A stretch of DNA of 64,000 bases from Datnioides undecimradiatus (taxonomy: Eukaryota > Chordata > Actinopteri > Lobotiformes > Datnioididae). The stretch is from positions 2,046,001-2,110,000 of the forward strand of contig WARS01000051.1 of NCBI GenBank assembly GCA_008933995.1, given 5' to 3'. The position numbers and the translations under genes were made by a program. The notes under the pieces were generated by a model. That model saw only the letters and a list, made by a program, of their open reading frames with translations. It had not been told where the DNA came from and did no database searches. Of the stretch, positions 1-64,000 are shown piece by piece; position 1 is the stretch's first letter; each line of letters opens with the position of its first letter.

Positions 1-1793
1 TGCTGCTGGATCATCTGCAGTGGTTTGAGTGTACATGTTGGAAGACCAGAACACAGGAAACATCTTTTAATAATACACCATCGTATGACATCATGCTGGA
101 GACAGAGAACATGCATCATCACGCTAGAGAGGCCAATGCTATTCCTAAGAATCAGTTCTGCATCATGAGAAACGCCACTCAGCAGCATGATAAAACATTT
201 TTCGTGTCTGAATCACTGAAGGACCACAGGACTATGAAAATAACCCCAGTGATGTCATAGTGATGTCGTCAGGGTTTTGCAGCAGGCTTGAGAACTTTTT
301 ACAAGAAAGCCCAGGGGTGTGGACCTAAGAGACAGGTGCTCACCAAGCAGGAAAGTCTAATAAAATATGCAGTTCAGTTGCATTATGGGAAGTGTAGGAT
401 GCATTTGTTTTCAGACTGATGTGTGATTCAGCGTGATCCGCACCATTCTTAGGAAGACCCGTCTCCTGTAATGCTAAACAGCCAGATTACAGTGAGAGCT
501 GAGCGCAGAAGCTGGACTCTCAGATTAAAGTCGAGCCAACCTGCGAATCGAAAAGCAGCCGTCCCGCCTCAGAGGATTTATGAGTATTGTTGCATCATCT
601 GCTTATGGCTGCATCCTGGGTTACACTGAGACCAAAACACTGACTTCTTTTCAGAGATATTACTGGATGTTCTTGTTCCTCCTGATGATGCTGACTGAAA
701 TCTGATTCTCTCGCTGCTTTTGGATCTGCTCGGGCTGTGCAGCACCACTTGTCCTCCACATCAAGCTCACAATCCATTGATGCTAAAGGAAAAAAAGCTA
801 AATCAGACCAATCAGGTCATGCCCATATAGTAATCTCCTCATCTACTGGTTGCTCCCGTCCCTAATTTGCAATTTAATACGTAAAAGGTGACGCTGTGTA
901 GTTCAGTGTGCAGCTTGGATCAGCAAAACGCTTTGATATCTGCTCCACCGATGAAAGGGTGAATATCTTCGAGACAGTAAATCCCTACGAAAGAGGGAAC
1001 ATCTGGCTAATTCCACACTCTCATGCTGTATCTGCTTTACCATATGTGAGCATGGATGCATGTATAGGTCGCTCTGTGTGTGTGTGCGTGTTACGTGCAC
1101 AAACACCACATGCTAAGTTTGCAGCTGCTGCTTAACTTCAGGATCCATAGGTCGGAGTGATTATGTAATCGCTGCACGTTCGTGAATCTGAATGGAGTTG
1201 TGGGTGACGCATTTAAAAATGCATTTAAAACTATCATTTCAACAAATACAAAGCAAGTAAAAGGTGGTTGGGCAGCATCTCTGCCTGTTTTGTGGATTTT
1301 AATGAACAACTTTAACATTTTTGTTGCTGAACATGTTGTGTCGTTTGAAATTGCCTCAGTAGGAGTATTATTACAGATGAGTAATGGAGTTCTATTGGAT
1401 CCATTGGATTTCTGTTACGTAACAGTGCACTGTGCCCCTCACACTCTCCGGCCGTGAAGACAATCGTGTTAACTGTTCCATGAATCAAGTTCAGCCCTCT
1501 GCCCTCTGTGGACCCTGTAATAGACGCACAGAGACGAAACAGAGACGGACCCTCGCGTGTGATCTGAGTAAAACGGTCAGCAGAAGTGCTCTGAAGTCAG
1601 CTTTTGCATCGTGACACATTTTCATTTTCATTTTTATTGAGACTTTGAGGTGATTTATCAGATTTAAAATGTAATATCCGAATGATGGACTCAATTAAAC
1701 TCTAACCAGCAATTCAGTTAGCGCAGGGAGACATGTGTCTGTTCAGGTTGTCCAACAGGGGACACCCGGGGACGGTCCACTGAATACATTTTG

Positions 1794-1800
<7 letters not shown>
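1..1800. other. Non-coding, no definable element
   Basis: Frames are short and unsupported by splice sites. An imperfect duplication of GCATTTAAAA occurs at 1209 to 1230. If the 22.4 kb exon starts a leftward gene, this is intron or a flank of it. Confidence 0.4.

Positions 1801-1834
<34 letters not shown>
1801..1834 (+). repeat. (CA)17 microsatellite
   Basis: Uninterrupted CA dinucleotides follow a short TATATA run. Confidence 0.95.
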
Positions 1835-1837
<3 letters not shown>

Positions 1838-2523
1838 TGAAGCTTACCCCCCTGGCAAAGAGTTTGCAACATGTGCCGAAGTTCAACTACAGCTTTAACT
1901 GACTGATATTAGCCTTATTAACAGTGTGTCATATGGCAGGTCACATGTATGTTAACACATTTCAAAATAACAATAGGTAGACACTGTGAGGATCCTTTGT
2001 GTCCTCTGAAACTGGGCCTCCTCCCTGTCCTGTCCATGTAAAGATATTTTCCTATGACATTAAGACCTCCGACCCTCTACTCCACAGACTTCCCATTGCC
2101 CTGCTGCCTGTCGTACAGGATGACTGCAGTGAGGAGTCTCTGTCAGCAGGGGCCGCCACAGCTGAAGCAGCATCATTAGAGATATCCGGCAGCCTCCTGT
2201 TATTGTGCTTCGAGGTAAAAGTCACAGACTAAATGTCCGAAATGTCCCCGCGTATTAAAGAATGTAAATCTTTATTGTGATGAGAGAAACCTCCACCTGT
2301 GACGTCCACAGAGCGGGGCTGACATTCGCCCCTGCACCCTGTAGTAATCCTCAGAAACACGCGCGCAAATACCAGATGCACACACACTTTCCTTCAACAG
2401 CGTGTGCATCCAACCCGTATGTGAAAACAGACAGCACATGAAGCACAAGAAGGAGGTGATGCTCAGGTACATTTATGCGCACACATACACACCCCAGCCT
2501 CCATGGGGTATTGAATTATGGAT

Positions 2524-2563
2524 GGGGGCTAAGGGGGGAGGTGGAGAAGGGGCTACGGGGGGT
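2524..2563 (+). other. G-quadruplex motif
   Basis: Runs GGGGG, GGGGGG, GGGG and GGGGGG are separated by loops of 4, 10 and 4 bases. The G-rich character continues to 2640. Confidence 0.45.
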
Positions 2564-2886
2564 GGAATGGTGATTATTCACCACAGCCTCAGGACACTAG
2601 AGATGGGGGTAGGGGCTGCTGGAGGGGGGGATGCAGAGCATAGGAACACAGGCTCCTTACACATCCTGAAAACACATTTCCATGTGCAGCACTGAGGGTT
2701 TGGATTAGCATCTCGCGTAACACACCCACGTCTGTCTGTCTGCATCCTGTGACAGGCTGCGGCAGCACTGGAAGGGTTAAAACTACCCCGCTTGTGGCAA
2801 TCGGCGACACTGATGGTGGGTGAAGAGTGCATGAGGGAGGGTGTGTGTTCGCGTGTGTCAGACCAAGGTAAAGATGATGCATTTGG

Positions 2887-2980
2887 GGGTCAAAGGTGAC
2901 TTGATAGGGATTCAGAGGGTAGAAAGAGAGCCATGGCATCACAGCCAATGAGATTACCTCTGCATCCAATTCCCATTGGC
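2887..2980. promoter_or_regulatory. DR1 nuclear-receptor site with inverted CCAAT boxes
   Basis: GGGTCA-A-AGGTGA at 2887 to 2899 is a direct repeat with one-base spacing, the form bound by RXR/PPAR, HNF4 and COUP-TF dimers. GCCAAT (2944) and ATTGGC (2975) face each other 25 bases apart, followed by TATTA. The whole 2880 to 3050 stretch is repeat-free and looks like an enhancer or conserved element. Confidence 0.3.
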
Positions 2981-5527
2981 TATTACCTGCCAGCCATTTG
3001 TGAATTATTACACCGGGGCAGAATGAGGACGTGATTAGAAACACGGCGGCACTTCCTGTAGAGCATGTTATTCAGATAAAGGTTGATTTACGCATGAATA
3101 TAGCAGTCAGCTGTCTTTGAGTGTAAACCTCTGTTATTGCAACCGGTAATAAAATGTAAATGAGAAGTTCTTTAGAGCTGCGGCCCTTTACAAATATAAT
3201 GCAGTCACATTTGTGCCAAAAGCCATGTGGGACACAGTGACGACTGGTTATACTACGATATTGTATTGGGAAATTGCTATTCTGAAAATAGTGATTTAAT
3301 GTTTTAATTATTCGGCCATGTGTTGGATCAATTTTTCCATATGCTTAACCTTATTGACTGTCACAAAGACCCCTGGATATGGGTGAATGTTCTATCTAAT
3401 GTGGTTTCTAGTGTTGCATTGTTGGAGTTTAAGTGTTGAAGACAAAGAATTATGACATTTCTTCCAAAAAATATATATATATTATATGATATAAGAACAT
3501 TTTTTTTTTCATTTTGATTGCTTACAGACTTGAACACAGTCATTTAAGAGATGAATAAACATGTTTTTGTTTGTCTTTTTAAGCCTCCATTCTAGACTCT
3601 GCCTGATTGGCCAGTTTTAAATAAGGAGGCGGGCTCTCACACATATGAGTATGTAATAAAATTAAACTTACTGTTTGCATTGCGATCATTTCTCTACAGA
3701 TTAGAACTTGCATTCTTTACTCAAAATATGCCATATCACACTAATATGCAATTTACTAACATGCAATTTAATTACTGTCCCTTTATAAGGAAACTGTAGT
3801 GATCCTCAGTAAATAAAGTCTGAATTAAAAAAGTCAATTGGATTGGAAGTTATAACTCCCACTAGTGTAATACGCACTAATGAAACAGCTCTGCAGAGGC
3901 CAGCGTGGAATATAAATCAGGGAGTTAGTGTGGAAAATAAGCTGTGCCTCTAATTGAATGTGTCAGTCAGAGCAATTAGACTGTCTGTAACCTCTGGCTG
4001 CAGAGAAGACTCCACACCAGAGCTCCCATCCTCTGACCCCTGCATTGTATTTGATTGAATTCTCGCCTGACTCCTCCACTTGAGCACTGTTGCTGACCAA
4101 AACATCGACAAAGCTCTCCAAGATACAGACGACAGCATTGCCTTGTCTCTCTCTTTCCTCTGTGTCACTTCTGAGAAGCGAGCGCTGGAAGAACACGAGG
4201 TGCGGTGGAAGGTCTTGCGTAACAAGGCGATCTTTCTGTGCCGATGAATAGACTGGCCTTTTTGCCTTTCGCTCTTGCTGCTCAGCGAGCTGTCACGTCT
4301 CCAGCGCTGCTCTCACATGTATGACGGGCCTTGTCATTTGAAAATGGGCTTTAATTCATCCTGGGCCGGGCGCTCCTTGTGAATTTCACCCTGTGACACA
4401 AACAAACTCTGGAATGTGAACCAAACACCCAACAACAGCACTGGAAACACACACGCATTACTGCTCCAAGATCATGGAGGAGCAGGATTGTCGGATACTT
4501 CCGATTGATCGACTGAATGGAGCAGGGTCAAGGCTGCAATTTTAAAAGCAGATAGCCCCTACTTAGATTTGACACTCATGCATCGAAAGACTGAGTGGAA
4601 CGTTCCATATAGAGTGAGGACAGGCTCAAAGGAAAGCACAGTTCAGTACATCTTGGCTTTACTTTTCAGAACTCTGGCTATCACTGATTTATGACAACAA
4701 TGTGTATCTTTTAAAAGATTTCTGGATATGAAAGGGTCACACAAAAACAGAAAGTTCAGTTGATTACTGAAGTTGTGGACAAGCTTCCACTTCAGTAAAA
4801 TGTGTCTGGAAGAGTGATTCAGTGGTAAACCATCCATTGTAACCGTAGTTCACAGAGACCTTCTAGTTCAATGTTGAGCTTGTTTACAACCTGTATGATT
4901 TAGTGATGGGACTTCTTTCTTGTTCTGCTGGACTGATTATCTCAGCAGCTTGTTTGGTTTTATCACAACTGACTGGACCAAGAGCCAAAGCTACGACTTT
5001 AGACCTAGAGACTTAGAGGTTTTCCACTGCTCATCCTTTGTGACCTGTGTCTCTGTCTTGGGCCGGTGGGACTCACTGAACATTAGAGTTAACTAAGTAC
5101 TGAACACGGGACAGGCACTGTGGTGTTCCCCAGGGCTCTAATCGAGGTCCTCTTACCTTGCAGTGAGTGGAAAAGCATGTTCTGCCATAAAGCCCTCAGG
5201 GATAGGTTAGCTATTAGCTTCACACTGTCTGTACGCTTAACAACATGTTTAGAGCCAAGGCAGACCAGAAGGAACAGCTTCTTTGAGGGGCTCCATCACT
5301 GAACTTGGGCTTTTTAAGGAAATGATGAAATGAATATCACGTTTTGTTGGTAATGAAATGGTCAAATTCTTTACTCTTGCAATGACTAAATGTAAAGCCA
5401 CTGTTGTGAGTTGGTCAAAACTGAAATCAAACCTGACATTAAGAAACCAATGTCAAACAGGCTGAATCAAAGTCAAGAAGAGTTCCTATGGTCTACTTCC
5501 AAGGCAGCTGTTACCGAGTCAAATGTG
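2981..5527. other. Non-coding, possible conserved patches
   Basis: An AT run lies at 3468 to 3492. The stretches 3900 to 4000 (TCTAATTGAATG, GCAATTAGAC) and 4300 to 4400 (TTGAAAATGGGCTTTAATTC) are repeat-free and rich in homeodomain-like words. No exon is supported. Confidence 0.35.
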
Positions 5528-5572
5528 AACCACCCCAGGGTCTCTGGACCCGGGTCAACCCACCCCAGGGTC
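5528..5572. repeat. Short direct repeat around a GACCCGGGTC palindrome
   Basis: CACCCCAGGGTC occurs at 5531 and again at 5561, with the 10-base palindrome GACCCGGGTC (5547 to 5556) between. A third relative, CCACCCAGGATC, is at about 5872. Words like this occur in small dispersed fish elements; boundaries are not visible. Confidence 0.4.
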
Positions 5573-5639
5573 AGTTCTCTGACCAATCGTAGCTTTGTGT
5601 CTCCCGAGACTTGCAAGATATACATTGGTGATCACTGAG

Positions 5640-8600
5640 GAAGTGCAAGGAAGCATGATGTTCCCCACATGACAGCACCAGCAACAGCATTCTTCTTTGC
5701 TTTGTGTGGTTTACATTTGAGCAAAGAAGTGCATTTCGTGCTGCCATTGGCTAGTGAATAAGTTGTAGATGTTGTCAAACAGGGTGAGAGAAGGAGTCTG
5801 ACACAATAGTCCCTTTGTGACGACCAAGAAGAATATGAGATGCTGCATCGACATGCTCCAGCTATGTCAACCCACCCAGGATCAAATGAGCAATTTTCAT
5901 TTTCATTACCAAAACCCAACAACTGTTGTGTGGGGCTGATCCCGCCATTAACAATTCAGCGTTTCCTGGCAGTGAGCACGGTTTACAAGCTGTATTCGTG
6001 GAAGGGAAATCATCCAAATGGATCTGTGTTGATTGTTTTTGGTGAGCACAATCAATACGGAGTCAAACCCTGACCCGACCACAGGAAACCTCTTCTCAAA
6101 ACCAGAGTGATGACTGATGAGAGTAAATCTGCCATGAAAAACACGACACGGACATCAGCAGCATCCACTGATGGCTGACTGACAGGTTGTGTTTAAAAAT
6201 GATAAGAACATCTAACAAAAGCTGGGTTTTTGAATACAACTCGTTCCCCGTCACACTCCTGCTTTATCATGTCACACAGCAAGAGGTGTCACTCAAGCAT
6301 TCTTAATCTGGAGGCTGGGGGGGGGGGCGGTTCAGAATTTACTCCTGAGCAGCAGATTTAGCAGGATGTCCTGTCTCTCTCTGTGTGGGACTCCTGATCT
6401 GTATACGAGGAGCAACAATACTGAGTTGATTCTCTATAGATGCCCGAATGTGTGTGTAGCACGTGGTGAGGCTATGCCAATGGGATTAGCAGAAACAAAA
6501 GGTGACGTTGGTGGTGAGGCACGGTGAATGGGCCCCGCTACAGAGCTGAGCTAACTGGATTAGCCCAACCACTGTGGGCTAGACTGTCATTAAGGCTTCA
6601 TGGCTTCATGCCTCCAAACACACAGATGGACTGCTGGGGGAGGAGGGAGGGGGGGGAAAAAAGGGAAAGTGCAGGGACGGATGTTAGGATGGAGATGAGG
6701 ACACTGGCGATGTGGGGCTGAGGGATTAATCAAAAGATTAAGGAAAGAAAGACTAGGCCAAAGAAAGAAAGTAAACAAACAACTGCAATCGCCTCCAGAC
6801 CAATCATTCACAAATATGTCACCGCGTTTCAACATGTTGTCAGATTTGTAGCATCTGAGTACGTTCGACAACTGGTACAACACAAATCCCAAGCACTTTC
6901 AACAATATAAAAATGGGATCTTAACCAATCTGATTCTCACATAAGGTGTTTTTTTGGGGGGGGTAGTATAAAAATATCACATGAAAATGGAAACTCCTCA
7001 CTAATACCCAATTTGAATGTCTTTGGGCCATTGTCTAAACCAAACCAAACCCAATATTTCCTCAAACTCCCTCCAAAATCAATCCAGAGTTCTTCAGTTT
7101 TAATACATTCCCATGAGGGTTTCTTCTAAATGTCCATGTGCAATACAAAGTCTTGAGTTCATGATGATCCTGATCCAAACAAAATTGGATTCACAATTTC
7201 CCCCAGTATGAAAATCAAAAACCTAAGCGTAAGCAGGTGAAAGCATCAATCCTGACTCTAGGATTCAAGAGATACCTTCAACATCCTGATATAGTCAAAA
7301 GTCAAAGCATGGCAGAAATATACCAATGCTTCCATTTTGATCAAAACTAAGCAGAACATACACACATACACACACACTCTTTTCCCACCTGGGTTGTTTG
7401 TCTCTGCACCTGAGCTCTGAGCCCCAGGCCAACAAGACGAGGCCTTTGAATGCAGCGGTCTAGGCTTTGGTGGGTAAAGAGACACGCACAGGCACACAAG
7501 TACACACCTGGCAAAACACACAACTAAAAAACCAACTCCGGCAGAAGAGCTGCAGACCAGAGGCCTGGGGTTTCTGATTCCATACAAAACACTGCAAATA
7601 ATAGCAGAAAATGAAGAACTATGCAACTGGGACAAGGGCACAATGGAAACAATACAAAACAGTATGGCCCTTTAAAGGCTTCCAACCACATCCACCCAGT
7701 CCTCCAGTCCAATAAAAAGAAAAGGAATCTCACAGCAAATCTCAACGAATCCCCAGTGAACCCCTCAGCCTGCACAGAAAGGTCAATCTTCAATCAGGAA
7801 ATTGAGGGGGGGGGGGCTGCTGCAGAGGTCAGAGCTACAAAATGAAAGTCTTTTGATGAAGGGTGCGGGCGGGGGGCGTCCCTCAATACCTGCAGTCTGC
7901 AGCGAGGCCGAGGTCAAACACTTGTATCCGCAAGCACGTTCAGAAGCTGATATGGCATGAGCAGTTACATCATGTAGCTCGACATCACAGAGGGCTGCTG
8001 GGTAATAACCTCTTTACTCTCTTTGATTCTCTGCTCCTGTGTGTCTTCATTCATCGATTTACATCACTTGAAGCCTACAGCCTGAGGTCCAATACACTGG
8101 ACTGAACCAGGCCAGTGTTTTCAAGTTGTATAGTTGTTTATTCAGGTTGTGCTGTTCTATCGGTTCCAGGCAGCCATTTGTTTCTATTCATTTAAACTGT
8201 ATCATTGTTGCTTTGTAATGTAAACTTTTAATTCAGCGCACAATCAAAATGCATTACCCCGCAATGCTTAGATAGTTTGAGAAAACCTTCTACACTTGAG
8301 GTCCACTTAATTGGAGATGCCCTTAATTTTCTTTGCTTCCTTGACCAGATGTCTTGTTGGTAGCCCCACTGACTTGTTTTGTTCTTGTGAAGACAAAAGA
8401 GACACTAAAAGTGGGACAGAGAAGGAAACGCTAGAATGACAACCAGATAGAAAGTCTGACAAGAGAGAGGTAAAGCTCTTCTTTCGTAGCCGTCAGTAAG
8501 CTCAGCAGCAAGGTCACAAGTAAAAGAAGTCTGATGAGTCGGCAGTGACCTAGAAAGACGTTATTTAAAAAGAATCAAATGTCTTCATTTAAAATCCTCA

Positions 8601-9595
8601 TGTCAGCTTAACAACTAAAGTACAAGCATGAAATAACTGTGCGTACACCTGTAGCCCCTCCTGCACATGTAGAACGAGCCCTTTAGTGAAGGATGGAAAA
8701 TGAGATGTCCTAAACGCAACATCCCAATCCAAAGATCTCTTGAGTTTTCCAAGAAATGACATTTTTAGCCTCTTCCCCTCTGCAAAGACAGGACAGATGG
8801 TAGGTTAACAGCTTGCCATATGTATAGACTGAGGCATTCTGGGATATTATTCTGACTGACGACATTGAATCTGACAGGCTTTATTAACATCAGCCCCCTT
8901 TAAGCCCACTGGGTTGAGAAAGTACTGAAACTTTTCTGCACTCTGCTTCCTTCTCCGCTGGAGGAGGTCTGGTGTATTTACAGAGCAGGAGGTGACAAGA
9001 CTGAAGGGTTCCCTCCACAGCACTGAGGATTGTGTGTCATATGTGTTACTTGACACTGTACAAAACTGCCGAACAGCAGCACTGACAGTGGCTATCATTA
9101 AGATCCCTGACGTGTCATGGTAAACTGAGAGACTCTCTTTTGCTTCTGGAACACTCCTAAGTTTAACCAGTAAAATAAGGACTGGACCTCTACTTTCCCT
9201 GTGGAGCAGTTCGATCCAGCTGTGGTCAAACTAAAGAGGATCCCTTTTAGAAAAACATCTATACAAACACTGACAAACCATATTCCAAGCTACCGTCATT
9301 ACCCAATTGCGGTTGCTTATGCATTTACAAAGCCTTTTAGGTTTGCCCAGGGGGTCAAGATCAGCAGGAGCCTTTATCCTCAGAAAGCCGCCACGGTCAG
9401 AGGGCACTGGTCCCATTGATCCGATTGAATAATGCATCTTTGGTTAAACAAGAGAGGAAGTGGGAAATATGACTGCACTTCTGTGACTCATATACAAGGT
9501 AGTGCTCGTCTGTGATTGGGATGATGGCAGTCTGGGCAGAATTGACATGGTCAAACAGATGAACTAAATAATCAATGTGTTCAATCGAGTCTACA
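5640..9595. other. Non-coding, no definable element
   Basis: G-runs occur at 6318 to 6328 and 6955 to 6963, and poly-G at 7806 to 7815. The region 7000 to 7800 is A/C-rich on this strand. No splice-supported exon or recognisable repeat was found. Confidence 0.35.
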
Positions 9596-9870
9596 TTCCA
9601 GTCAGAGTCACTGAGTCAAGTCTTTCAGAGTAAGTCTCAAGTCAAGTGTCACAGGCAAGTCCAAGGAACTCACTACTCACGTCTGACAGTGACTTCTTTT
9701 ACAGTCATACTTCAAAGCTTTGGAAACAAATCCCAAGTCCAATCCTGAGTCTCAAATTTGTCAGAAGTCAATTCAAAGTCTAGAGTCAATTCTCAAGTCT
9801 TCTGAAACATGTCCAAGTCATGTTTTAGGTCAGATCTGTCCAAGGGAGCCTCATGTTAAGTCTCAGAATT
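9596..9870. repeat. Degenerate minisatellite built on CAAGTC/GAGTC
   Basis: Words such as GAGTCAAGTC, AAGTCTCAAGTC, CCAAGTCC and TCTAGAGTCAATTCTCAAGTC recur about every 10 to 13 bases over 275 bases, with heavy drift. This looks like an old tandem array. Similar AAGTC-rich stretches are a familiar part of dispersed fish repeats. Confidence 0.6.
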
Positions 9871-10580
9871 GCTGCTTAATATGCTTGTTCTTAGGTCAAC
9901 TCTGTAGTTGTGGTCATCATTCTCTTTCTACCCACTGTTGTTCAGATATTAAGGCAGGACAATGGATGCATATCTTGTCAGGAGCCAGTGGAACAGTGTC
10001 TAATATTAAAGGAGGAATCAGGGTAAAGCTTTTGTGATATGAATTTGGATTATAGAATACTCAAAGTCATTTTGCATCTGTTGTGAAATGAAACCAAGCC
10101 ATGTGTGAAATCAAATGCCTTACCAAACTGCTGCAAAGACTGCAAAGCCATGCAGTGGGAAAACGTTCTATGTTTAGGTCTAGCTTAAGATAAACGCTCT
10201 ACAACTTTCAGCTTGTTGCTATTTTTTGTGCGTCCACCATCTAGACAGCATGTATGAGCACGAACAACTCCTCAGGGGACTGGCGCTGACTGTTGTAGTG
10301 TATCAGCTACTAACAGGGAGTCTATCTGTCTCCTCCTCCCTCTCTTTCCTCCGCCTGCTCCTTCACACTCGGCTGAACTGAGAGCCTTCCCCCAATCTCG
10401 GATCCCCCTCTATCTATCCATACCCCTACCCCCTTCTATCTTTTGTTCCAGCGGAGATATTACACCCGACTCACTTCCAGTACTGCCATTCGAGTGAAAC
10501 ACACCCATATTTAGGCAGAATACAACTCAAATAAGGCATTTTAATCACCTCTTCCTTACCTGCTGTTGTTGTCTCTGCTG

Positions 10581-10602
10581 CCAATTACATCAGTTTAATT
10601 GG
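10581..10602. promoter_or_regulatory. Homeodomain-type inverted repeat
   Basis: CCAATTA and TAATTGG are inverted copies separated by 8 bases. A third TAATT follows at 10605. This is a plausible paired homeodomain site inside a low-repeat segment (10550 to 10640). Confidence 0.25.
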
Positions 10603-10639
10603 TGTAATTTAGCTAAATGCCAGTCAAACCCCATCAAAA

Positions 10640-13490
10640 GGTTCTATATACGGTGCACTGACCTATCTGCTGAAATACTCATTATAACAATCAATGTGTC
10701 TGACTAATATGTGATGTCTGGGTTTTATTTCATCACACTTTGAATGTGTGAATGATCTATTTTAACGCTATAATCAGCAAAATGCCAATAAAACATAAAG
10801 CCAAAGCAACGTAATGCAAATTTAGCTTAGCTTAACACGACAGAATGCAAATGTAAAGAAGTGTCTATACAATTTGATACAAACAGAACCTCTCGACTAT
10901 TATTATAGTATATTTAGTATTTGCAATAATAATAAATAAAGTGCAATAATAATTGTAGTTGTCTCTGCTCAGTGTTTTTGCCAACCCAAACATTATGTTC
11001 TCATAGCAAACTGAAGGTGTGGTTGGGGTGGACTGACTGGATGCACAAAGCTCACAGCTTTTATTGATGAAAGGCATTTGATTCATGTGACCTCCCTGCA
11101 TGTTTAAAACATGATGTTTGGTACAACTGTTTTCTTTTATGTTGATTAAAAACATAATTCAGAAAAACATTAAATCAGTACTCATTTGTTTCTCTGGGCC
11201 TTCTCAAGATCCTGCGTTGGGTAGAGGATGGATGAATGAAAAGCCAACCCATGAGACCTCGCTGTAATTCTGATCCATTAAAAATGCCTTGATCATGGTG
11301 GATTTACTGTCAACCCCCCACAAAAAACCTGCATTCAGATCAACAACATCACCGACCAAATCCACACGGGGAATTCAATCTTTTAAAGGAATGTTGGAGC
11401 TCGTCCAGTAATTCTTTCCGCCGTGTAGTAAATACGAGATTAGAGGGAAGATTTAGAGTCAGGGAGAGGACAGGTGATACAGAGAAAAACAGGATTTGGT
11501 GACTTTATTTTCTTCCACTTCATTCTTTCAAGTCATCTGGTGTTGACTGTTTTGATTCATATACTGTGTTGTTCATGTTTAACCAACAGGAACATTACAA
11601 TAAATCAGTTAGATCACAGTATTTAGAAAGACAGATGGAGAAATTCAACTGAACAAGGTCTCACAAGGTGCCCTGGCCTTGACATTTCATTGGATGGAGA
11701 CGAGTCAATACTGTAGATCTAACAGGATCTGCTGTATATCTACAGTATGGGGGCTTATGACATGTAGGCAGGCCTGGAAGATTAATAAACATCAAGCTCT
11801 CTCTCATACACACACACAAAACACACACACCTGTCTTCACTTTGAACGGCAAAGGTTACACAATATGTGTTTTAATCAAGCTGGATCAAGGCCACCACTG
11901 GCTCGGAGCTCTTTGAGATCTTTCCTTTGGGTTAACACCCAGCCTCACACACACACACCCACACACACACACACACACACAGAGGCACACACACCGTAAC
12001 CTGGTAACCTTTCCCTTCTAATTACTTTGGGTGTCTCTCTGTATACCTCCCACCAGTGTTACCCACAGGGCCCTGCGTGGCCCCTCAGCTGATGTGGCCT
12101 AGAGAACAAACCGTGAAGTCACCAATGGAACAAAGTGGAGCTTTTATAAGACTGACTTTGTAACATCTCAGTTCTGCTTAGAATTCCCACTGAGGCTGAT
12201 GGATGGCTGAAAACACACCAATAACTGGGATTAGCCTCAGGTCAATAGCTCCTTGGTTCAACCTCGTGCCGGAGGCCGGAGGGGAAGCTAAATCATCTTC
12301 CTCTCTGCACTAAACACACGCCAGTCAGCATCAGCTCTGTCCAGAAGCAAACAGTTGTACAATCAAAGTAGAGCTATTAGACTCACACACAGCTCATATG
12401 AGACAGAGGGAGCTCAATTAAACTGCTCACATCAGTTTCATGTATTGAGTCAAGCTCAAATGTGAAAACCTTCATTTAAAGGCAAGATAAGAAAGAAGAA
12501 CACAAACCACATCTTAGAAATGAACCACAAACTATAAAAGTAGTTTTGTATTTTTAACTTTTCTTGGTCTGTTATGATAGGTATTGATCTCTGAGGTCAG
12601 ATAATAAAATTGACAGATGAATGTATTATTACATGATTTATGCACTCCCATCAATCAGATCACGTCCAAGTTTGATAGGAGCCCATACGTGACCTAATCT
12701 TGACTCTGTGACACAAGAAAAGAAACAAAAGCAAACCTGCGTGCAGAGTTACACTCGGCATGTGTGCCTGAATGCACGGTGATCAGCAGCTAATCGTTGT
12801 CTCCAGCCGCAGCAGGTTATATTTCACTCCCGCTTAAGGGCGACGGAGGGAGAACCAAGCACCGGGGGAGCAATATCACGTTCCAGAAGACGTTTTGTTT
12901 TCCGAGGCTGACTGCTGGGTCATTCCCTACCACTGCGGCTGAGGTGGAACGTTTCATTAAATAACAGATTCTGGCCTGTCAGAAAACTCCGCGTGTGCTG
13001 TACTACAGGTGTCAAATGACAATATGTGAAGAATATGCTTACAAAGAAAGAAAAAAACTCAGTTCTAACTACAGCTTTATACTTTAAGTTCTGCTATTGA
13101 CTGCTTCTGAATTCAAACATCACCTGAACATCACCTAATTATGCTGCTTTTGGACCAAACTGCCAGGAGACTACCTATGATCCACCTAGCTTCCATCTCC
13201 TCCTCTCGTACTGCATCTGTACGCATTTTATGTGCTTTCTCGTCTTTCTCCTCTCTCTTCCCGTTTACTCCGCCTGTTATTCCCATCCTGAACACTCTGG
13301 ATCTCTGATTACATTGCCACCTGCTGCCCCTTCAATCCTGCTCAATGTCAGTATAATCATTATTATTGGCATTATCACCATGACCTTCACATTTATTTAA
13401 AATCTTTATGTGGAACCTGCATTGTGCTACTGTATGTTCTCTTTTTTCTTTCTTCTCCTCACTCTCTCTCTCTGTCTCTCTCTCTCCCCA
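10640..13490. other. Non-coding apart from the CA arrays
   Basis: AT-rich to about 11160, then mixed. The segment 12780 to 12985 is GC-richer with several CpG and no repeat, and may hold a regulatory element, but no strong motif was found. Confidence 0.35.
11808..11994 (+). repeat. CA-rich microsatellite region, two arrays
   Basis: A short interrupted CA run (about 11808 to 11830) is followed by a longer compound run (11946 to 11994) with a CCC and a GAGG interruption. Confidence 0.9.
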
Positions 13491-13617
13491 GTTGGTCAAG
13501 GCAGATGGCCGCCCATCCACATCCGGATTCTACTCAAAGTTTGGTTCTGAAAGGAAGTTTTTCCTCGCTGCCATCGCCAAGTGGCTACCCATAGTGGGAA
13601 CTGTCGGGTCTCTGTGA
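13491..13617 (+). CDS. Possible terminal coding exon (plus strand), unidentified
   Basis: A long CT-rich tract (13456 to 13487) ends in CCCCAG, a very strong acceptor shape. The following 41 codons are open up to TGA at 13615. They begin LVKADGRPST, pass through YSKFGSERKFF and end VGTVGSL. Third positions favour C and G (TTC, TAC, AAG, CTC, GCC, ATC), as in vertebrate exons. There is no usable donor before the stop, and an ATTAAA at 13753 could serve polyadenylation, so it would be a last exon. I recognise no family and found no partner exon upstream. A chance CT microsatellite beside a short open frame is the main alternative. Confidence 0.25.
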
Positions 13618-14025
13618 CATTGTAAAAACAGTACAGTCCAGACCTGTCCTAGGGACCTACTGACACTTGTGCATGTGTTAGTCTGTTAAGCATGTTAAAG
13701 CCTATAACAGAGCACATTTGAACAACCATGGTCAACTATATAAGAGAACATCATTAAAAATGTCAGTGGTCCAGTCCACTTGTTTTGCAGGCGAAGGATT
13801 AACACCACCCACTGCATTACTTTATCTCCAGGTTGTCGTCATCAACTACGGTTAGCCAAATATTGTAATGTGTGTCTTCCTGGGTTTTAATTTGCAGAGT
13901 TTTGCCTCCTCACAGTGCTGGATAAGGGCCACAAAAAGCGCTTAATTGAGTTAGTCCTACTGGCAGGTAAAGAAGTAGCGTCTTAAGCATTTTCCTGTCC
14001 TTTCATCCATTCACGAAAGTGTGTC

Positions 14026-14039
14026 TGTGCCATGGAAAC
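14026..14039. promoter_or_regulatory. RFX X-box-like motif, weaker
   Basis: TGTGCCATGGAAAC keeps the central GCCATGGAAAC of the X-box but lacks the leading GT. Confidence 0.2.
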
Positions 14040-15877
14040 AAGCCAGCGGGAACAGAAACAGAAGCTGGAGGACATGAGGAAACCTGACGGGGAGAAGAGA
14101 GGAGGAGTGAGATGTGGCTGGCAGTGGGAGTGATATCAAAGAAGGTTACAGGGCAGAAATGTGTAGAGAGAAAAGGTGACAGACAATGTTCATCTAATGT
14201 ATGTACACTGTGGAAGCGGCAAAAAGGCCAGCATTCCACATTTAACAGTATTCCCTTTTGGAAAATGTGAATGTTGTACATATATTAATGTGTTGCTTAT
14301 TTTTATGGGTTAGGTTTTAAAAAGGTATTCAGAGACCAACCATTCAACTACCTGGAATGCTCAATGTATCAGAACTGCACCCTACTAGACAGTCAAGTTC
14401 AAGATCAGCCCTAGACTGTAAGGAGAACTTCTCCTGGGAACTGTCTGGAAAGTGAAACCTCACAGAACTGCCTCTGTGCCCTCACCTTCTTCAGCACTGC
14501 GACCTGCCACCGAGGCCGCAGTCCTCTGACTTGCCCAAGCACCTTGCATCATCTGAACCAGAGATGCTCCATTGATCCATGCGCCACCCCAGAGTCCCCA
14601 GACATAACTAATGGATAGCTCCCCTCATCAATAAATAATCCCTGGCCACCCATAAGTGAGATGGGAGACGCCTGCTTTGTGTCAGACTGAGCACTCCCAC
14701 TCCAGCGCCGGGCTGACTTTTAAACCTGTCACTAAACATCAATACAGATCTAATGCAGGCCTGATGCTCGCTGAGTGACTGTGTTTGGCACTTCATCTGG
14801 GAAATGGTCACTTTGGTAGAATCCATGGCTGACGTGTTTCTACAGAATCAACTCATTAGGTTATTGACTTCAGTGAAATCTGTCTTGATAGCTGGTGATC
14901 CAGTGGTGAGGACAGTTATTTACACGCTTATTTACATTTTTAAAAATCCTTCAATGATAATGATTGATATGAAAAACTGCCAGTACAGCACAATGCAATT
15001 TCTATCCAGTCATATGATATTGGATATCCCATTTCCAGACAAGCATTCCTTTGGAGTAGTCTTCAAGCATCTGCAAAGAAACTTCCTTGAAGGTAAACTA
15101 CCTCCATTCCATCATAAACCCTTTAATAAGCAAACAGAATATAAGCCCTTTACAGTCTCATCAATCAGTTGTTCGCTACACCTCTCCACCAATCACATCT
15201 TAGCAACTGTAGCCTGGTAAAATCGTTGTACACGGTGCCGACAGTTCGTGAAGCTCTGCTGAAGTGCCTCCGCCTTCTTCAGCTCTCGTCGCTCTGGCAG
15301 CAGAAGTCGGAGCAGAGGGAGAATGATTGAAGTTATTTCCTGATATGAGCGTGCATCTACCGCATCAGCTAGCACGCCACGTTGAGATTAAACACCCATT
15401 AAACCCATTTTTCTTTCGACGGCCCCCTCCGTGTCACTCGGCATCTTTATCTCTGTCTCTTCATTTCCCCATTATATTATTGGGTTTCTTGCAGTGAATG
15501 AGGAGGACAACAAGAAGCTGGCCCTGCTTTGAACCCAGTCATTTGAACAACTGGGATCACAGAGCAAGATGACAACAGAGTCATAGCTGTCCAGGGAATA
15601 GCCACGCCCTGAGCTCATATCAAGGGAGTGCAGCTCAGCCTGTGGAAGGAATTGATAAATAACAAAGTTGGGGTTTTTTTAAAGACTTATTTACCTGGGG
15701 TTAAATCACATATCGTCCTGCGACAGCGCTGATCTTTGTTGTCAAGACAAAGTGAGCTGAATTGTCACTTTTCAGACAAAAAGCAGATTTGGACTTCTGA
15801 GAATATGCTGCCGAAGCCTGAGATGTCACATCAGATGTTTTCAGCTAAAGGTTTTCTTTTTGGCGGCAAGGCTCTCG

Positions 15878-15891
15878 GTCGCCATGGAGAC
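15878..15891. promoter_or_regulatory. RFX X-box-like motif
   Basis: GTCGCCATGGAGAC has a perfect left half and one change in the right half. A TTTTTGGCGGCAAG word (E2F-like) lies about 20 bases before it. Confidence 0.3.
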
Positions 15892-15966
15892 GTCTGGGTG
15901 TCATCCGCACAGACCATCTGTGTTGTTGTTTGCGGTCCAAAAAAAGAGCCAGCATGGAGGGGTCAG

Positions 15967-15992
15967 ACACACACACACACACACACACACAC
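15967..15992 (+). repeat. (AC)13 microsatellite
   Basis: Uninterrupted AC run, the first of four CA-rich arrays within 650 bases (also 16235 to 16280 and 16405 to 16421, imperfect, and 16573 to 16618). Confidence 0.95.
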
Positions 15993-16429
15993 TCCATAGC
16001 AGGCCAAAACCTTCAAGATGTACACAACAGCGAAAAACAGGAATGAAAACTACACATGTTGCTACAATGATACTCACAATTACAAATACACAACTGGTCA
16101 CTGGCGCACACAGCTACACACAACCAACCACACACAAGCACATTTCCAGCAGCTCCTTACTTACCCACGGAAACAGCTGATGATTTAAGAAATCAGCCTC
16201 CAGTGAAAATGATGGCCTGCAGCATTGCAGCAGTGCGCACCCATACACACACACTCACACACGCATGCACGCGCACACACTCATCAAATCTTACCCATGA
16301 CTACACACAGAAACTGAAAGCATACTTCAACGGTTCAAAACAGCTGATGATGTGGGACGTTGGTCTTTTGGGTATTTTTTGCATCAACACTACAGAAACA
16401 CATGCACACACACACACACACTTTGTGTT

Positions 16430-16570
16430 TCCATTACTTCAGAGGACATTAGCCTGACCTTAAACTAAACCTCACCTTAAATCAAACGATGTACATGAAG
16501 GGGACTCGCATTTGGTCTTCAAAAGTCAGGCGGGTCCCACAGTGTGACTGTGTAAACACATAACTGTGCC

Positions 16571-16620
<50 letters not shown>

Positions 16621-16700
16621 CCATATACTTAATCTCAACCCTGACTATAACCTAAAGCTAATCCTAATTCGCCCTGTTACCCCTGCCTCAGCATTAAAAC
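16430..16700. repeat. CA-array-associated dispersed repeat with (AC)23 core
   Basis: An uninterrupted (AC)23 at 16573 to 16618 is flanked by CTTAAACTAAACCTCACC-type words on the left and CTCAACCCTGACTATAACC-type words on the right. The segment GGTCCCACAGTGTGACTG...AACACATAACTGTGCC precedes the array. I recognise this arrangement as a common teleost repeat in which the microsatellite is part of the unit. Confidence 0.5.
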
Positions 16701-17831
16701 TGCTGAGACTCAGGCTTGAGATAAAGTCTAGCACGAACACACAGAACCAACAGCAAATGCAGATTCTAAGATGGATTCTTTTGTCCTCTGTTGCGCTGAG
16801 TCACAGTGTGAACAGTCACTTGATCAGTCAGACACACTGGGTACCTCCTCTTTACCCTTAGAGTTATTTCCAGACAAATCAGATCAGACAGGGGAGAAGT
16901 AACCCAGTAATTGTGTCACACTGGTCGATAGCAGTCCTCGCATTGGAAACGACTCTCTCTGTCTCCACCTCCACTGACCAAGATCTCCTCTTTTCTAAAC
17001 ATATATTATTAAAAGTGACAAGACTACAAATCCAAACCAGCCCCGAGAGGTGTCAGTGTTAATAACAATACTTAGTGTTGACTGGAACAAACAGCGCATT
17101 TATGATTTTGCTATTTTTAGACCGTTCAAGCAGTGGTTATAGGTGGTGACAGACGGAAGGCATGGGCGCCATGGAAATCAAAAGGCTGTATCCAAAGTTC
17201 AGGAGCTCCTGTGTGAACTGCAGTGTCTGAAGAATACCATGAGCTGGGGTTGAAAGCTCCAGAAAAAAGCTAGCAAGAGGCCCTGACTGAAGGTTCTTTT
17301 TAAAGCAAAGCAAAACGTAATGGAGGTGGCAAACCCGACAATGCTCCATCATAATACTGAGTCATTTCGTAATAGTGATATTGGAGGCACTGACTTGTTG
17401 AATTTGGAAACAAACGTATTATTCTGGCACTCCTTTGATTTGTGCTGGAAAGACCGACTTTGCAGGCTTTAATGATAGATGGGAAAATTCCACCGACTCA
17501 CAGGAAGCGATTCTATTTCTGCTCCCGGATCGTTCGGAATAGGCGCTTAAAAAATTCACAGTCGTGCACGGTGCAAATATGGCAAAGGCATTCGGAGGTA
17601 TTTCTGCGTCGTGCGTGTGATGTGTGACAACTTGTTCTCTCGCGAGGCGGCTCACAGTTGTACTGTGTTTTGTGAACGGACTGGGGGTTTGAAACTTTGC
17701 CCATCCTGGTGGGCGGATGGTCCACTGTGTAGACAGCAGAGGAAATTGGCTTTAATCAGCTAACTGATCAGCTCTGAGTCATGAGCCATTTATAGCGCTG
17801 TATCTGAGAGTGGGACCAAAAGCCTTCCTAG

Positions 17832-18290
17832 TAGGGTTGGGTACTGAGCCTCTGTAATAGATTTGTAATCTTAATTATTAGCTTGTGACCAGATATTTCT
17901 ATATTTTCTTTTTTTGACATATCCAAAAAATGAGAAGACTGCCTTCTATTCCAACTGCAAAATAAAAAAAATTGTTTTTATTACATTCGGTGCCTAAATT
18001 TTTATTATACAAAGTGCAAATGTTTTGTAATATTCAGTGCTATCATTTTCAACAGCTATGTATCTCAAGACCCAGTGCCAATGTTATTTTAATATTCAGA
18101 GCCAGCCTTTTTGATACCCACTACTAATATTTTTGATATCCAATGTCAGTGTTTTTTGAAATTGCAAAAATTCTTAACACCAAATTATTTTAACATTTTG
18201 TGTTACTGTCATATTTTTTTTATTCAAAAATAATTAGTATTAATTAAAAAATGCTGGGCTGTGAGAAAGTTTCGGTATCACTTGGAAACA
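17832..18290. repeat. Old non-autonomous transposon-like element with internal repeats
   Basis: It starts AGGGTTGGGTACTGAGCC and ends near AGTTTCGGTATCAC. Inside, loosely repeated units of about 40 to 50 bases carry TTCGGTGCC, CAGTGCCAATGTTATTTT, TTTTTGATATCCAATG and similar words. The GGGTTGGGTACCGA start with GGTGCC/GGTACC inner words is typical of small DNA-transposon derivatives frequent in fish genomes. Terminal inverted repeats are no longer clear. Confidence 0.45.
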
Positions 18291-21200
18291 GATTGGCATT
18301 ATGCCCACAGTTATTCTATTTTAAAAACCAACAGCACTATTTCATCAAATCAAAATGAAGTCAGATCAATTCAGGTTAAGGGCTTCTCATATACTGCACC
18401 ATGTATACATTATATAAGTCCTTTATGATATTGATTGCACTAGATTGCAGAATCAATAAAAGGCAAACATAAGCATGACACCAATCTAATGCAGACTTTA
18501 CATTCCTAGATAACTGTGGCTCAGCTTAAAAGTCAATCAAAGAGACCTGCAGAGCAACAAATCCTGATGATTGGCTGTTATTCAGCTGAATGTGTCTTTT
18601 TCCCGATGAGAAACCGCTGAGTCACAGAAACAAACGGGTTGAAAACCCCTGAACTCTCCGTCCGATGAAACGAGACACCAATCTGACTTTTCCAAACTGT
18701 CCTCTCCCTGCAGGATGGAGAGCAACAAACCTGAAACCTTCCTGCGCTCATCAGAAACTGAAACCTGCGACTCCATCACTGCCACAGCCTTCCTCACCTT
18801 GAACTAAAGAACAGACGAGCTGTGTGTCTACAGTAGGGCGGTGTTTCAAACCCCTTTCGGATCAGTGTTTGGGGGAGAGTTTTAATTGAGGCGGCGGAAG
18901 ATTAAAGTGCTTAGGGCTTTCAGGAAAGAGCCAAGAACGCGCTGAATTAAACCGTGGCTTTTCACCAGCTGAAAACGTTGACTCAAGTGTGTGTTTGTGT
19001 CCAAATATGAAGGACTGCAGCTGCAGACATGAGCGGAACACCTCACTTTGAGTCAACTGCCCTGCACACGGCAAAGATCAGCACCTACGGGTCAGCGGGG
19101 GGGGTTGCGTATGTTCCTATGTGTGGTTGTGTGTTCCTGTGTGCCTATCTAAGCATGGGGGAGGGGGCGTATCAATAATTCATCCATTGATTCTAAATGC
19201 CCCCCCGTTGCCAGATTCTTTGTGTTTGCTTCCACCAACGACGTACTTTTGTAGATTCAGCACTACCGACTTGCACACCTGCCTTCCTCTGAGCCTTCCC
19301 CTCTGTTTCTTCCAACCTCTTGTTCTGCTGAATACTGTCTATTCTGTCTCGGAGCATTTGTCATCGCTGCTCATTCTGCTTTGTAACAAAGAGCAACTTG
19401 CTCCAGGCGCTGAGCAAAAGGCAGTTTCAATCTGATCCGATCCTTTCATTTTAATCGGTGTTCTGGTTCGCTGTTGTTGAGTTAAACTTGATGGGAAAAT
19501 AAAGTGTTGTTCATCGTTTAGGGATTTTACCCAAGGGGTTTACCCAGAGATTTCTTAGGTTTTCTAGAGCTGAAAACATTTGTAGAAAAGAAAGAACCTT
19601 ATAATTTTTTAGTGCTAGGTTGTCAAACTGGGCCAAAAACATCTTATAATCTCTATTGATTCGCAGAAAAGGAGACAAAATTCAAATTGTGCTTCAACGA
19701 AGCCCAATGACTGGACCTTCAATCTTTCTTGTAAATGTCAATATGGATACTTTTTATATTTCGTTGTATCAGCAGGTACAATAGTTAACACTTAACATTT
19801 CCATACTCTCTAGGCTTTTTCCTGTTGCAGGACTTCTCAACGCTCTCTTGGCTCATTAAAGAAGCAGACACGCCCTGAAGGAGCAGGCATTCTCCCATAT
19901 GAATGGAGGCGGGGCTACATGCTAATTGCTGTGGTGGTTTGTTTTCATTCATTTCATCATCATGTCTCATTCTTTGTGGGGTAAGTGGTCATTACTCTTT
20001 TGTTTGTCCATGAAAGGACACTCGGCGTTCATCAGAGTTAACCAATTCCACTATACGGTGATGAAACGGTCGGAGCCGCGTCACCAAACACTTTCATTTC
20101 AAGTCATTTCAAGACTTTTCGCACATTCTGTATCCAACGAGGGCAAAGTTCGGGGATGTTAAGGGCACGGCACCATTTCTTCTAGACTGACATAGGCAAA
20201 TGAGTGATAGTCAACCATGAAATAACATCCCAACGTCTCTACTTTTGGTTAAAGAAAGGGCTGCGATTGAAGCGGCCGAGCCACTCTCCTTTTGTTGAGC
20301 CTCAATTCCCTCAAACCACCACGCACAAAGTAAACTGAAATGCAATAAGGCTGGATTCCGTCCCTCAAGCCTAAGGGAAAAAGACTGGTCTGTCATATAT
20401 AAGAAAGAGGGATGGAGAGAAGTGGAGAGAGAAGGTCAACAGCTGGACAAAAAAAAAGAAAAATCAGCAGGTTGAAATGCAGACAGACTGGGGCTAATGT
20501 GGATCTTAAAACTGATTTTTAAAGTATGCTGGTCACTCTTCACGTACATCACAGATCGAGAGCTCCAGTGTAGAAGCCAACCTTCTTTTTCTAGGTATCT
20601 TGAATGCTCAAACATATGCAATGTGTGAGTTTCAATCTCCTCCCAACAGACAATGTGTGATCTACACCACGCTGCCTATAATTAACCTGATCTCAATCAT
20701 AGACATGGCAGGAAATGCTCACATGGGTTGCTTTAGGAGGCAACGAGGAGCAGCATTTTGTTTATCAGGTTGGACGACCTGTTGGTTGCCAATGACGTTT
20801 GCGTATTTTTGCATTGAAGTGCAGACTGTGAACTGTTGGTGTGAAAACCACCGTTCAAAATCACATTTTACAAACAACACAGTCCTGAATGAAATTAAAT
20901 TAGATTTAATCCTGATTTAATCGTGTGTAGATTGTAAAGCAATGGCCATCAAATGTTTACATTGCTTTATAACGTAAAGCCCTTTAGACCAACATGAATA
21001 CATTTGTTTGATCGATTCAAATCATGATGGCAACACACAAACACATCAGACATTTCTGATATGTTATTTATCGGCCGACATATGATATGACGTATATCTG
21101 TGATGAAGACAATATTAGCCATCATCTAAACCAAGATGATTTCACGGTTGGGCTTTATATCATTGTACAGGAGCTGCGATGATTAGTAAATTAAGTGTCT

Positions 21201-22354
21201 CATTGACAGGTACTGTTGACGACAGCTTTCCAAGCCAAAATCTCCAGAATGTACATTTTCTAGCTGTCAAATATCTACATGTGCTGCTTTTTTCATCCCC
21301 TTATGATACTAGATTGAATATTGTGTTTCGGGTACAGTGTATTGGGCTTTAGACCCATTGTATGGTTATTCTGAAGACGTCACTTTGGGTTTTCAGGACA
21401 CTGTAAGGGTCTGTTTTGTCTGCTTTCTGACATTTCAACCATCAACCAAAAGGACAGTTGCAGCCCTGATAAATAAAATGAATTTCATTCAGTGAAATAA
21501 ACTAAATTGCATTGTAATTATGAAGATAACAAAGATAATGATTTCATTGCTTTATTGCATTTGTATGGACAATGACAGCTCATAATATGCCTCAATTTCC
21601 ACGCATTTATGAGCTGAAATCTGGAATCTTCATTAAAAGCGGGCAGAGGGGGGGTTGACGGGCGTGTGCATGCTCATGATGGCGATTACAGAAAATAAAA
21701 CAATAACCAGCAACAACCTGTCATGGGTGTTAGGAAGACCTCCTGTAATGAGGCTGAAAGCCTGACAGAAATCTCCAGAGAGCTGAAATCTGTTCGCAAC
21801 ACCGTCCACAACAACAGGCACACAAAGAGCAGCGAGCGGAGCAGGGACCCACCCTGTCAGCATGTGAGAGGAGCCTCCTCCTACTACTCACTATCTGGAG
21901 GTGTCCACAACAACAACAACACACTGAGAGAAAGGGAATAAGACAGGGAGCAGAGTGGGTACGAGGGAGCAGCGGAGGAGTAATCCATCAAGGGAAAATA
22001 AGGGTGGAATCAGCAGAGATGGAGCGCTCCCACTGGGAGATGGCTTTCCTCCAGGGAAGAAGATAAAGATGGAGATGGAGATGGAGATGGAGATAAAAAT
22101 GAAGTCAGTGTTAGCAGCTTCAAAACAATCTGAACATCCACCCCTGGCACAACAAAAAGCGCCTCCTGGCCAACAGAAGGGGAAAGAAATCACAGAAACA
22201 CACTCCACTGTTCTCCACCTGCTCCACCTCCAACACCCCCAGCTGCTGCTCTCTTGCTGGGAGGAATCAGGCAGAGGCCCCCCCGCCGCCCCCTTCCTCA
22301 GCTCCAGCTCCCTCACACTCTCTATACCATGTGGCTCTCCATCTATTCATTTAC
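18291..22354. other. Probable first-intron start of the minus-strand gene
   Basis: By position this is the 5' end of intron 1 if the 22.4 kb exon is correct. It contains no second exon that I can support. The stretch 21560 to 21690 (GCATTTATGAGCTGAAATC) is repeat-free. Confidence 0.35.
22068..22095 (+). repeat. (GGAGAT)n short tandem repeat
   Basis: About four and a half near-perfect copies of the six-base unit. Confidence 0.9.
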
Positions 22355-22441
22355 CTTCTTGGGTCTCTTTCTCCTCTGTCCCAGCCCGTTGAGGCGATCG
22401 CTGGGGTCCAGCCTGTAGTGGGAGTGGTTGTCCTCACTCAT
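22355..22441 (-). CDS. First coding exon of an unidentified protein-coding gene
   Basis: The minus strand reads an ATG at 22441 followed by 29 open codons that end exactly at a splice donor, AAG|GTAAATGA (GT at 22354/22353), so the exon ends in phase 0. The start context is GCCACAATGA, with A at -3. An in-frame TAA lies 11 codons upstream (22477 to 22475), so the ATG cannot be an internal codon of a longer exon frame. The peptide starts MSEDNHSHYR, continues through a DPSDRLNGLG stretch and ends in a basic QRRKRPKK tail. That tail could be a nuclear localisation signal or part of a nucleic-acid-binding protein. There is no signal peptide or membrane segment. I do not recognise the family and give no symbol. 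Later exons should lie at lower coordinates; none was found in this window, so the first intron is probably more than 20 kb. Confidence 0.6.
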
Positions 22442-22700
22442 TGTGGCTCCAAAGCTACCACTATCCCCCCCAGTTTATTCCTCCTCTATTTGTTTCTTCT
22501 CTCTATCCACTCGTCTCGTCTCTTTCCCCCCCTCCTCAGTGAAACGAAGCGAGCCGACCTCTCTCCTCTCTGGTCCTCACACTCTGGCTGCGTGGAGCGC
22601 CGAGCCGGGCGGAGAGGAGGCAGGGGGGAGTGGCCGGAGAGGGGAGGGGAGGGGTGGGGAGGAGAGACGAGGGAGGGGAGGGAGCAGAGAGGAGGGCGCA
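22442..22700 (-). other. Probable 5' UTR of the 22.4 kb minus-strand gene
   Basis: Read on the minus strand this is a CT-rich leader from 22700 down to about 22560. It then becomes purine-rich just before the ATG at 22441. It contains CpG-containing blocks (CGCCCGGCTCGGCGCTC around 22600) that are unusual in this CpG-poor window. No splice acceptor of convincing strength lies between it and the start codon, so leader and first coding segment are probably one exon. The transcription start cannot be fixed from sequence; no TATA box is seen, as expected for a CpG-type promoter. Confidence 0.4.
22641..22659 (+). other. G-quadruplex motif in the promoter/5' UTR
   Basis: Four runs of GGGG are separated by single A, A and T bases, the arrangement most favourable for a parallel quadruplex. 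The flanks (22622 to 22690) are also G-rich. The G-rich strand is the template strand of the minus-strand gene, so the structure could affect polymerase passage; the RNA itself would be C-rich and would not form it. Confidence 0.6.
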
Positions 22701-22707
22701 CAATGGT

Positions 22708-22721
22708 GTTGCTATGGCAGC
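22708..22721 (-). promoter_or_regulatory. RFX-type X-box at the presumed promoter
   Basis: GTTGCTATGGCAGC is a near-palindromic match to the RFX X-box consensus GTNRCCNNRGYAAC, with one change in each half. It lies about 265 bases upstream of the start codon, directly beside the GA-rich leader, where a proximal promoter element would be expected. RFX factors drive ciliary and some neuronal genes, but one motif does not assign this gene to either class. Confidence 0.4.
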
Positions 22722-22789
22722 AGCTGCCACCAGTGTTTATCTGAAAACCTTGCCGGGCGAACCAAAATAGTCGCCGCACGCGCATGAAC

Positions 22790-24111
22790 ACACACGCACA
22801 CACGTAAACACACTCGTGTGTATGTGTGAACTGCTGCTAGCTTTTAATTGTTATTCCTTTTACAACCGCCGTCAGAGCGAGCCAGAGCGGCGAGAAGGAA
22901 ACGCTGAGATGAATCAGTGTTGTGAGGGCGTTCAAAGTAACAGCGGCGCTCCTAAATGAAACCGGGACGGCAAAAATAAAAATATGAATGGAAACAAAAC
23001 AGTGTGTAGATCTGAACTGGGAACTGCAGACAATCATTAAGCTACCGAGAGATATTACAGACACTGCTGAATGAAGTAGTGCTGAGCAACTGGTTAGTTA
23101 AAAACAGGAACAATCGGAGGAACTCACTTTAACATACGAGGATACAAGGGTGTTTCATGTTCAATGACATGAACAGCAAAGCTCCTTTTTGATCTTTGTG
23201 TGATGGCAAACTGAACGCTGTGTGTGAACCTTGAAGACATTTCTCCGTTTGCTTGGATTTTCTTCTTCGTATAAACTAGACCACGTTATTTCCAGATCTA
23301 ATTCTAAATCTCCAACTGTCCAAACGGGGTAATTCAAGTCGTCTTTTAACCACAAAGCTGTTTTAAGTGTTTCACAATGCACAGGTTCACTGATCAGTGT
23401 TGGTTAAGTCTAATAAAATCCCACCCAAAAAGGAAGTGACTGTAATAATGATCTACTCTGGGAGCGTCTGACGAATACGATGACAATATTTGTTCATTGT
23501 GCTACAGAGCAACATTTGACACTGGTGCGCCCCCAGTTTCAGCTCTAACGTGCAAAATGTAGCCACGAAGTAACATGCGAACTTTAGGGTGATGTGAATT
23601 TGCAGGAACCAGCAGATTCAGAATGCGTGATGTGATTGCATTATTTCCATCAGTGCTTGGTCCTGTTGATTTCTCTTTTCAATTTCGTGATGATTGATGG
23701 CTTTATTCTCAGAAATGTGAGAAACACAATGTTTGGTATATTTCATTTTCGCATAAATAAGGTCAATTTGTTAACACTATTGCTGGCGAAGAGGAGAAAC
23801 CACGTTTGGAAGTGACTCCCGCGAATCTGGTGACATGTGATGATTGGATTTAAAAGACCGTGTGAGGACGTGCGAGGTGACACAGCAGAGCCTCATGTTA
23901 CATGTCTCCCCGCTCTGGTGTGAAACTGAAGCCAGCGTGTTTGGATGCTCCAGCTATAGATCGAGTCAATAAACTTCCACCCAGTGAGGATTACAGGCCC
24001 AGACGCGCACACGCGCACGCACACACATCAAATCCACACTGCCTTGTCAGTCTTTGTTGTCTGAAGGCAACCAGGTCTTAAATCCAAGTGTACCCACATA
24101 CACCCCTCCCT

Positions 24112-24113
<2 letters not shown>
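22790..24113. other. Upstream flank of the 22.4 kb promoter
   Basis: CpG content drops away past about 22960. No TATA box, second first exon or known repeat is seen. It ends in CA-rich sequence. Confidence 0.35.

Positions 24114-24149
<36 letters not shown>
24114..24149 (+). repeat. (CA)18 microsatellite
   Basis: Uninterrupted CA run after CCCTCCCTCT. Confidence 0.95.
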
Positions 24150-24150
<1 letters not shown>

Positions 24151-24473
24151 CTTCATGAGATCCTTTGAAAAAGCATTGATTGCCTGTATCTTAACGATGG
24201 CCCCTGGCTATGAGATCCCAGTCGCAGCAGATTGAAGCGGTGTCCCTGTAATGGTGAAGACAAATGGACGTGTTACTTGATGACATCTCCTCTTTTGCTC
24301 CCATCTGCACTAAAATAAAAAGTCTTTTAATAATGAGAAGGTGAATATCAGCATGTCTATATTCCTGTCTGTTGTTTATGGAACCTTTATGTCCAGAGTT
24401 TCAGTGTCCTTTGTTTTGGTATTCATGACCTCCACATTCCATCTCTCTATCTGTCTTCCTCGTGCATCAGTCT

Positions 24474-24501
<28 letters not shown>
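24474..24501 (+). repeat. (CA)14 microsatellite
   Basis: Uninterrupted CA run. Confidence 0.95.
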
Positions 24502-24507
<6 letters not shown>

Positions 24508-24738
24508 TTCACACCTGCTCCCGTCAGCTGCTCTGACAGCTCCTGGTGTGTGTGTGAACGTGTGAGGTGAGTTGAGGTGACTATAGGGGGAACGAACAGA
24601 AGCGGTCCCATCTTGGATGACAGCCAGACGAGTGTGGAGATCAGCTCCGTTTGGACCCCCCCCCAGTACACACCCATCCCTGGGGCCGGAAAAGCCATCA
24701 GATATGGGTTAAAAATCACATCTACATTCACAGAGCGT

Positions 24739-24786
24739 TATTATTATTATTGTTGTTGTTATTGTTATCATTGTTATTATTATTGT
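24739..24786 (+). repeat. (TTA/TTG)n trinucleotide repeat
   Basis: Mixed TTA and TTG units with one ATCA interruption. Confidence 0.85.
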
Positions 24787-26060
24787 AAATTGGTTGTCTA
24801 CATTCCTGATGTCCAGAAGATGATTCCTGTTAGGATTCTGGCATCTCCTCATATCTCATCTATGCCATAATTAGACAATATTGATTCTGACCAAAACCCA
24901 AAGTGAAAGAATTGCATTACTTTACTGTGAATGTTCATAGTCCTCAGAGGATGATATGTACTGATAACAGTCTCAATTGAAGATTGTCAAAAATATACTC
25001 GTCATATTCATTCTCCCCTGAGGATGGACACTCAATAAGTAATCCTTCTGTCTAAGCTTTAGAACCTATTGTCACCTCTCTATGTGAGACAGATATAATT
25101 ACTGGCTGACCTTGGATCTCGGGTCAGTCTTTGCCAACATGCCATCATACATCTGCTGTTAATCGGCCAGATTAAAATCAGATTTTCTTTGGGTAATTCA
25201 GACGATGATTAGTCAACTTTGATCTAGCTCCTGCTTCTGCTCAAAACACTATACACTAGAAAAATCCAAATCTAATTTGCAGATTGCCATGGAATGTACT
25301 GATCTTGCTCCTGCTCCCCAGGGGATGAACCTTTTCTATTTTGGATACCATAGTACCACCCTCAAGTTAAAGTGTCACCACTGTAAAGTACAAATTGACC
25401 CCAATCAATTACATTTGATGTGGATATTCATGATCCCCAGAGGATCCACCTTATCTTATGGTGATTGATATGTTTAGAAAACAACTGTTGTTAGCAGCTT
25501 CACTGCATAATGTTTTAAACTTGCTACACCACCATGCTTTTGTATGTGTTACAACCTGTTAATGGCATCAGTCTCACCAGTGCCATAGGGCACACCTGCC
25601 GCCGGCGAAGAGCAGGGTGGAGACAGGAGCAGAAGGAGGGGAAAAGATTCAAGGAGAGAGGAGGACAAGGAAGGCAGTGTGATGCGTGTATGTTGGGGGT
25701 TCTGGCCGTGTTCATGTGTCGACTTACATCCAATCAACTCTCCCAACCAGACCAAACCAGACCAGGGCAGATGAAACAAGCTAGGAATACCGTCACAATC
25801 ATCAAATACAGGCTGATATGTTAATTGCACACCTTATTAGCCCTCCACCATCTGCTGCATTTCTGTGCACCAGACTGCACATTTACATCTTCATGGGGTC
25901 TTACAGGCCGAAACATTCAGTCAGTGTGAAACACTTCACTCCTGTGTGGCTGTACACAGTCACGCTACATCCCACTGCAGAAAAAAATCATTTTCATCAG
26001 ATCAAGTAAACCCTTTTTCCAGCAGTAACTAATTAATGAAGGCAGGAACTATAAAGACCT

Positions 26061-26093
26061 CATGACGTAGGCACTTCAAATGCCTATGTCATG
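26061..26093. repeat. 13-bp hairpin
   Basis: CATGACGTAGGCA and TGCCTATGTCATG pair over 13 positions (12 Watson-Crick and one G-T) around a 7-base loop. Confidence 0.7.
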
Positions 26094-28039
26094 GAAAACT
26101 GCTGCCGATGTTGCATAACTGCTGCGTTGTATGACCTCATGCATTTGAGCGGGTAAACAAAAGTTCATCTGATGAAGACATCACAAACAACAACACAGCT
26201 TTTCTGCAACCAAATCACTGAGCTTTGATTGGCTGCTGATTAACAGTAAGGACTGATTTTAAAGTCACTTTCTAAACCCATGATACTGTTTCAACTGAAA
26301 CTACATAACGTTACTGATGTCAGTTCAGGAAACCTGTAACCATAATTCTTCACACAACAATTTCTCATGTGGCACCTATAATCCTGTTCTCAAGCTTAGT
26401 ATGTAGAAGTATGGAGAACAGTTCTATTGTGTGTATCCTAATTGTGTGTTCATTTGCTCAATTATGTGTTTATTCCTATAAGTGCCTACAGTGTGTCTTT
26501 ATGTCAGATTCCTAACCTTGTAATCAATTGTCCAGAAAGGTACAAGTAATTAACTTAAATTTGATTATTATCAATCAACATGTTTTCAATAACTAAGTAC
26601 TAGTAGTGGTAGAACCTTGTCTTGGTGTAGCCAAAGATCTTTGACCACATAAGTGGGACCATGAACCTGCTGAGCTAAGCAACAGCAATGTGCATTATTA
26701 GATGTCTTTTAATTGGACAAGTTGTAGACAAAGTTTTCTCCAAATCAAAACCCACTATAGAAATTCAATAGATAATAGAAATTCATGAAGTACCCCAAAT
26801 GCAGAGGTTCATCCTCTGGCGAGCATAAATGGGCTCAGTACATTTCAATCTGTCCATCAGACTGGTAACCTGGCCAGAGGATGTCATTTTGAGGACCTAG
26901 GTGTCAAAGGACGGTAAAGCCAAAAAATGTTGCGACTCAACGTTACTACCTCTACAATAACACTTGATTTAAAGATTTGACGTAAGAACTAGACACAGAA
27001 ATCTCCCAGAATGTAACAATCACAGGACCCAAGTCAACCACAATCTCGCACAATTCACTTGCTTTTTGTGTCAATGGAAATGCCGTTTTGTCCAATTAAC
27101 AATGTACTTTTTATCTATAAGAGTACTTGATCAGATGGTGATGTAACTACACACTTGTAAGAGGGCAGAGCACTCCAAAGCATGTGGTCACTGCAGATGA
27201 AGGGCTCAACACCCATGAAAGAGGCCTTTTCAGTCCTGCATGCAGCAGAGGACAGTTTTAGAGCATTCCTCATGGTAGTGGATAAGATATTTCTCTCTTA
27301 ATACCCCATCAAAGCAGAAAGAACAACTTGTAGACCAACAAAACTCATGACACTGTGACAGAATCCACAGAGTACACAGACTCAGAACTTGGACATTTAT
27401 GTGCAATCCCTCGAACGCAGCAGAAAGGTTTAATAGGTTTTTATTGCAAACGCTGCTTAGCAAGAATCATTAAAATTTAACAACAGCAATATGTCGGTGC
27501 AAGCAATGCAATTATTTCCCAATGAGACGCTGTCAGCAATTATACTCCCCGCTGGCCGATGTTTGCCAACAGAACAAGACTTTCCAAGTAGCATACCAAC
27601 AACACACACAGTCAAATGACCTTTTCCATCATTAAAACACTGATGTCAGCCTTAATTCCTGGCAGTAAACGTGTCTTCAAAGCCATTCAGGTGTTGGATT
27701 ACTGTCTCTTGTTGAAGTTCCTGTCATTACATCCATAGAGAGCTTGCCCACCTTTCATTTTGACAGGGAAAGATTTGATAAAGTAGAATAAGAGCTGACC
27801 ACCATTGTCTCTGGCTGAATTGCTTTTTTGTCCTCCACTGCGGCTCAAGACCTTCCAGTCACTGTCAGTAGTCAGTCACAAAGGTAGATCAAAAAAGAGA
27901 CTTATGCCTGGTGCACACTGATCAGATTTTATGTATTTGTATTAACAGACACCAAATGATTTTGTCTAGGACCTCATACCCGTTGTTTTGGATCAAACAC
28001 AATCAGAAGGGCAACTCGAGAAACTACGGACCTCATAGA

Positions 28040-28063
28040 AACTGATCTGATCTGATCTGATCT
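28040..28063 (+). repeat. (CTGAT)n short tandem repeat
   Basis: Four to five copies of the five-base unit CTGAT, creating overlapping TGATC words. Confidence 0.8.
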
Positions 28064-29125
28064 GAAATGTTATTTGAAAAAGACAGAAACATGGAGGCGG
28101 ACTGTATTTGTCGATTTGTTTAAAACATAAAAGAGATAAAACTGTGACTGAAGTCCTGGCTGACAAGATGGAATCACCATGGCTTATACCTTTTGCATTT
28201 TTACAGCTGTAAATATCAAACACTTGATATTTAAGATTTGAAATTTGTTTGAAATGTGGGAACTCTGGTCAAGTAAAAATGATTAGGCCTACATCTGTAA
28301 ACCCCCGACTGTAGGGGATCATTTCAGAAGATAATAACCTTACGCCAGCACTCCAGAGATTGTCGGGATCGGACCCAAAACCCGATTGCCTGATTATCCT
28401 CAAGTGCAGGGCCAGGATAAGTTTCAATCCACAAGACATAAAAGATCAAATTTTTTACAATGTCCTGACCAGAAACTCGTGGTTTGTTTGAAGACTATCA
28501 AACATCCTGACAAATGACCTCAGTCAAAGCCGGATGCAGTATGAAGACTAACGAATGAAAACTTGAGGGAAACAGTTAGGGCCTGCACATTTTCACACCT
28601 CCTCACAACCAGCCAAACACTGCTTAAAGTGACTGTGATTCTGCTTTAAAAGAAGGGCTGTACTGTTCCACATGTTGAAATGTACTTTAACCAAAGCGTT
28701 ATGAGGTGATTTAGTGTTGGAACATCTCCTAGGCTGGGCCAACCCTGTTTTTTCTTGTGTCTATATATTGGTATATACACATATGGCATATATATTATAA
28801 ATATAGATTGTTCTTTATGTACTACAACAATTTAATTGTCCTTGATTCATGATCAGAACTGGTTCTAGACGTACGATTCAACTGACTGCTCACGCTGTGG
28901 TGATACAACTGGTTGTCCAGCACAATACATTGGGTTCCACTATGAGTGAGTAAAGAGAACAAGAAAAACACAGAGCTGGCAGATGAACGTGCAGACGATT
29001 CCTGCAGAAATCTATATGATCCATCCTCTGCTTCCAACTGTCGACCATACAATAAAGCGTAAGCATGTGTGTGTGTAGATGCTGAGACTTAACCAAGTAA
29101 GTGGTCATCAGCTGGACTGTGTGTA

Positions 29126-29148
29126 GTGTGTGTGTGTGTGTGTGTGTG
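29126..29148 (+). repeat. (GT)11 microsatellite
   Basis: GT run; the only TG-oriented long array on this strand, facing two CA arrays within 300 bases. Confidence 0.95.
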
Positions 29149-29290
29149 CATGAGAACTGGGCACTAAAGCCAAAACAAGGGAATTCTTTGTTCTAGTCCT
29201 ATTAAATTAAAACACAAAGAAGAAACTAAGATTCTTCACTTTATGACCCGAAGAAGAAAAAGTCTTTTCAAACTGCTTCCCAGACTAACT

Positions 29291-29296
<6 letters not shown>

Positions 29297-29325
<29 letters not shown>
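29297..29325 (+). repeat. (AC)14 microsatellite
   Basis: Uninterrupted AC run. Confidence 0.95.
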
Positions 29326-29327
<2 letters not shown>

Positions 29328-29382
29328 CCTCAGTGACATTGACCTGGCCTGACACTACTTCCATTTAGAGGAAAAGGCCGTG

Positions 29383-29384
<2 letters not shown>

Positions 29385-29429
<45 letters not shown>
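29385..29429 (+). repeat. (AC)22 microsatellite
   Basis: Uninterrupted AC run, 60 bases after the previous array. Confidence 0.95.
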
Positions 29430-29431
<2 letters not shown>

Positions 29432-30074
29432 TGGCAAGACAAAAGGAACTCCCACATTCCACAGTCACTGAACGCCTCCCACACACACATACACACAGAC
29501 ATGTATAGAGAGGCTTCCCAGCACAATCAAAGTGATTTAGCAGCAAATGGCTCAGAGTCCTAAGAAGTGACTTTGAGGGATGCTACTGTGGACACGTCTG
29601 TCACACTTTAACAAGAGCGCGGGACAAATCTGCGCCGACGTGCACGGAGGGAGGAAGGTGTGGCGACAGACAGAGGCACAGTCAATTTGAGATTAAAGTC
29701 AAAGAGAGGAGAAGGGAAAATCATTCAATTAAAAGAGAAGAAACAAAGGAAACATGGAAATATGTGGATTCTAATCAGTGACTCTGTCTTTGGTTTGTGT
29801 GAGGTTTCTGTGTGAGACCAAATCTATTCTGACTGGGTCGAAGCGTCTGTCCCTCTCCCTCAGTGATACTTGGAGTATTCTCGGCGAACGGGGGGATTAG
29901 CTGTCAGGAAAGACCACGATTATGCACAAGTGTGGATTACTCAAAGGGCAAGTGGAGCAAGTGCCCCGGGGCCTCAACCCATGAAGGGCCCGGATAATCC
30001 ACTGTTTCACACAGCCTGGTCTCACTAGGACTTAGACTCCTGCTGGACAGTTCCGCAGTAATAACACCTCTGTG

Positions 30075-30200
30075 GATAACACAACGCAGCTAACAAAGCG
30101 GAGATGAAACATGCTGCAAAGGTCCCAGGCTGGAATCGAACCCGGGACAAAGCCTTGATCCGTGGTATGCACTTTAGCAGGTGTGCTCCTCAGTGAAATA
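30075..30200 (-). mobile_element. tRNA-derived SINE-like fragment
   Basis: The minus strand reads CCCGGGTTCGATTCCAGCC followed by TGGGACCTTTGCAGCATG. GGTTCGATTCC (30142 to 30132) is an exact RNA polymerase III B-box. The CTGGGACCTTTG(C)(T)GCATGT continuation is the usual body start of a common fish tRNA-SINE. The A-box side (CCTGCTAAAGTGCATACC) is weak and no anticodon stem can be drawn, so this is an old SINE copy and not a tRNA gene. The 3' end is not clear. Confidence 0.5.
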
Positions 30201-30998
30201 AACCATTGAATTTAATGTAAAAAGAGTCCTTAATATTGATGGACCCACCCAGAATCATCACTCAAATGCTATGTTTACTGTGCAGTTCAGTCTAACTAAT
30301 CTCATTTCCAGTAGCACTAGGCTAATAAAGGCTAATAAAACCCCCCTGTCCTCACATAAAAGCAAAAAACATCAATCGGTCTGGTGCAGAAACATAAATC
30401 TAGCCTAGCAACTAAAGAGCCAGACAGGCTATACTATAACAAACAGTTGCCCATGAGTCTGGTTTACTACAAAAGTATTGTTCTGGGAAGATGTTTATTT
30501 TAGAGCGCAGAGAATATGGATTTTGGAGACTAATGCAGTGGAGAACGTTCACAGATTACCTCTCCTTTGGTCCCAGCTGGGGTGTACTTTGCATGTTCAA
30601 CCTGAATATATAGATCGGACCTTTAACTGCCGGTGGTGGGAGTCAGGGTGAAATGAAGAACATGAGATATTCATACCTCAGGGGTCAGTTCAGCCCTGAT
30701 TCTGCATTTTAATAAGGATTCAGGAAAGGGACCCATTGTATATGAAATAATTCACTTTTGGTTTTCTATTGAGAGAGAGAGTGGCAGGTGAGGAAGGGTT
30801 CGCAGCAGCCATCAGATTGGAGGAAACCTCCTCAGGCCCATCAGTAATCCAAAATAACTGGGTTCATTAAAGCACGGGAACATCATGAAGATCTCCCAGT
30901 TCTGCATTTTAAAACCCAACCTGCTCTTTGTACCCCCTGCCCTTTGTACCCCTCAGTGAGCCACGTGCCCTGTCAGCTGGCTGCCTGCCTGGTAAAAA

Positions 30999-31018
30999 GG
31001 GTGGGTGGGTGGGGGGGG
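30999..31018 (+). other. Strong parallel G-quadruplex motif
   Basis: GGG-T-GGG-T-GGG-T followed by eight G. Single-base loops make it one of the most stable arrangements possible. Confidence 0.65.
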
Positions 31019-31019
31019 C

Positions 31020-32044
31020 ATCTGGCCAAGCGCCAGGCTCTTTGAATTTTTTATAAGGGGGAGCGAGGTGGGGTATCGAGGGAGGGGTGAATGAGGGGGG
31101 AAATTAAACAGCGGGATTGATTGAGCAGTAATGGGATAGCAATAAAGAAACCTTCAGTCTGAACATAATAAAAGAAACCTATCACTGCGACATCACCAGG
31201 ACATGATCCAAAATGCACTTGATTAGAATTTCTGTCTGTTCTAAAGCGAGGAAGGGGACTCTGGAGCACATCCTGGATTGTAACACAGTCTGACACTGAG
31301 TCCACAGGCTGCGGAGCCCATTGAGACACACTCCTCTTAGACCTGAATGGAGCCATTCAAGGACACTTGATCTTCACGTCCTGAGGTGAGCGCCTGTGTC
31401 TGCGCTACAGAAATGAGCTCCACAATGAAATCCTCCTCATGTGTCTTGTGGTTCTCTGTCCACAGGCAAACGTGTCCACTTTGTCTCTGACGGACATGAA
31501 GTGAACAGCAGCAGCAGTATACAAAAGTGGCCATGGGCACAACAGTTCCTGCAAAACATCAAACCACTGCAGGTTCTAAGTTCTAATGTTCTAAGGGTTC
31601 TACACCAATAAGTTTTCTTATTAGTTAAAATAATGTTTTAAAATGTTACCAATCTCCATCTAGATAAGTGATTTAGTAGTGTTTTAGAAATAATCTCCAC
31701 CCGCACTTCAATGGCTAAAATAGTCACATCATATGACCATTCATTTGGGGCACTGGGCATGCAGGTGTCAACATAAGCAGGAAGCAGGAAGTGTCTACCA
31801 TGCAGCTGATTGCTTAGGTGCAGAAATCAGTTCAAGCAAAGCACAGCAAAGCCAAAAAGTGAGAGACTTCTTAGCTTGGACGACTGACAAAACAAAAGTA
31901 CAAGGCAATCATGTGATGAGCGTGAGTCAGGAAAGGTCACACTGGACAGACCAAATCGAAAGTCATACGTCTCTGTTTCTTCACATCCAGACTTCTGCAC
32001 GCCCTGTACAAGTGCTGGAAACTGCTGCCCCCTGCTTTAACCAA
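31020..32044. other. Non-coding, no exon supported
   Basis: A minus-strand open frame (31356 to 31051) is the longest here but has no splice sites and no recognisable content. The stretch 31090 to 31230 (GGGATTGATTGAGCAGTAATG) looks like possible regulatory sequence. Confidence 0.3.
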
Positions 32045-32243
32045 GGGTGATGACAGTGAAGTTTGTTAACCAAAACAACAAGCTAAAAGAAGCTAAAAAG
32101 GTGTGTGCATTTGAAGGCGACTGCAGAGCTGTGCAACAGTTCTCTGTGGGTTCCTCGTTAAAATGGTCACTTTCTAATTATAAATTGTTTTTTAGACAAT
32201 CGTAAATACAAAAAAACATTGATTGGTGCAGCTTTGAGCTTAT
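32045..32243 (+). repeat. Dispersed repeat, copy A
   Basis: It shares a series of ordered words with 60880 to 61040: AACAAGCTAAAAGAAGCTAAAA, then AGTTCTCTGTGGGTT, then AAAACATTGATTGGTGCAGC. Spacing is similar. The style matches a repeat common in percomorph genomes. Confidence 0.6.
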
Positions 32244-32729
32244 TCTACAAACTCTGTCATATCTTAATAAAGCCAACAAACCTATTCTTACTTCCATTTA
32301 ACTAATTTTACTCAATTTTACAAAGATTAACTCACCTAGTAGTCATTTAAACTGTCTGTATAATAAATACTGGAGTTCTATACAGTGCACTGTAAATCAG
32401 CACACCCACTCAAACTGTATGTGAATGAAACAGAGGATAACACTATCAGCTGCAGGGTCTAATGAGGCTATTGGCAGCTGCTGATGACCTGGGCAGCAGT
32501 GATGAAGGATTGATCGGGGGCTGATCCATAGCGTGACGGTGTTACATGTGATCCAGCCTGACCAGGCAGCTGTGACTGATGACACCAGGTCAGATCAGCC
32601 ATCTATCGATCCACCTCGTAGAACATAGAGGAGATGCTGATGATAATGATGCCCAACTATAATTCAAATTAAGAGGGTTGAAGGGGAGGACAGTGGATTT
32701 AACTCAGTGCTCAGTTTGGGTATCCTTAC

Positions 32730-32905
32730 TTTCATTCTGACAGCATGATCAGAAAATTGATATTAGTCTCATGTTTGTGGTGAGTATGGAGTATGGAGGT
32801 GGAGGCGAGTAGCCTAGCTTAGCATAAAGCAGGTGAAACAGCTAGCTAGCTTCGGCTTGGCTCAAAGTTTTATCACCTTTGTTTAATTCATAAAACCCAA
32901 CGAGT
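32730..32905 (+). repeat. TAGCTTAGCATAAAG-type dispersed fish repeat
   Basis: GAAAATTGATATTAGTCTCATG, then AGCCTAGCTTAGCATAAAGC, then GAAACAGCTAGCTAGC and TTGGCTCAAAG follow in the order known from a very common perciform repeat. That repeat has a core of TTAGCTTAGCATAAAGACTGG and GGAAACAGCTAGCCTGGCTC. This copy is moderately diverged. Family name not assigned. Confidence 0.6.
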
Positions 32906-33934
32906 TACGTGCAAGATCGATGATAGTATACCAAATGATTTTCACAGATATAGTGTCTGCACTGCACAGTTCAGGGATGCACAGTGAAGGAAGCTTAACT
33001 GTGCAGTGAGGTGGACTCGAGAGGGGAACATAAACCAACATATTCTCTGACATAATGATTAAAAGGCCCCAAACCTTAATAATTAATAATCTTAATAATA
33101 TACTCTGCCCTAACTGAAGTCTAAATCTGGATAAGAAGAGTGAATTCATTTCATCATTGCATTATGAAATGTGCAGTATCCATATTACAAGAAAACTGTG
33201 CACATCAACAGCTGCATGGTTTCTCTCATCACAACCAAACTGACAACGTATCCGCTTGTGCTTATCTGCTAACTCCCACAATTAACCATGAATGATCAAT
33301 GCAAATCCCTCACTAATACTGATGAACATGTTGTTCAGTGGGGAAGACTATTTCAGTAACAGATCCTAGATGTAAACACTTGAGATTGGGGTTGAGCCAG
33401 ATTCTCTAAAATGAACTGGTGCTTACAGAATCATTGGTGGCTCATGACGAGGATAAACACAATAAACACCGCTGCCTGAAGTGGATATATGACCCATCGC
33501 ATGATGTGAAGGGAAGTTAATGTATGTCTAGTTTGGAGAAATCTTCAAAATGGGGTCATCCGGGTCAAAGGTCTCATACAGGCGTGCACAAACATCATGT
33601 GTGTATCCAGTGGTTTTGTCATCACAGGGAGGTTGCCAGGTTTGGTGCCATCCTGCCTGTGCAGAAACATATTTTAAGCGTAGAACTTTCTTTATGCATG
33701 ATGTCTAACAGATATTTTATAAACCAGCACATTCTTTGATTAGTTCCAGTCTGGCTGCTGCACTAAACAGAGATGTAACACTGTATGTAAATGGCTGCTA
33801 ATATACATCTATGGGAAAGTCCTCCCTGCCCGGTACACAAGCGTGAAACTACAGTGTGTGTCTGTGTAATGTGTTTTGTGTGTCTCCACCTGGAGTCCTG
33901 CTGAGCCACTTCCTCCCATGCCCTCGGAAACAGC

Positions 33935-33975
33935 GTTGCTATAGTAATTGTATCTAAGTGAATAACCATAGCAAC
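33935..33975. promoter_or_regulatory. Pair of RFX X-box-like motifs
   Basis: GTTGCTATAGTAAT (33935 to 33948, two changes) and ATAACCATAGCAAC (33962 to 33975, one change from GTNRCCNNRGYAAC) stand 13 bases apart. Their outer halves GTTGCTAT and ATAGCAAC are exact reverse complements, so the block could also fold as a hairpin. Confidence 0.35.
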
Positions 33976-35137
33976 CGCGGAGATGCTTTTGATGGCACAG
34001 TGGTAGCTGCAGGTTTTTCAGTACTGGAGATCAAACAGGCCTGATGTTGTTAGAGGAGGATGGGGGAAAGACTAAAGCAGGGAATGGAGAGGGAGAGTGG
34101 GAAGGGTAAAGGACAAAAACAAATAAAGGAGAAGGGAAGAGGAGGAGAAAGAATGAAGGAGAGAAGGAAACGAAGGAAAAAGAGGGTATTCCCTGAAGGT
34201 GCTGCCACCCTTTCCAAATCCCTCTTATGGAATAATTACCCACTAGGGGTATAATGTGCAAGTAGAGTAGCACCTGTTTCCCGGCTTGGAATCAGAGGAG
34301 GTGGTGATACAGTAAGTAGCTGTTTCACCGATGCTTTGTTCAGTTTAATACAGAGCCTAATTAGAGCCGATGGCTTCCAAAGAAGATAATTCTCTTTCAA
34401 GTGACTGCGCGCGAGCTAGAGGCGAGCCTTCAGCAGGGTCGAGATGATCACTGGTTTTACTTGCAGCCCCCAATAATCCTCACAAATGACTTCATGTGCT
34501 ACTTTGGTGCGTTGCTGCTGCTTTCAGAGGTTAACGCTAAGACAAGGATTCCCCTGGCCTAAAGTGGTAATTCAAGAAGATTTTTGAATTTTTCATCAGT
34601 TTTTATTCATGGTATTTTACAATGGATCAAATGACTGCGTGATATGAAAGGTGTCAATGAACTCCGCAGTTGCCCTCAACTCAGTGGAACCTTTTGTGGA
34701 ACCTTTTTAGTGTCCTTCAGCTTATTGTTTTGGTTTTTCGGTCAGTTTCGATTCAGTCTCGGCACTTCCATCACTTCCAGCTGCACATAGCATGTGTTTA
34801 TCCATAAATGCGCAGCACAGCCCACCTACACAGCACACAACAGCCAAGATTGTCACCGTAGAGACCAGCCACTGAGCATGGTGGAGCTTTTAGCAGCTTA
34901 AGATGCAGATATTTCCCTCAATGGTTGGAGCTAAAAGAAGCTGGTTTTCTGCTCAAAAGGGTTGCAAGTTTTAACCAAAATGCAAGAATGCCGTTGCGTG
35001 AAATAATGTGAAGAAAGTTACATTAGATCCGTGTATAGAGATGTAAGACAACTTCAGTCTTTGGAAACAGTCTTATTTTTCTCTTGGAGAAGAAACAGCT
35101 GATCAGTCATGTGAGGTTACATGTTCACTACATCAGA

Positions 35138-35168
35138 ACCTATTCAGAAAAGTTGTTTCTGAATAGGT
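35138..35168. repeat. Perfect 13-bp hairpin
   Basis: ACCTATTCAGAAA and TTTCTGAATAGGT are exact reverse complements around the 5-base loop AGTTG. Confidence 0.8.
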
Positions 35169-35739
35169 GTTTCCATTTCTCACATGTGTGAGTAGAGAGT
35201 GACAGTTGGACAACAGCTCCAGCTTTGGCCAGCTGTTTCCCAGAGAACTTTGTTAGCCGGATGGCTAATGTTTGGCTTACACTGAAAGACAGTGATTAAG
35301 TTTGAGTTAGCAGGAGCCACACACCTGTGATCAGAATCTGAGCTGCACATCATAATAATGTGTGAGGGTTTGCTCTGTGGCTCCTCTAAACACTTATTTA
35401 GAGGAACACTTAATATTTGTGGCCCTTTATGTGATTTCCTCCCAGACTGTCAGAGAAAGAATGACACAGGAGATGATTTTCTTAATCCTCGCTGCACCTC
35501 CACCCTCCATGTGCACAAATCCAAATCCACAATCTGCCTTGCAGCTGTGTAGTACTCTGCTCATGAACATGATCCATACTGAGAAAGCTGAGTAAATCTG
35601 TTTAGACCTAAGCAGACTTCAGATTTCCCCGAGCTCTCAGCGTGGTCAGTACTGAAAAACACCCTGCTTTGGGTTTGTATCAATCATTAAAATCTAGGTT
35701 TTACATTCACAGGTGGTGCTGCAGCCGTGCTTGTCAGAC

Positions 35740-35816
35740 CGGCGGGGCGGGGAACCCTCATCCGTCCCGTCTCCAAGGAAACCCTCGCATAGGTGTCTGT
35801 CTGTTGTCAGGGCAAC
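35740..35816. promoter_or_regulatory. GC-box and X-box segment
   Basis: A CpG-rich island-like stretch (about 35715 to 35930) contains GGCGGGGCGGGG near 35741, an SP1/KLF-type GC box. It also contains GTTGTCAGGGCAAC at 35803 to 35816, which differs from the RFX X-box consensus at one position. This could be a distal promoter or CpG-rich enhancer. No convincing exon with splice sites was found beside it. Confidence 0.35.
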
Positions 35817-35937
35817 AGGGCAAAGGGGAACGCTGGAGAGGAAAATGCCGATGGAGACGAGGGGGGCCGGAAGAGGGCTGGTGTGGAGACGACAAAGACA
35901 GGCGGGGCCGCAGACGCTCCGTCAGCTGAGCCCTACA

Positions 35938-36125
35938 TGATTTCACGCTCGTTAAAAATGCACGTACATGGTGCATTTCTGAAATGTGATAAATATGAAT
36001 GAGCAGCTGTGTGGCCGGGCATGTATGAATATGATACTGGCTCCAGAAATGAGTTTTAATGCTGATATTGGATTCTTGTTTCACTGCCATTAGACTGAAC
36101 TAAGATTGCATCATTCACCGGAGCC
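35938..36125. promoter_or_regulatory. Candidate conserved non-coding element
   Basis: The segment is free of simple repeats and dense in homeobox-, POU- and HMG-like words (ATGATTTCACG, TGCATTTCTGAAATG, ATAAATATGAATGAG, TTTTAATGCTGATATTGGATTCTTGTTT split across its length). It directly follows the GC-box/X-box segment. This texture is typical of vertebrate developmental enhancers, but conservation cannot be shown from one sequence. Confidence 0.3.
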
Positions 36126-37120
36126 TGACGTCTCCTCTGATCCCCCTAAATAGATTTCCATAGATTTCTTGTGGTGTGCTCGTTCATCTCGTTCCTCGTT
36201 ATCCCCCCGCCTCCATCCCCTCCCATGTGTAAGACAACTTAAGGTGCAGCAGTTGTAGTAAATGAGCTGGCCTAGTTTCACAGAGCCGAAGGGGCAAAGA
36301 GTGAAGAGAGGAAAAGAGTTTATCTTTCTGCGTTCATTTATTCTGCTTCTGCCAGAGAAACGTGTTTTTTGACCAATTTCCAGGAATCACACCAGCACCA
36401 CTTTGCGTAAAGGTGCTTTAACAATGAGAGGATGGAGAGGACGGTACACTGACTCAAGCCTGCTCACGCTGCACAAACACATGGCTGCAAAGTGACCTGC
36501 GGAGATATGAGGCGCTGCAGTCTGAGGTTACCCCATCACCTGAATTATCCAGGGTCACTACGTCAACCAATCAGCAGGCAGTCATAAACCCATAGGAGCT
36601 GGTGAAGTTTGACAGTACGGGTGAGTTAATGAAACTGATTTCGGGTTAACGTTTAAACAGTATACGGGCCCCACAGACCACCTGCAGCAACTCCCTCCTG
36701 CGTCACGACACATGCCTGAAGGTGAAATGATGAAATAAGGAGACTCTAGCTTTTTGCTTCTGTTTATATTTTTGTTCTGAATATAATTTTATTACAAATC
36801 TGTTCCCAAGTGCATTTCTCATTCCCGCTGTAGTGAATCAGATGTCAGTTGTACAATGGCTCCCCCCTGAGGATGCTTACTGGCGTTACAGAGCTATGGT
36901 TACTTTGCATACAGCTGCAGCCCTTAAAAGGGACTGAAAGTACAGATATATAATGTTAGAGACTAGGCTGCCTGTAACTATAATATGGCTGATCTGAGAG
37001 CAGTTAACGTGACTGTCTGCAGTGTTCATATTGTGTTCCTCTCCTGACCTTCTCCACAGCACTCCCTCCTACCTGACCGTGACTGAACTATTCCTGGCAG
37101 CGGCTCACATGAGACGTTCA

Positions 37121-37133
37121 CTGCCCCCGGTGG
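37121..37133 (-). promoter_or_regulatory. Weaker CTCF-type motif
   Basis: The minus strand reads CCACCGGGGGCAG, one core change from the consensus. It lies 24 bases before the TATA candidate at 37157. Confidence 0.25.
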
Positions 37134-37156
37134 AAATAACGCAGCCGACAGCTTGC

Positions 37157-37164
37157 TATAAATA
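37157..37164 (+). promoter_or_regulatory. TATA box candidate
   Basis: TATAAATA is followed by AAAAGTGCGCAGC. The predicted start would be about 37187 to 37195. It matters because a consensus splice donor lies 240 bases downstream in the same orientation, giving a plausible first exon. Confidence 0.3.
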
Positions 37165-37186
37165 AAAAGTGCGCAGCAGGAATCAG

Positions 37187-38895
37187 ATCTGTGTCCGGGG
37201 CGACAGCATGTGACTGGCAGGGGCTGGGACTGAACTGGGGTCAGCTGACCGCAACAGAGTCTGAGAGTTCAGAGTCACTGTAAAATCAACTTTGAGTTGT
37301 GCAGGAAACCAAGATGAAACATGAGCGCTGCCGTCAGCTGCAGTAAAGAGCGATCACCAGTATCAGATTCATTCATTCTGCTGGAGCTTTGGCTCATCTG
37401 TTACTATGAGACAGGATGTTATCAGTTCAGGTAAGTGGGCCGTAACCTGCGCTCGCGCTCATTTCTCCCATTGGACTGAACAGACTACAGATCCTCCAGC
37501 TAGTCCCCATGTGACACAGAAACAGGAAATGACTCTAAGCGCAGCGTCTCATTTCCTGCCCATCACTCACAACGATGAAGCAAAGCGTAATCAAACTGTA
37601 TGTTAGTTCAATTTGCAGGAGTTGGTCCCTCAGAGCTGAGCGCATATGGGACAATGCACACGTTACTCTGATGGTAAACCAACCCACTGTCCAAACTAAT
37701 TCAGTTCCAGTGCATAAATGTAGGTGCAGTGCATCTGACTGACTGTCCTGCACAAACATGACGTTCCACTAACCTTAATATTTCCCTCCTGTCCCTGAGA
37801 CTTGGCCATATTTAACCTGTCCTAGCAATCACGTATCCCTAACTGTGACTGTGTAACAGATGTTAGAAAAGCCGACGTGATTGCAAATTATAAAAACGCA
37901 CATTAGACAGAAACATGCCTGCATGCATCATTAGGGGGATTTCTGCTATCATCCCAAATCAATTTCCTCGTTGCACAATAGAAATCTATATCTCTGCAGC
38001 CAACAGACAGATAATGGTGTGAATGATCCACAGGTGATGATCTAATGATCTTTCCTCCAGCATCACCATAAGTGCATGATTGTTTCGTGCGTACATTATT
38101 ATTGTTCACGGTGAAATATTGACATTTTGGTGCAGATGATAACAAGAACCTGAGGCAGCAGAGGGGATCGCAGCACAATGCCTTCGACCAGGCAGCAGGA
38201 ATCATGTAGTTAATGACGAAGTGAGTCCATCGTGTGTGATTGTTAGATACATAGTTACATCAGTATTAATACAATCTGTACAAATGACAGTGAACTGCAC
38301 CCAGCAGGGTACTTAACATCACATTAATTATGGATATCCGAGATAGCACGCGCACACATAAACAGGCATCTTCATTAAAAATGCATGCGTGTAACAGCTT
38401 TACTCAAGGGGAACGGAGCACACACACACACACGCACACACGCTGCACATTCACGCACGCACTCGGCGTTGTGTGTGCGTGTGCTGGCTGTTCATGACTC
38501 ATTGATTTGTTTTCAACAGGAGACAGACAGCACTCAGTCTCTATCGATGTTCATCAGAGAGCAGGAGGCTCTGCAGGGACCCCACGCAAACACCGGCACC
38601 GTGGTCTTGGGGGACGTTTGGGCCTGCGTCGCTCATTTTGGTCCGAGTTTGAAAGAGGTGTTAGTAAAATCTATGAAACGCACAAAGTGTTGGTGTGTGC
38701 GCGGGTCGCCAGCAGAGGGCGCAGCGAGGTCTCGTCAAGTCTAATTTGAAGACTATTCGATTCAGTGTGACAAGATGATCAAACAATGTGCACACATGAG
38801 ACGCTTGGAGCAAAGATATTTGCTATTTTTGATAAATTAGTCTGATTGACTAATTGAATGCGTTATCACAATAAACACAGACAACTAAACACACC
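37187..38895 (+). other. Candidate two-exon plus-strand transcript with a small spliced ORF
   Basis: Proposed exon 1 runs from about 37187 (30 bases after the TATA box) to 37430, where CAG|GTAAGTGGG is an excellent donor. Proposed exon 2 begins at 38520 after TTTGTTTTCAACAG. An ATG at 37406 gives 8 codons plus one base in exon 1. After splicing the frame stays open to TGA at 38747 to 38749, giving about 84 residues starting MRQDVISS and rich in Arg and Gly. AATAAA follows at 38870. Against coding: two short upstream ORFs precede the ATG in exon 1 (ATGTGA near 37208 and a short one from about 37314), a second frame of exon 2 is also open, and the peptide matches no family I know. A non-coding RNA is an equally good reading. 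Confidence 0.25.
38709..38722 (+). promoter_or_regulatory. CTCF-type motif, forward
   Basis: CCAGCAGAGGGCGC fits the core CTCF consensus CCASYAGRKGGCRS at every position. It lies in the last part of the candidate exon 2 of the plus-strand transcript. Confidence 0.5.
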
Positions 38896-39039
38896 ATGAG
38901 AGCACTTGCATCATGGGTAGACCTCTGGATTACACACATCTGACCATAAATTCTAAATAAAAGTTAAAAGCACCATTAACATCAACAATACCTTATTATT
39001 ATTAGTATATACGGTTTATTATTGGGCTGCCACATTTAT

Positions 39040-39245
39040 CTGACAGCTGTGGTTGATGGGAACTACACAAATATAATTTTGCATACAAAACCTTAGGTGA
39101 TTATAAAGTATGATCTGCTATAATCAAACCATCCAACTGCAAACTGGATAGTTCAAATTATGGCTCGACCAGCTGTTTCCATGTTCATGTGTCAGTAATA
39201 ATAATCCAGTATTACACTATATAACTGTATGGGTATGTCTGCATT
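39040..39245 (+). repeat. Dispersed fish repeat (GTCAGTAATAATAATCCA type)
   Basis: The series ATAATCAAACCATCCAACTG, GCTCGACCAGCTGTTTCCATG and TGTCAGTAATAATAATCCAG follows the order of a repeat familiar in percomorph introns. In that repeat the matching words are ATAGATTAAACCATCCAAC, CTCGACCAGCTACAAC and GCATCAGTAATAATAATCC. It lies 580 bases from the RS-site candidate. Confidence 0.5.
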
Positions 39246-39823
39246 AATGCTATCACTTAGTTCATAATGTGTCTCCTTTCCCCAGCTCAATGCTCCAATG
39301 TTTTATAGCGCTTTTAATATAGTTTATATCATTTGATGTATTACATGGTCCATCAGCACTAATCATTTGTGGGTTGCAGTCCTCTCACAATGAGGCAGCG
39401 GCACCATTAAGATTTATATGAAGACCCCTGAGTCTGGTGTGGAGCAGAGTAACACTGTGCGTCTGACAGGCCGGTCTGCTGCAACAGGAGCTTCTCCAGA
39501 CACACTAACTCAATACAGCAGACGCACAGGCTCTGCCTCCGACCATGAGAGAAGGAGCCGCACAGAGAGGATAATCACAGCTGAGGACAAGACCAGCCCG
39601 TAAGCATCATATGTATGCCAAAAAGGTTTAAATCAGCTCGGACAGTGTTGCTAAACATCAGTTAACAGCAGTCACTGAGACCAATGTAAAGACCCGAACC
39701 AACAATGAACTGACAATCATCCTCTTCCTCTGACAAACTCTTAAATTAAACACCGCGTCCACCAAAAGGAGCCAAACCACATCAGACAAAGCAGACACAT
39801 GAGAAGCCGGGACAGGAAGTTAC

Positions 39824-39866
39824 CTACAGCGAGGCCTCTGGTCAGAACACATCCATGGGGACTTAC
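39824..39866 (-). other. Candidate recursive-splice (RS) site with 43-nt RS-exon
   Basis: On the minus strand a pyrimidine tract (39893 to 39869) ends in CAG at 39867 and is followed without any gap by a consensus donor GTAAGT (39866 to 39861). This is the zero-length exon junction AG|GTAAGT typical of recursive splicing. A CTAAT branch-point-like motif lies just upstream, around 39895. Another donor, TAG|GTAACT, follows 43 bases downstream (GT at 39823/39822), so the segment could also be included as a small RS-exon. Vertebrate RS sites are known to have such following exons, which usually carry stop codons and mark transcripts as aberrant when retained. Chance occurrence cannot be excluded without RNA data. 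Confidence 0.45.
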
Positions 39867-40139
39867 CTGGAAGAGAAAAGAGACAAGGGATGATTAGATT
39901 CAGGCTCCTGGATTCTGAGGCGGTGTAAATGACAAAAATACAGAAAACATTATCGCGCAAGCAGTTATATGAACAATGTATACTTTAAATAGCATCCTGA
40001 CGTCCTGAACATGAGCAGAGAGTTCATATCGTATTCAAGCCTGATCACACAGCCTCTCCACAAAGTGATTCAGACACATATTCCAGTGGCCGTGTCACAC
40101 TGATCACACACCTCTGTTTTAATGAACCCATGTAACGGC

Positions 40140-40345
40140 TTGCGTGAAACACAAGTGCACAAAGCCGACACCTGCGCAGCCGCAGTTAAGCTAGCTGCTG
40201 CTCTGCGAGACTGCACGGCCATGCTGTAAGCTAAGCGCTAATGTCGGCGCGCTAACGTGCTCAGAGCGAGAGTGTTAACATTCTGATATTTAGGCGGTAA
40301 TGCTAACCATGTTTACCATGCTAGCTTGGTCTGTTAGCATGCAGC
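40140..40345 (+). repeat. GCTAAC/GCTAGC-rich dispersed fish repeat
   Basis: GACTGCACGGCCATGCTGTAAG, GCTAATGTC, GCTAACGTGCTCA, GTTAACATTCTGATATTTAG and GTTAGCATGC follow the order of a well-known percomorph repeat of CATGCTAA words. The copy is diverged, with CpG decay sites. Confidence 0.55.
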
Positions 40346-41139
40346 ATATACATAGTACTACATAAGGAAAGGTACACCGATATGTCCATATACATGGGCT
40401 GCTTGCACAGTTGCACTTGTCTGGTAACTTCCTGTCAACCATACATTAACAGTAACTTCACTTCCAACCAGTAGTTACAGTGCTCATTCATACTTTACGT
40501 AGTTACTTGGATTTGTACATATTGAGATTAGTATAGGTCATTCCTCTTTGTATAAATCTCCTGTATGTCTTAGATGACTGTGAATAAAAACAGCTAGTCT
40601 CTCAGTCTAGCACAGCCGTTAGCTCAACTAACATTAGGTCCCCGTGGCTCTTTTTAACACTAAAACATTCTGCTTCAAGCAGCGCATCATCAGAGCAAAC
40701 ATGAAACACTGTGTCAAACTCAAGCCTGATGTTGCTGACCAACGAGAAAAGCCGGTGCGTCAGATCAGGAGCACATACTGGTTGTTTTCTCCTTATATTT
40801 GCAGGCCTGCGGGATGTATTTGTGCCACAGGAAACTGAATTGTACACGGAAGTGCTTTGGTTCTCCATCATGGTACAGCTTTTAGCTCATTGTTCTGTGT
40901 GTCTTAGTTCCCATCACTCAGTGGTTTCCAGTGAAAAACCAGCAGAGAGACAAGGTGAGAGACGGCTGATAAACACAGTGGAGCACTGGTGGAGACCAAA
41001 CCAGAGCCAAAAGCGCAAATGTTGGACTTGTATTCATCAAGTCAACACATCACTCCAAATGAATGATGCCGGTTGATATGGACAAAATACCTTGTATTGT
41101 AGGGATGATTATTGTTGCTTTCACAAAGTATTTACACAT

Positions 41140-41395
41140 ATAGATTTTTGATAAATAATTATCAGTAATGTGGATATAATATATTAAAAATATAAATAGG
41201 TAATAAAAAACCAATAGAACAGCTAGAACAGTCCGGAAAGTTCAGAAAACCCCATCACTTTGCCATAATGCAGCTTTTAAAACCAGGACCAGACAACACT
41301 TATTTTTATATATAATATATATATATATATAAATAATCACATTATTATGACACCCACAATCTAAGACAATATCTAGACTCTTTCTTAATATAGAC
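41140..41395 (+). repeat. Dispersed repeat, copy A of a window-internal pair
   Basis: It shares AATGTGGATATAAT, CTAGAACAGTC, TTTTAAAACCAGGA, ATTATGA and AATCTAAGA(C/T)(A/G)ATATCTAG with 51535 to 51725 in the same order. An AT run (41309 to 41332) interrupts it. Confidence 0.55.
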
Positions 41396-42026
41396 TATAG
41401 ACTACAACTTCCTTGGGTTTAAGAAGCAGCTGTGTTAACACAAGCGGAGGCTGGGTTGTACCACAGTTAAACTGCAGCTATTTTACCCTCCAAGGTCCAC
41501 CGCTCAGAGGTGACTCAGCAACAAACAGGCCTTTGGCACACACAGGTAAAACTAACAAAGTTACTCAGGGCTGGGGTCTGTGTGAGGAGTCGGTGTCTGC
41601 TGTGGAAAAGGTCTGTACGTTCACTAAAACAAAGGTAATTAAGGACATCGGTTTCATCTTTTACATTTTCCAGTTCAGTGGACCAAATGACTAACAATTA
41701 CAGAAAGACTGTAGCAATACCACTGAAACACACAGTGCTGTCTTATCGCTGATTTTCTATTTGTATTTTTGATTTGGTGAAAAACAATATTATCATATAT
41801 GTAAATGCAAATGTGATAGTTTGCCATGGTGATGATGGTTTGCAGCTTCTTCAGTGCAGCTTTATAAGTAAAAAGCAGGCTCGTCAGGAAGACAGGAACT
41901 GAAAGGCAGACACACTGTACCTCTGCTGTTTGGCCAGGTCACTGCAGCCACAGACAGTGTCACTGAGCCTGCAGTGCAGCACCCTTCTAACTACCTGTCC
42001 ACCTGCTAAATATCATCCATCTGTAA

Positions 42027-42028
<2 letters not shown>

Positions 42029-42062
<34 letters not shown>
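42029..42062 (+). repeat. (AC)17 microsatellite
   Basis: Uninterrupted AC run, followed by CAACACACGC. Confidence 0.95.
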
Positions 42063-42063
<1 letters not shown>

Positions 42064-42512
42064 AACACACGCTTTAGCTCAGTGTGTGTACCGTTTGATA
42101 GATCTGGATTTGAGAGCAAGAGAGTAAACAACAGAGACTCATTTCCACTATGTGCTGATTCATCCTTTACGCTGTCACTCTCCTCTAACCGCCGAGTCAT
42201 GCTACAGTCTGCCAAGAAGGGATGCAACGTTTTCTGAACCAAACGGACATCAGCTGACTAATAACTTACCATTTCAAATGTCTAGATACTCAAATGACAT
42301 TCTTTTATAAATGAGACTTCAGACATTAACTGAAATGTGACCTGGTGCCTTGTAGCAGCTGTACTCTGATGAACTGCAGCACATGTGATGAGCAGCCGAA
42401 CTCGCTTCTTCAACCAGCACAGTGGCTTTTTCATTTTCAGTCTTACAAACATCAGCCGTAACCATGGCTGACTCAAGTGACATCACTTGAGGACTTTCAT
42501 CAGACTTGACAC

Positions 42513-42527
42513 AGCGCCCTCTGGTGG
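42513..42527 (-). promoter_or_regulatory. CTCF-type motif, reverse
   Basis: On the minus strand CCACCAGAGGGCGCT fits the core CTCF consensus completely. With the forward site at 38709 it forms a convergent pair about 3.8 kb apart. Confidence 0.5.
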
Positions 42528-42940
42528 CTCAACACAACTTGTTTCACATATTACATGTTACACATATTACAATAGTCCCTCCCAGTGCCAAGAGACACAA
42601 TGTAACTTGTACAAACAGTGGATTTAAACTGTGGCGTAACAGGTAACTGCTTTCAAGTAGGTTGAAGAACAATCATGGTCAATGTGGTGGAGTAGATGTA
42701 AACAGAACAGAGCTTGAGTAAATGTAAGTGCAATCCACAACTAATGCATCTCTATTACCATCAGTTTAACTGACTACAGAGACCAGGCATCTCATGCAGC
42801 GTAAGCCAGTAAAGTCCAGAGTGAACAACAGCGTGGAGATGAGATGAACGGAGCATAATGAGCACTGATGTTCCTCAAAGCAGAGCCCGTCAAGATGGCA
42901 GTCCAGTGCCAAATGACCATTGCAATACCGTATAATAGAT

Positions 42941-42973
42941 ATATCCATATAATACATATTATATCCATATAAT
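42941..42973 (+). repeat. 20-bp tandem duplication
   Basis: ATATCCATATAAT appears at 42941 and again at 42961. Confidence 0.7.
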
Positions 42974-45900
42974 ATCACTGGAGTGCGTGCGTGCTGCAGG
43001 TGCAGAGGCTTTAATAGCATTTGTGAATGCAATAATCTGCTTTCAGAGGATTCAACTGGTGTCAAGATGGATCGTGCATGTTGGAGCCGGGGTGGTTTAT
43101 GGACCGAGCGCCTGGAGCTCCACTGCTTTCAAGGAAACAATGATATCGGACAATAGGATTATAGAGTAGACATGGAGGAAACATGATAACTGCACAGCGG
43201 GAGAAAATGCACCTGATCAAGTCGGTTACTCGATTACGGGGTCTTGGTGTAGTGATTTTAGCACATCTCGCCGAATACACTGAACGTGATATGTTCGCTT
43301 ATTTGAAGTAAAGTAACGAGAATGAGGATGAGGGCCTCTCATACCGACCTCTCCCCATGTGTTTAATGTGTTAAATGAGATATAAAGTTACTCTTTTCCT
43401 CATGGGGGGAGATTTCTCAGATCAGATTAGTGGAGTTACTTCCAGCTGCCCTCAGTCCCGAACACCTCAGCTGCAGGGAATGTCACTAAATACCAGCCGT
43501 CTGTCCGCCACGCAGCGACACGCCATAACTCATCAGAGGCACTCGTCAACATCCTGTTAGCTTCGATCACAGTGGCTCTGTTCCATGGAATTCAGTTCTG
43601 ATGTTTGGCAAGGTGTGAGGATGCAATATTTTACTGAAGTCTGATGTTTTTCGCTTGTTGTTTCAGACGAAAAGACAGAAAAAAATATTTAATTATGAAA
43701 AAGGTGTGAGGGTTAGCATTTGAATGGATTCCAGTGACCTCATTTCAGTTTTTATTAAAGTTATTAGTCCCGCTCATCAATCTTTTTTATGAATCCAAGT
43801 GTTAATCTGGTTTGAGATTCTATCTTCTGTTTTGTTGTGGGCCGTAAAAATTAATTTAACCATTATTAAACTTTTTTTTTTAAAGTTACATATCTTTTTA
43901 ATATTTCCACACTTTAAAGGTTCCCTTATTACCCTGCTTACTTTTTCCAGGGCTTTCGGCTGCATTTAATGGTCTTCTTCAGTCGATTCAACTTGCTGTG
44001 ATTACTGTGATCTATTACACCCAAGCCACATTTTCCAATATCAAGAAAGGACTTTTATCCTTTTTTTTAATTTTGGTTTAGTTTAAGCTTCATTAACATC
44101 TCCCTTTTATATTAATTTTATGCTTAAACATGTAAGACTTCAATATTTCATATAATAATGTAATATAATACTTTAATGTGATTGATATTTTTACATACAG
44201 CCATGTTCTTTGGTGTTAAATTGTCATTATCGTGCTCTTTATGTAACAGCGGCCGCTTTATTTTCTCTGTTTTCACATTGAGTCTTCAGGTATAAGGAGC
44301 AGGCTAAGATAACAGAATGTAGACTCATACATCATTAACTGATCAGAAGACTAAACATGCAGCCACATCAAAGAGAAGAAAGGAGCTCTGAGGGGAACAC
44401 TGGCCGGTATCAAAGCGGTGGTCCAAACCTGTGGGACTTCATCCTACAGGGGGGAAATTAGCAGCTGCCGACAGCCCGCCGAAAGTTTCATTTGACTGAT
44501 CTTTTTGGAAAACACGGTGTTACTTCATCTGTCTGTGTATGTCCTCATTGCTGCCAACACTGCAGCTCCAAAACACAATCATTCAATTCATCAAGATCAA
44601 ATGAGTATGTGCGTTATAGCAAGACTCTAATTCTCTTCTATGCCATGGTTTTTGGGGGAGGGGGTCTTTGAGCTCATTATTCTGATTTCCACAACTTCAC
44701 TGGGACTCTCCCATTTCCAGCTGCAGTGGTCAGCTGTTTGGACTGAAAAAGCTCAACGCTTCCACTGTAGCAGCTATATTTTGGCATGTCGTCCACATAA
44801 GCATCACAGCCAACACTCATGACAGGTGTGACTCTCCATGATGCAGAGCTGAGAGATGCTCCTGGGATGCACCATGCATGATGTAGCCGTGCCCGTGGGA
44901 ATCAAACTGTAAACTTCCTGCCCGACACAACCAGCAAACAGACACTAAGACTAGCAGGTGAACACTGATGGAACATTAGACTGGATCACTGGATGTAGGC
45001 ATGATGACCTTCAAGACGTGAAGACCTTAAACTTGAGGGTAAAGTAAACTAAATTTGGGGGAAGAGTTGAGATGAATCGGCTCACGTTACAGCGAGCGAC
45101 AATGGAAACGAAACCGGCTGCATGTTTTGTGTAGCACAGTTCCTCGACAACATACAAACACACAAACTTCGGTGCCGGTGTTGAATGCTAGAGTGATGGA
45201 GATGGCGTCCTCAGTCGGACACAGCAGCGACACAGCTTTTTGTTTTTTGGAAACAGTTGCACATAAATTCTAGATCACATGACTGGACATTCAAGTAAAG
45301 GGGCTCCTTTGGAATCGTTAATGGGCGGAACACCATGTATATTGTATGTAACTATGGCTACTGAGTGAGCGGCTAATGTATGCTGTCTCAACATGAAACA
45401 CACACACAGTCCCACACATGCAACACAAGCCGCAGACTAGCACCGAAAACCACTCCTCACTTGAGTTTGGCCGAGACCCTCAGACACACACTCTGCGCTG
45501 AGAGACGACAGCAGTGGCATCAGCACGCAGGTCAAAGGTCACGGGCTTTCTCTGCTGACTGGGTGCCGCTTTTGTCGCTTCCCCCCCGACGTGATGGATG
45601 GACTCCCGCTCACACCCCATTGAGAGAGGCGGTTAAAAAAAAAACAAGACGTTTTTTAGTGGAGCTGTGGTGGAGGAGGAGGGGGGCAGAGGATCCAGTT
45701 CTTTTGAAGGTTGTTGCTGAAAGATGCAGAAGACATCAAGAGGCAGAGCGTCATGGTTTCCACACAACCTTTCTTCCTGCAGAGTAACAGCTGATCTGAG
45801 GCTGGAGCTTTTACAATCAGAGGAACAACACAAGCAGGATGACATTTCTTTCTAAATACCAGGCTTCTGATGGCCACGGTTGGTGACTTGTTTTCCTGTC

Positions 45901-48900
45901 TTATCCCCCGACTGCTTGAGTCTCTGTGACAGATCAGACCTGCCAACATCACATGTGGCCAGATCTTGACAATAACTTCCCTGAAATGTAACAGTATGAT
46001 AACAAAAGCCAGAATGAAGGACAATAAGACACAAGTCGCAACAGAAAAGACTTATCCAATTATTGTTCTCATATTAGCCCATGAGCTGCAGCAATTTGAC
46101 TCACTGATGATTGGTGATCGATGGCACAAAACGTGATGGGGTCACTATGCTTTGAAGATATCTGTAAATGTAAGGGACTGTACTTACAGAGCACTAGTCT
46201 TCTGATGACTCAAAGCGCTCTTATACTGATGGCTACTGTTCATCAGAAGGAAAGGTAACATTCATACACTCGTGCACACACTGTTGAAATCAGAAAACAA
46301 GGGAATAGGAAACTCCACTAGATCCTACTGGTCCCCTCAGGGTTTGGTCAGCATGCATTGTTGCATCAAGAAATATAAATACAGATTTTAATTATTACCT
46401 TATGCTACTTGATAAATGGCTAGTAGACCGAGCGTTTAATGAACCTGAAACCAAAGAGGACTGCAGTGTGGTGAAGAGGTTGCAATAATAAGAACAAACA
46501 CTGGCAGCAAATCCGACCTTTTCCCGTTCTGTAGCTGACATGAATCCAGTGAACTGTGGGATCGTACAGGGTGGGGAAGGCTCATCTGGACCGACTGACA
46601 TCCGATTACTTTAACTGACACACCCCTGCGCTGTTTCTCCTCAACCGGCCCGTAATGAGCCTTGATCCTGGAATCTGTTTATCATCTGGTACAATCTCCC
46701 TGTTACTCTGTTACTACCTAAACGCTTGTCTGTCGGCGGTGCACAGCTACAAACCACAAAGAGCAGAGAAACAAGAACCGGCTGTCACGCAGTCTGTATT
46801 TTTAGAGTTTAGGCTTTTTTTTTTTTTCAATATGATAAGACAAAAACAAGGACACCTTCCTCCAGGGACAAGACGTCTCCTGCAGATATAAAAAGCAAAA
46901 GGCTTCTGGAAATTATACGCCATAGTAGAAATGTGGAAACTGATGCTGACGCTGCTCTGCTGAGTATGTCCTGCACCAACCAGTCAGGAGCTTCATTTAT
47001 ACAATTTATACTGACATATACTGAGACGGTCCGGAGGAGAGGACACTGATGGATGGGTCTGTGTTAAGAAGGGCATTAGGGTAACATCAAAACGATCCTT
47101 CATATTGATTTGAGCGCTGTGGCCGCTGTAAACCACAACATGGGACCCACAAGGGCTTTAAAAGCTTCACAGTGAGACCGGTGTTGTTCCTCTGAAGCTG
47201 TTGATATGATTCCTGGGAATGCTGTGGCAACGTGGATGAAAATATCAACAGGAATATTCATAAAACACGTGCATCAGCCACATAATTGCTATGAAAAGGT
47301 TTTGCAACTCCTACTGTTATTCTTTGTCTCGCCTCTATGAGGGAGAACTACAGCTCCCAGTGGAGTGGCAGGAAACAGGAAGTAACAAACTCATACACAA
47401 TGAAAAGGTAACGTTGCCATGTTGGGCTCCAGCAAGGCCCAGATTATTGCAGGCTGTGTTTATTTACATTCTGACAATCTGGTACCACTCAAAGTATGCT
47501 GAATCAGCTGTTAGCAGCTCCTGGTGCACACGGACAAACAGACAACTATCATAGGATTACAGTAAAACTGAAGAAAATGGAGCACAGTGATTCTCAGGCG
47601 GCTTCTGGAGATGTCAGAGGCGTCCTTTTCTCAGCAGACTTCTGCACTCAACAAACAGACATGCTGATGTCCTCCAGTGGTGAATCACACTGAATCTGTG
47701 CTCTGTGTTCAGATTTGATTTAGTGATGACTCAGACAAGGTGTGTGTCAGGCTTAGCTGGACTGCTGCAGCTACAATCAGCGGCCAACAGCATTTGCATA
47801 CACCTGTCCCTTCCACCAAACACAATATGTTTGCCTCACATCTCCCCGTCCTTTGACTCCCCCATCAGGAGGCTCTTCACAGTTTAGAACCTCAAAGCTA
47901 CAGTTCATTCACACAGTTACACTGGGGAATAAAATTAAAGAACAATAAAGTCTGATCATGCACAATACTGTGGATCTAACTTTGATAGCTTTGCTCCTCC
48001 TAAGTTCTCGCTCAATTTTCCAGCTAGGCATTCAACAGTTTGTAAAATGAATACAAATAGCTTTTGTTTATGTTTATCCCTGGCAGATCTTTGCACAAGC
48101 CTGAAAGTAGACTCAGCCTGCCCTGTTCTCCTGCCTGGTGCTGCCATATTTGACCCCAAACTCTGAAATTGCTTTATTTCATTTAATAATGATGTTGGCC
48201 ATTTTCCTTTTTCTTCTAGAGAACTGAGCACATAAGAACCTTCACTGTGTGCCAGAGCAAGGTAATGAGCAAAGAGGAAATAGATGGGGGACGATAGGCG
48301 CCTTTGTGTTGACACACATCGGATGTGAACATGTTTTGGTCTATGCAAACACTGTAGTCAGACGAGAGCATCATCATTTCTTTAGTCACCACGGAAAAGA
48401 TGTGAGCGATGAAGACTAAAAATAAAGCCATGGAGGAGCAAAGAGGAAGCATCTCTGTTAACAGAGAGGATCTACAGAGAGAAGCTGCAGTGAGTGAATA
48501 ACATGTCCGGCTTACAGCACAGTACAACACCACAGCAGGTTCAGGCTGGAAACTGGGGAATCTGAAGAGAGATGATTTTTACCTGTTAGTTGTGTGACAT
48601 TCATGTTCTCCAGACAATAAACCATTTTGATTTTAACAGTCCTAATGATCTCCCCAGCACCATCCTGCCAACCATATTTGTTTCTCCCAACACCTTGTCA
48701 TGTGGGGTGATGAATATAACAGCCTCTGACTACTTGTATGTCTTGTATGGCTTTAAAAGAACCTTAATAAGAGTTTAAACCGTTCCTTTACATGATGGCG
48801 ACCTCATATATCCCATAATTCCCTGAGGGCAGCAGCTTCTTACATACTCAGGAATAAAGATATCCGCAAGATGCAAGGAAGCAGTGGAACAGGATGTAGA

Positions 48901-51534
48901 GAAAGGACAGTAGGTGAATCAGAACAAAAGACAACGACAATGGATCCACATGAATCTTCAACACCGGGCACAGCTCCGGTGAACAAACAGTGATAACGTG
49001 ATTGTTTTCGGCTGCTCCTCAAAATGCAGCACAGCAAACAGCAACTGCCAGCTAGAACCGCTGTGAGCTGTGAGTCAGTTAACCCAGAACTGTGCACCGG
49101 GAATGTACCCCGCAGGAATAAACCTCAGCAGAGAGCTGATTTATAAGCTGCCTTATAAGTTCTGAGGCGTCTGAGGATGGAAGTTCTGCATCTGACATCG
49201 GAGATATTCAGAGAAGTTGCATAAATGCATCAAGGATAGGACAGCATCTGTTCCCTCTACATAAATTTACAACACATTTCAGAAAAACCTAGATATATTA
49301 TACTATTATTATCATTTTTCATTATTAATACATCAGCTTCGCACAGATAAATGTGTGTAGCTGAGGGTTTTAGTAAACTAAAGCCCTGTGACGTAGGTCT
49401 GTGCTGTCAACAGGAACAATGCATTTAGACTGTACCCTGCACAGGTTCAAGGTCCTTTTAGTGGTCATTTAATTATGTTAATTCAAGGGTGAAAGTGAGG
49501 AGAAGAGCAGAAAAGAGGGGAGGCGGAAAAATAGCTGTGTCATTATACTGAGGACGTTTTTAAAAAATGAGGAAAACAATCATATCAGCTCTGACTCATC
49601 TCCAGGAGGATTCTCAGGTCAGGCACAGTTCACATTAAGGACCATTTAAACCTCAACAGTGTGGCATGATGGGATACGTGTCCCTCAGTGCTCTGTGTTT
49701 TACGAGCCTGCTGCTGGATGATTTGTAACATGTTTCAAGTCATTTCAGATGCTGGAGGAACTCAAAATCTACCTTCAACACAGACCCACACTCTGCTATA
49801 CTTGTTCACCATTATATGAAAGGTCTCCATATCTTCTGGAAAAACAATTTAGAGGAAGAAAGTAGAGTGTTTCCCATTGACTGACCTTTTCTCAGTCTGT
49901 CTTCAACCACCCAATGGTAACCCAATGGGTTCAGATTATCCTGCTTTCAACATTCCTCGACTGGTTGCCCTGTCTGCCAGCTCTGGTGCGTTAATGGCTT
50001 CCTTCAAACTGTACCACAGTGGCAACAATTCACCAGCAACTCCACCATCATTATTTCCATCTCCACAGCCCAGTAAAACTTGGAAAGCATCGCCTCTGCA
50101 CGGAAAATACCAAACCAGAACAGCTCAAAGGTTAAGAACATTAAGGCTGCATTCTCAACACAACTCCCAAAGATTTGCTCTTTGATTACAGTCAGATTAT
50201 GAGGTCAAGAGAGGTCTGGGCGGTATCAAGAACTGTGATTTGAATCATTAATGTCCTTAAATCTGCTCACAATTGAAGACAAACCCACACAAAACTACAA
50301 CAAATGTCTTTTATAGCCCACAGCTCCATTGTTTTGTTTCTCATTAATACCTTGTTTCCAGCAGCAGGCAGCTGTTTTCAGTGAAAAAGCTTTTAAACAG
50401 CTGTACAGTTCACTATTTGTACCTTTTCAGCATCAAACAATGGAAAAACACGGTGAGAGAACACAAGTCTGGCTTTTTTTTTTTGTAATGTTGTCGTGTT
50501 TACCCCGAGATATCAGCAAATAACTAGGTGGGAAACAACACGTCCAATCCAGGTGAGATGTTTCTTCTTTCTTTTAAAATTAACCTGTATTGGAGGAAAA
50601 GGCTTCTGTTCACTGTTCCATCACTCAAAAGTGACTCACACCGTGTCCATCTCCTCTTTTGCCCCCACGGTGGTCAAGGCTGAGTTAGATCATGGTTTGA
50701 GTTAAATGAAAGAAAGTCATTTAGGTCTGGGCACCTTCACTGTCAAGGTTAGACCAACCAAAACCAACCAACGTTTAGGTAGAAAACCTGAAGTAAACTG
50801 CTGCCATGCCTGGTTGAAGTGACTTGTTTTGAGGACCAATGCATCCAGACAGACCGCCTCCCTAGAAAGTTTAAAGGGTCTATGTTGCACTATTTCTACC
50901 TCTGGTCCTGGCAGACAATCATAATTTACCCAAAAACTGTAATGTTTGACTGTAAAATCTAAACATATGTCTTATTTATGCATTTCAACAAACCGGCGGT
51001 AGTGTAATAGGCCGAGAGGTATTCTTGGGAGGAATGAAGACCAAACCACAAAGATATAATCTAAGTAGTAATAAACATTATCCTTTTAGAACAGTGCATT
51101 CCATAATAGTTATTGCCTCAATGAGACATTCACTGGTTTCAGATATCGTAATAAATTAATGTGGATGGTCATCTGTAGCATGCACAGCTAACTGTCTCCC
51201 TCTTAGCATATCATTATTATTATTATTTCAGAATAGATGAAAGGATTAATTAACACACACCATGACCCAGCCAGCAGCACAGCTTTGAGCATGCTGGTGG
51301 TGGTGTGTCACGCCCGGATTAGAGCAGTCCAGCTTGATGAGGCCAACGCCCCTAAAGCTCCGTCTCCTCGTTCAAAATCACGCCAAACAGAGACGAGACA
51401 TTGTTTATCCTCAACTTCCCAAGGTCACTAAAGGGTCAGACTGAAACACACCTGCAGTCTGAACACCATCAAGGTTACCGACACTGTGTTCTTGCATACA
51501 CACAGGCTGAATATTAATTTATATACTCTTAAAT
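42974..51534. other. Long non-coding stretch
   Basis: It is AT-rich at 43650 to 44220, with a NotI site (GCGGCCGC) at 44249. A 135-codon frame at 45380 to 45787 begins in CA-rich sequence and has no acceptor or known domain. An X-box-like word of lower quality lies at 47218. No gene is supported. Confidence 0.35.
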
Positions 51535-51725
51535 AAACAGCTTTGCGTTAATAATGTGGATATAATGTCTAAGTGGCTAAAGAGAAATAATAAAAGACTA
51601 GAACAGTCTGGTGAATTCAGACAATCACATCACTTTTAAAACCAGGAAAACACAAAACCTAGGTCACATTGTAATATTATGATATATAATCTAAGATGAT
51701 ATCTAGCCTCATATCAGCTATAGCA
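51535..51725 (+). repeat. Dispersed repeat, copy B of a window-internal pair
   Basis: Second copy of the unit at 41140, without the AT run and with AATCTAAGATGATATCTAGCC at its right end. Confidence 0.55.
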
Positions 51726-51949
51726 TCATGAATCCAAGCTCTTCAGATGGGCTACCAATCCTATTTTTTTTTATTTACCAATCGTATCCCATCTTGTCCC
51801 ATACCCAGACGTTAAGATCTTCAAAGTGATCAGAGTCTGCATTTTTAGCCTCTTTTAGCTTGTTTTGGTTTTACAGTCTGCACCTATGCAATTTGGTTCA
51901 ACTTTAACAATCATTCAACCCTGTTTCAGTGGTAAACTACTGTTTGTAG

Positions 51950-52325
51950 TAGACACTTGGTTGGTCGGTTCATTGTTTTTACCTGTGTCTACATACTGTT
52001 TGTTATTCTCTTTGTCTTATCTTGTGTCAACATCGTATGGGCCCTTGTGCCGGATTATATCCTTATGTTTTTCCCTGTGTCATTCCTTGCTTTACTCGTG
52101 TTTTTCTGGGTCTGTGTTTTTGTTGGTTTTTGTTGCCCGACTGATGGACGTTGCTTTTGCCTGATCAGATGGTAGATCTGTTTGCCGTGTTTTGGACTGA
52201 ATGTCTGGATTTGACCCTGCTTCAACCACCTCTAAGCCTAAACCCTCCACAAATAAAATACAGAACTACCACACCTCCACATCTCCATTCCTGCAATTGG
52301 GTCCATCCCCTCGTGTCTCACTGTT
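51950..52325 (+). mobile_element. Degraded retroelement 3' end or LTR (candidate)
   Basis: A T-rich run with GTTTTTGTTGCCCGACTG, GTGTTTTGGACTGAATGTCTGG and TTGACCCTGCTTC is followed by AATAAAATACAG (52253). It closes with CTCCATTCCTGCAATTGGGTCCA. A TG/T-rich tract, AATAAA and a final TGCATTTGGGTCC is the usual closing part of a widespread fish retroelement. No coding part remains. The family is not certain. Confidence 0.4.
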
Positions 52326-52559
52326 CCTTCAACTAGCAGGGTAAAGGCCTTCATCAGACTGTTTACCTTCATGTATCAGGGTAAGCATTAGGATGCCCCC
52401 CAGTCCTCCAACCTTCAGTCCTCAGAAGGAGGCAGAGACTGAAATAAGACCCACCAACAATAGTTGTGTGCGATGCATGTTAAAAAGGGCTGACAGCCAT
52501 GTACACCCACACAGCACATCTCGGTCGGAGATATCAGAGCTCTGACTTGCCACAGATTA

Positions 52560-54429
52560 TTTCACACACATCTTGGTACAGTTTCCTGCACTGAGATCAG
52601 CTGTGACAGAACTGCTGGCAGATATGGTTGACGGCATAAACCCACAGGTTTGTTGGCGCCATGACATCCGGGATTATGACCACAGGCTTACCAAGACGTA
52701 AATAAACACACTTTTGTAACGTTGTGGTTATTTGCAACCGAGCCAAGACCTTTGTCACTGCATGCAAATAGTTAATCTAACAGGGATTCCAGTCTGGAAC
52801 CACATCCAGTTTTCTAAATCTCCTTTGCCACTGGATGCGACAGGCTGCTTCCACTCATGTCAGGATAGAGCAGAGACACATTCCTGGCAGACGAAGCTCC
52901 ACTGCTTCAGATGCTTCAGGATTACCGCAGCTTCTTACAAAGAAGGAAGGTATGAGGCGTTACTACATTAAATAAACTGTGTTCGGACAGAATGTAAAGT
53001 AAATGTAGGAGGTGGTACAATCACAAACAAATTAAACGAACATATGTAAGAAAAGAAAAGATTATCTCGCAGTTTGCCCCAATTCTTTCAAAATCAAACT
53101 GAGCAAGAGAGAATCTGCTTTTTAAGCTGAGGAGAGGAAACAGGAGATTGGAAGCAAATTAACAACAGGAACTGCTGCGTTCTAAGATTGATTGATGCCC
53201 GGTTCCACAAACATGGTCTATGAGTAAAGTGCTAGCTTGTTTGTAGCTAACAACTGAACAGTTGGTATCTTGGCTTTTTCAAGCGAATACACGCAAACAG
53301 TTCAGCAGCAAATTTTGCACAAATGAGAAAATTCACTTGGCGTTCTTCTTCAATGATTATCTTCAGCTCTACAGAACTGTTCTTGTTGGCACTTTAGCAC
53401 TTTTTCGTTGCTAAGAAAATTAAATTACACCTCTACCAGACCTGTTGTGATTAACCTGGTCACATATGATTGGTCTACACTTTCGTTTGTGCAAGAAATT
53501 GTGTTAATATGTAAAAACTACATGTAAAAAGACACAAGACAGATGAGGTGAATTAACATTGCTGTCAGGGTTCGGTGAAGGTACTGATGTCTGACTGGTA
53601 GGACTCAACACTGGTCCAGGAAATAAGAGAGAAGACGACTCAGACTGAGTGCTTCCACTCCAACATCCTTGGGTCTTGCAGTTGGGTTGTCTAATAATTC
53701 TTTTCTCAGTGCTCACACTGAGAGGTGTTGAATGAACAACCCATGGTTCATATGTTTAACTAATATTACAAAGAACTGATTTAAAATGTGGTGCGCCTGA
53801 GCTTAAACACCAATTAATGGCTGCACAGTGCAGAAAAGAGACACTGCTGATTTAATTAGCCGCATCTAAGATTGACAAAGTGTTGGCCGGGACTATCAGC
53901 TGACAACATCCATCATTTGCTCCATCAACTTGGAATGACTCACTTGGGTCCTCATTTTGACCCAAGTTAAGGTCCAACAAGTCCCAGTTCAACTGACCAA
54001 CAGGTTCTGTGTTTTAACAGCATTGGGTTTCAGATCCTATAAAAGTCTTTATTTAGTTGATTCGCAGCGTACACTGAAAGGTTAATGTCCCAGTCACTAG
54101 TCATTAAGGCTAAGTCAAAGCTGAGTTGTGCGTCGTTTTAGATTTTGTCAAGCCCAGCTGAAATCATCAGATCAGTGACTCAGTATGAGTCAAATTCAAT
54201 TCATATGACCAGATTTCCCTCAAGGAAACACTAATTAGCTGTTTTGTTTTGGATTATTTGGTGAGTCAAACTGAAACCTTAGCTACTGACCCCGCCGCTA
54301 ACATCATGCTCAACTGTTCGCCAGTGGAAAGGAAAAAGATATATTGTTTATTGTTTTTGTAGGGTCTGGGTTGGGGTTTCTGTTTTGGGTTTTGTTTTTG
54401 TCTTGTTTGTGCAAACTGTCTAAATCCAG
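52560..54429. other. Non-coding, nothing recognised
   Basis: No coding frame with splice sites, no repeat longer than simple words. Confidence 0.35.
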
Positions 54430-54500
54430 ACAAGATGTTAAAGTTAGGGCTCGTTTGAACGCCGATACCGAGCAGTACCAAACATTTTTGAAATATTAAT
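54430..54500. repeat. Fragment with GCCGATACCGAGCAGTACC
   Basis: This word is the inverted-complement style of the GGTACTG/GGTATCGGC ends seen in small fish DNA elements, related in type to 17832 to 18290. Only a short piece is recognisable. Confidence 0.3.
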
Positions 54501-54679
54501 ACGTTTTTCACCAAAACCCTTTTATCATTGAACAAAAGAGGCCAAAAGCAGCTATCAAATGCACCTGAAGTCTCACCGTCTTCAGTCGCAGCGCGCACCG
54601 TCTCATCTCATTCTCGCAAACTGAAGCCATGTCTCAGCTGTGTCTGAGACAGAAAAACAAAATCTCTCGGCACACTGAG

Positions 54680-54955
54680 GCTCTACCCCAAAGAAGCCAA
54701 AATATACATAAATAGGTTAAATAAATGAATAAATAATGGATCTAAAATAGTCTTTAGATATGTAGAATCCCTAATTAGTTATTTTTGATACGTGTGAGGA
54801 CGGCAGGCAGTGACTTTGCACAGGCTTTCTGCCAATTTGCATCTTTGCAACGCAATACACTACAATGCAATGCACTCGGTGTTTCCTCTTGGCCCATGGG
54901 CCACCTTTTATGTTCAGTTTTGTCCCTCTGAGGGAAAAGGTTTGGGCGGCCCTGC
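54680..54955 (-). mobile_element. hAT-like non-autonomous element fragment
   Basis: The minus strand starts CAGGGCCGCCCAAACCTTTT (from 54954) and continues with CCCTCAGAGGGACAAAACTG and GGTGGCCCATGGGCC. It ends toward TGATACAAAAATAACTAATT-like sequence. A CAGGG(G/C)(T/C)(C/G)(C/G)CCAAAC start followed by a GGCCCATGGGCC block is typical of hAT-type MITEs. The matching right terminal repeat is not found. Confidence 0.4.
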
Positions 54956-55885
54956 TCTCAAACAGTCTGGCTGAGAACAGAAACGCAGAGTAGGACCAAA
55001 GAAATGCGAGGCATGAGAGAAAGACGGTTAAAAAAAAGGCATCTGGTTGTAATTTCCGACTTTGTGAGAAGTGGAAACCTGACACCAAAGAGACATATTT
55101 TCCTGACAAATGGATTTATTTGTAATTTCATCACATTTAAACAAATTTAAGAGCCTCCACCTCAGTATGAAAATAACAAAATTGGAGGAGGAAAAAAGAG
55201 AATGGAGAATAAGACGGACAGAGAGGAACAGCTATGACCAACATTTGGCCATTTCATCCAACAATCTGTCTCTCCGGGCAACGAGCCAAACTCAAGTCCG
55301 AGCCCAAAGATCACGTCCGGAGTTATCAGTTATTTGAAAAGCTGTCATCACAAATATGAGGTCAGTCATAATGACAAGCCCTGCACACAACCCTAGAGTG
55401 GACATACACACCACAAACATCATATATGCTGTGGCAACAGGGGAATGAATGACCAGGACTCAGAATACCTCACACACTGCAAAGCAGGAGACACATCGAG
55501 CCAGGTAAGGAGGCATGGGGGTTTGGACACATGCACACAGTCATGTACACATGGACATGAGAAACACACATACACACGCTTACAATCTGTGTTAAGTGAG
55601 AGAGATGAATGGATTAGAGCCCCCTGCTGTAGAAATGTTGGAGCAGCCAGCACACCTTCACTTTACTACTGTCAGGCTATGGAAGCCTGAGTGTGTCAAA
55701 AGAAATGAGGCATCTGAGAGGGGGTTGAGGAGGTTTGTTTAACTTTACTGGTCCAGAGGATATGTCAATGCTTTGTTTTAAGTTAATATGTATATATTAT
55801 ATACATGCACCCATAGGTTTTATCTGGGCAAGAAATACATTTTGTCTAGCAGGATTAAAGGAAAATGGCAAATTGCCTTTCTCTT

Positions 55886-55904
55886 ACACACACACACACA
55901 CACA
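55886..55904 (+). repeat. (AC)9 microsatellite
   Basis: Short AC run. Confidence 0.9.
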
Positions 55905-58900
55905 TAGAGAATTGTAGTCAAGTGTATTGAGGGATAATTAGCTTTCGGAGAGACGTCCAAACCATTACATCAGTTTGACTAAACCGACACAACAGCTGCA
56001 ACCACGGCAAAGAACCAGAGCTACGCAAAGACGAGGAGGACGCCCGAACTGATTTAACAGGACATGAAGAGGGGCAACAAAACACGCACATGCACACGAC
56101 ACAAGGCCTCCAGGAACACCAACAGCCTCTAATCTGCATGTGAGTCTGTGGAGAGAGAAGGATGAGGGGGAGCGGGTACGAAGAGAGGCACTCATCCTTT
56201 TTAAAGACAAAGGAAACATGGGTGAATTAATGCTGCATCAGCTCAGGGTGGATTGAAAATGAACACATGTCCTGATGTAAAGCTACACTGTATGTGAAGT
56301 CAGCACTCCGTCAGCACGTAGCAGCTGAGGAACTCAGCGCTAATCGATTAGGACTGACACTACCTGCGGACATTAAGGGCTTTGAAACCTCGTGTCAATC
56401 AGACGTGTATGTCAGTAATTTGTAAAGGTCTGATTTATTTTCTGTTATTTAGTTTCCACGGATTAGCTGTGAAAAACAACCCAGAGAAAAACACATTTCC
56501 TGTTTTTGTTTTGTTTGTTTTAGGGTTAGGGTTTGGGTCTTTGTTTGGAGTTTTCTTTAGTCTTTTGTTATGTTTTTGGAAACTAAATCAACACCATACA
56601 TCAAAAGAAGACGATAGACAAACTTATAAACTTAGGCTTTGTTTGAACATTTTAGTTAGTCCTGACACAATACCAAAGTCTGAACTTATACCAAATGAAG
56701 CCAGAACTATTAAAAACTGCATTTTATATTCCCCAAAACGTTATTGTGATAGATCAAGAGAAGCTGAAAGTTTAAAGGTAAGTGACATCCTACAGTTGGA
56801 AAACCTCTTAACAACGGTCAATGAAACTGACTTTTCTCTCAACACTCTGAACTTTCAGTCAGTTCTTAAAACAGTCTTGAGGTTTCATACCCAGCCTAGT
56901 CTGAAAAACATCCATAGCATTACTAGATAACAGCTGATAGAAAACAACAGCAGATACAATACGAAACACCCAATCTGTCAGCTACTATGAATGACATCAA
57001 GACATTGGTATGAAAGCGCAGTTCCACCACTCCTATGCCGTAAGGATCCAAATGATGCAATAGATCATTGCACCGTGCACACTTCAGGGTGGACGCTTTA
57101 AAAACCAAGAATGAGGAAAAAGGCAACCGCCTGATAAGTTTTCTCAAAAGCCTATCTGGTTCATTTTGTTCCTCATTTCGAGCATCTGGCTTCTGCCCAA
57201 GTGTTAATGACGGAGTATTTGAGCGTGAGTCATCTGCATCAGAACTATACCATACATTCGGCTAAGCCTTTAGCTAAAACCCAGCCTGGTTTAGCGCTTC
57301 TAATCTAATTTCTACTCAGAATATTCCATCATGGGATTAGAGCATCCGTTGGGTGAGAGCCAAGCCTGAGTCAATTTATCAAAGAAGCTGCTATAGCAAG
57401 TGTAGCCCCCCCCACCCTCGGATGATTTTTGTGCTGTTGTTTTTATGTTAATGTGACCAAGGATAATTGGTTTCACATTGCAAGGACAGTTCGGAACTAA
57501 ACATGTAATGCAGTGTGACGGGGGGAATGAACGCAGATTAAATTAAAGTGTCTTGAACAGTCCAGGTCAGATGGAACGCTCACTCAGCCCCACCCACATG
57601 CAACTACACAGTTCTGACTTTGTTGGCAATTGTTCCAAGTGTGCTTTTGCTTTGCGGACTGTGCAACTGAAAGTTATTACGTTTGTCACAAACTCTCTTA
57701 AACCCAGAGGCCCCGGAATAAAATCAAATATAGAAGATGCGAAACAATAGTGTGCTTTCGGACCACTGAACTGAACTGTGGTTTTACTGTATACATTCAT
57801 AAATGTGGCTTTTGTCATGAAAACAAAGCCCAGATTCAGAGACAAACCGGTTTCCCTTAATGAAATGCACGTTCATGAACCATGGTGTGCTTAAATCTGT
57901 AGGTTTTCCAGCACCTTTTTTAAAATAAATCTCATAAAATTAATGTTCATATCAGATAAAAAACAGATAATCCTCCCTTCCACAGAGAGAAATATTACAA
58001 TACATTTCACATTTTCCTCCCCCAAGTCATTTTCATACTCTCCCTCACATGCAGAGAATCATTTCCTATATTTAGCTGTTGAGTCATAACATTCACATTC
58101 CTCAAATACATTTTACAAGTGAAACAATATTGAGGAGAAATGCACGAGATCCTCAAAGAAATTCTTTCATGCTTTCACTCTGCAGAAATTTCCAACATTT
58201 CCTGCCAAGCAATCTTGCCTGCAACACACGGACACACACACACACAGCTCCACTGGCTGATGTCCACGTGCAACTACAAGTAAAAGCCAGCATGCATGTG
58301 TGTGAAGAGTGTAAAGCAGACCCTTGAGGCTCGAGAGAAGACCCTGGTGTGTCATCGCTGTGCCTATGCAGCATCCTGCAGCCTGGCCCCCCTCATCAGT
58401 GCTATTGATCTGCTGTGTGATCCTGCCATACAGAGCGTCCTCGCGCAGTAATGGGGGTTCAAGCTCACTGGCTGCTGGGCCTTAACAACCTTCACCTCAA
58501 GGCCTGCTGACCGTCAATCCCACCGCTCACTGACAGCACCGAGTGGGAGGGGAGGGTATCACTCTGATGGATGGGACAGAGACGGATGACACGGGACGGT
58601 GGGCTGGGACGGTGTGTGCATGTGTGTACCAATTCACCAAAAGCAAGCTAAGCAAGAATGGACACATGGAGTATAGACACAGTGTACACAATGTGGCTTT
58701 TCACAGCCATGTTCATTTGAGCGAAGCGTGGCAGGACAAGGAAACCGCTGTGTGTGACATACGGCTCCGTTTCCGCTGGTCCCCCCATGGGTTAATCCAG
58801 TCCTGCTGATTAATACAATCATACTTTATTATTGGTAATATCCTGCCTCAGATTCTACAAGCTGTTACCAAGAGCAGGTAATAGTAGACACATTAAACAC

Positions 58901-59357
58901 AAATCAAATACACAGGTAACGCAAAACAGACAAATAAAACAGGAAATAACTACTGGTTGCTGTTTTAGCGACAGAGCTCAAGAACAACGAGCCTTTCTGG
59001 TTGATACTTTGGTCCAGCGCTACATGAATCCAGCTGTGATGACCTTTTCAAGCTCCACTTATAAAGACGGATGGAGTGATCCGAAATGCCCGATCAGTAT
59101 GGCGACCTTATTGAGAAGACACGGAAGCATCCATGGCATTACTGATCCAGATTTATCTTAAACTTCAGTGTTTCTGCTGCCAGTTCTCCACATGCAATCA
59201 ACAAACTCTGTTTCTGGTGCCACGGTGAGCCCTGGCTTACTTTACATAAAAAGAGCATCTGTATCAGATCAGTACGTGATATTAACTGATACCCTGAGTT
59301 GAGTTCAGATTGAGCATGAGGTTTGTGCAACCAGACATTTGAGGAAACAGGATACAG

Positions 59358-59371
59358 GTTGCCACGGTGAC
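59358..59371. promoter_or_regulatory. RFX X-box-like motif
   Basis: GTTGCCACGGTGAC has a perfect left half and one change in the right half. Confidence 0.3.
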
Positions 59372-60879
59372 ATCTCCAGCACGTCCTTAAGGGTATTTAA
59401 AGTGATTCCTTCACTCTGAGCCAACGACCGCACAATCAGCCAGAACCCAACAGGCCGTGTGGATCACACTACATGACCTTTAAACAACGCCAACAAGAGC
59501 TGGCTTGAAATCCTCAATTTGTATTCACACAAACAGGGACAGGAGGCTGCAGACTGCAGGTATATTCACAAACTCTGACAATGAACAAAGAAGATGTGAC
59601 GTTCTGGGGGACACTAATTTGTTGTCCTGGCTTGACAAAGAGCTTCAGAACATGTCTGTGGATAACATCAATGCTCCAGCCTCTCCAATACGGCAGCTCA
59701 TTGGCATTCAGGCCACAAAAGACCCACATGAGCCCACAGTGACACTGGATTTCTTAAGAGGAACTGCATACAGAGTACAGTACGCACAAGATGGACCATT
59801 ACACCACGGGTACCAGAGCCACTGCAGGTCCTGATCATCCGGCTGCAGCTCAAACTTCCCCAAGCCAACTCCCTTTTTCAATTTGCAGTGCCTGTTCCAC
59901 TCCAAATACACCCAAACTAAACGTGTATTCAAATATAGCGACTCTCACGTTTGCTGCATCTGCTGTTTCCTGAGCTCATGCGTCTGATAAAGGACGGGCC
60001 ATTTCCACTGACCTCTCAGATTGCTGCAGGTCAGCTGATAACACGGCCTTAATTTAGATACTGCTTCTAAACAGGCCTGTTTATCAGCAGACAGAGAGAA
60101 AGAGTGTGTTTACTGCGTTGGCTAAAATAGCCTGTAATGTCATTTCTTATATACATTTTGAAAGGTCATTTTTTAGGGGAACTTCCTTTGAACAAGTGCT
60201 AAGTACTAAGGGGAAGGTTAGGAAAACGGGAGCTCGCAGACGCCATAAAAAAACAAACCCCAGAAAGGATCCTTCATTTTCCACATACACCAAATGCATC
60301 AAAGCAAGATTACACGTCAGCGTCAGATGATGCTAATTTAATTACAGTCCAAAATGATTGCATCAGACTCTGAGTGCTGCCTCAGGGGCTGTTTGAGGGT
60401 AATGGTGTTGGTTACAGTAACCATACGTCTGCTACTGTTACATACTGCGCTCCTATATGCTGCAACTGCTGCAATTAAGTGTTGCTTGGAGGTGCAAGAG
60501 ATATATGTAATGCTAGTAAAAGTATCAAATACCTAATATAAGCGAGCACGGTAAAGTCAGGTCAACAGTGGCTCTAGTGCGTGTCTCCCTCTTTTGGTGA
60601 TAAAGTAGTCACATAAACGCTGTTGACGTGCCTCTGTATACTGTGAAATACACAGATTCATCTGAAGCTTAGAGGATTAATAATAACTGTAAAGTAATAT
60701 CACTGGCAGTGGCAAAATACAGTAGAATCAGGTCCATTACATGTCTTAATGAGAACATCTGTTGTAGAAGTCATTGATCACTGATAACGATATCATCGGC
60801 CATCACATTGTTCCACTGTGGATATCACCACATGTCACAGGCATCTCTCAACTCTAGACTGCTGCTGATGGATGCTGAT

Positions 60880-61040
60880 GACCTCACCAAAATGGTAAAG
60901 TTGCCGAAACAATAAGCTAAAAGAGGCTAAAAGTCTCTGTAGAACTGAAGGGAAGTGGTTGGTGGTAGTTCTCTGAGGGTTTGTCACCTGGACTGTTTGT
61001 AGGTTCAAAAACATTGATTGGTGCAGCCTTTTGCCTCAAA
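60880..61040 (+). repeat. Dispersed repeat, copy B
   Basis: Second copy of the unit at 32045. It carries AATAAGCTAAAAGAGGCTAA, AGTTCTCTGAGGGTTTGTCACC and AAAACATTGATTGGTGCAGC in the same order and orientation. Confidence 0.6.
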
Positions 61041-64000
61041 CCTGTGGCAGACATCAGAACTCCGGAGGTGTAGGCATGTTGTCAGCCCTCCAGAGGGTCC
61101 GATTGAATTTTCTTCCCAAGACCAGAAACACAAAAGACGCAGAGTAAAAATAAAGAGCCGTCTGATCAAATGGCCAATTGTGTTTTTTGGGGGGAATTGA
61201 GCAGCTCCCTGAAATCCGCCTCCCTCTGTGACGAACACAAGTGCCGGCTTTGTCTCCTGCAGGCTGCTGACTGTCCCAGGACACACAGACTACTATTCAG
61301 GCTGCTTACTCACACTCAAACACACACACAAATCGAGAAGAGCACCCAGTTTGCACTTGATTCTATCATGAGGCGCACCGCTCTGCACTTCACATGTCCC
61401 GCTTGTCCTCATGCACGGAAGGCGCGCACGCACAAACACTCCATGTACCACTCTAAGAGGCCTGGTGAAGGCATGCCACCAATGTGACACAAGCCCACAG
61501 CGGAGCGCCTGGAGGGCTGTCTAAATAGTCTCTATGAGCCCACACCAGCGCAAATATGCTGTCAGCGCCTTCAGATTCACATCAGAGGGTGAGTGTCTGT
61601 GGAGAGCGGGAGGCATTGAGCCTCAAAGGAAACAGAGTTTAGGTTAGATGAGATGCACGGACATGAATGTCATGTTCTTAGCACCCTAGATCCACGGTGT
61701 TTACAAGGATTGATTATAATCCACTGAATGGTGGGGGCAACGCATAACTCCAAGGACAGAGGTGCGCACTGTGAGGTCAAGGCCAATTTAATCTTACTCG
61801 GAAACAATTCCACCTTCTTGTCTCTCCTCTCTGTGTACCATTTGTCTGTGGAGAGGAAATAAAAAGTGTCCTTTTAACCTTTTTAGATTACATGCCCGGG
61901 CTGCATGGCGAGCTGTATTTGGGAAAGACCCCCAAACTGAACTGAACACCAAGTTCCTCCCAATGGCTGTTCCATCTGTGTATGAATGAGTGTGAATGGC
62001 AGCCATACATCAATCTACAACCTTTAGCAGCACGCAGTTAGCTACTTAGCAGTAGCATGCTACATGGGTATTTTGTTAGGCGTTCTCCACCTTAAACACT
62101 TGAACCTCAAGGCTGTCATCCAACTCTAAACCACTGTAGTCTCCATGTCAAGATGCAGAAGTTACAACTTTTGACAGATACTTTCAAGATGCTGCTTCAC
62201 CTGGACTCAAAAGAGCAAACAGAGGACATGTCTGTAAAAGGAAGTTGATGAAACTTGACTGTCAAAAGATGTCATGAAACACGTGTTAACAGTTCAGACC
62301 ATTGTGTTCATGAAATGATTTATTTGCAATCCCCTGAATGACCAAGGAAGGTTTGATTTATCCTTTGGGGACCTTGAACATTTAATTTTATGGCAAACTG
62401 GTGTAGTTGTACAATGTCTTGCCAGGGATCAAAGCTCCGGACAGGCAGACAGGCTGACCAATCAGCTTTATCATCCTTTGGCCCTGCCACTAATGAAGCA
62501 AAAAATAGCTCAGTCACTGAAATGCTCCAGAAATCAAATGATCTTCGTTTCCTCCAGTGGTGGGTGTGAGCGCAATCAGATCTCAGAATAGAAATGCTGA
62601 TTTAATACTTGACTCCTAATCAGTTGAGTTGCAGGACTGTTGCAGGCAGTAAGTGACAGATATATAAATATATATATTACAGAGGTGTAGCAGTGTGAAA
62701 CGTGGAAACCAGATCTCATACGCACACTGGAGTGCTCCCGTCCTCCTGGTTTATCCAGCTGTCCTCAGGCCTCCATCACAGCTCACGGATGGTTTGTCAT
62801 TAGTTGATGTGTCTGTAGGACAAGCGTGTAATGGGATTTGTGCGGATAAAGTGGTGGGAATAAGAGATGGAGACATAATGTTGGCTAATGACAGGATGTG
62901 ATGAACTACAGGAACAGAGGGGGAGCGATCAAAGCAGTAGAACAACAGAGACAATGTACAATCATCTAAACTGCAGTCCACAGACACTGCGGGAGAACTT
63001 CGACATGAATGAATCAGGTGTGCGAGTAGAGTCTCACTGGACAGATCATCAGCTTTGGATTTACTCAGCCCCAGCATGACACAGCAAACTGAGCTCAGTA
63101 CATCTGTCTACTGCCAGCTGAGTGACACATCTGCGTGGTATGACACCTGCCAGACCGCCAATAATCCACCAACCACCCCATTTTCCACTGCCACACACAG
63201 CAGCCAGCAAAAAGACGGACTGTCCTCTAATCACTGAGTCATTACAGTTAACACCAGAAACCAACAGCTAAGAATTTAGGCTCAAAATCATTTTCCAGCG
63301 CAACTTACAATCTTGACAATGTGGCCAATGATACCGCTGTACTATTCAACGAAACAACCGCAACAGGTGACACGTGCCTGTTCTCAGTCACCCAAAGGTG
63401 CTGCTCAAAGTTTACTTTTAAGAAAGTCGGCAAACGAAAATGAGTTTTAATGATTGATTCCATCAGCTACTGTACTGCAGTTATCGGGAGATTGCTCATA
63501 GAGACAATCAAAGGATGGCGCCAAGTCTCCAGCTGCAAAACCATTGCACCGTCCGAGATGAGGACATAATTACAAGAGTGCCGGTTGAACCCCAAACAGT
63601 GATGAACAATAAAGAAAACAGAAATATGAGGACTATATTGCATATATTTTGTTTTTTAATTAAAGTAATTTAAAGGAATTCAAATAAGTTTGATGTCATG
63701 ATGCTCATTTGTGGACATTTCCCATGATTGGAGAAACAACCAACCGGACAGAGCTCACGTCATTACCTTAAACAGCTAATGACTGTAGCTACATAAGTAC
63801 CCTGAAAGAAGACAAGGAGCAGCTGATGAGCTGAATGAATACAGTGCAACAATATTAGAATGCAGTCTGATAACTGGGCTGATTGTAACATTCATTTGTG
63901 GTGTTGGATGGTGAACACTGCCAGGTTCACATCCGCAGGTCTGCCGTTTTCCCGCCTCTAGGTGGAGCAGGTTGGACTGAAACTACAGCTGCTGTGGCTC
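61041..64000. other. Non-coding, nothing recognised
   Basis: A small TTAGCAGTAGCATGCTAC patch (62050) resembles the CATGCTAA repeat at 40140. An AT run is at 62661 to 62679. No exon is supported. Confidence 0.35.

Follow-up and report, generated by a model that had tools for sequence, protein, structure and literature searches.

The stretch of DNA analysed here, the window, is 64 kb long (C8:2046001-2110000, C8 being the contig, in a 581-Mb genome) and carries on its minus strand part of a gene that, on sequence grounds, is ank2 (ankyrin-B). The gene was so assigned because its downstream exons match Ankyrin-2 best and an exon at 22.4 kb in the window resembles the canonical ANK2 first exon. 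In the 200 kb below the window, the minus strand holds ankyrin-repeat, ZU5 and giant-exon coding sequence, with the ZU5 exon matching Ankyrin-2 (7.5e-46) ahead of Ankyrin-3 (3.5e-40) and Ankyrin-1 (7.7e-35). The exon at 22.4 kb, which has a CpG-rich leader at ~22501-23051, shows 48% identity to a probe of the human ANK2 start (E only 0.20 when taken alone) and has the same QRRKRPKK end. Plus-strand exons near ank2, named by eye, resemble those of CaMKII and an arylsulfatase, in agreement with the human gene order, ANK2-CAMK2D-ARSJ. The identity of the gene came from this flanking DNA, the window alone being insufficient: tRNA and Rfam scans of the window gave no match, nor did Pfam on one frame of minus-strand bases 1-30000, a PDB search with a 29-aa peptide or a text search with an 11-letter piece of that peptide.

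Beyond the window by 7.8 kb, in a CpG-rich stretch (2117051-2118101), lies a predicted upstream exon (the MASS exon) that joins exon 2 in frame; from here to the last exon-like segment, ank2 extends over ~168 kb. The intron between the predicted upstream exon and exon 2 measures 106,110 nt on the minus strand. Since it spans both the canonical first exon and the site described below (site A), the exon at 22.4 kb is an internal first exon. The sequence-only reading had postulated a minus-strand gene whose intron crosses the region, with the 22.4-kb exon as an internal promoter, and the ank2 gene model bears out both expectations. A similar exon, MASS...RQ, in a CpG-rich setting at the ank2 duplicate on contig C325 is probably the counterpart of the upstream exon, as judged by an alignment that is short and weak (score 21), with ends and start alike. 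Because an aconitase-like gene (plus strand, named by eye) occupies ~2126-2134 kb, ank2 is unlikely to extend much further upstream. A first exon starting MTTMLQ, as in human ANK2, was sought by pattern search and rejected, neither of its two matches lying upstream of exon 2; the MASS exon was found instead. Another first exon predicted for ank2, MGNAA(M/T)CKVCGSDK, is alike in both copies of the gene (C8:~2021005 and C325:11430137, both on the minus strand), and its start would suit N-myristoylation.

The earlier reading had also described, on the minus strand, a CTAAT, a pyrimidine tract and CAG running into GTAAGT with no exon between them and, 43 nt further, another donor that defines a recursive-splice (RS) exon; all of these elements are present as described (Table 1). 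At site A, CAG/GTAAGT (the slash marking the junction, here 39867/39866), acceptor touches donor, and the stretch from the branch-like A to the CAG is free of other AG dinucleotides. On an approximate splice matrix for vertebrates, acceptor and donor sum to 27.8 bits. The striking point is that the window's top acceptor and joint top donor coincide on one base. The donor that closes RS-exon A is unremarkable by itself, being one of 77 minus-strand donors in the window that score at least 6.88 bits.

Table 1 Features of site A, site B and the first exons of ank2 (window positions unless a contig is given).
Feature	Position	Strand	Remarks
Predicted upstream (MASS) exon, MASSPVTPASLEGETPSPTGNEEPATTRQ	C8:2117860-2117774	-	begins with ATG; phase 0, donor GTACGC
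Branch-point-like CTAAT, site A	39893..39897	-	its A, at 39894, is base 28 counting back from the junction
Pyrimidine tract and CAG acceptor, site A	39867..39890	-	15.25 bits, best acceptor in the 64-kb window, both strands counted
Recursive donor GTAAGT, site A	39861..39866	-	directly abuts the acceptor; 12.57 bits, highest on its strand and tied by one plus-strand donor in the window scan
RS-exon A, 43 nt	39824..39866	-	inclusion shifts the frame, stop in exon 2
Donor GTAACT at end of RS-exon A	39818..39823	-	TAG/GTAACT at 39824/39823; 6.88 bits
Canonical ank2 first exon, coding part, MSEDNHSHYRLDPSDRLNGLGQRRKRPKK	22355..22441	-	phase 0, then GTAAAT
Site B	C8:2041562	-	acceptor 13.2 bits; acceptor and donor sum 25.7
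ank2 exon 2 start	C8:2011663	-	

A second site of the same type, site B, was located in the same intron and in the ank2 sense, 4.4 kb below the window start and 44 kb downstream of site A. Its sequence is cttttgtctctctgtccttgcag/GTAAGT (CAG/GTAAGT), with a CTAAC 31 nt ahead of the junction, and the donor that would close its RS-exon, 51 nt on, is weak (3.22 bits, against 4.05 for an alternative 47 nt on). Scores were also obtained for 18 acceptors of ank2 exons (median 8.8, maximum 12.7), and the acceptors of sites A and B both lie above every one of them; in this set some boundaries are approximate and two or three are probably misplaced. Together, the two sites split the upstream-promoter intron into 31,907, 44,304 and 29,899 nt, while the canonical-promoter intron of 56,691 nt is split by site B into 26,792 and 29,899 nt. 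On sequence evidence, site B strengthens a recursive-splicing reading of site A.

In random sequence of window composition (order 1 to 3), between 0 and 0.01 strict motifs are expected per 64-kb strand. An order-5 Markov model was built from 324 kb (C8:1846001-2170000), both strands included, and 25 Mb of sequence simulated from it held no site of at least 25.7 bits, the score of site B; a chance origin of site A was rejected, as nothing in this simulated sequence equalled it. In the 324 kb themselves, 74 AG/GT sites on both strands score at least 6 both as acceptor and as donor, and just two of these sum to more than 20 bits, namely sites A and B, both in the ank2 sense and in the same intron. 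As a separate observation, those two are the zero-length acceptor-donor pairs of at least 20 bits seen on both strands of the 324 kb, versus ~5.5 predicted by the order-5 rate, and selection against accidental pairs of this kind is a possible explanation of the deficit.

We propose that recursive splicing of the vertebrate type takes place at site A: ank2 transcripts started at the upstream promoter would lose their 106-kb first intron in stages, via sites A and B. We give this reading a probability of roughly 0.8. The predicted upstream exon would first be spliced to the CAG at 39867, and the resulting junction would rebuild CAG/GTAAGT, which would outcompete the weaker donor 43 nt on. On this proposal the rebuilt donor, in beating the RS-exon donor, splices onward to site B, 44 kb downstream, where a donor would be rebuilt once more before the final joining to exon 2. 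The 43-nt RS-exon would help to define site A and would normally be lost; a message that kept it would be frameshifted. Transcripts started at the internal promoter would use site B alone. Transcription of the upstream exon, use of both sites and the order of the steps are what we infer here. The rebuilt donors score 12.57 bits (12.1 with the canonical exon), versus 6.88 for RS-exon A and 3.22 for RS-exon B.

The reading frames of the possible products were also followed. When the upstream exon, RS-exon A and exon 2 are joined, the frame is shifted and a stop falls within exon 2; when RS-exon B follows either the upstream or the canonical exon, an in-frame TAG is met at its end. An ordinary in-frame coding exon at site A was rejected, as a 43-nt exon breaks the frame. 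The signals in the sequence, the identity of the gene, the exon phases, these reading-frame outcomes and the existence of a second site are shown by the analysis. At both A and B, AG abuts GT, a strong acceptor is accompanied by a branch point and pyrimidine tract, the rebuilt donor exceeds that of the RS-exon, and inclusion of the RS-exon brings a premature stop; the sites lie in the sense orientation inside a long first intron (106,110 nt, given the predicted upstream exon).

Across the genome (581 Mb), a strict motif, YYYNYYYYYNCAGGTAAGT, is not enriched, with 28 matches, A and B among them, versus 48 for a reversed-pattern control. In the 106-kb sense intron, 0.0026 strict matches are expected and two are found, with a pattern written after seeing both. 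A relaxed motif, whose pattern site B does not fit, gave 126 matches versus 259 for the control. No strict match lies within 200 kb upstream of the located CADM genes, a set that includes genes known to host RS in other species. Among the matches listed (100 of the 126, with two CADM loci on C493 and two weak rows left out of the comparison), 3 of 13 ankyrin, CADM and IgLON loci have a relaxed match in the sense orientation within 200 kb upstream, these being ank3 on C20, an IgLON gene on C290 and a CADM-like gene on C9. The expectation is 0.28 loci (P ~0.003), for a 200-kb limit picked after the matches had been seen and with the C20 site in a CT microsatellite, so that we treat the excess near these loci as a lead only. 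The IgLON match (C290:1402825, minus strand) lies 167 kb upstream of an IgLON exon, and the CADM-like match (C9:1486257, plus strand) 113 kb upstream of a CADM-like exon, both in the sense orientation.

A ZU5 search identified six ankyrin genes in the genome: an ank2 pair on C8 and C325, an ank3 pair on C20 and C337 (Ankyrin-3 best), and two others that are ank1-like by rank only. In the C325 duplicate of ank2, only ~18 kb separate the MASS exon from exon 2, an intron about six times shorter than its C8 equivalent. A scan of 30 kb there revealed no site comparable to A or B, the best on that strand scoring 19.0 bits, with GTCAGT. This duplicate carries exons of the MASS, MAHA and MGNAA types, but the canonical MSED first exon has no match there. 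The C20 ank3 copy has a sense recursive-type site (C20:750769, plus strand; 13.3 and 10.6 bits) in the CT microsatellite, 33.5 kb above exon 2 and with a donor of 7.41 bits 137 nt on; this candidate is weaker than the ank2 sites. It is conceivable, if doubtful, that recursive splicing of a long 5′ intron is a trait shared across the ank2 and ank3 lines of the ankyrin family, with a promoter-dependent ladder in ank2 (two steps for upstream-promoter transcripts, one for canonical-promoter transcripts and none for those from two further predicted downstream first exons) that was dropped in the short-intron duplicate.

Two other readings of the ank2 sites were weighed. Some ank2 transcripts could include an unannotated exon, cassette or poison, that starts at site A and measures 43 nt or more, with GTAAGT as a latent donor silenced by the exon junction complex (EJC). 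EJC-repressed RS-exons exist (PMC6224609), 46 of 84 mouse AGGT candidates were reported to be unannotated exons (PMC8797253), and inclusion of the RS-exon does yield a stop. The donor balance points the other way, the rebuilt donor at 12.57 bits far exceeding the exon's own at 6.88 (3.22 at site B), whereas mouse RS-like cryptic exons are reported with the opposite balance (PMC8797253); a second site of the same build in the same intron also counts against an exon of this kind, which we regard as improbable. Less probable still is that A and B are inert decoys or look-alikes that arose as chance juxtapositions and undergo little or no splicing. This would be in keeping with the genome-wide counts of the strict motif (28 versus 48 in the control) and with the lack of a comparable site in the ank2 duplicate, but it has to accommodate two strict matches in an intron where 0.0026 were expected (the pattern having been written after seeing both), and scores that 25 Mb of simulated sequence did not reach for either site.

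Recursive splicing from site A via site B would make the locus informative in two ways. With a two-site ank2 ladder beside a short-intron duplicate that lacks such a site, the genome would provide a natural experiment to test whether long introns explain recursive sites, and the ladder offers a promoter-resolved test of RS-exons as a quality switch. ANK2 is linked to heart and brain disease. Site A is real as a feature of the sequence and very probably functions in recursive splicing, its host being a paralogue of a known RS host, ANK3. RS has been reported in human ANK3 (PMC6110456), and mouse Ank3 is described as having five first exons within ~409 kb of exon 2 (PMC4449188). In the literature searched, no paper pairs ANK2 with recursive splicing, and ANK2 has no occurrence in the main text of PMC8797253.

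Few RS sites are reported to have saw-tooth support: two human studies give nine and 16, the latter from 342 candidates with junction support, and mouse cortex gives 20 (PMC6110456, PMC8797253). The human set of PMC6110456 comprises 36,870 putative sites next to its 342 candidates. In mouse, RS is described as rare, with 19 RS sites among the 84 AGGT candidates versus the 46 unannotated exons (PMC8797253). Vertebrate hosts named in these reports include ANK3, CADM1/2, HS6ST3, NTM, PDE4D and LSAMP (PMC8797253, PMC6110456), and zebrafish cadm2a provides an RS precedent (PMC5126111). The ank2 intron resembles mouse RS sites, whose reported features include a long first intron, AGGTAAGT and a strong 3′ site; mouse RS genes are reported to exceed 294 kb (PMC8797253), a length that ank2 here, at ~168 kb, does not reach. 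A donor-competition model has been described for vertebrate RS (PMC5126111, PMC6110456, PMC6224609), with the rebuilt donor reported as the stronger in 67% of sites (PMC6110456), and the behaviour predicted for A and B fits this model. Vertebrate RS sites usually lie in the first or second intron of the host, and for most of them inclusion of the RS-exon brings a premature stop.

Sites A and B also share with Drosophila ratchet points (zero-nucleotide exons; consensus (Y)nNCAG/GTAAGT, PMC2773006) the same juxtaposition and the occurrence of several sites per long intron, but differ from them in lying in a vertebrate gene and in having a motif that lacks genome-wide enrichment here. The latter is in line with the report that large vertebrate introns, as a class, are not enriched for RP sites (PMC2773006). 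Like EJC-repressed annotated RS-exons such as that of KPNA1 (PMC6224609), the exon at site A begins with donor-like sequence; unlike those described there, its rebuilt donor is far stronger than its own, predicting removal and not inclusion. The closest likeness is to vertebrate RS sites with RS-exons, with which site A shares AG/GTAAGT, a strong pyrimidine tract, a long first intron, a short RS-exon with its own donor, a stop on inclusion and a stronger rebuilt donor. It is set apart from those reported by its host, ank2, by the presence of two sites in one 106-kb fish intron, and by several predicted first exons, such that the number of splicing steps would depend on the promoter.
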